Positions 1 to 41,010 of a stretch of 41,010 nucleotides of DNA are shown piece after piece. Position 1 is the first letter of the stretch; every line of letters starts with the position of its first letter. The notes beneath the pieces were generated by a model that was given only the letters and a program-made list of their open reading frames with translations, was not told the origin of the DNA and ran no database searches. This DNA is from a virus, in the IMG/VR virus record IMGVR_UViG_3300009098_000014, positions 1 to 41,010 of that record. The stretch is one strand, 5' to 3'. The translations under genes were made by a program, and so were the position numbers.

Positions 1-198
1 TCCGACAGTGGCACCAAGACCGTCTCTATGCGCCTCAAGTCCGGCGCGACCGATAGCGGCGGCTCTGCTACAGGTCAGGCGCTGGGGACGACGTTTGGCT
101 GGCTGGGGTCTTTCTTCTCGACCGACCCCAACACGTCGGCAGCTTGGACGGCGAGCGCGCTCAATGCCGCGACGAGCGGCTTAAAAATCGACAGCTAA
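1..198 (+). CDS. C-terminal end of a phage tail/appendage-type protein (5' truncated by window)
   Basis: An open frame enters at base 1 and ends at TAA 196-198, giving 65 residues. The visible tail is rich in Ser, Thr, Gly and Ala and ends in a segment around DPNTSAAWTASALNAATSG. Similar endings occur in phage minor structural proteins encoded just before adhesin-like genes. It ends three bases before the next ATG, with the same 'taaaccatg' junction seen again near 3043. No catalytic motif is visible and the function is not recognised. A tail or appendage role is inferred only from position and composition. Confidence 0.6.
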   Translation, partial: SDSGTKTVSMRLKSGATDSGGSATGQALGTTFGWLGSFFSTDPNTSAAWTASALNAATSGLKIDS

Positions 199-201
199 AC
201 C

Positions 202-1272
202 ATGACCGACGCCCGCATAGGCGGCGTCGCCCGCGAAGCTCTTGTCAGTAATCCAGGTGAAGTACGCCTTGGCAGTGTCGCCCGCGAAACCCTCATGTCC
301 GGCAACGGCATCGAGGCTCGGGCTGACGCCAAGTCCTTCCTCCAAGCTGCGCTCACCATTACCGGCGGCGTTACCTCTCCTGCTGGCGGCGCTGGCGGCG
401 GTGGTGCTGCCGGTCTCTTTGGCCCCGGCGAGTATGGCGAGACCGGCCGGTATGACGGTATTGGCGGCTATGGCGGTGCCGGCGACGATTACCACACCTT
501 AAGACAACTCACCCCTAGCAGTACCGGCAACACCGGTACTGAGTATGACGGCACGACCGGGTCTGGTTCAGGCGGCTCGGGCGGTTCTTGGGGCGGTTCC
601 GGTCACGGCGGTAATGGCGGTACCGGCGGCCTCTACGGCGGCGGTGGCGGCGGTGGTGGTGCTGGCCTTGCTGGCGGCGGCCTGGGCGCCCTCGGTGGCG
701 AGGGGGTTATCTATCTCGAATATGACCCCGGCACCGGGCCTATCGTTTTCATTCTGACCAGTGCCAGCCCGAGCACCTTCACGATCCCCTTAGATTGGTC
801 TTCGACCAATAACACTGTTTTGATCGTCGGGGCAGGCGGCTGCGGGTCCAACGGCGGATTAACTACAGGCGGTGGGGGCGGCGGTGGCGGCAGCGTCGTC
901 GGCGCGATCAACACCAACCTGTACTCGCCCGGTCAGGTTATCCCAATCAACATCCCGACGCCGGCTCAAGTGTGCGCCGGTACTGGCGGCAATACGGTCT
1001 TTGGCGTCAACTCTGCGCCGCCAGGGATCAACGGCAACGGCACGACCGGCGGCACGCCGCCGGTGCCTATCGACCCCTCTAACGGCGGTATCCCCAGCGG
1101 CCCACCTTCCGGCGGGGGTGGCGGCGGCCCCGGCACAGGCGGACCCGGCGGCGGCGTCGCGGTCCTGGTCGCTGGGCGGATAGAGGCGCAAAGCAAGCTC
1201 ATGGCCGAGGCGGCCGTGCAGCTTTTACCGCCCCGGCAATACGCGGTCAGCGTGCAGACATGGCACTGGTAA
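202..1272 (+). CDS. Glycine-rich putative tail/adhesin protein
   Basis: 356 residues. The N terminus carries two imperfect repeats, ARIGGVAREALVS and VRLGSVARETLMS, at about residues 4-31. Most of the remainder is Gly-rich with long G/GG runs (about 60-165 and 215-325), broken by a hydrophobic segment near 177-200 (VFILTSASPSTFTIPLDW). Such composition is known in phage adhesins whose glycine stretches pack as polyglycine II helices, and in collar or tail-tip proteins. The C terminus (about 325-356) leaves the Gly-rich mode. It overlaps the next gene by 13 bp. Long ORFs on the other frames and strand here are GC-rich shadows. A receptor-binding or accessory tail role is inference. Confidence 0.75.
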   Translation: MTDARIGGVAREALVSNPGEVRLGSVARETLMSGNGIEARADAKSFLQAALTITGGVTSPAGGAGGGGAAGLFGPGEYGETGRYDGIGGYGGAGDDYHTLRQLTPSSTGNTGTEYDGTTGSGSGGSGGSWGGSGHGGNGGTGGLYGGGGGGGGAGLAGGGLGALGGEGVIYLEYDPGTGPIVFILTSASPSTFTIPLDWSSTNNTVLIVGAGGCGSNGGLTTGGGGGGGGSVVGAINTNLYSPGQVIPINIPTPAQVCAGTGGNTVFGVNSAPPGINGNGTTGGTPPVPIDPSNGGIPSGPPSGGGGGGPGTGGPGGGVAVLVAGRIEAQSKLMAEAAVQLLPPRQYAVSVQTWHW

Positions 1273-1739
1273 AGATCGACGCTGCCAATGCCGGGACCTG
1301 GATCATGTCTAGGATACACGGAGTTTTTACCCCTGGCATGGATCATAGTTTTAGTTCGCACGACGACAACGGCAAAATCCTCGGCGGCATTGTGGTCTGC
1401 GCCTATTTCGGCCGGAGCATGGCGGCACACATGGCCGGCGACGACAAACGCTGGTTTACCCGCGAGTTGGCGTGGCTCGCGTTTGACTACGCATTTAATC
1501 AGGCTGGCTGCCACAAGATGATTGCCGGCATCCGCTCGGACAACCATAAGGCTATCGCCATCGACATGCGCGGCGGCTGGCAATTCGAGACGGTTATCAA
1601 GGACTTATACGAGCCTGGGATCGACATGGTGGTGCTCGGTATGACGCGAGATACCTGCAAATGGCTGGACTATCAGCCCAAACAGTTTCGGTCTAATATT
1701 ATGGCGCCGACGAAGGCGATTACTCCGGGAGTAATGTAA
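1260..1739 (+). CDS. GNAT-fold N-acetyltransferase-like phage protein
   Basis: 159 residues. Helix and strand patterning, and the stretch FNQAGCHKMIAGIRSDNHKAI followed by GGWQFETVIKDLYEPGIDMVVLGM, match the C-terminal half of GNAT folds: the 'N..A..iD...GF..eg' acetyl-CoA region. GNAT-like proteins commonly lie beside internal virion genes in podovirus-type phages; the acceptor substrate is unknown. The start overlaps the preceding stop region, suggesting translational coupling. The last residues, AITPGVM, are encoded by a copy of the dispersed 15-bp palindrome (1720-1734), which looks like a late addition to the C terminus. Confidence 0.75.
   Translation: MALVKIDAANAGTWIMSRIHGVFTPGMDHSFSSHDDNGKILGGIVVCAYFGRSMAAHMAGDDKRWFTRELAWLAFDYAFNQAGCHKMIAGIRSDNHKAIAIDMRGGWQFETVIKDLYEPGIDMVVLGMTRDTCKWLDYQPKQFRSNIMAPTKAITPGVM
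1720..1734. repeat. Dispersed 15-bp palindrome, copy 1
   Basis: TTACTCC-G-GGAGTAA, perfect 7-bp arms. It forms the last codons of the GNAT gene. Its GGGAG lies 9 nt before the ATG at 1741, so it can also serve as that gene's Shine-Dalgarno. Confidence 0.9.
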
Positions 1740-1740
1740 A

Positions 1741-3045
1741 ATGGGCGGTAAAGCATCGGCACCGCCGGCACCTGATTATTCGCCATTTATCACGGCGTCG
1801 ACTACTGCAGCAGCGTCGGACGCGCACGCGGCCGAGATGCAGTATGACCTCGGTTTGAAGCAACTTGAGGCTCAGAACAGATACGCCGATCAGGCATCGG
1901 CGCGTAACGACCAGTATTATCAGATGGCGACGGAATCCCAGGATTGGGCGCGCCAGCAGTTTAATGACGTCTGGCCTTACGCCAAGGACTATTTAGCATC
2001 GCAACAATCATTATCCCACCTAGCAGGTGAGAATGCGACCGAAGCTGTACTGCAGGCGCGTGAAAATCGCACGCAAGCGACCGAAACCTACGACCGCTAT
2101 ATGAGTCAATTTGCTCCGATGGAGTCGAAGTTTGCTCAAGAGGCGCAGGCCTACAACACGCCGGCCCGCGCCGACCAAGCCAGCGCGGCGGCTCAGGCGG
2201 ATGTAGCCACCGCCTACCAACAACAAGACAAAGCCCGCGAAGACCAGATGAAGTCTTATGGGCTGGACCCGAGCCAGGGGAGGTTCCAAGGCGAGAACCA
2301 ACTGGCGGGTCTGAGTAAGGCTGCCGCCCAGGCCAGCGCCGGCACGCAGGCTCGAAGAGCGCAGGAGCTTACCGGGTTTGGGTTAGAGCAACAGGCCATC
2401 GCTATTGGCCAGAAATTACCGACCGTCGCGTTGGGCCAGATCGAGGCCGCAACGGGTGGAGCATCCGGTGGATTGCAAGCAGGCCAAGTCGGCGGTGGGG
2501 GGTTGGGACAAGCTAACGCAGTCTATGGCACCGGCGCGTCGGCCGGCGGTTCGCCCACCGCCTGGGGCTACCTTGGCGGACCGAGTACCGCCACCTCCCT
2601 TTCCGGCCAGTACGGCTCGTCGGCTAATAGCCTCTATAGCGGCGGCACGACGGCGCTGGGTAATCAGTCCAGCGCGCTCGGCGTCGGGGTGCAGGCTCTG
2701 AGTTCCGGTTTTAATAATCAGATGCAGGTGTCTAATTTTAACCAGCAGCAGGATCAGGCGCTGTGGGGCGGCATCGGTAAGATCGTCGGTGGCCTCGGCT
2801 CGGCAGCGTTGATGTCGCCGTGGTTGTCGGATCGGCGCCTTAAGGAAGACGCCGAGGTGATCGGCCATATCGGCGCATTGCCGGTCCACCGCTACCGCTA
2901 CAAGGCTGACCCGTCGGAAGATAAATACATCGGCTTTATGGCTGACGAAGTTGAACGGGTCGACCCGAGGGCAGTGGTTACGATGCCGAGCGGTTACAAA
3001 GCCGTGGACTATAACCGCGCCATGGTCAGCGCCTTGGGGAGCTAA
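1741..3045 (+). CDS. Putative internal virion protein with C-terminal S74-type intramolecular chaperone
   Basis: 434 residues. The N terminus (MGGKASAPPAPDYSPF) and the Gln/Ala-rich helical region to about residue 225 resemble internal virion proteins of podovirus-type phages. A Gly/Ser/Ala-rich low-complexity stretch covers about 230-335. The C terminus from SDRRLKEDAEVIG (about 360 onward) through YIGFMADEVERVDPRAVV is the conserved core of the peptidase S74 intramolecular chaperone domain, usually found at the end of trimeric tail fibres and spikes. Such domains help trimerisation and may self-cleave. The palindrome copy at 1720 supplies GGGAG at good spacing for this start. Whether it is an ejection protein or a fibre is not settled by sequence. 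Confidence 0.75.
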   Translation: MGGKASAPPAPDYSPFITASTTAAASDAHAAEMQYDLGLKQLEAQNRYADQASARNDQYYQMATESQDWARQQFNDVWPYAKDYLASQQSLSHLAGENATEAVLQARENRTQATETYDRYMSQFAPMESKFAQEAQAYNTPARADQASAAAQADVATAYQQQDKAREDQMKSYGLDPSQGRFQGENQLAGLSKAAAQASAGTQARRAQELTGFGLEQQAIAIGQKLPTVALGQIEAATGGASGGLQAGQVGGGGLGQANAVYGTGASAGGSPTAWGYLGGPSTATSLSGQYGSSANSLYSGGTTALGNQSSALGVGVQALSSGFNNQMQVSNFNQQQDQALWGGIGKIVGGLGSAALMSPWLSDRRLKEDAEVIGHIGALPVHRYRYKADPSEDKYIGFMADEVERVDPRAVVTMPSGYKAVDYNRAMVSALGS

Positions 3046-3048
3046 ACC

Positions 3049-4323
3049 ATGAATTTAGGATCATTTGTCGACGGTCTGTTCGCGGGTGCGAAATCTACTG
3101 CCGAGTTGATGGATGCCAAGAACAAACTGGAAATCCAGTACCGGCAGTTCGCCGACGCTGATCTTGCTAAAAAGACTGCGGAGGAACAGGCGGCAAAAGA
3201 AAAGCAGGCAGCAGCAAATATGGCCGTTGGGCAGGTGTGGAACCCCGAGGGCACCGACACGATCCAATCGAGCACTGGTAGCTCGACGCCGCCGGTGCCG
3301 ACTGAGATTAAGGAAGGTATCACTGGCACTCGTGACCCGAAGGCACGCAACGCCGGGGCGTCGGAATATGCCGACCAGATCGCTTCGCTTGTGTCAAAAC
3401 GCGAGAGTAGTGACCGACCTAATATCGGTTATGGTGGCACCGACCTGACTAATGCCCCGGCGAAGCCTGGGTATTTTGGTTTCCCCGATTGGGCCGGTAA
3501 CATCGACCCGGCAACCGGCCAACGGTCGCACGCCGCTGGGTTGTACCAGTTCCAGCCGGATACCTGGAAACAATACGCTGGCCCGCTGGGGATCACCGAC
3601 TTCTCGCCGGAGAGCCAGCGCCGAGTCTTTAACGCGGCCTATCTCGACCAGGGGATACGCCCGTGGGCCAGTAACCGAGCACTGATCGGGGATGTGGCTG
3701 CGGCAGGGTTGCTCGGCGGTGCTGGGGCGCAGGTTGCAAAGACAGATGCCGGTACGCCGTCAGCGCTAGCCGGTACGCCTGCTCCGGTACGTGCGGGTGG
3801 CACCGCGCCGCCGGACCTCGAAGGGCAGTCTGCCAAGGTTAAGACCGGCCCATCGCCGGTAGGTTCCCCCATTTCCACTATCATTAAAGCTGTCGCCGGC
3901 CCCGGTGTCACCCCTGCCCAACAGGCCAATGTGCCGGAAGGGTTTATGACGATGCCGCCGATCAGTGTGCCGTCGCCAACACCGGCGGCCCCACCGATGC
4001 GGTCGTCGGCTCTCGATCCTGCTAGCACGGCGATGGCGACCAGTGCGATGTCTCCGCCGTCGATGGGGTCTGCCGGATCGTCGGGGTCATCCGCCGCCAC
4101 CACGATTGCGCAAACCCCGTCACGTCCGGTCCTGGCCCAGCTTCGTCAGTCCGACCAGGGCGGCGGGATGCGCCCGCCGGAGCCAACCTCACGCCCCGGC
4201 GGCGGTCAACAGTTCGCCGCCGGCAGCAAAATCATCCGGCTGCCCGACGGCACGATGGTTGACGGTATCGGCAATATCGTGCGGCCGGCGCCGTCGGCGC
4301 TGTACCCGACAAGGACCGCCTGA
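3049..4323 (+). CDS. Virion-associated lysozyme/transglycosylase-like protein
   Basis: 424 residues. An N-terminal charged helical region (about 10-60) precedes a muralytic-type domain at about 105-205. The likely catalytic Glu is E119 in SKRESSDRPN. It is followed by AAGLYQFQPDTWKQYA (about 162-177), comparable to the 'GRYQF.p.TW' signature of lysozyme and lytic transglycosylase folds, and by QRRVFNAAYLDQGIRPWA. The C-terminal 200 residues are Pro/Ala/Ser-rich and probably disordered. The position between internal virion genes suggests it is packaged and digests peptidoglycan during DNA entry, not a lysis endolysin. It ends in TGATG overlap with the next gene. Confidence 0.7.
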   Translation: MNLGSFVDGLFAGAKSTAELMDAKNKLEIQYRQFADADLAKKTAEEQAAKEKQAAANMAVGQVWNPEGTDTIQSSTGSSTPPVPTEIKEGITGTRDPKARNAGASEYADQIASLVSKRESSDRPNIGYGGTDLTNAPAKPGYFGFPDWAGNIDPATGQRSHAAGLYQFQPDTWKQYAGPLGITDFSPESQRRVFNAAYLDQGIRPWASNRALIGDVAAAGLLGGAGAQVAKTDAGTPSALAGTPAPVRAGGTAPPDLEGQSAKVKTGPSPVGSPISTIIKAVAGPGVTPAQQANVPEGFMTMPPISVPSPTPAAPPMRSSALDPASTAMATSAMSPPSMGSAGSSGSSAATTIAQTPSRPVLAQLRQSDQGGGMRPPEPTSRPGGGQQFAAGSKIIRLPDGTMVDGIGNIVRPAPSALYPTRTA

Positions 4324-6605
4324 TGGCAGCACTTGATCCCTACGACCCTCAAGCCGAGCGCGCCCGCCAGGAAGCAGAGCGCGCGGCAGCGTCGATGTCT
4401 GCCGATCAGATATTGGCCGCCCAACAGGCGCGTTCGGCCCTTGGCTCCGGCGAACGACTACCAACAGCACCGATGCCGGTGCCGCCGTCCGCCGCGACAG
4501 TGCGCGACCCGACCGTCGAGGATCGTGCTGCGGCACCCATGCCAACACAACAGGCATTACCGCCGCCTTCCGCCGCCGACATTCAACAACGACGCAGTGC
4601 TGCGTTTTCGGCAGCGGGGCCGTCGCCGTCTCTTGGAGAGCAGTCCGAGGCGATAGCTAAAAGTGTAATAACCGGTGCCGGTAAAGCTGGTCAGGCGATC
4701 TTGAATGCCCCTGCCGCTATCGGTAACGCGCTCGCGTCGGGGGCCGAGGCCGAGAGCACGGCACTAGGTCTTACCCCGCCGAAAGAAGAAGCCGGCACCC
4801 GACCATACAAAGGCACGACCCCGCCAAAGACCGAGGAACCGACAGTCGTCGAGAGCAGCGCCCCGACAGAACCACCGAAACCGGGCGTGCTGGACACGAT
4901 CAAGCCCAAAGGCGCTCCTGGCGGCCCACGGCCGCCAGCCACGCGAGGCCGCACCCGCGATGAACTGCCGGACGCGTTACCGAAGGCGGCGATCAGTCCG
5001 ACTTATCTGGTGGAGTTGGAGAAATCCAACCCGGCCCTGCATGACGGGATTATCCAGGCTGCACAAGCTGCCGGGATTGGCTCCTGGGATTATGCCAACC
5101 TGATTTACGCATCCAGTAAAGGTGACCCGAACTATAACGCCGGCGGTCGGGTAGGGCTGGCTGGTCTCAGCCAGCAGGATATCGAGCGATACCGACAAGA
5201 GCGCCCGGAATTGTTCCGTGATTCCCAAGGGAATCCGGTCACCGCGCAGGACCCACACACCAGCCTGATGCTGGGCGCCTTAAAATATCGTGAGATGCGC
5301 GACAATTATGGGGCGAAGACCCCGATGTCGATCCTGGCCTATCACCTGGGCCAGGAGAAAGTGGACGCTTTGGCGCGGGTGAATTCGCCCTCACAGCAAC
5401 AGGCCATGCTGCCGCCGAACGCCAATGATCTGGTGCAGCAGAGTGTTGTCGGCCCCGACGCCGGTAAGCCCTATGTCACGCCGACGCCGGTAACGCTCAA
5501 CCCTCCCGGTACCGCGACCCCGATGGCGACTTATCAAGCGGCGGCCCAGGCCGCGCGCACCGGTAATGCGATGCCATTTATTTCCTACGCGATTAACTCT
5601 GTGCCTCGTGGCATGGGGTCTAACGACGCGTGGCGATATCTGGAAAATCAGATGGTTTCCACGATGATCGCCAAGGGAAATATGGAAGGTGCACAAGCAG
5701 CTCGCGAGCTGGTCTTCCAGATGAGCCATGTCGGCTCGAACCAAGCGTTGATGAGCGCCTATAAGCTCATGCAGATGGGCGACTATCACGGCTCGGCGCA
5801 ACAGTTAGCTCTGGCTTACTGGGCCGCACCGGATGGCGGGCTGGCACAGTTTGCCGTCGGCAAAGGTAAAGACGGCAAGCCGATGATGATCGGCCGGCGG
5901 TATAACGAGGACACCCACTCTCCAGTGGGCGACGCGTTCGAGGTGACCCCAGAGCGCCTTATCGGCATGATGAATGTCACCCACGACCCCAACGCGTTCG
6001 CTAAAATTATGCGCGATAACCAGAAGCTCCACGCCGACATCGCCGACAAGGAGGCTGACACTCAGCTCAAGCTGGGGAAGGTGAAGTATTACGAGGACTT
6101 AATACCGGCGGCTGACAGGCGGGCAGCAGCGCACGAGGAAGCGGCCGCGGCGGCTGCATTGGTGCGGGCAACAAAGCCCGCGACTGGAGCCGGTAAGCCG
6201 GCGCCGGTCGACCCTCGCGTCGCGCATGTCGACAAGTTGGTGCATGACGCCTACACCAAGATTGACCCGGTAACTCAGCAAGCAATTCCGGCGAGTCCGG
6301 AAGAAGCCTTTGAGCGGAATATCGTTCACAATATGAAGATGAATGACGACTCACTGGAGGTTAGTCGTGGCGCAACAATCGCGAAGGACGTAGTAGTAAA
6401 TCGAAATGGTGGTTTGTACGGAGTATTTCCTCATACTAAGAAGCCGGGTTGGGGCGCCGTTATAAACAAAAAAACCGGAGCTACTGTCGGTGAGCTTGAT
6501 CCATCGACGATGACGCAGTTCAAGCCAGCTGCCGCTAAGCCTACAGCAGGTGCCGCGCCGGCAAGGCAACCGGCCCCCGGTAGCGCCCTCGGCGCTGGAG
6601 TTTAA
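4323..6605 (+). CDS. Putative internal virion protein with degenerate transglycosylase-like domain
   Basis: 760 residues. The N-terminal 220 residues are Ala/Pro/Glu-rich. At about 225-350 there is a soluble-lytic-transglycosylase-like layout: a helix, then YASSKGDPNYN, VGLAGLSQQDI, a helix with DPHTSLMLGALKYREMRDNYG, and ILAYHLGQEKVDAL. In active SLT domains the first motif is ESxFnPxA; here the Glu position appears to be Ser, so catalysis is doubtful. The C-terminal half (about 400-720) is helical. The start uses the TGATG overlap with the upstream gene. An internal core or ejection protein is the best inference; the fold assignment is moderate. Confidence 0.65.
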   Translation: MAALDPYDPQAERARQEAERAAASMSADQILAAQQARSALGSGERLPTAPMPVPPSAATVRDPTVEDRAAAPMPTQQALPPPSAADIQQRRSAAFSAAGPSPSLGEQSEAIAKSVITGAGKAGQAILNAPAAIGNALASGAEAESTALGLTPPKEEAGTRPYKGTTPPKTEEPTVVESSAPTEPPKPGVLDTIKPKGAPGGPRPPATRGRTRDELPDALPKAAISPTYLVELEKSNPALHDGIIQAAQAAGIGSWDYANLIYASSKGDPNYNAGGRVGLAGLSQQDIERYRQERPELFRDSQGNPVTAQDPHTSLMLGALKYREMRDNYGAKTPMSILAYHLGQEKVDALARVNSPSQQQAMLPPNANDLVQQSVVGPDAGKPYVTPTPVTLNPPGTATPMATYQAAAQAARTGNAMPFISYAINSVPRGMGSNDAWRYLENQMVSTMIAKGNMEGAQAARELVFQMSHVGSNQALMSAYKLMQMGDYHGSAQQLALAYWAAPDGGLAQFAVGKGKDGKPMMIGRRYNEDTHSPVGDAFEVTPERLIGMMNVTHDPNAFAKIMRDNQKLHADIADKEADTQLKLGKVKYYEDLIPAADRRAAAHEEAAAAAALVRATKPATGAGKPAPVDPRVAHVDKLVHDAYTKIDPVTQQAIPASPEEAFERNIVHNMKMNDDSLEVSRGATIAKDVVVNRNGGLYGVFPHTKKPGWGAVINKKTGATVGELDPSTMTQFKPAAAKPTAGAAPARQPAPGSALGAGV

Positions 6606-6607
6606 AA

Positions 6608-9600
6608 ATGGCCGCGCTCGACGATGAAGACATGCCGGTTTATGGCTCCGGTATTGCCGCGTCGTCGCCCTATGACACGATAGCGGTACCGCCACCGCCG
6701 CAGCAGCAATCTGCGTTGGGCGACGGTGGTGATTACGGCGGCGGTGAAGAGCAGCAAGCGCCGATCTCGTCTCAGGTTCTCCAATTACTGGCCAAGCGCG
6801 GCTTAAGGACGCCAGCCCCCGAAGGCAGCGCCCGCGAGATGCTGCAGAAAGTCGCGAGAGAGCAACTCGTGAATTACCAGCAGCAGCAAGCGCAGCCTAC
6901 CAAGCAAACTTATGGCGGGTTCGACGCGCAGGCATCGCAAGGCCAGTTTGATCCGAACACTGAACTGGTTCCGGATTTGCCGCCGCCTGAGAAAAAGAAG
7001 GAAGAAGAGGGATACGGTCAGGCACTGGTGCGCGGTTTCCTGCGGGCTGGCGAAAACGCCAAGGCGACCGCCGATGTCCTCAAGGGCCAGAAGCCCAAGA
7101 CCAGTAAGGTAGAAGAGGCCGAGTTCGAGAAGCCGTTCGAACTAAAGGACGTGAAAGACCCAGCCCTGCTCACTAAAAAAATGATATTTGGCTTGTCCAA
7201 GAGCGCGCCGGAACTGGCGGGGATGATCCTTGGCGGCACTGTCGGCACAGCGGTTGGTGGGCCTGTCGGCGGTGTCGTTGGTGCGGCTACAGGTACTGGC
7301 GGCGTCGCTGCAATCCAAGCCATTGGCACAGCCTACGCCTACGAGCTTGAGAAGATAAAAGATAACCCGACGCCGGAAGCTATCGACAAAGCCTGGAGCA
7401 CTGCGCAGATCGAAGCCGCTAAAGCCTCTGGGGTATCAGCAGCATCCATAGCATTTTTCATCGTGGGTAAGCCGCTTGGATCAGTGCTCAAGAACATGAT
7501 GACCAAGTCGGTGGTTGACGCCGCCGGCCAGACGGTTGCGAAGACCGCCGGGGTGCCGTTGCAGGTAGGCGTACAGGCTGTTGGACAACCGGCAATCTCA
7601 GTAGCGGGTCAGGTCGCCGGTAATGTCGCCGAGGGTAAGCCTATCGGTGAGGGTGTGCCGGAAGCTGCGGTAAGTGCTATCCCCAATATCGCGTTTGACG
7701 CATTTGGCCGGGCGATCCATCGAGGTCTCAGTGGTCGTCAGCCCACCCCCGAGGCTACTCCCGGAGTCACGCAAGAACAGCAGCTAGCGTTAGGTCAGCA
7801 AGGCGAGTTGCCGCTACCTCCTGGTACTGGTACGCGACCGCCGCCAATCGATCCTAGTGGGCAGATGAATCTTCCCTTGGTGGGTGGTGCCGGCGAACGG
7901 CCGCCGGTACAAGGCGAGCAGATGCGTCTGCCGGACATCACCGGCCCAGGTCGTCAACCGCTGGGCGACCAAACCTATACACCCCCGACGGCGCCTCCGG
8001 TCCAGCCGGAACTACCAGGGTTCGAGCCGCCGACTCCCGGCGCGCCGGTGCGCGGTCCGCAAACAGAATTACCGCTGCAAGGCGGGGCTGAAACCCCGGC
8101 CCGGATGATTGGCGGTCAACGCATACCGGAGGGCGCGCCCTTCGTAGACGACGGGGCTACCTCGATAGGCGCAGCCGCCCGCCCCATCGGGCGAGTGGGG
8201 CCAGAGCCGGCAGAGGTTACTCCCGAAGTAACCGACCTCGCCCTGCAGCCGGATTTATTCAGAACTCCGACAGGTGAGGTACGCGGCCCGCAGATGGGCC
8301 TGCCGGGTACGGAAGACGTCAGCGTCGGCGGTACGCGGGTCCCGATGAACGCGCCGGTGCTCGAAACCGCGCGGCGTGCCGAACGAGACACCGGGGCCAG
8401 AAGCCCCATCGGCCGATTGGTAGAACCCGAGACGCAGCAAGACCGTCGACCAACCCAGGAAGAAGGCCAGCAAGACCTCCTCGGGCTGAAGACCGCCGAG
8501 GGGTGGACGTTCGAGCGCGACCACACTGGCCCCGGCTACGTCGTGAAGAACGCCGACGGTAACGTGATTTCCGTTGGCGATTCACAAGAGCAGGCTTTGA
8601 GATTTGCGCGCGAGCGCCATCCCGATCAGGTCGCGGCGACAGCCGCGCCGCGCATGACGGAAGAGCCGGCGGCGCAGCCGGCGGGGCGGCAGATCAACCA
8701 GGGTACTGGGCCTACGTTGCGCGAAGCCGAGGCGGCTGTAACAAGACGAGGCGGGGTTACCGAAGAGGTACCGGCAGAAGAGGCGAAACCAGCCGTAACG
8801 GGAACAAAAGAGCAACTTGTTTCAGCGGAGGAAAAGGCGCCGCCGGCCGAAGCCGCGAAGGTTGAGCCGGCGGCGAGTGGTCGGGATGCGGTGCCTGAGA
8901 CACCGAAAGCAGAAACACCTACTGCTCCGGTTAAGTTAAACCGCGAGCAGATTATCCAGAGACTGACTGAGCTTGGTGCCTCCAAGGCCGAGATCAGCTC
9001 GGCCCGCCGTAAGAACATCGTCAACGCGCGCAACGATTTGGCTGGCAAGGAAGCTAGTGTAGCTAAGACAGCCGAGGTTAAGGCGAAGGCCCTAAAGGCG
9101 GGCGAGGCCGCCGAACAGATCATCGCGGATCGCAAGGCCGAGGCTGAGGCTCGGGTGAAGCGCGTCACTGATAAAGCCAAGCAACGCGCGGAGGCGCGTG
9201 TAACAAAGCCGGCCGAGGAGTTGCGCACAGAAACTGAGACTGAAACTGAAGGCGCAACTACGCGCACCAAGGCCGGCGCATTCACGATGGGCGAAGGCGA
9301 AGAAATGCCGGCACGTGCTGCTCCGGCGCAGCCTAGTAAGCAGCCTAGCAAGATGCAGACAGGGGCGCGGAAGGAGAGCCGCGATCACACGAAATTAACC
9401 CCGACCTCCGGCCAGATAGCGCGGGTGTCGCAGCACATAGAACTGACAAGAAATCCGCTCGCGGTCACGCCGGGGCTGGAATCCACCCGTCGGGCGCAAT
9501 CTATTGTGCAGCACATTCTCGAACGGGGGATGGACCTTGCCAGGGCCATCAAGGAATTCGGCGAGCGTAAGCCTGGTACCCCCGGACCCAAGCCGAACGT

Positions 9601-12600
9601 CGAGAAACTGTCGCAGTACATTCGCCAGGAATTAGAGGCCGTCGAGACAACCGACGCCGCAGCGGACATACGCACCACGCTCAACGCGACAGCGGAGCGG
9701 CTGGCTAAGACCAGCAAAGAGTCGCGCACCACCACTCCCGAACTGCAAGCAGCCAGTGCAGCAGCGAGCGCACGCATCGAAAGGATTCTCGACAGCCTTA
9801 CCAAACAGCTTGAGCATTATCAGCGTGTCAGCAATGAGCGGGCGCGGCTGACTGAGATACTGCCGCAGATAGAAGCACTAGAGCGCGGCGAAAAGATTAA
9901 AGGTGTTGAGTCCTACGCTACCCCCCGCAGTGCTCGCACCGCAGAAGCTATGTCTAAACTGGGCGCAGTCAATGAGCCTATTCTGCAGCACGTTGAGCGA
10001 GCCGGTGAGGCTGGAGCAAGCCTGCATAAAATCTTGGACGATTTTATCGCTAACTCGATAGCCGCTCACGCGACACCACAAATGACTGAGCTGGCCCAAA
10101 TCCTTCGGCGGGTCATACCGGAGACTAAGGTGCGTCAAGGTGAAGGACGCATAGATAATAGGGCGGTAGGGCTGTACGACCCGGTCGCTCGTGAAATTTA
10201 TGTGGATACCAAGGCAGCACGGGCAGACGGTAGTGGGGCGGTGACGCTACTGCATGAAACCGTGCATCGGGGCACGCTGGACTATATTACGCATTTGTAT
10301 GAGACACCCGAGGTGCTTCTCACTCCTCGTGAATTTGCTCATAAGACCGCACTAGAATCAATCCGTTCTGAAGTGTCTCGGGTTTTAGACGAGGGTAATC
10401 TTAGCCGGTCGTTTGCCGAAGCTGAGGGTCTGGAGTACGCGCTGCGGGAGTACGACGCCGACAATGTGAGGGGTCCGCACGAACTGGCGACGCAACTCCT
10501 AACCCAGCCGGAAGTTTACAACATCCTATCGCGTGAGACCGCTAGCCACCGTTTCCGACAGGCACTCGACAATGTCGGTATGGGGATATCGTCGAAGGCA
10601 TCGATTTGGGACGGCTTCAAACGGATCGTCCGCAGTATTTTTGGGGTGCCTGAGCGCCTCGACTCGGTGCTCGACTACGCGATGCGGCCATTGACCGAGG
10701 TTCTTGAGACCGGCGCTAAGTTCCGCCCTGAGCATCTCACTGAAGCCCGGACCATCGCCCGCAATAACTTTGACGTGATTGGTCCGGAGTCGCAACGGAC
10801 CGCCGCCAGTATGAAGCGTATCAAGGACGCCGCTAAGAATTTCGCCGACCCCAAAGGACGGTTGCTCCTGCGTGGTGCGTTCCAGGGGGGCAACCTCCAG
10901 GCGATCCACGATATGCTTAAGCCGTACATCCCGTCGGTGACGGCGCACCGCGATGCGATAGACCGCGTCAAGAATGCGTCCGACGCGGAGGCGGTACGGC
11001 AGATCACCACCTACGACAATAACGGACAGCCGATCACCGAGTCGGCTATGGACAAAACAAACCGGCTCTCTAACCAGCTACGCGAGTCGCCGGATGTCCG
11101 TGAGATATCCAACCTGATGAGTGAGGTGCAGTACGCCGGCATGTCGGTGATCGACCCTGCCCGCAACGCGCACTTGACCACTCCCGAACAACTTCGGGAG
11201 CAGGCCGCCTTGCAACGCCGCTTCGACGATCTGCCCCAAGCGGCGCAGCAAATCTACCGTGAGCACAACGCACTGCGCGATGAGTGGCACCGAGCCGACC
11301 GGGAAGCCAAGATCGAGGAGTTTGTCGAGACGACCTTCGAGGAGTCAACTCCGGCCGAGCGCCTTGCCATCAAAAACCAGATGCGCACCCGCCAGGGTAT
11401 CCTGGACGTGATCGACCGGGCGGAGGCGACGCCTATCGGTCCGTTACTAGGGAACAAGGCAGCCTTGGCAAAGGTCTTTGCCGAGAGCCAGCGCCTCGGG
11501 TTTGTCGACGGCGACTATTTCGGATTACGGCGCAACGGCGAGTACATTGTCAGCTATGGCGACCCAAAGGTGCCGTCGAGTTATGGCGTTGAGCACTTCG
11601 AGACGGTCACCGCAGCCCAAACCCGCAAGGATGAATTGCACCGGGGTAACGTGGAGAAGGGCATACCGAAACGTACCGACGTGTCCCAGGTCTTTACTAA
11701 ATCCCAGATGCAATCGAATAAGCTGTTCCAGAACCCGGCGCAGGCGCTTGGTACGCTCGACCGGGCATTGGAGACCGGCGGCATTACCGGCGACCGTGCT
11801 GAGATAATCAAGGACCTCTACGCTACCCAGCTAATCCAGCAGGGTATCCGCGCTGCCACCCATACAATGCGGCGCGAGGGTATCCGGGGTGCCACCGAGG
11901 ACTACGCCCGCACATTGATGGGCGACTACCTCGCCCACAATGCCCGCATGGGGCATCTGAAGCACGGCGTCGAGGTCAACCGCACCCTGTTCCAGGCCGA
12001 GCACGAGAACCAACAGTTCCGCCACTCCGGTGCGAGCGAGCTAGAGGTTGCCCTTGCCGAGACCGGGGTGCGGGAACTGCGCAAGCGCCAGATACCGGCG
12101 GATGGCGACACATCAGCCGATATGATTGGCAACGGGTCGCGTGCACTGACCAGTTGGACCGTCGCAAGCTCGCTGATACGCCCGGCGCATTTCTTTATGA
12201 ACACGGCCGGCGCGCACTCGGCGGCTTCCGGGTTGATGGCTGGCCGCCATGGAGTGGTTGCGTCTAACTACGCGGTCGCCAAGGCGATGGCCCAGATGAC
12301 CGGCACCACGCTAGGGGTCTTTCGTCGCGATGCCTGGGCCGCCATCAAGAACGAAATGGGCGCGGTCAACTGGGACACGCTGAAGTTTTACCGGGAGCGG
12401 ATGCGCAATGCCGGGGATATCTCGCCGGAAAACGCTGACCTCGTCGCCGATATGCTGGACCGTACCAACATGGTCAACCAGTCGCGCACCCGCGAGATGC
12501 GCCGCATGGCCGGGCCGCAGGGGTATATGGCCGGACACAGCTACATCGCTCGGGCGATGGATGTCTTCAGTGCCGGTGAGCATGCCGCCGATAGCAGTAT

Positions 12601-13753
12601 GAGATTTGCCATCGCCAAGGCGGCTTTTGTGACCGAGTTCAACAAGAATGGCCATAACGCTGCAGAGGCGCTCAAATATTCCGAGCAGATCGCCCGCGAC
12701 TCGATGCCGGACTACAACCAGAAATCCAGGCTGGCGACGCCGCAGGGTACTCTGGGTAAGCTCGCTCCAGTGACGACCCAGTTCCGCCAGTTCGGCTTGC
12801 ACATGCTGGGCGTGCAGGCAAACCTGATCGCTAAGAGCCTGCGCGATGCGAACCCGGAGATACGTTCGCAAGCCCGTAAATCCCTAGCCCTTCTGCACAT
12901 GCAGCACATGTTGTGGACCGGCGTCGGCGGCGCGGTGTTCGGCTCGTTGCCGATGATGGCTGGGTTGGGACTGTGGGATTTCCTCCACGGTGAGGACCCA
13001 CACACCAACCGGGAGTGGGAAGTCCAGTCACGCAACATAGCGAAAGACATCGCTGGTAAGGGTGTCGCCGACGTAATCGCCTATGGGCTGCCAATGGCGG
13101 CCGGGATCGACACGCACCGGTCTTTGCAGTTTACCAACCTCCTCGGCGTGCCGGAATGGCGGACCCACGACAAGGAAGGCACGCTGTCTTTCGCCATCCA
13201 GATGCTAGGACCGTCGGCCGATAATGCCGCCGGGATGGCCGCGTCGGTATTTAACATGATGAAGGGCGACTTCCGCCCCGAGACCGTCGCCAAGCTGATG
13301 CCGCGCATCGTCAGGGACCCCATCGAGGCGTACCAATGGGGGACCGAGGGGTTGAAGACAGCTAAGGGCGACCTGACTATCGCCCGGCCGGAGCAGTTCT
13401 CGACGGCGGAGTTGATCGCCAAGGCGGCAGGCTTTATCCCCAAAACCGCGAGTGATGCACGTAATGTTCGCGCCACGATAGACGTGGTTAACAAGGTTTC
13501 GGACGCTGCCAAGCGCGCGATCCTCGACGAGTTCATCCGAACCCCTGCCGCTGACCGCAAGTCAGTGATGGATAAAATCTACCGCTACAACTCTATCGCC
13601 GAACCGGCTGAACGAATCACTGGACAGGCGATCCAGGCCCGGATACGAGAGCAGGCGATTATCAACGCGCAACCAAATCTTGCGGGTATGCGCGGCGTGT
13701 CGCGGCGCGAAGTACCGCTAATGGAGAACTGGACTAGGTTCGCTCGACAATAA
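6608..13753 (+). CDS. Giant 2381-residue internal virion/polyvalent-type protein with HETVH metallopeptidase motif
   Basis: The largest gene of the window. Glycine-rich hydrophobic segments occur at about 197-240 and 277-300, compatible with membrane insertion during ejection. Residues 380-760 are Pro/Gln/Glu-rich linker. A Lys/Ala/Glu-rich coiled-coil-like section covers about 770-930. H1216-E-T-V-H1220 is a zinc metallopeptidase HExxH motif, preceded by a strand-rich stretch (AVGLYDPVAREIYVDTKAA) and followed by GPHELATQLLTQPEVY, as in metallopeptidase domains of phage and plasmid polyvalent proteins. The C-terminal 900 residues resemble large polyvalent-protein-associated regions, with a hydrophobic patch near 2098-2128. 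It begins two bases after the preceding stop. Role as an ejected core protein is inferred from size, neighbours and domains. Confidence 0.75.
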   Translation: MAALDDEDMPVYGSGIAASSPYDTIAVPPPPQQQSALGDGGDYGGGEEQQAPISSQVLQLLAKRGLRTPAPEGSAREMLQKVAREQLVNYQQQQAQPTKQTYGGFDAQASQGQFDPNTELVPDLPPPEKKKEEEGYGQALVRGFLRAGENAKATADVLKGQKPKTSKVEEAEFEKPFELKDVKDPALLTKKMIFGLSKSAPELAGMILGGTVGTAVGGPVGGVVGAATGTGGVAAIQAIGTAYAYELEKIKDNPTPEAIDKAWSTAQIEAAKASGVSAASIAFFIVGKPLGSVLKNMMTKSVVDAAGQTVAKTAGVPLQVGVQAVGQPAISVAGQVAGNVAEGKPIGEGVPEAAVSAIPNIAFDAFGRAIHRGLSGRQPTPEATPGVTQEQQLALGQQGELPLPPGTGTRPPPIDPSGQMNLPLVGGAGERPPVQGEQMRLPDITGPGRQPLGDQTYTPPTAPPVQPELPGFEPPTPGAPVRGPQTELPLQGGAETPARMIGGQRIPEGAPFVDDGATSIGAAARPIGRVGPEPAEVTPEVTDLALQPDLFRTPTGEVRGPQMGLPGTEDVSVGGTRVPMNAPVLETARRAERDTGARSPIGRLVEPETQQDRRPTQEEGQQDLLGLKTAEGWTFERDHTGPGYVVKNADGNVISVGDSQEQALRFARERHPDQVAATAAPRMTEEPAAQPAGRQINQGTGPTLREAEAAVTRRGGVTEEVPAEEAKPAVTGTKEQLVSAEEKAPPAEAAKVEPAASGRDAVPETPKAETPTAPVKLNREQIIQRLTELGASKAEISSARRKNIVNARNDLAGKEASVAKTAEVKAKALKAGEAAEQIIADRKAEAEARVKRVTDKAKQRAEARVTKPAEELRTETETETEGATTRTKAGAFTMGEGEEMPARAAPAQPSKQPSKMQTGARKESRDHTKLTPTSGQIARVSQHIELTRNPLAVTPGLESTRRAQSIVQHILERGMDLARAIKEFGERKPGTPGPKPNVEKLSQYIRQELEAVETTDAAADIRTTLNATAERLAKTSKESRTTTPELQAASAAASARIERILDSLTKQLEHYQRVSNERARLTEILPQIEALERGEKIKGVESYATPRSARTAEAMSKLGAVNEPILQHVERAGEAGASLHKILDDFIANSIAAHATPQMTELAQILRRVIPETKVRQGEGRIDNRAVGLYDPVAREIYVDTKAARADGSGAVTLLHETVHRGTLDYITHLYETPEVLLTPREFAHKTALESIRSEVSRVLDEGNLSRSFAEAEGLEYALREYDADNVRGPHELATQLLTQPEVYNILSRETASHRFRQALDNVGMGISSKASIWDGFKRIVRSIFGVPERLDSVLDYAMRPLTEVLETGAKFRPEHLTEARTIARNNFDVIGPESQRTAASMKRIKDAAKNFADPKGRLLLRGAFQGGNLQAIHDMLKPYIPSVTAHRDAIDRVKNASDAEAVRQITTYDNNGQPITESAMDKTNRLSNQLRESPDVREISNLMSEVQYAGMSVIDPARNAHLTTPEQLREQAALQRRFDDLPQAAQQIYREHNALRDEWHRADREAKIEEFVETTFEESTPAERLAIKNQMRTRQGILDVIDRAEATPIGPLLGNKAALAKVFAESQRLGFVDGDYFGLRRNGEYIVSYGDPKVPSSYGVEHFETVTAAQTRKDELHRGNVEKGIPKRTDVSQVFTKSQMQSNKLFQNPAQALGTLDRALETGGITGDRAEIIKDLYATQLIQQGIRAATHTMRREGIRGATEDYARTLMGDYLAHNARMGHLKHGVEVNRTLFQAEHENQQFRHSGASELEVALAETGVRELRKRQIPADGDTSADMIGNGSRALTSWTVASSLIRPAHFFMNTAGAHSAASGLMAGRHGVVASNYAVAKAMAQMTGTTLGVFRRDAWAAIKNEMGAVNWDTLKFYRERMRNAGDISPENADLVADMLDRTNMVNQSRTREMRRMAGPQGYMAGHSYIARAMDVFSAGEHAADSSMRFAIAKAAFVTEFNKNGHNAAEALKYSEQIARDSMPDYNQKSRLATPQGTLGKLAPVTTQFRQFGLHMLGVQANLIAKSLRDANPEIRSQARKSLALLHMQHMLWTGVGGAVFGSLPMMAGLGLWDFLHGEDPHTNREWEVQSRNIAKDIAGKGVADVIAYGLPMAAGIDTHRSLQFTNLLGVPEWRTHDKEGTLSFAIQMLGPSADNAAGMAASVFNMMKGDFRPETVAKLMPRIVRDPIEAYQWGTEGLKTAKGDLTIARPEQFSTAELIAKAAGFIPKTASDARNVRATIDVVNKVSDAAKRAILDEFIRTPAADRKSVMDKIYRYNSIAEPAERITGQAIQARIREQAIINAQPNLAGMRGVSRREVPLMENWTRFARQ
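7756..7767. repeat. Dispersed palindrome, degenerate copy inside the giant gene
   Basis: TACTCCCGGAGT core with the outermost arm bases changed (C before and C after). It encodes ATPGVT in a Pro/Gln-rich linker. Confidence 0.7.
8217..8231. repeat. Dispersed palindrome, one-mismatch copy inside the giant gene
   Basis: TTACTCCCGAAGTAA. It has the same internal mismatch as the copy at 39577-39591. It encodes VTPEVT in a linker. Confidence 0.8.
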
Positions 13754-13768
13754 ACCTGGAGAAGTCAC

Positions 13769-14083
13769 ATGCTGCACGGCCGTTCTTATGGGGAAATCCT
13801 GCGTGATACCGGCCTGTCGTTGGTATCTAAGGCGGGCCGAAGCGCGTGGCACCAGGCTGCGGTGGCCGAAGTGTTCCAACTGCCGCCGGGCTGGGTCGGT
13901 ATCGGCGAAGACATCAAGCCGTACATCATCCCAAAGATTGGCGAGCCGCATAAGCCCAACGCCTGGGGCGCGGTGTGGATGCACGCCGCCCGTCTCAAAT
14001 ACATCGAGTACACCGGCATCCACCTGCAGATGAAAAAGCCCGGCTCGCACGCCCGCGAGTCGAAGCAGTGGCGCCGGCTGTGA
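13769..14083 (+). CDS. Small conserved-type phage protein, function unknown
   Basis: 104 residues, mixed alpha/beta character, with GWVGIGEDIKPYIIPKIGEPHKPNAW in the middle (read in two parts). The start at 13769 is set by GGAGA about 8 nt upstream (CCTGGAGAAGTCACATG). No enzymatic motif or membrane segment is visible. It follows the giant virion gene by 15 bp and its TGA touches the palindrome at 14084. I do not recognise a function. Confidence 0.65.
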   Translation: MLHGRSYGEILRDTGLSLVSKAGRSAWHQAAVAEVFQLPPGWVGIGEDIKPYIIPKIGEPHKPNAWGAVWMHAARLKYIEYTGIHLQMKKPGSHARESKQWRRL

Positions 14084-14098
14084 TTACTCCCGGAGTAA
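14084..14098. repeat. Dispersed 15-bp palindrome, intergenic copy
   Basis: TTACTCC-C-GGAGTAA, perfect arms. It fills the gap between the stop at 14081-14083 and the GTG at 14101; its GGAG sits 5 nt before that GTG. Confidence 0.95.
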
Positions 14099-14100
14099 CC

Positions 14101-14310
14101 GTGTCGCCCGATGTCAACCTGTTCGACATGGACGACTACGACCGCGCCCGGAACCAAGCCTATTGCCGCGAGATAGAGGCGCAGATGCTGGCGGCGGAGC
14201 TTGACCCCCGGAATTTTTTCCGCCTCAAGGGCAAGCGGAGCTATAATCTCAACCATGGAACGCCGTACAGCTCGCCAGTACGATCCGGCGGAGTTAGAGC
14301 ACTTCGCTAG
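14101..14310 (+). CDS. Small acidic/helical hypothetical protein (GTG start)
   Basis: 69 residues if started at GTG 14101, where the palindrome supplies GGAG with 5-nt spacing. The N-terminal part (SPDVNLFDMDDYDRARNQAY) is acidic and helical. The C-terminal part is basic and overlaps the next gene by 56 bp in another frame. The frame is open further upstream to 13975, but that would overlap the preceding gene heavily and lacks a ribosome site. Function unknown. Confidence 0.55.
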   Translation: MSPDVNLFDMDDYDRARNQAYCREIEAQMLAAELDPRNFFRLKGKRSYNLNHGTPYSSPVRSGGVRALR

Positions 14311-14476
14311 TTACCGGCAGGAACGCGCGGCCTTTCGGCCGCGCCGCTGCAAAGGCGGTGAGCGGTGCTGGGTCACCTACGGTCCGCCGGTGATCAATTC
14401 CAGTGGCGTGTGCACGGGCTGTCGCAGTAAACCGATGGCCTACCGCCTGCCGGTCGAGGAGCGGATCGAGCCATGA
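14255..14476 (+). CDS. Small zinc-ribbon-like protein
   Basis: 73 residues from ATG 14255 (MERRTARQYDPAEL). Cysteines at RRCKGGERCW and GVCTGCRSK form a C-x5-C...C-x2-C pattern that could bind zinc. An in-frame upstream start at 14201 would overlap the previous gene further and is less likely. The stop overlaps the next ATG as ATGA (14473-14476), indicating coupled translation. No further function can be read. Confidence 0.6.
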   Translation: MERRTARQYDPAELEHFASYRQERAAFRPRRCKGGERCWVTYGPPVINSSGVCTGCRSKPMAYRLPVEERIEP

Positions 14477-14631
14477 TTATTGAAATTTTATTTGTCGTAA
14501 CCCTCTTTCTTTGGTTGCTAACTATCTTGCCTATTCCGCCAATGGCGCCGTTCTCGGCGAGCAACGTGTATTTCGCTTTTATCGCGGTCTTACTGCTCGG
14601 CCTTTATATTTTTCTGCCTACAATGCGATGA
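14473..14631 (+). CDS. 52-residue two-TM membrane protein, holin candidate
   Basis: ATG 14473 to TGA 14629-14631. Two hydrophobic segments, about residues 2-21 (IIEILFVVTLFLWLLTIL) and 31-50 (NVYFAFIAVLLLGLYIFL), are separated by a short Pro-rich turn; the protein ends with a basic residue. It is coupled by ATGA overlaps to both the upstream zinc-ribbon gene and the downstream gene. Size and topology fit class II holins, but small two-TM proteins of unknown role are frequent in phages and no endolysin is adjacent. Holin is therefore a hypothesis. Confidence 0.6.
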   Translation: MIIEILFVVTLFLWLLTILPIPPMAPFSASNVYFAFIAVLLLGLYIFLPTMR

Positions 14632-14858
14632 CATCGTGGAAGCAGCTCGAACTGTTCGGGCGGGATATGGTAGGCATGGAGCCAACAATTCCCGGCCGCC
14701 TCGTTGTCTCCGACGAGGGCACCGGCGAGTACGTTCACCTCGACATGTATCGGGGACAAACATGGCTACGGATCAGCGTGACCCGCAACACCTTGCGTTT
14801 GTATGCCCAGAAGCTACTGGAAGCAGCGAATCGTGATATGCCCCTCGTGCCACGGTGA
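14628..14858 (+). CDS. Small hypothetical protein
   Basis: 76 residues from ATG 14628 (MTSWKQLELFGRDMVG), which overlaps the upstream TGA as ATGA. Predicted beta-rich centre (GRLVVSDEGTGEYVHLDMY, TWLRISVTRNTLRLY) and a helical end. The same frame opens earlier at 14511, but that would lie inside the membrane-protein gene, so the coupled start is preferred. Function not recognised. Confidence 0.6.
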   Translation: MTSWKQLELFGRDMVGMEPTIPGRLVVSDEGTGEYVHLDMYRGQTWLRISVTRNTLRLYAQKLLEAANRDMPLVPR

Positions 14859-15057
14859 CGGTTTCGTACGGTATCCGTACCCATGCGAGATGTGCGGCGG
14901 CAGTACCGTAACCTATTGCTGCGAAGGCGAATCCTCAACCGAGTGCGCACACGTCTCGTCACCCTATTGTTGGTGCGGGGGAGGCAATGACTGTCCTGAA
15001 TTTCAAAAAACCGGAAAAGCCAGAGCCGCGTGTGTACCAGTGCCAGTGCGGCTGTGA
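14833..15057 (+). CDS. Cys-rich zinc-finger protein (DnaJ-type CxxCxGxG motif)
   Basis: 74 residues from GTG 14833, with GGAAG about 10 nt upstream; an ATG at 14803 in frame is the alternative. CPSCHGDG, CEMCGG, CC, CWCGGG and a final C give the paired-cysteine spacing of DnaJ/TsuA-like zinc centres. It overlaps the preceding gene by 26 bp and the following one by 71 bp, both in other frames. The cysteine pattern argues for a real gene despite the overlaps. Role unknown. Confidence 0.5.
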   Translation: MICPSCHGDGFVRYPYPCEMCGGSTVTYCCEGESSTECAHVSSPYCWCGGGNDCPEFQKTGKARAACVPVPVRL

Positions 15058-15202
15058 AAACTTCTGGCTCTATGACGACGGCCAGATCGAGTGCGTGGAA
15101 TGTAATACATTCCACCCGGACATGACCGGCTATTGGAAGACGATAGACCCGGAAGGGGAGACCTATGAAAGGCCAATCGAAAATCCGGAAAGTTCTTCAT
15201 GA
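14987..15202 (+). CDS. Small zinc-ribbon protein
   Basis: 71 residues. The start follows GGGGGAGG directly upstream (14975-14985). CQCGCENFWLYDDGQIECVEC at about residues 19-39 is a two-knuckle zinc ribbon resembling transcription-factor or rubredoxin-like ribbons. A short acidic tail follows. It overlaps the next small gene by 38 bp. Likely nucleic-acid or protein binding; specific role unknown. Confidence 0.65.
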   Translation: MTVLNFKKPEKPEPRVYQCQCGCENFWLYDDGQIECVECNTFHPDMTGYWKTIDPEGETYERPIENPESSS

Positions 15203-15314
15203 GTTCAAGACCGGGTCGCTGCACAGCGGCTCGAAGAAGGGGCCGGTCGTCAAGAATCGTAAGCAGGCCATCGCAATAGCCTTATCTGAAGCAGGGCAGA
15301 GTAAGAAAAAATGA
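15165..15314 (+). CDS. DUF6496-like small basic phage protein
   Basis: 49 residues from ATG 15165 to TGA 15312-15314, with GGGGAG 4 nt upstream of the start region. The order KIRKVLHEFKTG, LHSGSKKGPVV, KQAIAIALSEAG matches a small conserved family widely found in phages and bacteria (DUF6496 as I recall it). It is strongly basic. Function is not established. The stop overlaps the next ATG as ATGA. Confidence 0.7.
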   Translation: MKGQSKIRKVLHEFKTGSLHSGSKKGPVVKNRKQAIAIALSEAGQSKKK

Positions 15315-15724
15315 AGGGCGCTCCTAGGCAGATAGTATGCTCGCGGGGGCACGACATGGAATCGTCTCGTCGTGTCTATCCGAACGGTGACACGTACTGC
15401 TATGAGTGCAAACGCGTTCGTCATAAGAAGTATAGAGCGCAATACCCTGACAGAATGAAGGTTTATGACAGAGCGTCTAATCTTAGAAAGCTATATAGCT
15501 TAGAGCCACTTGCGTTTCAGCTATTGCTAATCGCACAGGGTAAGAAGTGCGCGATCTGCCGGACGGACAATTGGGGGCTTCACGGCCCATAAGTCGATCA
15601 CGACCACACCACTGGAGAAGTACGGGGCATTCTCTGCCACCGTTGTAACGCCGGTATCGGTTCCTTAAAGGATAGCCCGGCGCTATTGTCCGCAGCTATC
15701 GACTACCTAACTCGTAAAGGATAA
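15311..15724 (+). pseudogene. Endonuclease VII-like recombination nuclease interrupted by an in-frame stop
   Basis: Translation from ATG 15311 gives C-x2-GH and CYEC near the N terminus and CAIC at about 79-82, then ends at TAA 15590-15592 after HGP. The same frame continues without a shift into VDHDHTTGEVRGILCHRCNAGIG and ends at TAA 15722-15724 (137 codons). This is the endonuclease VII family: paired zinc cysteines around a DHDH metal-binding core, cutting branched DNA. The stop falls just before the catalytic DHDH, so the short product should be inactive. A mutation, a sequencing error or stop readthrough would each explain it. The 3' half shows no other start with a good ribosome site. 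Confidence 0.75.
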
Positions 15725-15727
15725 TTC

Positions 15728-16147
15728 ATGGCCTATGTAGCCTACAGCAACTCGCCGATCCACGTTCGCGAGACCGCCGGTGCGGTCGACCCCGGTTACG
15801 GTCACCCCGGTAGCGAACGCCCCGATAACTCTCTGCCCGGTGGATTGCCGCCTATTGGCGGCACCTTACCGGAGCCGCCGCCGGGTATCTGGCCGCCGCC
15901 GTCTTTCAACCACCCGTGGGCGCCGATCCCGCCCGACGCCACCACTAAGCCGCCGCCGGGCGCGGTGTGGCCGCCGCTCGGGGAAGACCTACCCGATGGG
16001 CAGTTCTGGATCGTCGCCGGTATCCCCGGCGTCGGCTGGCGCTATGTCGCGGTCGACCTGACCTTGCAGGTCGGCAACGAGTTGCCGGGTGGCCGGCCGC
16101 CGCGACCAAACCAAGGCTTGCCACCGACGGCCGAGCCAAAGCGGTAA
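15728..16147 (+). CDS. Proline/glycine-rich phage protein
   Basis: 139 residues. The N-terminal two thirds consist of Pro/Gly motifs (HPGSERPDNSLPGG, LPEPPPGIWPPP). A structured C-terminal segment, QFWIVAGIPGVGWRYVAVD, is followed by another Pro/Gly tail. Related Pro-rich proteins with a 'W.VVaiPGvGWRYVav' segment occur next to structural genes in many phages. AGGA lies 7 nt before the ATG. Last gene of the + block. Function unknown; possibly virion-associated. Confidence 0.65.
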   Translation: MAYVAYSNSPIHVRETAGAVDPGYGHPGSERPDNSLPGGLPPIGGTLPEPPPGIWPPPSFNHPWAPIPPDATTKPPPGAVWPPLGEDLPDGQFWIVAGIPGVGWRYVAVDLTLQVGNELPGGRPPRPNQGLPPTAEPKR

Positions 16148-16168
16148 ACTTCCCGTAGACGGTCCAAG

Positions 16169-16363
16169 TCACTTGCGGGGAGTGAGAGCCGGGCTGTGCA
16201 GGCCCGGCTCTCCTGATTTACGTCGGGGGGTATCCTTGTAGCGGCCTTGTTTTATCTGCTCTTCAACCCGGTCGTTGGCGATCTTTACAGCTTCCTCAAG
16301 GCTATCGGCTTCGATAACATATTCGTAGCCGCCTATCTCTTCCTTAACGATATATCTAGTCAT
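16169..16363 (-). CDS. Small hypothetical protein
   Basis: 64 residues. The N-terminal 40 (MTRYIVKEEIGGYEYVIEAD, SLEEAVKIANDRVEEQIKQG) form a beta-beta-alpha pattern like small phage proteins with a 'y.v...i.AdsleeAi..A' signature. The C terminus is basic and encoded across the terminator hairpin. It is the last gene of the - block, and its start overlaps the end of the preceding micro-ORF. Role unknown. Confidence 0.6.
   Translation of the reverse strand: MTRYIVKEEIGGYEYVIEADSLEEAVKIANDRVEEQIKQGRYKDTPRRKSGEPGLHSPALTPRK
16184..16212. terminator. Hairpin between converging gene blocks
   Basis: 11-bp perfect stem GAGAGCCGGGC / GCCCGGCTCTC with a 7-nt loop, followed on the + side by CTGATTTA. 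It lies at the meeting point of the + and - blocks, so a bidirectional terminator is likely. It lies within the 3' end of the small - strand gene 16169-16363. The T-tract is weak on both sides. Confidence 0.55.
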
Positions 16364-16433
16364 GCCAGCAACTCACCATGACGACGAGGAGCACCGTTAG
16401 CCAGAACACGACGGGGAAAATGCGCCAGATCAT
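16356..16433 (-). CDS. 25-residue single-TM micro-ORF
   Basis: ATG 16433-16431 overlaps the primase stop as ATGA, and TAG 16358-16356 overlaps the next gene's start. The peptide is almost entirely hydrophobic (IFPVVFWLTVLLVVMV), ends in SCWHD, and would span a membrane once. The double coupled overlaps support translation. There is no homology I can name; a chance ORF is possible at this length. Confidence 0.45.
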   Translation of the reverse strand: MIWRIFPVVFWLTVLLVVMVSCWHD

Positions 16434-19285
16434 TCGGCCGCCGGCGGGAACGGCACGACGTTAGACGCAGCCGGAGCCGGGGTGCCCCAATTGAGGTGGT
16501 GTTCTAGCTCCGGCGTCGTCAGCATCAGCCGGTAATACTGCACCTTAGCGCCCGACGACCACTCGGTGCCGATGGCGAGCACCGCTCGTACCATCTTTAT
16601 CGACCAGACCTTTTTCATCATGTCGAACATGGAGGTGTGGGACTGGCCGGTCTTCAAACACCACGCCTTGAAGGCGTTGTGGTCGAAGCGCAGTTCCCGG
16701 TCGTCGAGGCTGATGTGTATGAGTGCGCGGCCCGGCATGGCTAGGCCCTTGACCAGTTTCACCCGGTCATCCATCAACCCGCCTCGCTTGGGCCGCCCGC
16801 TGGCGACAAAACTCTGTGTGACCAGGGTGTCCTTGGTGTGGTCGGACACGAACTTCTCGAATTTGGTCGAGACCAGCTGCCCCTCGTCGTCGGGGTTCTC
16901 GTCCTGCCGTCCGGTGCGGATGTCCTGCAACCGGGATTTGAGGAATCCGTAAATGCCCTGCCAGTCCAATGTAACCAATCCGATCTTACCTGCGATCCAC
17001 GCGCCCGCGACGATGCCGACGATGGTGGCGACGTGGAACCGCTCCTCTGGTTTGATATTCGGCACGTCCATGTAGAGCGTGGTACGGATCGTCTTGATGA
17101 CCGCCTGCACCGTGTCGAGGTTCTGCGTTATCCATTTGGTGTAGACCCGCCCGGCTTGGCCATGATTGTTCTCGACCAGCTTCACGGTCGATACCGCTTC
17201 CGGATCGGCCCCGCCGAATGGCTCGATGGGGTACTCGAACAGCCGCAACGCGCCGGCATTGGTGTGCGAGCGGTCCTGCTCGATCATCTCGGCGTTGGGC
17301 TTGTTGGAACTGAGGATGAGCAACGTGCGCCAGTAGCCGACGGTGCGCTGCTCCATCCGCTGATCGAGCCTAGCCCGCCCTCTACCTTGAGTGATGTTAA
17401 AGAACATCTCCACCATCGTGGCGATCTGGTCTTTGTTGACGGTGTGTATCTCATCCCAGAACACCGGCATGATCCTGGTTTCGCCGAGGGATTGCTGGAC
17501 CGAATTGGTGGTGTCCTTGATGGCAGACATACCCGTGATCGGGTTGCACCAGACGGCGGTGGCAACCCGGAATGCAGACGTCTTGCGCGCACCCGACGAC
17601 TTAGACCAGATTGAAAGTATCCCCGACTCGCCGATCAATTCCATCAAGGGCGCGGCGAAAGACGCACCGACGAGGGTGTGAAGTTCCAGCTTATCGCCGA
17701 TCACGTACTCGCAAGACTTTCGCCACGCCCTGATGTCGCCCTTGGGCGTGTAGTTTTTGTGGATTGCCGGGTCGCCGGGCTGGGCAATCCCCTCAGTGCC
17801 ATCGACCCGGTAAAACGTACCCGCAACCGACAACCCCAGATATCCGCCGCCTTCGTTGTGAACCCAGCCAAAGGGTGGCGGCGCGTCAACCGCACGACAG
17901 GCGTCCTTGAGTTCGCGTATCCATGCCATGATGAAATCCGAGAAGGCGACCGTGGTCTTACGATCCAGCGACATACCCTGTTTGCCAAAGACATGCCTGA
18001 TCTTATCAATCGTCGAGCTTACATTCCCCTCGTTGATGCGGACCCCCGTCGTGCGCCCACCAAAGGTATAGTCGAACACCAGCTGATACCCGATATCGTC
18101 GCCCAGATAAAACAACTGCGCGTTGGAAGCGAGGCCGCCGACCAAGGGGGTACCGTCGGCTCGCTGAATACCCTCCTCTGATTGCTTAAAGCCGAGCGGT
18201 AACTCCCCCGACCAGCCAAGCGAGTAGGGAGAATTAACCTTGTTTCGGAACTCGCAATTGTCACACACCCCGAGCCGGGCTGCGTTCAGGCTATGACATG
18301 TCGGCGCGCCAAAGTCTTTCTTGGACTGGCGTTCGCTCGCGGTCTGGTCGAACTTGGCGTCGGTGTCGTCCTCGCTGTACTTCTTGTGCTTCCGTCCGAT
18401 GGCATGCGCCATGTCCCGGTTGTCGCAGAAGTACGCGAGATTGACGAGGAGATGCCATAGGGTGCGGTCGTCGAACTTACCCTCTTCTTCCAGGCTCTTC
18501 TGAACCTGCAGGCATTTGGTTGCGACAATGCCAAAGTCCGACGGCGGTGGCCGGGGTAGGTTGGCTTTCGCCGCCTCTAGCGAGGCGGTACTAATTTTTC
18601 GTTTAGGTGGTGGCCCCAGCGGTGGCGTTACTCCAGGGTTCAGCAGCGCCAAGAACTCATCAGTCTTGTAGAACTTGGGTAAGTTCAGTTTGCGCTGCCC
18701 TGCCGTCATCTCCCAGCAGGGCGCGGGATTTTCTGGGACTTTGTAGTTAAACGTCTCGGGCGGGCGCAGCAACCTCGCGCTGTCGGCGGATATGCCAATG
18801 TCACCGCGCGCCCCACACGATGCTAACAAGTCACGAAACGCTTTGGCGTGACCTAACCATTCGGCGGCGGGAATGGGGGTATCGAGTACCCAGTAGAAGT
18901 GAACCCCGTAGCCCGAGCAAATCCACAAATTCGGCATGGGCAGGCGGTCGCGCACACTCCAAGCCCACGTAATCAGTTCGAGGTGGGTCTGCCAGACACT
19001 CGCCGGTGATTTACCGTCGCCCGGCCGTGCGATGTCTGCGTCATACCAGAAAACCTGTAGCGCTTCGGCGTTCGCCTGGGTACGCGAGCCGGCGGCTTTG
19101 AAGCTGGCTACGCCATGCCACACATCGCAGGTGTTGGACATGTGGTGCAGCCAATCGGCTGCCGCCTTGCGGTCGGTCTGCTTGAAGAATTTATGCCGTA
19201 GCCCCGCCGCATCCGGGCGCTTATACGCGAAGGCGTAGTAAGCGCCCGGTGCAACGACGCGTTCCAGAAACTCAAACGCGTCCAT
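16430..19285 (-). CDS. Primase-helicase: AEP/PrimPol-like N terminus plus DUF927-like helicase
   Basis: 951 residues. The N terminus has VFWYDADIARP near residue 80, GYGVHFYWVL near 128, and SADSARLLRPPETFNYK near 165-180. These are ordered like the DxD, sxH and R/D motifs of archaeo-eukaryotic-type primases of phages and plasmids. A cysteine cluster (CHSLNAARLGVCDNCEF) lies near 330. The C-terminal half matches DUF927 ATPases: GYLGLSVAGTFYRVDG, a P-loop written SKSSGARKTSA (K568, T569), and Walker B PVFWDEIHT (D611, E612). It likely makes primers and unwinds at the fork for the PolA encoded upstream. The P-loop is atypical. A partial palindrome-like stretch encodes NPGVTPPLG in the linker. 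Confidence 0.8.
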   Translation of the reverse strand: MDAFEFLERVVAPGAYYAFAYKRPDAAGLRHKFFKQTDRKAAADWLHHMSNTCDVWHGVASFKAAGSRTQANAEALQVFWYDADIARPGDGKSPASVWQTHLELITWAWSVRDRLPMPNLWICSGYGVHFYWVLDTPIPAAEWLGHAKAFRDLLASCGARGDIGISADSARLLRPPETFNYKVPENPAPCWEMTAGQRKLNLPKFYKTDEFLALLNPGVTPPLGPPPKRKISTASLEAAKANLPRPPPSDFGIVATKCLQVQKSLEEEGKFDDRTLWHLLVNLAYFCDNRDMAHAIGRKHKKYSEDDTDAKFDQTASERQSKKDFGAPTCHSLNAARLGVCDNCEFRNKVNSPYSLGWSGELPLGFKQSEEGIQRADGTPLVGGLASNAQLFYLGDDIGYQLVFDYTFGGRTTGVRINEGNVSSTIDKIRHVFGKQGMSLDRKTTVAFSDFIMAWIRELKDACRAVDAPPPFGWVHNEGGGYLGLSVAGTFYRVDGTEGIAQPGDPAIHKNYTPKGDIRAWRKSCEYVIGDKLELHTLVGASFAAPLMELIGESGILSIWSKSSGARKTSAFRVATAVWCNPITGMSAIKDTTNSVQQSLGETRIMPVFWDEIHTVNKDQIATMVEMFFNITQGRGRARLDQRMEQRTVGYWRTLLILSSNKPNAEMIEQDRSHTNAGALRLFEYPIEPFGGADPEAVSTVKLVENNHGQAGRVYTKWITQNLDTVQAVIKTIRTTLYMDVPNIKPEERFHVATIVGIVAGAWIAGKIGLVTLDWQGIYGFLKSRLQDIRTGRQDENPDDEGQLVSTKFEKFVSDHTKDTLVTQSFVASGRPKRGGLMDDRVKLVKGLAMPGRALIHISLDDRELRFDHNAFKAWCLKTGQSHTSMFDMMKKVWSIKMVRAVLAIGTEWSSGAKVQYYRLMLTTPELEHHLNWGTPAPAASNVVPFPPAAE

Positions 19286-19296
19286 GAGGCTATCCC

Positions 19297-20364
19297 TTAC
19301 AGGGACTTGGACTCACCCAAGAGGTTGTCGAGCGCCGACTCCATGTCGGCTTCGATGGCGAGCTGCGGCGCGGCCTTGCCGTTGCCCTCCTTGCGCGGGC
19401 GGCCACGTGGGCGAGGTGGGGGTGTCACCTCTTCGATAAAGGGATTGGCCGCCGCCTGCGGGGCCTCCTCCTCGTCATCGTCATCGGCGTCTTCTTCGGT
19501 CTCTTCTCCTTCCGCCGGCAACTCCATTGGAGGCTGCGGTTTGCGACGAGGTGCGGGGGCTGGCTCCTCGGACGCGCGACGAGGCGGCGACTGCGGCGAA
19601 GCGTTCTGGTCGGAGACCTCGACCTCGACCCCACCCAGCATCCGCTCGATCAGCGGGCTGGCGCACACCCCACCGCTGCCATCTTCGCCAGTGGCCGCCA
19701 GTTGCTGGTCGTCGTCGAGCCAGTCCAGCGTCTCAAAGGTGAGGCGCGGGTACGCCACGTTCTCGTCGAACCCGATGCGGGTGGCGACGGTCTCGAAGCT
19801 GGCCCCTTTGCTGGCGAGGAAGTCCGAGTAGTTGGACAGGTTAGAGAGCGACATCGGCGGCACCCGCAGCATCATCGGGCCGCCCATCAACTCGTTCTCG
19901 ATGTTTTGGAGGGGCACGACTGCCAGCCGTCGGGTTTCCTGGCACGCCTTGGCGCGCTTCCCCGCATCGGTCACACGTGACCCCCACTGTGAGTGCTTGC
20001 AGGTGCCGCAGACCGGGTTCTGCCGTTGTGGCACCCCGACATCCGGCACCTTGCCGTCGGTCGAGTAACACGCCGGCCCCTCGCTGGCGCCTTCGACATA
20101 GGCGTCAGGGAAATACTGGCGCGAGATATTAGGTGATACCCCGACGATTACCGTGTCGATATAAGTGGCCGCCCGCCCCCGGTCATCGCGGACGATCTGC
20201 TCTTCGGTGCGGTACTTGAGGCGGAAGTTGCGGCCCTTGTAGGTCACCACCGCAAAGGACGGGGCCAGCCCTTGTCTGGCGTTACCCAGAAGGGGAGACC
20301 CCTGCCGGTGACGCGCTAATGTGGACGGCCGCCCACGGTCCAGTGACGTTAACGAATTTGCCAT
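19297..20364 (-). CDS. Candidate ssDNA-binding/replication accessory protein with zinc cysteines, acidic stretch and AT-hook
   Basis: 355 residues. Residues 35-230 look globular, with a beta-rich start (SFAVVTYKGRNFRLKY) and cysteines at ACYST, PVCGTCKHS and KACQE that could bind zinc. The C-terminal third is disordered: Pro-rich, then a strong Glu/Asp run, then PRPRGRPRKEG, a canonical AT-hook core, then a helical end. An acidic tail and placement directly upstream of the primase-helicase suggest an SSB-like or replisome-loading function. This is inference; no OB-fold signature is certain. A TATAAT-like box lies just upstream. Confidence 0.55.
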   Translation of the reverse strand: MANSLTSLDRGRPSTLARHRQGSPLLGNARQGLAPSFAVVTYKGRNFRLKYRTEEQIVRDDRGRAATYIDTVIVGVSPNISRQYFPDAYVEGASEGPACYSTDGKVPDVGVPQRQNPVCGTCKHSQWGSRVTDAGKRAKACQETRRLAVVPLQNIENELMGGPMMLRVPPMSLSNLSNYSDFLASKGASFETVATRIGFDENVAYPRLTFETLDWLDDDQQLAATGEDGSGGVCASPLIERMLGGVEVEVSDQNASPQSPPRRASEEPAPAPRRKPQPPMELPAEGEETEEDADDDDEEEAPQAAANPFIEEVTPPPRPRGRPRKEGNGKAAPQLAIEADMESALDNLLGESKSL

Positions 20365-20376
20365 GATTTCTCCGAT

Positions 20377-20382
20377 ATTATA
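20377..20382 (-). promoter_or_regulatory. TATAAT box upstream of the 19297-20364 gene
   Basis: A perfect TATAAT on the - strand 13-18 bp before the ATG, inside AACCCTATAATATCGGA. No -35 hexamer at 16-18 bp is evident. A 16/17-identical copy lies on the + strand at 28750-28766. Confidence 0.3.
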
Positions 20383-20403
20383 GGGTTGATGGTGAGTGTA
20401 TGC

Positions 20404-20784
20404 CTAGCTTGTGCGAACCCGCAACACCGTCGCCTGGGTGACTTCAACGCCGGGGATTGGCCTTGACGTGTCGGCGATGATCTCGACAGCGGCGGATTTT
20501 GAGACCCGTGCCTCAAGCAGGTCCCATAGGTTGTGTTTGCGGATGTAACCCAAGGTGGCGGGCCAATCCCGTACCGTCACCGAGGTTACGGTGGACTTGA
20601 ACGCAGTGCCGTCTGAGCACTTGGTAGAATCTAGGCCGTTCTGGTTGAGGTGGTCAAGTAACGCTGTCTCCAATTGGAACTTCATATCCAGATATGGCGC
20701 GAGTTCCGCCTTGTGTTTGTCTTCGATCTGCTTGATGCGCTCGCGCAACAGCAGATACTTCTTGGTCATTTCGGCGGGGGTCAT
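20404..20784 (-). CDS. Conserved small phage protein with N-terminal coiled coil
   Basis: 126 residues. A charged helix of about 50 residues (KKYLLLRERIKQIEDKHKAE) is followed by GTAFKSTVTSVTVRDWPATL, NLWDLLEARVSKSAAVEII and a beta end (TQATVLRVRTS). Proteins with this order recur next to replication and recombination genes in many phages. No biochemical role is established to my knowledge. Its ATG overlaps the upstream gene's TGA as ATGA. Confidence 0.65.
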   Translation of the reverse strand: MTPAEMTKKYLLLRERIKQIEDKHKAELAPYLDMKFQLETALLDHLNQNGLDSTKCSDGTAFKSTVTSVTVRDWPATLGYIRKHNLWDLLEARVSKSAAVEIIADTSRPIPGVEVTQATVLRVRTS

Positions 20785-20996
20785 GGGCTCCTCCAGGTTT
20801 TGAGATGTCGGCGTCGTTGTGCCGTGGCGCGACGGTTACGTTTTGCCCGCATATAGATTTGATCGTCTTGATCAAGCGTGAATTCGAGGTCGTGGACGAG
20901 GCCGCAATCGCAGCACGCAATCCGATAGGCGGGAGCGACCGGAATCATCCGGGTCCAACCGTCGACCTCAATCTCCTGGGTATATCTAGCTCTCAT
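20781..20996 (-). CDS. Small conserved phage protein with CCDCG motif
   Basis: 71 residues from ATG 20996 (MRARYTQEIEVDGWTRMI). ACCDCGLVHDLEF in the middle resembles a half zinc-ribbon, followed by a basic tail (RAKRNRRATAQRRRHLK). Short phage proteins with this pattern are widespread and uncharacterised. The start is preferred over an in-frame upstream one at 21092 because it begins at the conserved part. The basic tail suggests nucleic-acid contact, as inference. Confidence 0.6.
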   Translation of the reverse strand: MRARYTQEIEVDGWTRMIPVAPAYRIACCDCGLVHDLEFTLDQDDQIYMRAKRNRRATAQRRRHLKTWRSP

Positions 20997-21122
20997 GCGC
21001 CCATCCGAGAAAAAGGCGGCGCGCCCAGGGGAACAGGAGGCGCGCCGCTTGAGGTACTCGGATGGAACCTGGGCCTGGAGACCCACTACCACCCATAGAA
21101 ATACGCGCGCGTCCCATCCCCG

Positions 21123-22493
21123 TCAAGTCGCGTCTTGGCGGTGAAATAAATCCAACAGTAATCCCTGAAATGATTTGCGGTCCTGAAGACGACTATAAAC
21201 AGCCCGTTCCACGGATGTGCCCACGAGGTGCGCGATCAACGTGCGCGATGTTTGCCCTGGCCTGACAATACGAGCGTTCGCCTGCTCGTAGGTCTCGAAA
21301 CTATTTGTCGGCGAATACCAGATAATGGTGTTCGCAGCGGTTAGAGTAAGGCCGTGCGCCATGCAGCCGGGGTGTGCAACAATGCCTCTTGGGCTTTCGT
21401 TCTCCTGAAACCCCCGGAACACTTTGTTACGATGCCCGACAGGTGTCCCCCCATGCACGACGGCAATGTCTTCGCCAGCCTTAATCAGATGCTCGGCCAC
21501 CCCCTCCAACGCGTGGACGAAGGGCACGAAGACGATGAACTTGCGCTGCGTACTTTCTACGATACCCAACAACGCGTCGAGCCGGGTCTGCACCGGCAGC
21601 CGCAGCACGCCCTTGTCGTCGGTGTAAATAAACCCGCAAGCTACCTGTAAGAGTTTAGACTGCAGAATGCCCTCGTTGGCGGCGGTGATCGTACCCTTCT
21701 CGGTCATCATCCGTAATTTATCGAGCATCAGTTTATAGGCTTGGGCAGCCAGCGGTTCCAGGTCGATGCGATAGCTGCGGTAGGTGGTCACGGGTAGCTC
21801 GGTCACATCGTTGAGAGAGAATCGGACCGACGGCTGCATCTGCTGGTGGATTAAATCTTTCGCCCCCGGTTTGCGCACCCAGCGGAACTGAGTAATCTGT
21901 TGCATCGTCAGGTCGCGGAACCGGGTGAACGAGCGAGTGGTGTTCCCCGGCGTGAGTAATTTAATTTGTGCCCACGCATCGGTCGGGGCTTTAGGGGTCG
22001 GCGAGCCGGTTAATCCCCACACGTATTTAACGTTACTCCCGGAGTAAATTATCTTCTGTGCTGCCCGCCACCACAATGTCCGCGAGTTGCGCAACACCGC
22101 CAGTTCATCAATGACAAACACCGAGAACCCCTTGGCGATCAGCGCAGTTTCGATCAAGCTGAGACCGTGATGGTTTATAATATACCAGTCGGCCTTGCTG
22201 GCGAGCCGGTCCAAGCGTTCCTTCTTCGACCCATGTAAAATCTGGACCCGCGCTCGTGGGTCGAGTTTGAATATTTCGCTCTCCCACACCGGCGATAGGG
22301 TAGATAACGGCGCTGATACGAGCACCGGGCCTATGTTCTGCGTCTTCTTGAGGTAGTCGGCGGCCCAGATAACGCTACGGGTTTTGCCGGTACCGAATTC
22401 GTTGAGGACGTAGGCGCGAGGGGACCGCGCCAACAATGCGGTCGTCGTCCGCTGGATCGCCCAGGGCTTTTTGCCCAGCCAGTCGTAAGACAT
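21123..22493 (-). CDS. SNF2-family DNA helicase/translocase
   Basis: 456 residues from ATG 22493 (MSYDWLGKKPWAIQ), which has GGATGG five nt upstream. Walker A NEFGTGKTRS lies near 30-40, motif Ia VSAPLSTL follows, Walker B VIDELAV has DELA at 129-132, and motif III is GLTGSPTP. The C-terminal RecA lobe ends in QANARIVRPGQTSRT (motif VI). This is the compact SNF2-like helicase common in phage replication modules. Between motifs II and III a copy of the dispersed palindrome (22033-22047) inserts IYSGSN. The N terminus overlaps the nuclease gene upstream by 119 bp. Confidence 0.85.
   Translation of the reverse strand: MSYDWLGKKPWAIQRTTTALLARSPRAYVLNEFGTGKTRSVIWAADYLKKTQNIGPVLVSAPLSTLSPVWESEIFKLDPRARVQILHGSKKERLDRLASKADWYIINHHGLSLIETALIAKGFSVFVIDELAVLRNSRTLWWRAAQKIIYSGSNVKYVWGLTGSPTPKAPTDAWAQIKLLTPGNTTRSFTRFRDLTMQQITQFRWVRKPGAKDLIHQQMQPSVRFSLNDVTELPVTTYRSYRIDLEPLAAQAYKLMLDKLRMMTEKGTITAANEGILQSKLLQVACGFIYTDDKGVLRLPVQTRLDALLGIVESTQRKFIVFVPFVHALEGVAEHLIKAGEDIAVVHGGTPVGHRNKVFRGFQENESPRGIVAHPGCMAHGLTLTAANTIIWYSPTNSFETYEQANARIVRPGQTSRTLIAHLVGTSVERAVYSRLQDRKSFQGLLLDLFHRQDAT
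22033..22047. repeat. Dispersed 15-bp palindrome inside the helicase gene
   Basis: TTACTCC-C-GGAGTAA, perfect arms. It encodes part of IYSGSN at about residues 149-154, in a loop between helicase motifs II and III. Confidence 0.95.
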
Positions 22494-22812
22494 GAGTACC
22501 ATCCGATGGTTTTTTATATTGTACGGTACGCAGTAACCAACCGTCAAGTTCTTCAAGGCTGTTGTCGTCGGATACAACGAATACTATAGCTCCGCTTTCC
22601 TGTATCCTCTCAATAATACCCTCTTGCCGGGGCGTCGGCTTCCCTTTGGGCCTTTTCGCCTCGACCGCGAAGCCCACCCCGTAGATAAAGCCGAGATAGT
22701 CCAGGCTTGACTCGCCATAGCCGCCGGGCACTGGCATGTAGACGTAAATTCCGTGCGCCCGGTACTTATTCAGGACGCCACGAATTTTTCGCTTGATTGA
22801 CCTTTCGATCAT
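22375..22812 (-). CDS. VRR-NUC-like nuclease
   Basis: 145 residues. A basic helix (RSIKRKIRGVLNKYRAHG) precedes GGYGESSLDYLGF, VGFAVEAKRPKGKPTPRQ and ESGAIVFVVSD. These provide the D...ExK and Q residues of the VRR-NUC/PD-(D/E)XK nuclease fold, frequently encoded beside SNF2 helicases in phages. The last 35-40 residues are encoded across the start of the helicase gene in another frame and look unlike the family, whose members usually end near the 'SLEELDGWL' helix. A frameshift removing an earlier stop, or a true extended overlap, could explain this. Confidence 0.75.
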   Translation of the reverse strand: MIERSIKRKIRGVLNKYRAHGIYVYMPVPGGYGESSLDYLGFIYGVGFAVEAKRPKGKPTPRQEGIIERIQESGAIVFVVSDDNSLEELDGWLLRTVQYKKPSDGTHVLRLAGQKALGDPADDDRIVGAVPSRLRPQRIRYRQNP

Positions 22813-22822
22813 CGTTGGACTA

Positions 22823-23122
22823 TCAATACGTTGGGCTGTCAGGTAAGTCGTGCAGGCTGTCCCACAACTTACCGAGCAACTTGTCTTCGTCTATCGGGAT
22901 CGAGCACATGTGCCCGACAAACCAATCCGGGAGCTTGCAGTCGACGAATGCCCCGTTATCCAGCGTCACATCGAGTGGGCCGCTGGGCCATAGCACGCCA
23001 TCTTTACCAGCGACGATCACCTCGACCCGCAGGTAATACGGGTCCGACCGGATCATGACATCGAGCCGCCCCAATAACTGCCGGGGTATCTGGGCGTAGA
23101 CCCGGTCATAGAGGCGTGGCAT
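22823..23122 (-). CDS. Small hypothetical protein
   Basis: 99 residues from ATG 23122 (MPRLYDRVYAQIPRQLLGRL), which overlaps the preceding TGA as TGATG and has GAGG upstream. Mixed alpha/beta, with KLPDWFVGHMCSIPIDEDK near the end. It lies between two nuclease genes. No recognised motif. Confidence 0.55.
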   Translation of the reverse strand: MPRLYDRVYAQIPRQLLGRLDVMIRSDPYYLRVEVIVAGKDGVLWPSGPLDVTLDNGAFVDCKLPDWFVGHMCSIPIDEDKLLGKLWDSLHDLPDSPTY

Positions 23123-23322
23123 CAGCGCCTCGACAGCGTGTGTGGCATCTCGATGCCCCGGTGGCGCAGCCACATATAGGCTTCGCGTTGCCGTTGCAAC
23201 TGTAAGTCGGTCATACCGTCACCAGCGGCTGCCGGTTCCCCAGTGAGGGCAGCTTTGAACTCCACAATATCTAACGCAAAGGCCGCTGGGCTTTGGGGGG
23301 TACTCGTTTTCTGCCGTGGCAT
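23122..23322 (-). CDS. Small hypothetical protein overlapping the RecB-like nuclease gene
   Basis: 66 residues: a Ser/Thr/Ala-rich start (PRQKTSTPQSPAAFALDI), then a helical, basic end (LQRQREAYMWLRHRGIEMP). The first 104 bp overlap the 3' end of the nuclease gene in another frame. The TGATG coupling to the next gene supports it. Function unknown. Confidence 0.5.
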   Translation of the reverse strand: MPRQKTSTPQSPAAFALDIVEFKAALTGEPAAAGDGMTDLQLQRQREAYMWLRHRGIEMPHTLSRR

Positions 23323-23884
23323 CTTCCAGTCTCCGTACCCGAGGGAGTATGTCGCGCCAAATTCCTTGGAGCCCGTCGCGGTGGAAGGTCTTGGCGATCA
23401 GTTTGTCGTTATTGGCAAAGAGAAACGCTGCCTTCACCTCCTCGATCCCCGGTGCGTAGTGAAACAAGGTGGCAGCAGCCAGCGCCAGTTGGGTCTCGTC
23501 GTCAGTCACCTTGCCGGATTTATAATCCACCACGATAGCGGATTTCGGCCTAACTTTACAAAAGTCGATGACGGTGCGAAGCCACACATTCGCGGAGAAG
23601 AACCCGGTCGGCTTGAACTTATCGGTTAAGGCCAGCTTCTGCTCGGCCATCGTGTCGCCGGGCGACTCGATCAGTTTGACCAGCATCGGCTCGTGGTGGG
23701 CGTAGGGTAGGGGTAAGGTCTTGCCGTCGCGTACCCGCTCCTCGAAAGCTTTGTGCAATGCACTGCCTTCGCGTAAATGCGGCGAGTCGGCTTCCTGGAC
23801 GTCTTTGACGATGTCGTAATGGTAGTGGCGTTTAGGGCAAGTTTCAAAGCTTTTTAGTTTGCTGTAACTCCAGGTGAATGTCAT
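23219..23884 (-). CDS. RecB/Cas4-like PD-(D/E)XK nuclease with putative Fe-S cysteines
   Basis: 221 residues. The N terminus SYSKLKSFETCPKRHYHY is the usual start of RecB-like nucleases, followed by SALHKAFEERV. The catalytic core is VVDYKSGKV (D and K of DxK) with a downstream Q in DDETQLALAAATL. One N-terminal cysteine plus three at the C terminus (GLCVRYCGVQSCPHW) suggest the 4Fe-4S clasp of Cas4/AddB-type exonucleases. A role in phage recombination or end processing is likely. The start follows an AT-rich leader with a weak ribosome site. Confidence 0.8.
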   Translation of the reverse strand: MTFTWSYSKLKSFETCPKRHYHYDIVKDVQEADSPHLREGSALHKAFEERVRDGKTLPLPYAHHEPMLVKLIESPGDTMAEQKLALTDKFKPTGFFSANVWLRTVIDFCKVRPKSAIVVDYKSGKVTDDETQLALAAATLFHYAPGIEEVKAAFLFANNDKLIAKTFHRDGLQGIWRDILPRVRRLEDATAENEYPPKPSGLCVRYCGVQSCPHWGTGSRW

Positions 23885-23939
23885 TTGGTTTTATCGCTTC
23901 TTTGAGGAGTGCACGATAGTTCAGGGTGAGCTATGATGG

Positions 23940-24164
23940 CTACTTCGTCAGGTGCTTAACCGCCCACATGACCGCTTCCTCGATCTTCGTCTTCGCCAGG
24001 GACAACTCGCGGCTGTTCCCTAGCTCGGTGCAGTAATCGTAGAAGTCCTTACCCTGATCTTTGATAAGCTGCATTTTCAGCTTTTCGTGCTCGGTGAGGA
24101 CGCGGTACTCGTGGCGCATCACGTTGTTCGTGACGCGCTCGTCGGAGGTGCTGTCCACGTTCAT
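23940..24164 (-). CDS. Acb2/Tad1-like hairpin protein, candidate anti-CBASS/anti-Thoeris sponge
   Basis: 74 residues. The segment YRVLTEHEKLKMQLIKDQG, then GNSRELSLAKTKIEEA and VMWAVKHLT, matches my recollection of the Acb2/Tad1 hairpin family (two long helices). Known members bind and sequester cyclic nucleotide signals of CBASS and Thoeris defence. The helical hairpin and the conserved end are read directly; the family name is from memory, and many members are untested. The start at 24164 overlaps the upstream stop. It could instead be a related structural family without ligand binding. Confidence 0.55.
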   Translation of the reverse strand: MNVDSTSDERVTNNVMRHEYRVLTEHEKLKMQLIKDQGKDFYDYCTELGNSRELSLAKTKIEEAVMWAVKHLTK

Positions 24165-24754
24165 TCTCGCCTCTCTTCTTTCGGGTACTCGCGCCGGCTG
24201 CCGCTGGCCCGCGCCCCCGAAATCAGCACCGCGTTCGACGGCGGCGCTTCGGTACTGCCGGCGCTGTTGGTCGCAGTCACTACGCAGGTGATCGACGTAC
24301 CCGCGTCGCTAGCCTGGACCACGTAGGTCTCCCCAGTGGCACCGGTCGACCAAGCGTAAGCGTACGACGTCGGCACCCCCTGCCAGTTGCCCATCGTACA
24401 GGTGAGGGTATCGCCAACCGCGCTGCCGCCATAGACATGCGGCACGTCGACATTGACCGGTGCTTCGGTCGACCCCTCGGGGTAAGTGACTTCCGTCACG
24501 TTGTCGCCCGATGGGGGGTTAGGGGTGGGCGGCGCCATCTGGATTTGGACCTTGCGGCTGCGATACTCCTCCAGCCCCTCGTCAAACCATTTCTGGATAC
24601 GCGCCGGGCCGCCGGGTTCCGACAACACATGCGACCACAAAGTCAGGTACCCGTCCTGCGAGTTCTCGTAGACGAACTGCATGAAATCGGGCGGGCAGGG
24701 CTCGTCGAGATCGATCCCGGCGGCGTCGAGGTCGAGGAGGGTAATCTCAGCCAC
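24161..24754 (-). CDS. Protein with paralogous N-terminal domain and C-terminal Ig-like domain
   Basis: 197 residues. Residues about 15-80 (CPPDFMQFVYENSQDGYLTL, WSHVLSEPGG, KWFDEGLEEYRSRK) align with residues about 110-175 of the neighbour at 25026-25670. Residues 100-185 form an Ig-like beta sandwich: GDTLTCTMGNWQG, YAYAWSTGATGETYVV, SITCVVTATNSAGS. Ig-like domains usually decorate phage virions. Finding one in the replication block is unusual. The C terminus is highly charged. Coupled to the next gene by overlap at 24161-24164. Confidence 0.65.
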   Translation of the reverse strand: MAEITLLDLDAAGIDLDEPCPPDFMQFVYENSQDGYLTLWSHVLSEPGGPARIQKWFDEGLEEYRSRKVQIQMAPPTPNPPSGDNVTEVTYPEGSTEAPVNVDVPHVYGGSAVGDTLTCTMGNWQGVPTSYAYAWSTGATGETYVVQASDAGTSITCVVTATNSAGSTEAPPSNAVLISGARASGSRREYPKEERRE

Positions 24755-25025
24755 GGCGTCCTCCCTCTGCCTTGCGGCGGCCCAAGGGGCCGCCCCACGA
24801 GTGTTCCTGGGTGGGCTCCGGCGGCATCTGGATTTCCGGCACTACGTCTTCCGGCGGGTTAGGGAAGGGGTCATGCGGCCGGGACGGCTGCTGCATGTCG
24901 GTGGTGGGGGCGGGTGCCCCCAGCATTCGCCCCCGCCCGGTCCACTTGGTCTCGCCGACCTCGCCCGGCGGGACGAGGTCCATCTGCTCGATACGCTCGA
25001 TGGGGCGCTCAGGCATGGGGTTCAC
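24747..25025 (-). CDS. Small Pro-rich hypothetical protein
   Basis: 92 residues if started at GTG 25025 directly after the upstream TAG; an ATG at 25016 is equally possible. Rich in Pro, Glu and Gly (PPGEVGETKW, PEPTQEHSWGG), with a basic end. Probably disordered. It is sandwiched between the two paralogous genes, with 8 bp overlap to the one downstream. No function recognised. Confidence 0.5.
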   Translation of the reverse strand: MNPMPERPIERIEQMDLVPPGEVGETKWTGRGRMLGAPAPTTDMQQPSRPHDPFPNPPEDVVPEIQMPPEPTQEHSWGGPLGRRKAEGGRRG

Positions 25026-25670
25026 CTATTTGTGGGGCTGCGCGCGCCCGGCGTCGCGCTGCGCCTGGGTAGTCGCGTTGCGATGCGCCGGCTGCGACGG
25101 TGAGCGCTGGGCCTCGGTCTTCGGGGCCGGCGGAGTGAAGTTGATCATGCCGGTGCCTTGCGGCGGCACTTCGGTCGGCGGCTCCCACAGTTGCATCGCG
25201 AGTGAGCGCGAACGCCACGCGGCGTCGCTCTCGACCAGCCAGTTCCACAACAATGCCGAGAAGTTCGACTCGGCCAGATGCCGCGACCAGATGGTGACCG
25301 GGCCGTCCTTGGAATTGTCGTAGATTGCCTGGATCAATTCCATCGGGGCAGGCTCGGAGAAATCCATCCAGCTAACCCCGTCGCCGTTACCGGGGCCGTC
25401 GATGTTGAGGATTTTCAACGGCGGCTTGGGGTTGGCCCCGAACGGCGCTTCCCCCGACGGCGGCGGCACCTCGCGGGTGTGTTCGGGGATCGCGGTGTTC
25501 TCGCGGCCGGACCCCTGCGCCCGGTTATTGGTGCGCTCGGTGTGCTCGGCCACGACGCGCTCACCGGGTTGGCCAATGGCGTCGGCTTCGGCGGCTTGGC
25601 GGTCGCGTTCCCGTTGGCGCTCAGCCTGCTGCTCGGCGTGGGTTTGGGAGGTATTGGGTTCGTCGGCCAT
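25026..25670 (-). CDS. Hypothetical protein sharing a domain with the Ig-like protein
   Basis: 214 residues. The N-terminal 95 residues are charged and low complexity (AERQRERDRQAAEADA). Residues about 110-175 hold the shared domain: PAPMELIQAIYDNSKDGPVT, then IWSRHLAESN and AWRSRSLAMQLW. The C terminus is Gln/Ala/Pro-rich and basic. The paralogy with 24161-24754 implies a local duplication, with an Ig-like domain gained or lost. The function of the domain is unknown. Confidence 0.6.
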   Translation of the reverse strand: MADEPNTSQTHAEQQAERQRERDRQAAEADAIGQPGERVVAEHTERTNNRAQGSGRENTAIPEHTREVPPPSGEAPFGANPKPPLKILNIDGPGNGDGVSWMDFSEPAPMELIQAIYDNSKDGPVTIWSRHLAESNFSALLWNWLVESDAAWRSRSLAMQLWEPPTEVPPQGTGMINFTPPAPKTEAQRSPSQPAHRNATTQAQRDAGRAQPHK

Positions 25671-25713
25671 GCTGGGTCTCCTAGGGCACGCGGCGACAAG
25701 CCGCAGTTCTACT

Positions 25714-28485
25714 TTAACAGTTATCTTCCCGTTCTGCTGCCGTCAGGTTGCGGCCCCAACCGCCCGAAGAGGCTAGCGGCAACCCTTCGGCCCAATCCGG
25801 CACATAAGCAAACTGCCGCGCCAGCTCCTGGTCTATTGCCTCTGCGTCTTTTTCCGGCACACACAAATCGAGGCTATCATGCGTAGAAAGGAAAGGCCGA
25901 TAGCCGGTTTTGGCCTGCATCCGCACCGCGATATCGGTAACAATGATCCGCGATAATGCCTGGCTGATGTTCTCGCAATTATGCACTATGAATGGCCCTT
26001 GCGTACCCGCGACGACAAAGCGGTTCCGAGGTCCGGCGTTGACAACATCGTAGACGGGTCGGCTCCGACGCTCAGGCGATACAACAGTGTCGTATGGCCG
26101 ATACCTGTGAGCCTCGACGCTTCCGCTACCGTAATCGGACCAAACCACGTTGGTATGTAGACGTTGCCCCGCCTGTTGTTTGCCTGTTTGCGATGCGTCG
26201 CCCACTCGCAATTCGCCGGTGAATATCCAGCCGCGTTGTCCTTGCGCTCCAAGGCGAGGCCGCGTCTGTACGTCGGTCCCATATCGGCCCAGAAAGTCTC
26301 GAACGATTGCCATTCGGGGCACACGGTAATCCCCCGTCCCCCGTAGTTCGCCCAGGCTTGGTGGGTTGGCAGCTTGCATCGGTCCACCATCGACCGCCAT
26401 ACCCAGTACGCTGGGTGTCTCGACATCCCATGTGTCCGATTGACCGACGCAATTATTTCGTACCGCTGACAGCCGCACGATTTCTGTTCGCCCTTGCAGT
26501 AGATCGACGAGACCATCTGCTTGACCCGGCCGCAGTCGCAGCGAACCTCCCACAGAGGCCGTAGACCAGTACCCGTCTGGAGCGACCCAACGCGCCGCGT
26601 CGCTGTCAGATAGCCAAACCGCAGCCCGGTTATATCCTTCGCAGGCCGCCCCATCCACCCACCCGATTTCGGTTAAAACCTTATGGTGAGGAGTCATTGT
26701 GATGCCATCGACCAAAGCGGTCAATTGGGTTCCATTAAAGGTGACACCATCGTGGGTAACCCACTCAATACCGTCCCATAGGCGATCAGAAACGACGACT
26801 TCGATAATCGGCTTCCACCCGTGGTCGGTAAGGACTTCAGTGTTTGCACCAAGGCAAGCTTTCGCACCATAGAGGTATCTCGGAGTAGTATAGTTCGGGT
26901 CGATGTACGTCATCTGTGCGTCTGCGGGGTCCTGGCTTAACTCAGGGTAGCATATCCGCAGATCGTTCGGCAGGACGAAACAATCGTAGTCCACGTCGAT
27001 GGGGATGTGGCTGTAATCTACCCCGTACGGCATCCGGTCATAGCGCACGCGCCGAGATAACTTAACGATTTGTTTTAGCAGGTAGTTGAAATACTGCCAC
27101 AGTGCCGGTATCTCGTGGTAAACCGCGCGGTAATTGGTCACGATCACATCGGCGGTCTCGATGTTGAGCTTGAGGCTGATCCCGCCATTGCCGATGAATA
27201 ACATCTTCTGGAACTTCTCGGCACCGCAGCCATAGCCCAGCCCAAGGATGGCGGTTTTACCAACAAACCGTTCTAACTTGTCTTCCGGCGTCACCTCGCG
27301 GTCGTATATGATCGACGCGAACTCACAGTACACGTCTCGCTGCTCAGCGAAGGCATCCAACAGGATATTGCATTTTGCCAACCACGCTGTCATGCGAGCT
27401 TCGATCTGCGAAGCGTCACGGTGGACGATGCGCCAACCGGCTGGGGCTTCTATGGCCGTTCGCAATAGGCTGCCTCTTGGCAGGTTTTGCCAGTTAGCGC
27501 CGCCGTCGCCCGATAGCCTGTGAGTGCGCGCTCCCGAATACTTCAGCGGGATCGGTGCCCAGCCCACGTCTTTGCGCCACGGCGTCTCGGCCAAACGCAG
27601 CATATTGCGCGACCGGGTTTCTTCTAACGTCGACTTCTCCGAGAGCCGCGCCGCCAGTAACAACTGCACGAAGGGTGGGAGTGTGTCGTCGGCGCAGAGT
27701 TCCTTAAAAGCCCAGTCGCCTTTAGCCAATGCCGGTATCTGATCGCCGGTCGTGGGCGAGGTTTTCATCGGCACCTCGACACCGTGCTCCTGCAGCAGTT
27801 TTGCAAACTGCGGCTGCGACGAAAACACTGATCGCGGTATCTCGCTGACACGGGCCAGCGCCTCGGCCTTATCAGCCAGAACCCGGTCATAATTCTGCTG
27901 AAGCACTGACGCGTTGAGCCGCACTTGCGGCAGGATGAACATGCGGGCGATCATGTCGATGATTGCCAGCTCACTGGCGCGAAAGCGCGGGCGCAGCTTT
28001 TGGAAGACCGCGTGACAGAGGTCGGTATCCCGCGCGCAATACTTCTCGTAGAGTTCCAGCTCCGCTGACGTGAAATCCCGCAGCCGCTTGCCTTTGGCCT
28101 TAATAACTTCGTCGCCCTTGGGCGGCAGCCCGAGATACTCCGCGACTTTGGCGAGGCTCGACCGCCCAATCGTCCAGTGCGTGGTGGCGCGGCTCATGCT
28201 CAGCGTGTCGAGGTACATCCTGGGCACATGGCCGTAATGCCAAGCTAAAATCCCGCCATCGAACCGGATGTTGTGTGCGAGTACAGCCGATGTAGACCAG
28301 TCGATCCGGCCCAATGCCGGCTTAATGTCCCGGCCGACATATACCTCCGTCGGCGTGTCACCCACTTTCACCGAGCACATGATCGCCTCGAAGCGGGCGT
28401 CCTTGATGTAGTCGACCTCGCTCATCTTTGACAAGCTATAGTCCTGGTCGTACATCGTTTCAAAATCGAGAGTAATTAGCGCCAT
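25714..28485 (-). CDS. Family A DNA polymerase with 3'-5' exonuclease domain, interrupted by an intein
   Basis: 923 residues, about 630 after removal of the intein. Exonuclease motifs: LDFETMYD (D7, E9), AHNIRFDGG, and YCARDTDLCHAVF. Polymerase motifs: TRxLSGDGGANWQNLPRG type region near 330; motif A RDASQIEAR near 355; motif B region RFVGKTAILGLGYGCG near 405-420; motif C THDSLD with H869-D870 and Ser where Glu is commoner. Intein residues 544-836 split the conserved YGAKA/CENISQALSR segment before motif C. GGGG lies upstream of the ATG. It replicates the phage genome with the primase-helicase and SNF2 helicase. The intein must splice for activity. Confidence 0.92.
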   Translation of the reverse strand: MALITLDFETMYDQDYSLSKMSEVDYIKDARFEAIMCSVKVGDTPTEVYVGRDIKPALGRIDWSTSAVLAHNIRFDGGILAWHYGHVPRMYLDTLSMSRATTHWTIGRSSLAKVAEYLGLPPKGDEVIKAKGKRLRDFTSAELELYEKYCARDTDLCHAVFQKLRPRFRASELAIIDMIARMFILPQVRLNASVLQQNYDRVLADKAEALARVSEIPRSVFSSQPQFAKLLQEHGVEVPMKTSPTTGDQIPALAKGDWAFKELCADDTLPPFVQLLLAARLSEKSTLEETRSRNMLRLAETPWRKDVGWAPIPLKYSGARTHRLSGDGGANWQNLPRGSLLRTAIEAPAGWRIVHRDASQIEARMTAWLAKCNILLDAFAEQRDVYCEFASIIYDREVTPEDKLERFVGKTAILGLGYGCGAEKFQKMLFIGNGGISLKLNIETADVIVTNYRAVYHEIPALWQYFNYLLKQIVKLSRRVRYDRMPYGVDYSHIPIDVDYDCFVLPNDLRICYPELSQDPADAQMTYIDPNYTTPRYLYGAKACLGANTEVLTDHGWKPIIEVVVSDRLWDGIEWVTHDGVTFNGTQLTALVDGITMTPHHKVLTEIGWVDGAACEGYNRAAVWLSDSDAARWVAPDGYWSTASVGGSLRLRPGQADGLVDLLQGRTEIVRLSAVRNNCVGQSDTWDVETPSVLGMAVDGGPMQAANPPSLGELRGTGDYRVPRMAIVRDFLGRYGTDVQTRPRLGAQGQRGWIFTGELRVGDASQTGKQQAGQRLHTNVVWSDYGSGSVEAHRYRPYDTVVSPERRSRPVYDVVNAGPRNRFVVAGTQGPFIVHNCENISQALSRIIVTDIAVRMQAKTGYRPFLSTHDSLDLCVPEKDAEAIDQELARQFAYVPDWAEGLPLASSGGWGRNLTAAEREDNC
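25978..26856 (-). other. Intein coding region within the DNA polymerase gene
   Basis: 293 residues in the polymerase frame. Block A is CLGANTEVLTDHGWKPI with Cys1; block B is GITMTPHHKVLT (TxxH-type); block F is RPVYDVVNAGPRNRFVV; block G ends FIVHN, followed by Cys+1 of the C-extein. All nucleophiles needed for class 1 protein splicing are present: C1, H-N, C+1. No in-frame LAGLIDADG or HNH endonuclease is visible between blocks B and F. That space is instead occupied by an HNH-type gene in another frame (25986-26654). Confidence 0.9.
25986..26654 (-). CDS. HNH-type homing endonuclease nested out of frame inside the intein
   Basis: 222 residues, shifted one base relative to the polymerase frame on the same strand. 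The N terminus KDITGLRFGYL is followed by a cysteine knuckle region (RCDCGRVKQM, SIYCKGEQKSCGCQR). The middle, HPAYWVWRSMVDRC, NYGGRGITVCPEW, FWADMG, LERKDNAAGYSPANCEWATH, RKQANNR, is the phage HNH/AP2-associated homing endonuclease family. The C terminus (VAEASRLTGIGHTTLLYRLS) is a helix-turn-helix-like DNA-binding repeat. It ends 8 bp before the intein boundary. GGGTGGGTGG precedes the ATG. It presumably cuts intein-less polA alleles. Confidence 0.85.
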   Translation of the reverse strand: MGRPAKDITGLRFGYLTATRRVGSLQTGTGLRPLWEVRCDCGRVKQMVSSIYCKGEQKSCGCQRYEIIASVNRTHGMSRHPAYWVWRSMVDRCKLPTHQAWANYGGRGITVCPEWQSFETFWADMGPTYRRGLALERKDNAAGYSPANCEWATHRKQANNRRGNVYIPTWFGPITVAEASRLTGIGHTTLLYRLSVGADPSTMLSTPDLGTALSSRVRKGHS

Positions 28486-28506
28486 ACTTTCCCCTAACGA
28501 TTATGC

Positions 28507-28737
28507 TTATAGGGTTACTCCGGGAGTAATCGGTGCGGTTCGGCGTCTTAGTCGGCTGCACCCACACGATTTTGTGTTGCCGCTGCGCAGGTTGGTACCG
28601 ACCACACGTATCGTATTACCGCAGTCACACGCGCACTCCCACGCGAATTTTCTTCTGATGCGGCCAGCTACCTTAACTGCCACAAGGCGCCCAAACCGCT
28701 GACCGGTAATGTCTTTTATCGGTGGGCCGCCGCGCAT
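28507..28737 (-). CDS. Truncated paralogue of the intein endonuclease N-terminal zinc domain
   Basis: 76 residues. KDITGQRFGRLVAVKV, WECACDCGNTIRVVG and SGNTKSCGCSR parallel the first 65 residues of the nested HNH protein at 26654. The HNH core is missing. The last residues, APITPGVTL, come from a copy of the dispersed palindrome (28515-28529). It sits immediately upstream of polA, the usual place for a free-standing homing gene. Either a remnant or a stand-alone DNA-binding domain. Confidence 0.65.
   Translation of the reverse strand: MRGGPPIKDITGQRFGRLVAVKVAGRIRRKFAWECACDCGNTIRVVGTNLRSGNTKSCGCSRLRRRTAPITPGVTL
28515..28529. repeat. Dispersed 15-bp palindrome upstream of polA
   Basis: TTACTCC-G-GGAGTAA, perfect arms. 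It starts 30 bp before the polA start and encodes the end of the preceding gene. Confidence 0.95.
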
Positions 28738-28744
28738 CGGCGCA

Positions 28745-28773
28745 GCCTAAACCCTATAATATTGGAATGTCAA
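28745..28773 (-). promoter_or_regulatory. Possible promoter for the polA transcript
   Basis: Perfect TTGACA at 28773-28768 on the - strand, directly after the terminator. The -10 position has only weak candidates (TAGGCT/TTAGGC). Location after a terminator and before polA is the main argument. Confidence 0.3.
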
Positions 28774-28781
28774 CCACCCAC

Positions 28782-28810
28782 AAAAAAGCCCCCGCTCACG
28801 GCGGGGGCTT
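28782..28810 (-). terminator. Intrinsic terminator after the 28827-29057 gene
   Basis: Stem GCCCCCGC/GCGGGGGC with a 5-nt loop, extended by AA/TT. On the - strand it is followed by TTTTTTG. A textbook rho-independent terminator 17 bp past the stop. Confidence 0.85.
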
Positions 28811-28826
28811 GGCTTGTTAACTTTCG

Positions 28827-29057
28827 TTAGTGTTTGGGTTTTTGAAGGAGCTTGATAAAGCAGGGGCCGCAGTAGCATTTCTGGACGTATTCGCCCGGCG
28901 CGTACGGTGGCGGTTCTTCATCGTCACCGTCGGCGGGCACACGCCACGGCGTGCTGCAGACTTGAATGTCGGGATCGCCGCAATCGTCGCAGACCCGGCC
29001 CTGCTCTTTCATTAGGTTGATTATGATCGTCGCGGCGTCAGTATTAGGTGATGCCAT
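28827..29057 (-). CDS. Small Cys-rich zinc-binding-type protein
   Basis: 76 residues from ATG 29057 (MASPNTDAATIIINLMKEQG), with AAGGTGGG upstream. CDDCGDP, a single C, then CYCGPC make two possible zinc knuckles separated by an acidic Pro-rich loop. The same frame is open to 29474, but that extension is antisense-like low-quality sequence over the next gene. Last gene before the terminator. Confidence 0.6.
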   Translation of the reverse strand: MASPNTDAATIIINLMKEQGRVCDDCGDPDIQVCSTPWRVPADGDDEEPPPYAPGEYVQKCYCGPCFIKLLQKPKH

Positions 29058-29068
29058 TGCTACCCACC

Positions 29069-29845
29069 TTAAAAAGGGGCGCCGCCCAGTATCTGCCAGT
29101 CGGCTATATGGGCGGTGAGTTTGCCGGAATTGGTAGTCGGTGACGATGCCAGTGACAGGCACGACAACAGGGTCTCCTCGGCTAATGCCATGCGCCGTGC
29201 GTTGGTTTCCCGCCAGAGTGCTTCCGGCCCGAATTTGGGCCAGTCCCATCGCTGGAGGTTCCTCGGAACCTCGTTGCCGTGCCGCTCCCAGATATCCTGC
29301 GCGCGACCGTAGCCGTGATGGGTCACACGTGGGAAGATCGCCTTTAGTCCTGGCCAGCGGGCCAGGATGTGATACATCGTGAGTTTGTCGTCGGCCCGGT
29401 GCTTGAAGAACATCGACACCGTGGTCGTGGTTAACATGGCCAATCTTCGTTCGTAGACCGCCTCCTCGGTCCATTTCTTTAACGCTTCCATCGCAATGTC
29501 GTCGATCCCGTCGCGGTTAAAATAGATCGGCTTATCTACAACATAGGCTGACTGGAGCTGCCGCTGGTAGGCGTAATGGATAGACTTCGGCAAACTCACA
29601 TGAGTGATCGAGCGTCGGGCTAGTCCGTGTTCGGGGCCGAGTTCATAGTTGATGCCGCGAGTTGTCTGCAATGAGTCGTAGCCGAGCGCGGCGAATTCCT
29701 GGAGGCGCGGCGGCCAGACGATTTTCTTAACCTGCTCGATATCCAGCGGGTAGCCTGCCTCCATCACGCAGGCACGGCGGTTGGTCATGTGGTTGACGAC
29801 TTGCTGCAGTCGGTAGATGTGATCCTCTGTCGGTGTCCAGTTCAT
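29069..29845 (-). CDS. Conserved-looking phage protein, function unknown
   Basis: 258 residues, mostly helical. Features: HIYRLQQVVNHMTNRRACVM near the N terminus, GYDSLQTTRGINYELGPEHG, a central segment RLAMLTTTTVSMFFKHR, and WPKFGPEALWRETNARRMAL. No enzymatic motif or membrane segment is evident. It lies directly downstream of the VWA/metallopeptidase gene, probably in the same transcript, so a link to that system is possible. I do not recognise the family. Confidence 0.6.
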   Translation of the reverse strand: MNWTPTEDHIYRLQQVVNHMTNRRACVMEAGYPLDIEQVKKIVWPPRLQEFAALGYDSLQTTRGINYELGPEHGLARRSITHVSLPKSIHYAYQRQLQSAYVVDKPIYFNRDGIDDIAMEALKKWTEEAVYERRLAMLTTTTVSMFFKHRADDKLTMYHILARWPGLKAIFPRVTHHGYGRAQDIWERHGNEVPRNLQRWDWPKFGPEALWRETNARRMALAEETLLSCLSLASSPTTNSGKLTAHIADWQILGGAPF

Positions 29846-29859
29846 TTGTAACCATCCGA

Positions 29860-29889
29860 GTTGAGGTTTTGTCCCGATTGGGACTCAAC
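29860..29889. other. Small nested inverted repeat in the leader of the 29069-29845 gene
   Basis: GTTGAG...CTCAAC enclosing GTCCC-GATT-GGGAC. On the + strand it is followed by CTATTTTTG. It lies in the 53-bp gap and may shape translation of the downstream gene or act as a weak terminator. Confidence 0.35.
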
Positions 29890-29898
29890 CTATTTTTG

Positions 29899-31185
29899 TT
29901 ACACTTTAATTTGCACAGTCTCGCCGAACGGCCCCACCTTATCCGTCGAAGCACACCACACGACTGGATATCCAGGGTTCTGCGGGAACGGACCCCACAT
30001 GTCGGTCAAAAAGATACAGGTCTCGGGAAATACCTCGTTCTCTTCCATCCACTCAAACGGCGGCCGGAAGTCCGTGCCTCCGCGACCCGGCACCGGCTCC
30101 CGCATCAGCCCGTAGACCTCGTCCAACGTACTCACCCACTCCGTCCTCTGGACGATAGCGTCGCACCAGCCTACGAGGAGCCGCTTGGGGCGGACGTCCT
30201 GGATGATGCCGCCGACCTCGGAGAAGAACGCGTCGTACTCGCGGTCCTCGACGCTGCCACTACAGTCGATCCATACCGCGACAGTGTCCGCCCCGTGGCC
30301 ACGTTTGCCGGGCATGTAGACGATCTGTGGCATCACGATGTAGCGGCGGTTGGGAGTCGCCCAGTTTTCGTGGAACTTGCCAATCTGCCCAGTGATCAAC
30401 ATGCGGACTTTATCTTTCCAGTCGACCTGGGGTTCGAGCAACTCGTCCACCAGCCTCTGGAGGCTTCCGGGCATCTTACCCACCGCCTTAGCGGCTTGAG
30501 CCGCCCGCGCGACCGCTTCCTTAAAGGCGATCTCGCCGATCTCGTCGTCTGTCCCGGTGATGGGGTCGACCAGTGGCGGCCTCACGTCGTCAAAGCCGCC
30601 TCCATTGGCCTTCGCGGTTTTGTCGGGCTGCGAACCGCGACCGTAGGTTACTCCGGGAGTATTGCCGCCGCCGGTCTGCGGCGTCGGTGCCGGCAGGCCG
30701 GGCTGTACCTGCTTTTGTTGCCACAGTTTCTTGTAGACCTCGACGATGTTGTCGGTCCCGCTGATCCGGGGGTCATACAGCCACTCGGGATTGCACAGCC
30801 CTACCTTGAGGTTGATCAAGTCAGCGTTGATGACGTAATCCTCGGCCCGGTTCATCAGATCGTGGTCGTAGGGTGTGCCCTCGACGTGTTTGTCCCGGAT
30901 ATAAATCTTGGCGCGCTGGCAGTGCTGCCAAATGACGTGGTACATCTCGTGGGCCAACACGAAACACCGCTCCGGCGGCCGGAGGGCGGCGAACCACACG
31001 GGGTTGTAGAACAGCCGCCGGCTGTCGGTCGCCGCCGTCGGCATCGACATCGTTGGGAACTCGGTAATCTTGTCATAGTAGAAATACGCGAAGAAGGGGC
31101 ACTGGCGCATAAATGCAACTCGCGCTTCTATCATCGCTTGATCTTGTTCCGGCGTCGTCTGAACTCGTGGTGGTAGCGTGGTCAT
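29899..31185 (-). CDS. VWA/putative metallopeptidase protein (DUF2201-like)
   Basis: 428 residues. The N-terminal half carries CFVLAHEMYHVIWQH (H79-E-M-Y-H83), typical of the putative metallopeptidase domain that precedes VWA-like domains in DUF2201-type proteins. The C-terminal half has a MIDAS: WIDCSGSV (D307-x-S-x-S), RGGTDFRPPF and IFLTDMWG. A Gly/Pro linker (about 165-200) contains the palindrome-encoded NTPGVT. Such proteins pair with MoxR/CobS-like AAA+ ATPases as metal-insertion or remodelling chaperones. The matching ATPase is encoded at 35294-36499. AGGA precedes the start. Confidence 0.8.
   Translation of the reverse strand: MTTLPPRVQTTPEQDQAMIEARVAFMRQCPFFAYFYYDKITEFPTMSMPTAATDSRRLFYNPVWFAALRPPERCFVLAHEMYHVIWQHCQRAKIYIRDKHVEGTPYDHDLMNRAEDYVINADLINLKVGLCNPEWLYDPRISGTDNIVEVYKKLWQQKQVQPGLPAPTPQTGGGNTPGVTYGRGSQPDKTAKANGGGFDDVRPPLVDPITGTDDEIGEIAFKEAVARAAQAAKAVGKMPGSLQRLVDELLEPQVDWKDKVRMLITGQIGKFHENWATPNRRYIVMPQIVYMPGKRGHGADTVAVWIDCSGSVEDREYDAFFSEVGGIIQDVRPKRLLVGWCDAIVQRTEWVSTLDEVYGLMREPVPGRGGTDFRPPFEWMEENEVFPETCIFLTDMWGPFPQNPGYPVVWCASTDKVGPFGETVQIKV
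30648..30662. repeat. Dispersed palindrome inside the VWA gene
   Basis: TTACTCCGGGAGTAT, one terminal mismatch. It encodes part of NTPGVT in the interdomain linker at about residues 175-180. Confidence 0.85.
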
Positions 31186-31331
31186 CCGGATAGTCCTTTT
31201 CTATGTGGTTTACTTTGGCGGGCTTATGTTGGCCGCCCTCGCTTGGTTCGGGCTTACGTAAATGCCCCTCGCGACCGGGTTGACACCGACCGGTCCAGAG
31301 GCTGACGGGGTTTACTTGTGACTGAAGTCAC

Positions 31332-31355
31332 GGCCTCACTCGCCGTCTTGAGGCC
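31332..31355. other. Hairpin in the 31186-31362 gap
   Basis: GGCCTCA/TGAGGCC, 7-bp stem and 10-nt loop, just past the PEP-CTERM stop. A second small hairpin GTGAC-TGAA-GTCAC lies at 31317-31330. No T-tract, so a terminator is unproven; it may separate the two genes' expression. Confidence 0.35.
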
Positions 31356-31362
31356 ATCCCCA

Positions 31363-32121
31363 TTACGTGAGTGGTATCACGCAGTCGTTGTGCCGGCGGC
31401 GACGCCAGCCTAAGAACCCCGCCATGCCGATAAGCCCGCTACCCAGCATCGCGAGCGTGCCCGGTTCTGGGACCGCCACGACATCGCTGATGATGTCCTG
31501 GCCCCGACTGGTGATCGTCGCGGTGGCCCCCGCCGACAACGTGCCGCCGGCGGTCATCGTCCACGAGTACGGGTCAGACGTGACCCACGCCCCGGTGAGC
31601 GGGCCGGTGGCGTACGAGTCCGTGCCGGTGCTGGTGAAGCTGGTCGATGCCAACTGAATACCCGGAGTGTCGGTAGGTGTACCAGCTCCCTGGGTGTTGG
31701 CGGTGTCGCCATACCACGCCATGTTGAGGAGCGACCCGGCGGCCGTCAGGAACGTCGCCGAGCCCGACGCGTCGAACGTGGTGGTCGGTGCGGCGAAGCC
31801 CGTACCACTGACGGCAAACAGGATCGTTGCGGTCGCACCGGTTCCGTTGGTGATCGTTTCCGAGTTGGTTAGCAACGCGTTGGTCGGAGGACCGGTCAAC
31901 TGCGTCTGCGAACTTCCCTCGAACACGACACCGCCAATCGTGGTTTGGCCCAAGGTCAACGTGCCGGTGGTGCCGTTCGTGTCGCAGGTTGACTGGTTGT
32001 CGTAGCAGGTAAAGATAGACCCACCGTTGACCTGGGCCGCGATCTGCAGGATGGCGTGCGACGGCGTTGCCGTCGCTACCAACACCACAGAACCGAGTAA
32101 CGTAGAGATCAACTTAGACAT
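31363..32121 (-). CDS. Secreted PEP-CTERM (exosortase-sorted) protein
   Basis: 252 residues from ATG 32121 (MSKLISTLLGSVVLV), with GGAG 9 nt upstream; ATG 32136 is possible. A signal peptide ends at SHA|I (about residue 23). The mature part is Thr/Ser/Gly-rich, beta-type, with one cysteine pair region (FTCYDNQSTCDTNG). The C terminus is a classic PEP-CTERM signal: VPEP at 217-220, a hydrophobic span (GTLAMLGSGLIGMAGFLGW) and RRRR. In bacteria this signal is read by exosortase EpsH/XrtA for surface export. A phage copy implies a host with that machinery. Role could be surface modification or superinfection exclusion, as inference only. Confidence 0.85.
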   Translation of the reverse strand: MSKLISTLLGSVVLVATATPSHAILQIAAQVNGGSIFTCYDNQSTCDTNGTTGTLTLGQTTIGGVVFEGSSQTQLTGPPTNALLTNSETITNGTGATATILFAVSGTGFAAPTTTFDASGSATFLTAAGSLLNMAWYGDTANTQGAGTPTDTPGIQLASTSFTSTGTDSYATGPLTGAWVTSDPYSWTMTAGGTLSAGATATITSRGQDIISDVVAVPEPGTLAMLGSGLIGMAGFLGWRRRRHNDCVIPLT

Positions 32122-32146
32122 GAGATATTTCTCCATATGTTTAAGA

Positions 32147-32161
32147 TTACTCCTGGAGTAA
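32147..32161. repeat. Dispersed palindrome upstream of the PEP-CTERM gene
   Basis: TTACTCC-T-GGAGTAA, perfect arms with a T centre. It lies 26 bp before ATG 32121. An 8-codon leader ORF (32173-32147, MSAALLQE) with GGGGAGGAG upstream ends exactly in this repeat. Confidence 0.9.
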
Positions 32162-32224
32162 TGCAGCACTCATGGCTCCTCCCCTCTGGTTACCATCCGA
32201 GTACGCAAACGGCGGGCCAGGAAA

Positions 32225-32296
32225 AAACCTAGGCTATCTGCCGTTTGTAACGATCTTAGTGTAAAGTTTTCCAGAAACACGTGTAAGGCTAGGTTT
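32225..32296 (-). terminator. Inverted repeat with T-run after the 32295-32534 gene
   Basis: Arms AAACCTAG and CTAGGTTT lie 56 bp apart, and on the - strand the distal arm runs into TTTTTT. It may separate the upstream small genes from the PEP-CTERM gene. The long loop makes this weak. Confidence 0.3.
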
Positions 32297-32534
32297 ACGA
32301 TTTCGTCATCCGGGCGAGTTGGATCAGCGGGTGGGTCTCCAACTTCAGCTCGGCGGCGTTGGCACGCCGCTGCATCATCTCGATGGTCTCGACCAAGAGG
32401 CACCAGTCGCATCCCGCCTCGCGGCCGCCGGCATGGCGGTTGATCAGCCACGCCAACCGCTCATCTTTGTCTTCCGGCGGACGCTCCCGAGGGAGCGTCG
32501 GGTTGTTGACTTCCTCCAACATCTTACACGTCAT
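32295..32534 (-). CDS. Small hypothetical protein
   Basis: 79 residues. Pro/Glu-rich start (NPTLPRERPPEDKDERLAWL), one C-x2-C (GCDWC), then a helix (VETIEMMQRRANAAELKLET). It overlaps the upstream stop by 11 bp. The long ORF in another frame to 32170 is judged a shadow. Function unknown. Confidence 0.55.
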   Translation of the reverse strand: MTCKMLEEVNNPTLPRERPPEDKDERLAWLINRHAGGREAGCDWCLLVETIEMMQRRANAAELKLETHPLIQLARMTKS

Positions 32535-32826
32535 CCGATTCCACCTTTACTTCGCCGTCGAGATGCACGGTTAGGTCACTTAAGTCCAGCTGGTAAATCG
32601 ACGAGGCGATCTCGTTTACTGCCGACTTCAAGTCTTGCATCGCATCGGCGATATTCTGGATGACGTTATAGTCGCCACCCATCGGCCCTTCGATCATCAG
32701 GCGATTAGCCAGCGTGTGCACCGCATCGGCGAGCACGATCAGCCCGACGAGATTTGGGTTGGCTGCGGCGTAGCCCTCCTTAAAGAGGCTGTCGATCTCT
32801 TGGACGACAGCAGGTAAACTAGCCAT
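32524..32826 (-). CDS. Small helical hypothetical protein
   Basis: 100 residues from ATG 32826, which overlaps the DUF3150-like stop as TGATG. Mostly amphipathic helix (SLPAVVQEIDSLFKEGYAA, LVGLIVLADAVHTLANRL, QNIADAMQDLKSAVNEI), ending in an acidic strand segment. Tight coupling suggests a partner of the upstream protein. No known family recognised. Confidence 0.6.
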   Translation of the reverse strand: MASLPAVVQEIDSLFKEGYAAANPNLVGLIVLADAVHTLANRLMIEGPMGGDYNVIQNIADAMQDLKSAVNEIASSIYQLDLSDLTVHLDGEVKVESDDV

Positions 32827-33731
32827 CACAGCCCCCATTGAGTCATGCGGTCGGTGATACGACGCGCATCCTCGACGACGGATACTCGGGTAGCGGCGTT
32901 TTTGCGCAAGTCCGCCGCGTCGATGCCAGCGAGCATGTTCTTAATCTCCTGCGCGATCTCATCCACCCTTTCGTCTTTGCCCAGGTTCCACCCCGGCAAT
33001 AGCGTCACCAGTTCGCGTACCGCGTTGACGCTCGCCTCCTTAAAGCGGGTGTCCTCTTCTGCGAGCCGGCCGATCAGGTGCTCGATGCGCTCACGGGCTT
33101 CTGTCCACATCTGGCGGGTGGCGTCCGCCATCTGGTTTTCCCGGCGCTTGTTCAGATGAAATGACAAGCGTTCGATCATGCCAGCGGGTAATCCGCGAAA
33201 GCAGGTGCCGTCGGCTATCGGCTCCAGGTCTTTGTAGATGCGGAACTTAGATCGCACCTCTTCTGCGGTGGGGTAGTCACTCGCGACAAACATGCCGCCC
33301 AGGTTCGGCTGCGCGTCCCGGATCATCTGCGGGTACTTGGGCAAGAACTCTTCGAGCGCGTCGTTGGCCACCCGCTCCAATTGCCCGATCTCGGTGAGGT
33401 ATCTTCCCAACAGCGAGTGGGTGAGAAGGCGAGGCCCGGTCTTGCGGTCCGACAGGGGATCGCTGGCCCACGACAATGTCAGCTCGTAGTGACGCACCCG
33501 CACCGCAGCGAACGCCGACCGGGCAGCCTTTAAGGGCTGGTCGACACCGGCCAATGTGTTCTTCTGGAGATGGCCAACATTGCCTTTAGCATTGTGGAGG
33601 TGCTTCACGTCCTCCATGACCTTGCGGTCGGTCTTGACGCTGTCCCACACGCTGATTTTCATGTGGGCCAGCATCGCGGCTTCCTGCAAGGCTTTGCCAA
33701 GGTCGGTCTCAGTTACGTTCATCGTATCCAT
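32826..33731 (-). CDS. DUF3150-like protein, associated with the AAA+/VWA system
   Basis: 301 residues, mainly helical. ISVWDSVKTDRKVMEDVKH, a segment with TLSWASDPLSDRKTGPRLL, then ALEEFLPKYPQMIRDAQPN, GGMFVASDYPTAEEVRSKF and a C-terminal series of helices. This layout (W near a fixed site, then FL..YP and DYP..EEV..KF) resembles DUF3150, a family of unknown function often encoded with CobS-like AAA+ and CobT/VWA genes. The name is from memory. The palindrome at 33747 lies 16 bp upstream; AGGA precedes the start. Confidence 0.6.
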   Translation of the reverse strand: MDTMNVTETDLGKALQEAAMLAHMKISVWDSVKTDRKVMEDVKHLHNAKGNVGHLQKNTLAGVDQPLKAARSAFAAVRVRHYELTLSWASDPLSDRKTGPRLLTHSLLGRYLTEIGQLERVANDALEEFLPKYPQMIRDAQPNLGGMFVASDYPTAEEVRSKFRIYKDLEPIADGTCFRGLPAGMIERLSFHLNKRRENQMADATRQMWTEARERIEHLIGRLAEEDTRFKEASVNAVRELVTLLPGWNLGKDERVDEIAQEIKNMLAGIDAADLRKNAATRVSVVEDARRITDRMTQWGL

Positions 33732-33746
33732 AATAGTTTCCTTTGT

Positions 33747-33761
33747 GGTTACTCCCGGAGT
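33747..33761. repeat. Dispersed 15-bp palindrome upstream of the DUF3150-like gene
   Basis: TTACTCC-C-GGAGTAA, perfect arms, beginning 16 bp before the start at 33731. Confidence 0.95.
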
Positions 33762-33799
33762 AAGATCGCAGCGACCCGTGAGGGTTAGCCGCCAACGGG

Positions 33800-33843
33800 G
33801 CCGCCGACCGGTGTCAGGTCACAAGTCTGGCACCGGCGGCGGC
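33800..33843. other. GC-rich hairpin in the 33732-33873 gap
   Basis: Arms of 17-18 nt (starting GCCGCCGACCGGTGTCAG) pair with one mismatch and one bulge around a 9-nt loop. Very stable as RNA in either direction. No T-run on the transcribed strand. Possibly an attenuator or processing site before the DUF3150-like gene. Confidence 0.55.
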
Positions 33844-33850
33844 TTTGGAG

Positions 33851-33870
33851 TCTTACGTACGTACGTAAGA
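33851..33870. repeat. 20-bp perfect palindrome
   Basis: TCTTACGTACGTACGTAAGA, self-complementary over all 20 bases, 4 bp after the stop of the J-like gene. It contains three overlapping TACGTA units. Candidate operator. Unrelated in sequence to the 15-bp repeat except for the outer TTAC/GTAA. Confidence 0.7.
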
Positions 33871-33873
33871 ACG

Positions 33874-34773
33874 CTATTTGGATTTGCGTTCACGCTCTTT
33901 ACGCCATTGCATCATCTCTTCCGCATTTTTTGGCATCGGCGGTCCTGGCATTGTGATGGCAGGCTCATCCTGTTTAACTAGAACCTTTTCGAGCGAGCTG
34001 AACAACTGCAACGCTTCGGCAGCAGACGCGAACTTGTTGTGATCGGGATGTAGACACGCCAAGATTTTGCGGTAGTCGGCTCGGCTCATAACTCCCTTAT
34101 GGCTAGTGAGGATACGATCCGCCCGTGCGATCTTATCGTTGAAGTATTTGATGCGTATATCGAACTCTGCGCTTACCTTGGCTTTAATTTCGTCATACAA
34201 CTCGACGCGCAACTCCTCGCGAATCTTCTTAGTGGCAGCGCGCAATGCGGCGTCAAAGCGCTCTTTGGCTGAAGGCGACAGCGCAGGTGCTGTCACAGGT
34301 GGCGGCGGTGCAGGCTGAGTTGGCGTAGGCTGCGGCGTAGGTGCTGGTGCCGGTGCCGGTGCGGATTGCGGCGCTACCGGCGGCGCCACCGCAGGCTTTG
34401 GAGAAGGTGTCACTGTCGGCGTTATCAGAGCGCTCTGATAACGACTGAACTCGTGAAGGTAAATTGTCTCTAATGACCGCCGGTCCGTTGCTTCTAAACA
34501 CTTTCGTAATGCAACGGGATCGCGACCCATCGCAATAGCATTAGCTTTAACTGTGCGGTTTAAAATCTTATTGCCGAATCCGTTAGCTTCGCACCACTTA
34601 CCGAACTCGATATGCGCCGGGAAGTCGGCACGAGCTGCAGCGAGAGCTATGCACAATCCCATCTTGATCTCGACCCACTCCTTGGCGTTGGCGGCCTCTT
34701 TGGTCAGCCACGACTTGATCTCGACTGCCAGCCGGTCGCGGCGCGACGGCATGGACGTAACGTTATCGGACAT
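33874..34773 (-). CDS. Protein with DUF3102-like N terminus and J-like HPD motif
   Basis: 299 residues from ATG 34773 (MSDNVTSMPSRRDRL), with GGAGG upstream. Residues 20-75 (EWVEIKMGLCIALAAARADF, EFGKWCEANGFGNKILNR) resemble DUF3102/KfrA-type DNA-associated helices. A long Pro/Ala linker covers about 120-170. The C-terminal helices hold YRKILACLHPDHNK with H242-P243-D244, then AAEALQLFSSLEKVL, like helices II-III of a J-domain. J-domains stimulate host DnaK. A co-chaperone role next to a AAA+/VWA system is plausible inference. Confidence 0.6.
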   Translation of the reverse strand: MSDNVTSMPSRRDRLAVEIKSWLTKEAANAKEWVEIKMGLCIALAAARADFPAHIEFGKWCEANGFGNKILNRTVKANAIAMGRDPVALRKCLEATDRRSLETIYLHEFSRYQSALITPTVTPSPKPAVAPPVAPQSAPAPAPAPTPQPTPTQPAPPPPVTAPALSPSAKERFDAALRAATKKIREELRVELYDEIKAKVSAEFDIRIKYFNDKIARADRILTSHKGVMSRADYRKILACLHPDHNKFASAAEALQLFSSLEKVLVKQDEPAITMPGPPMPKNAEEMMQWRKERERKSK

Positions 34774-34794
34774 GTCAATTCCTCCGAGTAAAGC

Positions 34795-34818
34795 GGGCGG
34801 CGGCATTAGCCGCCGCCC
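34795..34818. terminator. Strong hairpin between two - strand genes, terminator-like on the + strand
   Basis: GGGCGGCGGC-ATTA-GCCGCCGCCC, perfect 10-bp stem, followed on the + strand by TAGTTTTATTTA. In the direction of the genes no T-run follows, and a ribosome site lies just past it. It may stop antisense transcription or separate translation units. Confidence 0.5.
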
Positions 34819-34827
34819 TAGTTTTAT

Positions 34828-35238
34828 TTAGGTGTTGTTAGTGGGCGTCTGCGACAGGAAGTAGCGGGCGAGCGCTGCCTCCTTGCGCTGCTTACGGCTG
34901 ATATTGTACTTCTTAGCGACCCGCCGCATCAGTAACATCAACTGGTGCTCGCGAGCCGCTTCCACGAGCGGGAACCCGCCGTGCTCGTGGGCATAAGCCT
35001 TGATCTTTAAGGCTGCGAGGACGTCATCCGTAGTCGTCGCCCCGCTAACGGACGAGCCCCGGTCGATGGCCGCCAACAACAGCCGGTACGCCGGGTCCGT
35101 GTCGTACAGTATGACGTGGATCACATCCACTTCGTCGAGCAACACGTGATCCCTTTTCATCACGTCTTGCATATCCTTTGCCGTTGCCGGCATCGGCTGT
35201 ACGAAATTGTGAAGCAACGCGATATTACTCGTAGCCAT
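34828..35238 (-). CDS. Hypothetical protein in the AAA+/VWA cluster
   Basis: 136 residues from ATG 35238 (MATSNIALLHNFVQPMP), chosen because GGAG lies 7 nt upstream; an in-frame ATG at 35250 lacks a site. Alpha/beta start (DEVDVIHVILYDTDPAYRLL), a central helix pair, and a basic end (KKYNISRKQRKEAALARYFL). No family recognised. Position suggests a link to the neighbouring ATPase. Confidence 0.6.
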   Translation of the reverse strand: MATSNIALLHNFVQPMPATAKDMQDVMKRDHVLLDEVDVIHVILYDTDPAYRLLLAAIDRGSSVSGATTTDDVLAALKIKAYAHEHGGFPLVEAAREHQLMLLMRRVAKKYNISRKQRKEAALARYFLSQTPTNNT

Positions 35239-35293
35239 ATTTTTCTCCATTGGTTTCCATCCGATTAGATTTCGTCAGGTTACATTCCACCTC

Positions 35294-36499
35294 CTAGCTA
35301 TGGGCTGCGAATAAGACCTGTTTGTTCTTGCGCTGGAAGTCCCGGTACTCAGGCAATGGGAAGACGAACTTGGCCCGCCTGTCGTCCCGGCAGATCGTGT
35401 TCACCGCAAAGACGCCCATGTCCTGGTGCATGCGGCCGATGTAGCGCAGGAACGCGCCGGCATTGTGCTGCGCGATGTGCTCGACCAATTTGAACGTCGC
35501 GACCATCTGCCCGTCTTGGCCGGCTGGTAACTTAGCGACCATCGGGGCTTTAATAATGTCCTCGATGTCCGGCATCTGGTCGGCGTATTTGAGGTGTGCC
35601 AGATATTGTCCTGCCGCACCGGTGCCGATCCAGGCCGCGACCATCTCGTGCGCTAGCGGATCGTCGAGATCGAGCAACTCGCCTTTATCGACTTGTTCCT
35701 GCGAGCGGATAGCTCGCAGGTCCTTGTCCATCAGGCATAATGAGCGCGGGGTGGCGAACTGGTCGTAGCCTTCCGGCACGGTGTCCCTAAAGACCACGCC
35801 AGGATGCTGCTGGGCAAAGCTGACGGTGAGGTAATGCGGGCGCAGGTTATCGCGCTGCGTCTCCACCCAGATCAGCCAGGGGTTTAACCGCCCCTCGATG
35901 TTTAATAATCCACGACGGTTGATGATGAACATCAGCTCGCGTAATACCCCCGACCGATCACTGGTGCGGTTGCTTGCAGATATTACCCGGTAAGTTTTGG
36001 GCAGTACCCAGTTGCCGACGCGGCCGTGCAACAGGAGTTCTGCAGACGGCTTTTTCACGTCGTCGTCGGCTTGCCCCCACTCGTCGAGGAATAAGACGCC
36101 CACTTCGGGCAATGGCCCCGTCCATGAGGTCGCTGTACCGGCTTCATGCCAGCGTACAGGCATGTCAGGATTGCCCGTGGGTTCGCACACCCACGTATTC
36201 TGCGGCCCCGGCATCCACGGCGGCGTCGAGAAGACGGTGATCGGCACTGGCCCGTCGGGATTCTTGATGGGAATCATGAATCCGCGAACGTCCGGACTCG
36301 TGATCGTCGCCAGCATAAAGACGACGAGGCCAATGGGCTGGTTCAGGGTAGTTGCCAGCATCTCGACATACTGGAACTGGCTGTCGGACTTGCCGACGCC
36401 TGGGCTGGAATTGAGCTGATAGGAATTGGGGCGCTCTCGTCGTGAGAGCGCCGCGAGGTGGGTCTGTAACAAGAAGTCTTTAGCCCGTATGAGATCCAT
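35294..36499 (-). CDS. MoxR/CobS-like AAA+ ATPase
   Basis: 401 residues from ATG 36499 (MDLIRAKDFLLQTHLAAL), with AGGGG upstream. Walker A NSSPGVGKSD near 30-40; PDVRGFMIP as a MoxR-type loop; Walker B GVLFLDEWGQ near 135-143; sensor 1 ISASNRTSDRSG; ATPRSLCLMDKDL toward the lid. MoxR/CobS ATPases work with VWA proteins to insert metals or remodel complexes. The VWA partner is encoded at 29899-31185 and a DUF3150-like protein lies between. The open frame extends to 36568 but lacks a better start. Confidence 0.82.
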   Translation of the reverse strand: MDLIRAKDFLLQTHLAALSRRERPNSYQLNSSPGVGKSDSQFQYVEMLATTLNQPIGLVVFMLATITSPDVRGFMIPIKNPDGPVPITVFSTPPWMPGPQNTWVCEPTGNPDMPVRWHEAGTATSWTGPLPEVGVLFLDEWGQADDDVKKPSAELLLHGRVGNWVLPKTYRVISASNRTSDRSGVLRELMFIINRRGLLNIEGRLNPWLIWVETQRDNLRPHYLTVSFAQQHPGVVFRDTVPEGYDQFATPRSLCLMDKDLRAIRSQEQVDKGELLDLDDPLAHEMVAAWIGTGAAGQYLAHLKYADQMPDIEDIIKAPMVAKLPAGQDGQMVATFKLVEHIAQHNAGAFLRYIGRMHQDMGVFAVNTICRDDRRAKFVFPLPEYRDFQRKNKQVLFAAHS

Positions 36500-36509
36500 C
36501 CGTGTCCCC

Positions 36510-36704
36510 TTATTTTTCACGAAGCTGCTTCGCCATGTGTTCCAGCAGATCGGAGAGAATGTCGACAACGCTAGGGTCGACAGTCTGCACCGAAAAGCCG
36601 TTGCCTTTATCGCCGCCGAGAACGACGACCATTACGCAGTCTGCGTTAGTCATCTCACGCACAACTGTGCAGGCGTCGTCATATTTGCCGGGACCGAGTG
36701 CCAT
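36510..36704 (-). CDS. Small conserved phage protein
   Basis: 64 residues. LGPGKYDDACTVVREMTNAD, VMVVVLGGDKGNGFSV, then a helix (PSVVDILSDLLEHMAKQL). Phage proteins with this 'lGPGKYDd...GDKG.GFSvq' order are widespread and uncharacterised. It lies 10 bp upstream of the MoxR start and 1 bp after the previous gene. Confidence 0.65.
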   Translation of the reverse strand: MALGPGKYDDACTVVREMTNADCVMVVVLGGDKGNGFSVQTVDPSVVDILSDLLEHMAKQLREK

Positions 36705-36705
36705 G

Positions 36706-36915
36706 TCACTTAACCAGCCAAGGGGTTCTGCGCGCCCGCATCCGCTCGTTGTTGAGCGCGCGCTGGTGCTCGAATTTGAGGTCGATCAGGAGCCGCATCA
36801 TCTCACGTAGCGACAGCTCGTCGATACCTTCCCAGTCGATGTTATAGTGTCGGCCAGTAGCGACGCGGATGTCGGCGCGCAACTGGTGGATCAGGTGACT
36901 GCGTACTGGTGTCAT
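36706..36915 (-). CDS. Small hypothetical protein
   Basis: 69 residues from ATG 36915 (MTPVRSHLIHQLRADIRVAT), with GGATGGAG upstream; an in-frame ATG at 36927 overlaps that site. Helical and basic, with WEGIDELSLREMMRLLIDLK. The frame extends to 37011 through the palindrome and a TATAAT, which is judged non-coding. First gene after the promoter at 37035-37063. Confidence 0.6.
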   Translation of the reverse strand: MTPVRSHLIHQLRADIRVATGRHYNIDWEGIDELSLREMMRLLIDLKFEHQRALNNERMRARRTPWLVK

Positions 36916-36977
36916 TGATAGCTCCATCCGTTGATAGTTTATATTATACAGCGCCCTACCGGGCGCAGTAGCTTCGC

Positions 36978-36992
36978 TTACTCCGGGAGTAA
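36978..36992. repeat. Dispersed 15-bp palindrome in a promoter leader
   Basis: TTACTCC-G-GGAGTAA, perfect arms. It lies about 36-50 bp downstream of the predicted start of the transcript from the 37035-37063 promoter and 63 bp before ATG 36915. Confidence 0.95.
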
Positions 36993-37034
36993 CGTTTTTT
37001 GGCCTGCTCACCTCACCACGTTGTTAAAGAAAAC

Positions 37035-37063
37035 ATTATAACATAACCTATAGATCAAATCAA
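37035..37063 (-). promoter_or_regulatory. Sigma70-type promoter for the MoxR operon
   Basis: -35 TTGATT (37063-37058), 17-bp spacer, -10 TATAAT (37040-37035) on the - strand. It lies directly downstream of a terminator in an AT-rich gap. A second TATAAT at 36948-36943 has no -35. Confidence 0.7.
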
Positions 37064-37102
37064 CAAAAAAATATGGACGGTGGAATAAATCCACCGTCCT
37101 TA
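37064..37102 (-). terminator. Intrinsic terminator after the 37111-37923 gene
   Basis: GGACGGTGG-AATAAAT-CCACCGTCC, 9-bp stem and 7-nt loop, then ATATTTTTTTG on the - strand. Ends the early transcript just before the next promoter. Confidence 0.85.
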
Positions 37103-37110
37103 TGAAAGGG

Positions 37111-37923
37111 TTACGGCAGTTTCTTCGCCTTCGCTTCCACGTTGACTACGCGACCGTTGAGACGGACGAATTGCGCCCGCGCATCCTCGACGATGTCATT
37201 AAGGTTGCTTAATTCTTTACGAAGCGCCGCCACCTCCGCCTTGACTGCCTCGACAGCCGGGTCGGCTTTGAGGGGCCCATAGGCCAGTTCCCGGTACTCG
37301 GTGACATATTTTCTCGGAATATTGGTCTCCTTGGCTACGCGCTCATCGTCATAGTTGTCGATATACCTGCCGAGCTGGTCATCGAAGTGAATGTCCAGAA
37401 GCCGGCGCATCCGCGCCTTCTCGTTGGCGGTCAGCGTGGTGCGACCGACGGTGTCGTCGGCGTCGGATTGGGCCTGCGCCGCCGCGAGCACCGCTGTGCT
37501 GGTGCTGGGCATCGTGGTGGGCACGAAGCTATTGGCCGTCTTTGCCATGGTTTCCTCCGAGGGTAGCGTAAACACGATCTCAATGCCGTCCGGACTGTCG
37601 GTCACCTCGACAGTGGACGGGTCGACGCGCTGGAATGTTTTCTTGCCGGTGACACAGGTGGGGCAAACGCACGCTTTGGGTTTGAACGCGTCGTAGTGCC
37701 AGCCCAGCCCGCGCATCTTCTTGTCGACAAAACGCGGGTCGGCCCCGCCGGTGTTCCAGTGCACGCGGGTTTCCTCGCCGCACTCGATGCAGTGGGTGAC
37801 GATATAGGTCTGGTACCCGCCATTCTCGAACACGCTGACAGTGTCATACGCGGCAGGAGTGCCGCGTATGTTGCTGATGGCTTGTTTGGGTTTATGGATA
37901 GCGCCCGAACCAGAGGTCTTCAT
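37111..37923 (-). CDS. Zinc-ribbon plus helical phage protein
   Basis: 270 residues from ATG 37923 (MKTSGSGAIHKPKQAISNIR), with AAGGA upstream. CIECGEE and CVCPTC at about 50-90 make a split zinc ribbon. The second half resembles a separate phage family: a helix near KARMRRLLDIHFDDQLGRY, then DDERVAKETNIPRKYVTEYR, an HTH-like element, then a coiled coil (ALRKELSNLNDIVEDA). Could be a fusion of two small phage proteins; DNA binding is suggested. Followed by a terminator. Confidence 0.6.
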   Translation of the reverse strand: MKTSGSGAIHKPKQAISNIRGTPAAYDTVSVFENGGYQTYIVTHCIECGEETRVHWNTGGADPRFVDKKMRGLGWHYDAFKPKACVCPTCVTGKKTFQRVDPSTVEVTDSPDGIEIVFTLPSEETMAKTANSFVPTTMPSTSTAVLAAAQAQSDADDTVGRTTLTANEKARMRRLLDIHFDDQLGRYIDNYDDERVAKETNIPRKYVTEYRELAYGPLKADPAVEAVKAEVAALRKELSNLNDIVEDARAQFVRLNGRVVNVEAKAKKLP

Positions 37924-38150
37924 TGAGGTTCCTTTCGATTGTTCGGCACATACGCGACACCGAAGACTTGACGGTACGCAGCGCGCCTCGCGGCGTCTTC
38001 GCGCAGCACATGGTCGCGGTTGTTGTGTTTCCATAAGCGCACCCGCGCGCGCTCGCACTCGCGACACTGGCCGCCTTTGTAGCGACCGACGTGCTCAATA
38101 TTATGGCCTCGCAGGCAAGTATCTTGTCCAGTCATTTGTGTGTCATCCAT
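37920..38150 (-). CDS. Endonuclease VII-type N-terminal zinc domain protein
   Basis: 76 residues from ATG 38150 (TAATG overlap); an internal ATG at 38135 is possible. CLRGHNIEHVGRYKGGQCRE-C followed by a basic helix resembles the first 50 residues of the broken endonuclease VII gene at 15311 (C..GH...R.Y.xG..C.EC.R). It lacks CxxC and DHDH of the catalytic part. Probably a DNA-binding fragment or stand-alone zinc protein. Confidence 0.55.
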   Translation of the reverse strand: MDDTQMTGQDTCLRGHNIEHVGRYKGGQCRECERARVRLWKHNNRDHVLREDAARRAAYRQVFGVAYVPNNRKEPQ

Positions 38151-38467
38151 TAGGGGTTAGTGGAAGCGAGGTCGCTGACGATGGTGATGGCGGCGTCGAG
38201 CAGGTCGTGCGCTTGCTGCACGGCTAACTCCGCATCGCCGCCGGTGTCACGGGTCAGTATGGCGGCGTAATATGCGTAGACCACGGCCATCACGATGCCG
38301 GCTTCGCGCGGAGTGGTGTTTAGGACCAGCCAGGGGTTAATCAGTTCTATAACAGCGACAACTTTGGCCGGTATCTGCTCGACGGGTGCGTGGATTGTCC
38401 GGCTCATCTCCATGTGGGCTCGGAGGCGGCCGACGATGTCAGAAGGGTCTTCACCCTTAGCGCTCAT
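38150..38467 (-). CDS. Small hypothetical protein
   Basis: 105 residues from ATG 38467 (MSAKGEDPSDIVGRLRAHM), with GGAG upstream. A long helical centre (PAKVVAVIELINPWLVLNTT, AGIVMAVVYAYYAAILTRD) may be weakly membrane-associated or a helical bundle. The frame upstream to 38530 is the Pro/Ser translation of the adjacent tandem repeat and is rejected. Function unknown. Confidence 0.55.
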   Translation of the reverse strand: MSAKGEDPSDIVGRLRAHMEMSRTIHAPVEQIPAKVVAVIELINPWLVLNTTPREAGIVMAVVYAYYAAILTRDTGGDAELAVQQAHDLLDAAITIVSDLASTNP

Positions 38468-38471
38468 GGTG

Positions 38472-38972
38472 TCACTCCTTAGCGGGCTTGGCGGGCTTGG
38501 CGGGCTTGGTGGGCTTATACTCGATGGCACCGCCTATCAGGGGCGAGTGGGAGCGCACTCCATGAACCACGCGGTGGGTCTGGCGCGGCGCTGCGGTGCC
38601 AGTGGTGCGTTTGCCCTTGCCACCCTGTAATGGGCCACCCGACCGGGCCTTGGGGGTCAGCGGCGTAACGCGGTAGGTGCCTTCCGAGAACCCGCCGCCG
38701 CGATCAAAAGCCGACAACTCCTGGCGCACTACCTCCGGCAATTGGTAGCGCAGCCAGTGGTCGTCATGACGGATGTACAGGCGTGACAGATAGGCCCGCG
38801 CCTCGACGTGGAGGGAGCGGGTGCAGGCGGCGGCCAACGCGCAGCGTTCGGGGTCCTTGCGACGGTTGGGCTTGACGTCTTCCTTGATTACTTCGATCCA
38901 CAATGGTTCGGTGGCGTCATACACCGGCAGCCCGTCGAGGGTCTGAATGCGACGTGATTTGGTAGTGTTCAT
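38472..38972 (-). CDS. Conserved phage protein with Lys-Pro-Ala tail
   Basis: 166 residues from ATG 38972, with AAGGA 10 nt upstream; TTG at 38981 is an alternative. DVKPNRRKDPERCALAAACT, LYIRHDDHWLRYQLPE and ELSAFDRGGGFSEGTYRV are typical of a widespread uncharacterised phage family. The C terminus is a simple repeat (KPTKPAKPAKPAK) encoded by a 9-bp tandem repeat. Function unknown. Confidence 0.65.
   Translation of the reverse strand: MNTTKSRRIQTLDGLPVYDATEPLWIEVIKEDVKPNRRKDPERCALAAACTRSLHVEARAYLSRLYIRHDDHWLRYQLPEVVRQELSAFDRGGGFSEGTYRVTPLTPKARSGGPLQGGKGKRTTGTAAPRQTHRVVHGVRSHSPLIGGAIEYKPTKPAKPAKPAKE
38482..38517. repeat. 9-bp tandem repeat, four units
   Basis: GCGGGCTTG repeated three times plus GTGGGCTTA. 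It encodes KPA/KPT repeats at the end of the 38472-38972 gene. A slippage-prone site. Confidence 0.85.
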
Positions 38973-38977
38973 ATGTG

Positions 38978-39283
38978 TCAATCCTTACGGTTACTTGGGT
39001 TACTCCGGGAGTACACCACTCGCCGGAGGTCGGGGTCGTAAGCGAGCCTCGACTCGTGTTCCGTGGTCAGTGGGTAGACGAGGTCGTGCACGCTGGTGCA
39101 CGCGAGGTGGAAGGGGCAGCGCAGGAACCACGCCCCGATCCGGGTGGTGGGCGGTACGACGCGCTGGATGACCACCCAAACGCCATCCCCGTCGGGAGAT
39201 GGCGTCAGGGAAGCTGCGTGGGAGCCGTCAGACGAGGTTATCGTCATGGCCGGGCCGGATAGGCCCGGATCGTTGTCTGGCAT
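38978..39283 (-). CDS. Small hypothetical protein
   Basis: 101 residues from ATG 39283 (MPDNDPGLSGPAMTITSSDG), with AGGAG upstream. Beta-rich (GVWVVIQRVVPPTTRIGAWF), ending with a short basic tail encoded partly by the palindrome at 39000-39014 (VYSRSNPS). Function unknown. Confidence 0.5.
   Translation of the reverse strand: MPDNDPGLSGPAMTITSSDGSHAASLTPSPDGDGVWVVIQRVVPPTTRIGAWFLRCPFHLACTSVHDLVYPLTTEHESRLAYDPDLRRVVYSRSNPSNRKD
39000..39014. repeat. Dispersed palindrome, near-perfect copy
   Basis: TTACTCCGGGAGTAC, one terminal mismatch. It starts 28 bp before ATG 38972 and is inside the 3' end of the upstream gene. Confidence 0.85.
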
Positions 39284-39328
39284 CTGGCGGGTCTCCTGGC
39301 GGGTTCTATGGTATCCGCCCTCGTTGTA

Positions 39329-39571
39329 TTAATTCAGCCAGCACCACAGCTTGTAGCCAAGTGCCGACTTGGCTTCGGCCAGATATCGCTCGGCGTCTTC
39401 TACCCGCCAAGCGTCGTCGCTCCCGGCGGGATGCCAGCGCCGCGCGTCTTTTAAGTCGCTGACGGCGGACTCATAGTTTTGACGGCCGCCGTCTACCCAA
39501 ACGGTCTTTAACCACACGCCAATGACGACGCCGAAGCCGACGCAGATTATTGTCACAACAACTTCTTCCAT
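39329..39571 (-). CDS. Small membrane-anchored protein
   Basis: 80 residues. Hydrophobic N terminus EEVVVTIICVGFGVVIGVWL (about 2-22) is a single TM or uncleaved signal anchor, followed by a charged helical cytoplasmic part (NYESAVSDLKDARRW, EDAERYLAEAKSALGY). The palindrome at 39577 supplies GGGAG 8 nt before the ATG. Function unknown. Confidence 0.6.
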   Translation of the reverse strand: MEEVVVTIICVGFGVVIGVWLKTVWVDGGRQNYESAVSDLKDARRWHPAGSDDAWRVEDAERYLAEAKSALGYKLWCWLN

Positions 39572-39576
39572 GTTGA

Positions 39577-39591
39577 TTACTCCCGAAGTAA
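39577..39591. repeat. Dispersed palindrome acting as ribosome site
   Basis: On the transcribed strand TTACTTCGGGAGTAA, one arm mismatch, ending 6 bp before the start at 39571. Confidence 0.85.
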
Positions 39592-39593
39592 CA

Positions 39594-39839
39594 CTAGCCT
39601 ATGTACAGCAGCAGTTCGGCGGCGCCGTAGACTGCTTTCTCATCGCAGTAATCGCAGCGGTAACACGACGCGTCCGGCTCGCAGCCGTCGGCTTCTTCAC
39701 CGCAGGCGATGCAGAAGCCGGGGTTGTCGAGGGTCTCCATCTCCCGATGGACGGCGTCGATCACGCGCTCGATGGTGACACTTGGGTGTATCACTACGCC
39801 ACCCACGATGATGGGCTTGGGCTCATGCTTGGGTGTCAT
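39594..39839 (-). CDS. Small Cys-rich phage protein
   Basis: 81 residues. HPSVTIERVIDAVHREMETL, then CIACGEEADGCEPDASCYRCDYC (read as two groups), a dense zinc-binding cluster, then EKAVYGAAELLLY. A family with this 'GFCIACGEEA.GCEPDA' pattern is common in phages and uncharacterised. The start overlaps the upstream TGA as ATGA. Confidence 0.65.
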   Translation of the reverse strand: MTPKHEPKPIIVGGVVIHPSVTIERVIDAVHREMETLDNPGFCIACGEEADGCEPDASCYRCDYCDEKAVYGAAELLLYIG

Positions 39840-39985
39840 TGTCCGTTCTCCATAATGCTAGTGACCAACTCGGACACGAAGTCGTGCAGCGCGTTGAAGC
39901 GGTCAGTGGTGAAGTGTACGTCGTACTGCATTAGCAGGCGCTCTATCGCCTGCGCTATGGTAGTGATGTCATCATCGGTCAGCAT
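39836..39985 (-). CDS. 49-residue helical protein
   Basis: ATG 39985 to TGA 39838-39836: MLTDDDITTIAQAIERLLMQ, then a helix ending TSIMENGQ. GGAG lies 10 nt upstream. The stop is coupled to the next gene as ATGA. A helical hairpin is likely. Function unknown. Confidence 0.5.
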   Translation of the reverse strand: MLTDDDITTIAQAIERLLMQYDVHFTTDRFNALHDFVSELVTSIMENGQ

Positions 39986-40008
39986 GTGTCACAAGCTCCG
40001 TATATGAG

Positions 40009-40040
40009 TGTCACTGCCGGTCATGTGACCGGCAGTGACA
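40009..40040. repeat. 32-bp perfect inverted repeat
   Basis: Arms TGTCACTGCCGGTCA / TGACCGGCAGTGACA, 15 bp each with a 2-bp centre, in the 67-bp gap 39986-40052. No T-run follows in the gene direction. Could be an operator, an RNA processing hairpin or an attenuator early in the transcript. Confidence 0.8.
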
Positions 40041-40052
40041 GTCGGTTTAGTG

Positions 40053-40289
40053 TCACCAGCTCTCGCCGCATTCCGGCTTGATGACAGTCACGACACCGTT
40101 GGTGTCGGTGATGATCATGTCGTCACCGATACTAACACAGCACTCGTGGGTGCAGGCGACGCCGTCACATGGGCGCGACGACATCATGCTGAATTGCGAT
40201 GATAGCGCGTCCCATGCCATGCAGGCTTCGACGATGCCTTCGATGTCGATCTTGTGAATGCCATAGAACCTGAACCAGATCGTAACCAT
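40053..40289 (-). CDS. Small Cys-containing hypothetical protein, first gene after the early promoter
   Basis: 78 residues. TIWFRFYGIHKIDIEGIVEA start, CDGVACTHECC centre, then beta strands (DDMIITDTNGVVTVIKPE). AGGTGA precedes the ATG. First complete gene downstream of the strong promoter, a position where phages often place host-takeover proteins. Nothing more specific can be read. Confidence 0.5.
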   Translation of the reverse strand: MVTIWFRFYGIHKIDIEGIVEACMAWDALSSQFSMMSSRPCDGVACTHECCVSIGDDMIITDTNGVVTVIKPECGESW

Positions 40290-40343
40290 TGTGTCACCTA
40301 CTCTAGTGTAACCGCCGAGACTATTCTCGACGGGTTCCTCAAA

Positions 40344-40358
40344 TTACTCCCGGAGTAA
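40344..40358. repeat. Dispersed 15-bp palindrome in the early-promoter leader
   Basis: TTACTCC-C-GGAGTAA, perfect arms. It lies about 65-80 bp downstream of the predicted transcript start and 55 bp before the first gene. Confidence 0.95.
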
Positions 40359-40427
40359 TCCCTGCCGCCGGTAAGACGGGTTTGCCAGGGATCGACCCCT
40401 TTGGGACGCTCGACCATTTTTATTTGC

Positions 40428-40456
40428 ATTATAGCATACTTTGTACGATTTGTCAA
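40428..40456 (-). promoter_or_regulatory. Consensus sigma70 promoter for the leftward early operon
   Basis: TTGACA (40456-40451), exactly 17-bp spacer, TATAAT (40433-40428) on the - strand: a perfect match to the sigma70 consensus in an AT-rich patch. Start expected near 40421. It drives the - strand block beginning at 40289. Confidence 0.88.
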
Positions 40457-40673
40457 GTATAAAATGATGGATTACAGAACAAATATTATGAAATTGGCCA
40501 GACGCCAACTCGACGACCGGCCAATAACCTGGATAGGTGCTATTTTCTACCCGAGCTAAACAAGTTGTGGTAAATCCAGCACCAGACGTGCGCATCGTGG
40601 TGTCGGGGCGACGACTGCCGACTTTGGGCGCGGACTCGGCGGTAGGCTTCGGCTTTATTCATTCAATTCAGCT

Positions 40674-41010
40674 CTATTCCTCGCGTACCAACCCCGCCTC
40701 ATACACGGTCTCGGCTTGCGGCCATTTGCGCATCACCAAGTTCTCGTGCTCGCGAATCCGCTTGGGCGACCACTGCTCAGCGCGATACAATCCGGCGCGC
40801 TGTTCAGGCGGAAAATAATCGGGGTCTTGGTAGGGATCGCCATCCCAAACCTTGACCGGGGGCAATTCCTTGCCTTTGGGCTTTGCTGCCGACTGCGGCG
40901 TCGCGGTAGCGGGTTTATTGACCAGTTCGTCCCATTGAACGATCATCATGACGAGCGCCGTCGACATGTTTATGCCGTATTTCGCCATGAAATCGAAAAT
41001 TAGGGCCGCA
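40674..41010 (-). CDS. Partial protein, 5' end outside the window
   Basis: The frame is open to the window edge (ALIFDFMAKYGINMSTALVM...) and no ribosome site precedes the internal ATG at 40988, so the gene probably starts outside. The visible 112 residues have a helical start, a Pro/Lys linker (KPKGKELPPVKVW), DPYQDPDYFPPEQRAGLY and a basic helix (WSPKRIREHENLVM). No family recognised. If ATG 40988 is used, the product is 104 residues. Confidence 0.5.
   Translation of the reverse strand, partial: AALIFDFMAKYGINMSTALVMMIVQWDELVNKPATATPQSAAKPKGKELPPVKVWDGDPYQDPDYFPPEQRAGLYRAEQWSPKRIREHENLVMRKWPQAETVYEAGLVREE

Follow-up and report, generated by a model that had tools for sequence, protein, structure and literature searches.

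Can one stretch of phage DNA serve at once as the middle of a splicing intein within a DNA polymerase and, in another reading frame, as a complete homing endonuclease gene, and if so, how much does each frame constrain the other? The question is raised by the polA locus of the 41,010-nucleotide viral record IMGVR_UViG_3300009098_000014, which was analysed at its full length and is called the window below. On its minus strand, an ORF at 25714–28485 encodes a family-A phage DNA polymerase (profile searches: PF00476, E=7e-16; phrog_17, E=1e-75) of 923 aa with an intein and ~630 aa without. The intein, 293 residues long (25978–26856, minus strand), is inserted between YGAKA and CENISQALSRI of the polymerase, and has Cys1, TPHH in block B and a terminal HN followed by Cys+1. 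The initial annotation had placed both ORFs, the intein boundaries and these motifs exactly where we find them. Within the intein, and all on the minus strand, the N-terminal splicing part (residues 1–67, 26656–26856) is coded in the intein frame only and is conserved in all nested loci; it is followed by a doubly constrained zone in which residues 68–101 lie over HNH codons 1–34 (26554–26655), by a linker predicted to be disordered (residues 102–259, 26080–26553), and by the C-terminal splicing part (residues 260–293, 25978–26079). Elsewhere in the window, the plus-strand ORF at 6608–13753 (2381 aa) has no PHROGs match.

Taken alone, the intein frame of the window matched no Pfam model. A profile built from 40 such inserts found the Mtu RecA intein structures and others in the PDB at E~3e-6, seven members matched NCBIfam intein_Nterm, and SNF2-borne members matched neighbouring Hint models. 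Among 40 members, C1, T55, H58 and N293 are invariant and H292 is nearly so. In the AlphaFold model of the intein frame, both ends (residues 1–~100 and 261–293) are mostly at pLDDT ~90–98 and take a Hint fold, with predicted strands at residues 87–91 and 97–101; the N-terminal splicing part is at 90–98, the C-terminal part at 86–97, and the middle is below 50 with no secondary structure. Foldseek searches of the PDB with this model gave only inteins as top matches. Judged by its motifs, profile matches and predicted structure, the window insert is an intein with a Hint fold, and presumably it splices. It is not a split intein, which has its halves on separate polypeptides; here they share one open frame with 0 stops.

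The second gene, also on the minus strand (25986–26654), encodes an HNH-type protein of 222 aa in the +1 frame relative to the intein. As initially described, it is shifted by one base, lies wholly within the intein, and its stop codon falls 8 bp short of the intein boundary. The family searches proposed at that stage led from the intein frame to an intein profile and fold, and from the HNH frame to the phage HNH family phrog_374 (E=1.3e-53). The protein is predicted to consist of a Zn-type N-terminal domain, a beta-beta-alpha core and a C-terminal HTH. Its AlphaFold model has pLDDT 91, with ~90 or more over most of its length and ~50 at residues 211–222. The predicted beta-beta-alpha element spans residues 134–159; the invariant core residues are R137, N148 and N160, with no clear first catalytic His. 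Foldseek comparison of the HNH model with the PDB returned no usable fold match. Order and disorder are complementary in the two AlphaFold models: the disordered intein middle is, in the other frame, the confidently folded nuclease, and at the 3' end the roles are reversed, with the intein C part ordered and the HNH tail disordered. Directly upstream of polA there is also an N-terminal fragment of a second HNH gene (28549–28728, minus strand; E=5e-11, and E=6e-22 to phrog_374), 45% identical to the nested copy and present in one relative as well (L202), which may be a remnant of an earlier or free-standing HNH copy.

Out-of-frame nesting is a widespread class and no oddity of the window phage. 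Further loci came from scanning viral and genome contigs with HNH alignments and from searching every one of the three frames with HMMs of the N and C halves of the intein, stops being masked, which made openness of the frame no precondition. In ~90 phage and prophage loci, partly near-copies and so not all independent, covering at least three host genes, the HNH gene is nested out of frame in an open intein. At ~81 of these the halves share a frame that runs from one to the other with 0 stops, and the HNH gene is shifted by one or two bases; at ~10 further terminase loci the N-part HMM match is weak and the arrangement is plain. The initial annotation saw no in-frame endonuclease in the window intein, and this extends to every locus with both halves detected, since an HNH gene in frame with its intein was found in 0 of the ~81. 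A search for in-frame HNH inteins of this HNH family likewise gave none, the one candidate (L081) being an HNH domain fused in frame to a topoisomerase-like ORF with no intein. The host genes are polA at the ENxxQA site, polA at the motif-B site, SNF2 helicases and the terminase large subunit (TerL; assigned by phrog_38, E=1e-91). With the polymerase and HNH protein as tblastn queries, the arrangement was found in APSE-1, in Caulobacter phages (including RLK) and in Shewanella SFCi1. The motif-B polA site is occupied in the Salmonella Jerseyviruses SE2 and VT223, E. coli Pubbukkers, Pseudomonas MR14, EBPR siphovirus 2, Vibrio 97.13 and Gardnerella AB1, and prophage carriers include Paenibacillus, Alicyclobacillus, Novosphingobium, Clostridiales and Spirochaetae. 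The first 50-odd loci had a single relative frame and suggested a one-frame rule, which we dropped because the motif-B polA clade has its HNH gene in the other relative frame (shift 1; shift 2 in the Gardnerella copy). In the HNH tree, the polA copies form one group with the SNF2 copies beside it, and the TerL copies stand apart with 99% support; a free-standing HNH gene beside a capsid-like ORF (L076) joins the polA/SNF2 group. This one quick tree and the frame differences together suggest that out-of-frame nesting arose at least three times.

The distribution of the intein speaks to what the nested nuclease might do. Comparison of polymerases with and without the intein, as had been suggested from the outset, showed that the insert is missing exactly in close relatives: in polymerases ~80% identical to that of the window, the uninterrupted sequence reads YGAKA^CENLAQALARI in L204, L205 and L208, and two further intein-less relatives, L203 and L206, have VEN where the others have CEN. 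With such exact empty sites in ~80% identical polA genes, intein presence is patchy. The relative L007 is 99–100% identical to the window around the intein except for a tract over the HNH core (26086–26585, minus strand) at 80–89% identity, in which both frames are kept open; the HNH core was apparently exchanged between these near-identical phages. Empty and full sites in close relatives, together with this tract, suggest exchange with the HNH gene at its centre. A second tract divergent from L007 (81–94%) covers the polymerase exonuclease/N-terminal region at 27486–28085 of these otherwise near-identical phages. From the start codons, the Shine-Dalgarno-like sites described below and the exact empty sites, we infer that the HNH protein drives homing of the intein. 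One could instead suppose that the nested gene is a former free-standing gene merely harboured in a mini-intein, cutting elsewhere, for example in an adjacent gene as in collaborative homing, or simply carried as a passenger. Free-standing members of the family are indeed common: phage Rollin has one directly behind its intein-less polA, and the free-standing L076 gene is sister to the nested clade. Beside the intein-less close relatives themselves, the only free-standing HNH gene found is a partial one, in L206. We consider such harbouring rather unlikely in view of the long co-conservation of one HNH clade with polA inteins over very diverged polymerases, of the sister HNH clade with SNF2 inteins, and of a single site occupied patchily and exactly.

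The reading we prefer, that of a nuclease mobilising its own intein, also calls for a nuclease made as a separate protein. Ahead of the HNH ATG of the window there is a Shine-Dalgarno-like stretch (26655–26676, minus strand) within the block B codons (TTAACCGAAATCGGGTGGGTGG), with a pairing energy of –6.4 kcal/mol to the anti-SD. Pairing at or below –4 kcal/mol is found ahead of 95% of 55 nested genes, compared to 28% of control NTG codons, and the observed pairing is stronger than that of the same intein codons synonymously recoded (–7.2 vs –5.3, p=1e-6), most clearly in the TerL copies; in the polA-site inteins the signal is partly a by-product of the block B Glu-Gly-Trp codons. The HNH frame usually opens only shortly, by a few codons, ahead of an ATG or GTG that is located where block B ends. 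Nested start codons and Shine-Dalgarno-like sites thus make it likely that the HNH protein is translated separately. Programmed frameshifting from the polymerase frame, which would yield the HNH protein as a fusion to the N-extein or N-intein in place of internal initiation, appears to us quite improbable. In many loci the open HNH frame extends 6 to ~30 codons upstream of the start, which leaves room for a shift, and in the second clade the shift would need to be –1. Against this, window-type loci would need a +1 shift, the window and its relatives have an in-frame stop only ~6 codons before the start codon, and the Shine-Dalgarno-like site stands ahead of the start in 95%.

Whether both frames are genes at all was addressed with a null in which synonymous codons were shuffled within each HNH gene, preserving the protein and its codon use. 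The HNH gene of the window has 0 host-frame stops where 4.7 are expected (P=0.003). By the same shuffling, the 56 nested copies in the first frame have 0 against 359 expected, and 126 non-nested family members have, in the same frame, 2013 against 2169. In the second frame, 32 copies have 0 stops against 113 expected, and their relatives 286 against 276; in this clade 'unavoidable stops' are zero by construction, and the informative part is the contrast with the relatives, of which 41% have zero. Over all 88 nested genes, ~472 host-frame stops are expected and none is seen. In the first frame, a host codon consists of HNH position 3 and the next positions 1 and 2, and this is the only frame where every stop is removable by a synonymous T-to-C change. 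T as the end of an HNH codon before AA, AG or GA occurs in 0/389 cases in the polA copies and 0/345 in the TerL copies, compared to ~21% and ~32%, respectively, elsewhere in these HNH genes. We therefore give practically no weight to the reading that either frame is open without meaning, merely by chance in GC-rich DNA with few stops. The GC of the window is 0.61, and some GC-rich non-nested HNH genes have only 1–3 stops in that frame, but the counts of 0 against 359 and 0 against 113 include AT-richer copies (APSE-1, L014 and the Gardnerella phage), both frames belong to recognised families and folds, and the codon-shuffling tests refute chance opening. Signs that the polymerase frame is broken in homologues, or that the HNH frame is conserved no better than by chance, were sought as well; the former is open in every intact relative and conservation of the latter is far above chance. 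HNH-ORF introns are common in phage polymerase genes (e.g. PMC3428280), but a group I or II intron removed at the RNA level, with the intein-like frame incidental, has a negligible likelihood here and is rejected, as there is no Rfam match at E<=1 over 25500–27400, the intein frame is open in all intact copies, Cys1, TxxH and HN/Cys+1 are conserved, and the fold is that of Hint.

With both frames of the nested arrangement regarded as real, we can ask which constrains which. Between the window and its relative L006, changes at HNH codon positions 1/2/3 number 17/14/58, identity over the same DNA is 89% in the HNH frame and 72% in the host frame, and 32 of the 37 HNH-silent changes alter the intein. 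Compared with a stop-free synonymous null, host-frame identity is clearly raised opposite HNH residues 4–12 (0.317 vs 0.212, z 13.2) and residues 13–36 (0.220 vs 0.173, z 8.2), and hardly so over the remaining ~170 HNH codons (0.229 vs 0.222; 0.330 vs 0.318; 0.174 vs 0.164). The constrained zone corresponds to intein residues ~68–101, the last ordered strands of the N part in the AlphaFold model. Beyond HNH codon ~36, conservation of the intein frame hardly exceeds what the HNH protein forces, so that the frame is kept open without being kept in sequence. The initial proposal that mutations must satisfy both frames thus holds at the amino-acid level for approximately the first 36 HNH codons; over the other ~170, the intein frame mainly needs to be free of stops. 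Strict double coding is limited to ~35 codons; elsewhere the DNA is an endonuclease gene, and the frame that overlaps it need only lack stops.

Taking these results together, we consider it highly probable that a splicing-competent polA intein contains, in another frame, an HNH homing-endonuclease gene that is complete and autonomous, and the sequence evidence supports the reading of the initial annotation, an intein with an independent, out-of-frame, fully nested endonuclease gene. In the scenario we propose, the polymerase message would be read through, and the intein ends (residues 1–101 and 260–293) would form a Hint domain that splices itself out to leave an intact polymerase, the DNA between them being read as a disordered linker. 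Ribosomes would also initiate within the intein, at the Shine-Dalgarno-like site provided by the block B codons, to make a separate HNH protein. In phages that co-infect or reside in the same cell, this protein would cut polA at its uninterrupted site, and intein and endonuclease would be copied together into the cut gene during repair. Selection would then retain the nuclease sequence and, in the intein, the residues needed for splicing as well as the final strands of the N part, and would purge stops from the linker. Because an in-frame stop would end the intein, a nuclease gene with its own start and stop can be accommodated only in a shifted frame if the intein is to stay unbroken. In the likely course of events, a phage HNH gene that had been free-standing inserted into the linker of an intein able to splice, and host-frame stops were lost afterwards. 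The outcome would be a mobile pair, with the host gene protected by splicing and both partners spread by the nuclease. A single new stop in the linker would turn such an intein into two halves with the gene between them, the split-intein layout of fractured genes.

Several known systems resemble parts of this arrangement. One is a direct homologue: P45/P46 of APSE-1 (NC_000935.1) have the same polA intein site and the same relative frame, and GenBank has P46 (HNH) inside P45, annotated as a short internal piece of 141 codons, a comparison made by annotation only. The raw fact of nesting is therefore already visible in GenBank; in the open-licence literature searched, we found no description of P46 as an intein with a nested homing gene. 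In full-length inteins such as PI-SceI, the endonuclease coding sequence also lies between the N and C parts and homing is expected, but their endonuclease shares the frame of the splicing domain and remains part of the intein after excision, whereas in our loci it is encoded in a shifted frame as a protein of its own. Split inteins of fractured genes, with a free-standing endonuclease gene between the halves, were reportedly described by Dassa et al. in 2009; these share with our loci an autonomous endonuclease gene located between intein halves, but they make two polypeptides, whereas here the intein frame is unbroken and one stop codon away from that state. The free-standing phrog_374/phrog_3377 phage HNH genes (e.g. 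in Rollin, L005) are of the same family with the same domain order; they lie outside inteins and contain alternative-frame stops at the expected number. The ShiLan domain, the case in print that comes nearest, is an out-of-frame HNH insertion in mycobacteriophage methylase genes; its authors report that intein splicing motifs and an intein fold are both absent, and conclude that the domain stays in the methylase (PMC11855218; Arsenault, Gosselin and Gogarten 2025). It shares with the present loci an HNH gene out of frame in an open host frame, patchy distribution and proposed homing, and differs in that here the HNH gene lies within a complete Hint splicing domain, so that the host protein can be restored. 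A review lists full-length (with in-frame endonuclease), mini and split inteins as classes (PMC7765530), and for an intein with an out-of-frame endonuclease our search of open-licence papers found only the ShiLan papers. We think it probable that these loci make up an undescribed large class of mobile inteins, each unbroken and housing, out of frame, an autonomous endonuclease gene with its own start and stop. The class would have at least three origins, with nesting in either frame, and could plausibly represent a step between inteins whose endonuclease is in frame and split inteins whose endonuclease is free-standing.

If so, many inteins annotated as plain polymerase or terminase, and passing for mini-inteins with an odd linker, would carry a hidden, separately encoded endonuclease, which changes the reading of mini-inteins and suggests a route to split inteins with free-standing endonucleases. 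The loci also form a large collection of natural genes that overlap on the same strand, an ordered region in one frame lying opposite a disordered one in the other, and with members in cultured phages, including an E. coli phage, splicing and homing are testable.

A few loci depart from the simple pattern. In a Salmonella-type locus (L225, 3436–4306), the N and C intein halves are in different frames by a one-base difference, which may be a sequencing error or a real break, and an Arsenophonus prophage (L138, 3586–4941) has a decayed APSE-like copy in which frame disturbances join HNH and intein pieces. The annotation of Salmonella phage SE2 (L220, 1160–4259) splits the polymerase into two genes, owing to a frame change that lies downstream of the intein; in VT223 and SE129_1P, unlike SE2, the polymerase is in a single piece. 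Two SNF2 helicases (L060, 604–3891; L070, 267–3605) have an apparent second intein besides the HNH-bearing one, matching Pfam Intein_splicing/Hint at residues ~163–456 and 191–480, respectively, and a RecB-like exonuclease ORF of Pseudomonas phage Rollin (L005, 6154–7950) seems to contain a further, apparently in-frame intein ending in THN.

Follow-up and report, generated by a model that had tools for sequence, protein, structure and literature searches.

Surface sorting systems and phage surface proteins

Among phage proteins exposed on the host, the surface lipoprotein Ltp reportedly acts in superinfection exclusion. Bacteria possess a sorting system of their own, PEP-CTERM/exosortase (EpsH), whose substrates are outlined in the original description as having a signal peptide, a variable body, a PEP motif, a transmembrane helix and a C-terminal basic cluster (Haft 2006, PMC1569441). 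One such substrate, PepA of Aquincola, is involved in floc formation, and its overexpression lowers soluble and raises bound polymers (PMC9850573). In hot-spring viruses, 13 TIGR03118 proteins with a putative exosortase-interaction C-terminus are listed, in one part of a report, among gene transfers from cells (PMC11003980). No paper on phage-encoded PEP-CTERM families was found in the open PMC literature, and prior work may exist elsewhere. A review (PMC11436027) contains no passage on lipoproteins or exosortase.

A PEP-CTERM gene in a phage locus

The window, i.e., the whole stretch of DNA analysed, is a linear virus record of 41,010 bases (IMGVR_UViG_3300009098_000014). Its phage genes encode a PolA-type polymerase, a primase-helicase, a SNF2-type helicase, a DUF2201 protein, an ATPase and virion proteins. 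An ORF on the minus strand, with its ATG at 32121 and its stop codon at 31363-31365, gives a product of 252 aa. Read directly, this product begins with MSKLISTLLGSVVLVATATPSHA and continues through a Thr/Ser/Gly-rich body to VPEPGTLAMLGSGLIGMAGFLGWRRRR and a tail of nine residues. The gene and its surroundings comprise the following features:

31363..32121, minus strand: PEP-CTERM protein gene, 252 aa (ORF, PF07589, TIGR02595)
32053..32121, minus strand: predicted signal peptide, residues 1-23, ending in AHA, no lipobox cysteine (sequence; low-confidence N-terminal helix in the AlphaFold2 model)
31474..32052, minus strand: mature body, residues 24-216, predicted jelly-roll beta sandwich with a conserved cysteine pair (AlphaFold2; alignment)
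31462..31473, minus strand: VPEP motif, residues 217-220 (sequence, Pfam)
31405..31458, minus strand: hydrophobic helix near the C-terminus, residues 222-239 (sequence; the model has a helix at 220-244)
31393..31404, minus strand: RRRR basic cluster, residues 240-243 (sequence)
32131..32134, minus strand: candidate ribosome-binding site GGAG (sequence)
32147..32161, no strand assigned: one copy of palindrome TTACTCCNGGAGTAA, which recurs across the phage (13 sites in the record); candidate operator 26 bp ahead of the start codon
29899..31185, minus strand: downstream neighbour, DUF2201 metallopeptidase/VWA-like protein (PF13203 117.8 bits, PF09967 69.8 bits; phrog_1314)
32319..32534, minus strand: upstream small ORF with homologous ORFs in contigs L002 and L003 (sequence)
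32524..32838, minus strand: upstream ORF, 104 aa, no Pfam match over its cut-off (ORF list, Pfam)

The C-terminus scored above the cut-offs of both domain models, PF07589 of Pfam (29.1 bits against 20.7, E 9.5e-7, residues 216-243 of 252) and TIGR02595 of NCBIfam (26 bits against 16). The domain includes a helix followed by a basic cluster, and a signal peptide was predicted by eye and by a simple sequence rule. By the two domain scores, the PEP-CTERM assignment is above chance. All the parts named in the sequence-only reading (signal peptide, Thr/Ser-rich body, VPEP, hydrophobic span and RRRR) were confirmed by the sequence and the two domain scores, and the coordinates it gave are correct. 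GGAG lies 9 nt ahead of the ATG at 32121; translation could also begin at an in-frame ATG at 32136. PHROGs held no family for the protein (best E 0.091) or for its relatives (1 of 60 members matched, E 0.0068), and a sequence search of solved structures gave no match. A promoter, a terminator, an Rfam family and a tRNA were looked for, and none was found.

Two other viral contigs, L002 (99% identity) and L003 (92%), encode this protein at loci collinear with the window. Three related phages (L004-L006, 77% identity in the DUF2201 protein) have no PEP-CTERM gene at this site, which marks it as an accessory gene. In L004, the one of the three that was read, other small ORFs occupy the corresponding position.

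The 15-bp palindrome occurs at 13 sites in the record at up to 2 mismatches (e.g., 1720-1734, 28515-28529, 32147-32161, 33749-33763 and 39577-39591), compared with at most one in each of ten random first-order sequences. Several copies lie 6-30 bp upstream of gene starts, and the palindrome is also found in the relatives L002-L004, L006 and L007. Upstream of the PEP-CTERM gene, a copy is located at 26, 26 and 28 bp in the record, L002 and L003, respectively. The palindrome may be an operator or a translation element; as an operator, it would place the gene under phage control.

Other observations concern the rest of the record. The polymerase gene (25714-28485, minus strand) has an intein-like insert at about 25828-26893, which is absent from L004-L006 in the alignment, and a 222-aa ORF in another frame within it (25986-26654) looks like a homing endonuclease. 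The C-terminal end of the DUF2201 protein of L002 (1675-2967) is closer to that of L004 than to the product of 29899-31185, which suggests recombination within the gene. The C-terminal part of a 2381-aa protein (6608-13753) has distant relatives, at 23-25%, among the large proteins of Rhizobium, Ochrobactrum, Erwinia and Serratia phages, and several of these carry a DarB-like antirestriction annotation. The cultured relatives of three proteins of the window include Rhizobium phages, and at 23-35% identity these were too distant to assign a host.

The body family on viral records

Relatives were collected by a scan for the tail pattern and by a search with an 11-row alignment (best 80 of 147 stretches encoding a relative), and membership in the body family, here called family A, was set at 200 bits. 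Family A is uncatalogued and comprises at least 99 ORFs on at least 88 distinct viral records, including the window (eleven contigs were counted twice). The PEP motif is kept in 97 of the 99 ORFs, i.e., 86 of the 88 distinct records; the two exceptions (VGEP in L158, IQEP in L218) carry an xEP variant with the rest of the tail retained. The bodies diverge to 32-46% identity while the tag stays. A cysteine pair is found in all 60 aligned rows, with exactly two body cysteines in 57. Among nine family pairs, dN/dS (NG86) was about 0.07-0.35, with dS near or past saturation in several, and these ratios point to purifying selection. The closest outside relative among the best 80 of the 147 stretches, L149 (68% in the best segment), has its gene flanked by an integrase on one side and, on the other, by large ORFs resembling virion genes.

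A body-only profile (A5) was built without signal peptide or tail from 45 of the 60 rows of alignment A4. It matched all 48 virus records that had supplied members, which served as the positive control, and none of 899 sampled bacterial genomes (two classes and one phylum; Acidobacteriota lay outside the sample). These comprised 385 genomes from the Alphaproteobacteria, sampled through an Acidiphilium genome, 369 from the class to which an Aquabacterium genome belongs and 145 from the phylum that includes a Verrucomicrobia genome. A genome-contig search with three close sequences found no cellular full-length relative. With alignment A2, it gave 20 loci, most of them matching the C-terminus only. 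Two covered more of the protein (L131, 25%; L144, 30%) and were rejected as cellular full-length relatives because, among the matches listed, A5 hit no ORF outside family A at E <=1 in the loci collected, these two included. Family A appears viral and not cellular, as far as sampled. The proposed search for homologues in phage and host genomes has been productive on the viral side, with many records, and empty for A5 in the 899 bacterial genomes.

These results bear on whether the gene matters to the phage at all. A bacterial gene picked up by chance, or brought in by an assembly chimera or host contamination, would be of no use to the phage; outside these viruses, PEP-CTERM genes belong to bacteria, and the related phages L004-L006 have none at this site. 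Such an origin is very improbable and largely refuted, given a collinear locus common to three records with phage genes on its flanks, purifying selection, the phage palindrome upstream, and body relatives that occur on viral records and in none of the 899 genomes sampled outside the Acidobacteriota. Assembly contamination, which the sequence-only reading had named as a possible refutation, was answered against on these grounds, and its claim of a phage-encoded gene was upheld.

Gene neighbourhoods of the carriers

On 47 non-redundant loci of family A, 181 candidate flanking ORFs were found, and 109 of the first 150 were scanned, with short and antisense-looking ones excluded. The matches included endolysins, portals, terminases, helicases, primases, RecT, tail collar, capsid and prohead protease. 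Ten neighbours were scanned singly: eight could be named (three portals, a terminase, a RecE-like, a Sak4-like and a primosomal protein, and a helicase) and two had no match. There was no constant neighbour gene among the 89 loci analysed (9 of 98 were dropped because the simple gene caller lost the anchor). Since the flanks consist of diverse virion and replication genes with no constant neighbour, many kinds of tailed phage carry family A. Integrase PF00589 was detected in 4 of 48 virus records and was absent in 44, which suggests a lytic life for most carriers, although many records are fragments. The small number of integrases, read with the same caveat, limits a role in long-term surface conversion.

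Predicted fold of the body

The AlphaFold2 model of the family A body is a jelly roll (mean pLDDT 91.1). Its fold matches reach Z 8.8 overall, with a Bdellovibrio protein at rank 1, and include carbohydrate-binding modules and glycan-binding proteins. The VIA Z values of 7.9 (CBM61), 6.8 (CBM16) and 6.6 (CBM4) fall in the range that a common arrangement gives, and the modelled body is loosely like carbohydrate-binding modules. Glycan binding would rest on these weak fold matches, and a shared fold at that level shows no function.

One tail on several bodies

The tail-pattern scan covered at least 120 stretches with 125 ORFs, 112 of them complete; the contigs outside family A are putatively viral. 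A signal-like start, the C-terminal motif and a basic end occurred together in 107 of the 112 complete ORFs. A signal-like start was seen in 108 of these 112 when all starts were considered and in 275 of 1062 control ORFs when the first five starts were considered, a comparison that is not strictly matched. Grouped by body, the ORFs listed gave clusters of 41 (family B), 21 (family A), 4 and 3, along with several pairs and numerous singletons. The tail of L213 is of the PEPxxWA type, an alphaproteobacterial form, and its 34.5 bits narrowly miss the cut-off of 35.

Family B is a second, larger PEP-CTERM family (at least 41 ORFs, including L019, L034 and L101) with a body unrelated to that of family A; the two profiles align over the 28-column tail alone. 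Its model is a barrel-like all-beta domain (pLDDT 81.0), which differs from the family A jelly roll. It had no Foldseek match at E 0.001 and a best VIA Z of 8.7. Because the folds differ, glycan binding is not a shared theme. Furthermore, 8 of the 47 non-redundant loci have another PEP-CTERM ORF no more than eight genes away from that of family A, and in 7 of them (L151, L156, L157, L159, L164, L172 and L189) it is directly downstream on the same strand.

The tail could also be a plain transmembrane anchor that keeps the protein in the inner membrane facing the periplasm, e.g., to block DNA entry by a second phage, without any exosortase. Any helix followed by arginines can anchor a protein, and a host exosortase is presumed here. 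An anchor alone needs no PEP, yet the motif is kept in 86 of 88 records and recurs on unrelated bodies, which makes this explanation unlikely. A common tail on unrelated bodies and the second tagged ORF at some loci would also suit a decoy, i.e., a phage protein that ties up the host enzyme as a competing substrate; host PEP-CTERM proteins would then fail to reach the surface, and receptors or matrix would change. A decoy needs only the tail, whereas the body is under apparent purifying selection and confidently folded in the model, and we consider this explanation even less probable than the anchor.

Sorting of the phage protein as cargo remains the preferred reading. Uncultivated phages may well use exosortase sorting as a general means of remodelling the surfaces of the cells they infect, and we lean slightly towards this: at least two unrelated body families with different folds (jelly roll and beta barrel), sometimes as two tagged genes side by side, would have converged on the same host tag. 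If true, a class of phage surface-conversion proteins has been overlooked since cultured phages rarely infect exosortase-bearing hosts.

Exosortase and the proposed mechanism

Exosortase PF09721 was found in none of the 48 virus records. It was present in 11 of the 13 genomes reached via C-terminal PEP-CTERM matches and in 30 of 240 sampled Alphaproteobacteria. As the 48 virus records lack the enzyme, sorting would need that of the host, and use of the host exosortase is the simplest reading of these sequence searches. The relatives on many uncultivated viruses suggest that viruses borrow the bacterial sorting system. The interpretation given in the sequence-only reading is thereby supported in part; the roles it offered, in receptor change, exclusion or biofilm, are hypothetical. 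If tagged phages infect exosortase-bearing hosts, the tag could aid host prediction for uncultivated viruses.

The main reading, to which we give a probability of roughly 0.7, is that the phage protein is a cargo of the host exosortase and masks or remodels the surface of the infected cell. Sec would export the 252-aa protein, and the C-terminal helix and Arg cluster would park it in the inner membrane, its PEP facing outwards. Recognition of the PEP by the host exosortase would be followed by removal of the tail. Export, parking and processing are proposed here after Haft 2006 (PMC1569441). The freed body (about 194 aa, a presumably disulfide-bonded jelly roll) would reach the cell surface or the exopolysaccharide layer, where it would most likely bind a glycan or envelope component and so mask or remodel the surface. 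The effect could be superinfection exclusion with protection of progeny, or an altered EPS matrix. Sorting by exosortase is well supported, and we infer it together with the processing and the disulfide; the surface function is offered as a hypothesis. For the body, surface masking or exclusion is the preferred, tentative assignment, and a change of the EPS lies slightly behind it. If the main reading is true, many phages rewrite by their own means the surface of bacteria that form a matrix of exopolysaccharide, and the exosortase field gains compact phage-borne substrates. In viral contigs, such proteins could then be picked out by their tail motif.

Comparison with cultured phages and known systems

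The view that such a gene is unusual in phages is right for cultured ones, where a few queries against 50,697 records gave one convincing case, Tunturi_5, and wrong for uncultivated viruses, in which relatives are common. Families A and B had no match in cultured phages with the queries L078, L034 and L213. With the C-terminal piece as query, three weak matches appeared besides Tunturi_5; two of them are annotated as holins, and all three were taken as chance. Tunturi_5 is a cultured jumbo phage of Tunturiibacter psychrotolerans. Its gp179 (PP885688.1, 2503-3141; 212 aa), annotated as hypothetical, resembles the present protein in having a signal peptide and a PEP-CTERM tail (TIGR02595 19.2 bits against a cut-off of 16) in a phage genome, but its body is outside family A. 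The gene sits in a replication/recombination block (exonuclease, SbcD-like, DnaB-like). A term search of the main text of the Tunturi_5 paper found no mention of PEP-CTERM or sortase, and no relatives of gp179 were found in IMG/VR. This phage and its host are a cultured pair in which the idea can be tested.

Compared with the EpsH system, the 252-aa protein has the same architecture (PMC1569441). The differences are that it is phage-encoded, that its body family occurs in none of the 899 sampled bacterial genomes and that the 48 virus records hold no exosortase. PepA is likewise a PEP-CTERM protein and a precedent for effects on EPS (PMC9850573). Membership in the PepA family (NF033554) was rejected, with 35 bits against a cut-off of 80 and 0 of 45 bodies without tail matching at E 0.01. 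The TIGR03118 proteins are also virus-borne with an exosortase-type C-terminus, but they belong to another family and, in the part of the report concerned, appear as transferred cellular proteins with no mechanism given (PMC11003980).

Ltp-type lipoproteins share with the protein, by analogy, that a phage-encoded product would be anchored on the host surface. They differ in the means: the signal region here ends in PSHAILQ without a cysteine, so that the protein has no lipobox, and exosortase sorting is presumed instead of lipidation. The protein would then correspond, on the exosortase side, to the lipid-anchored surface proteins of other phages.
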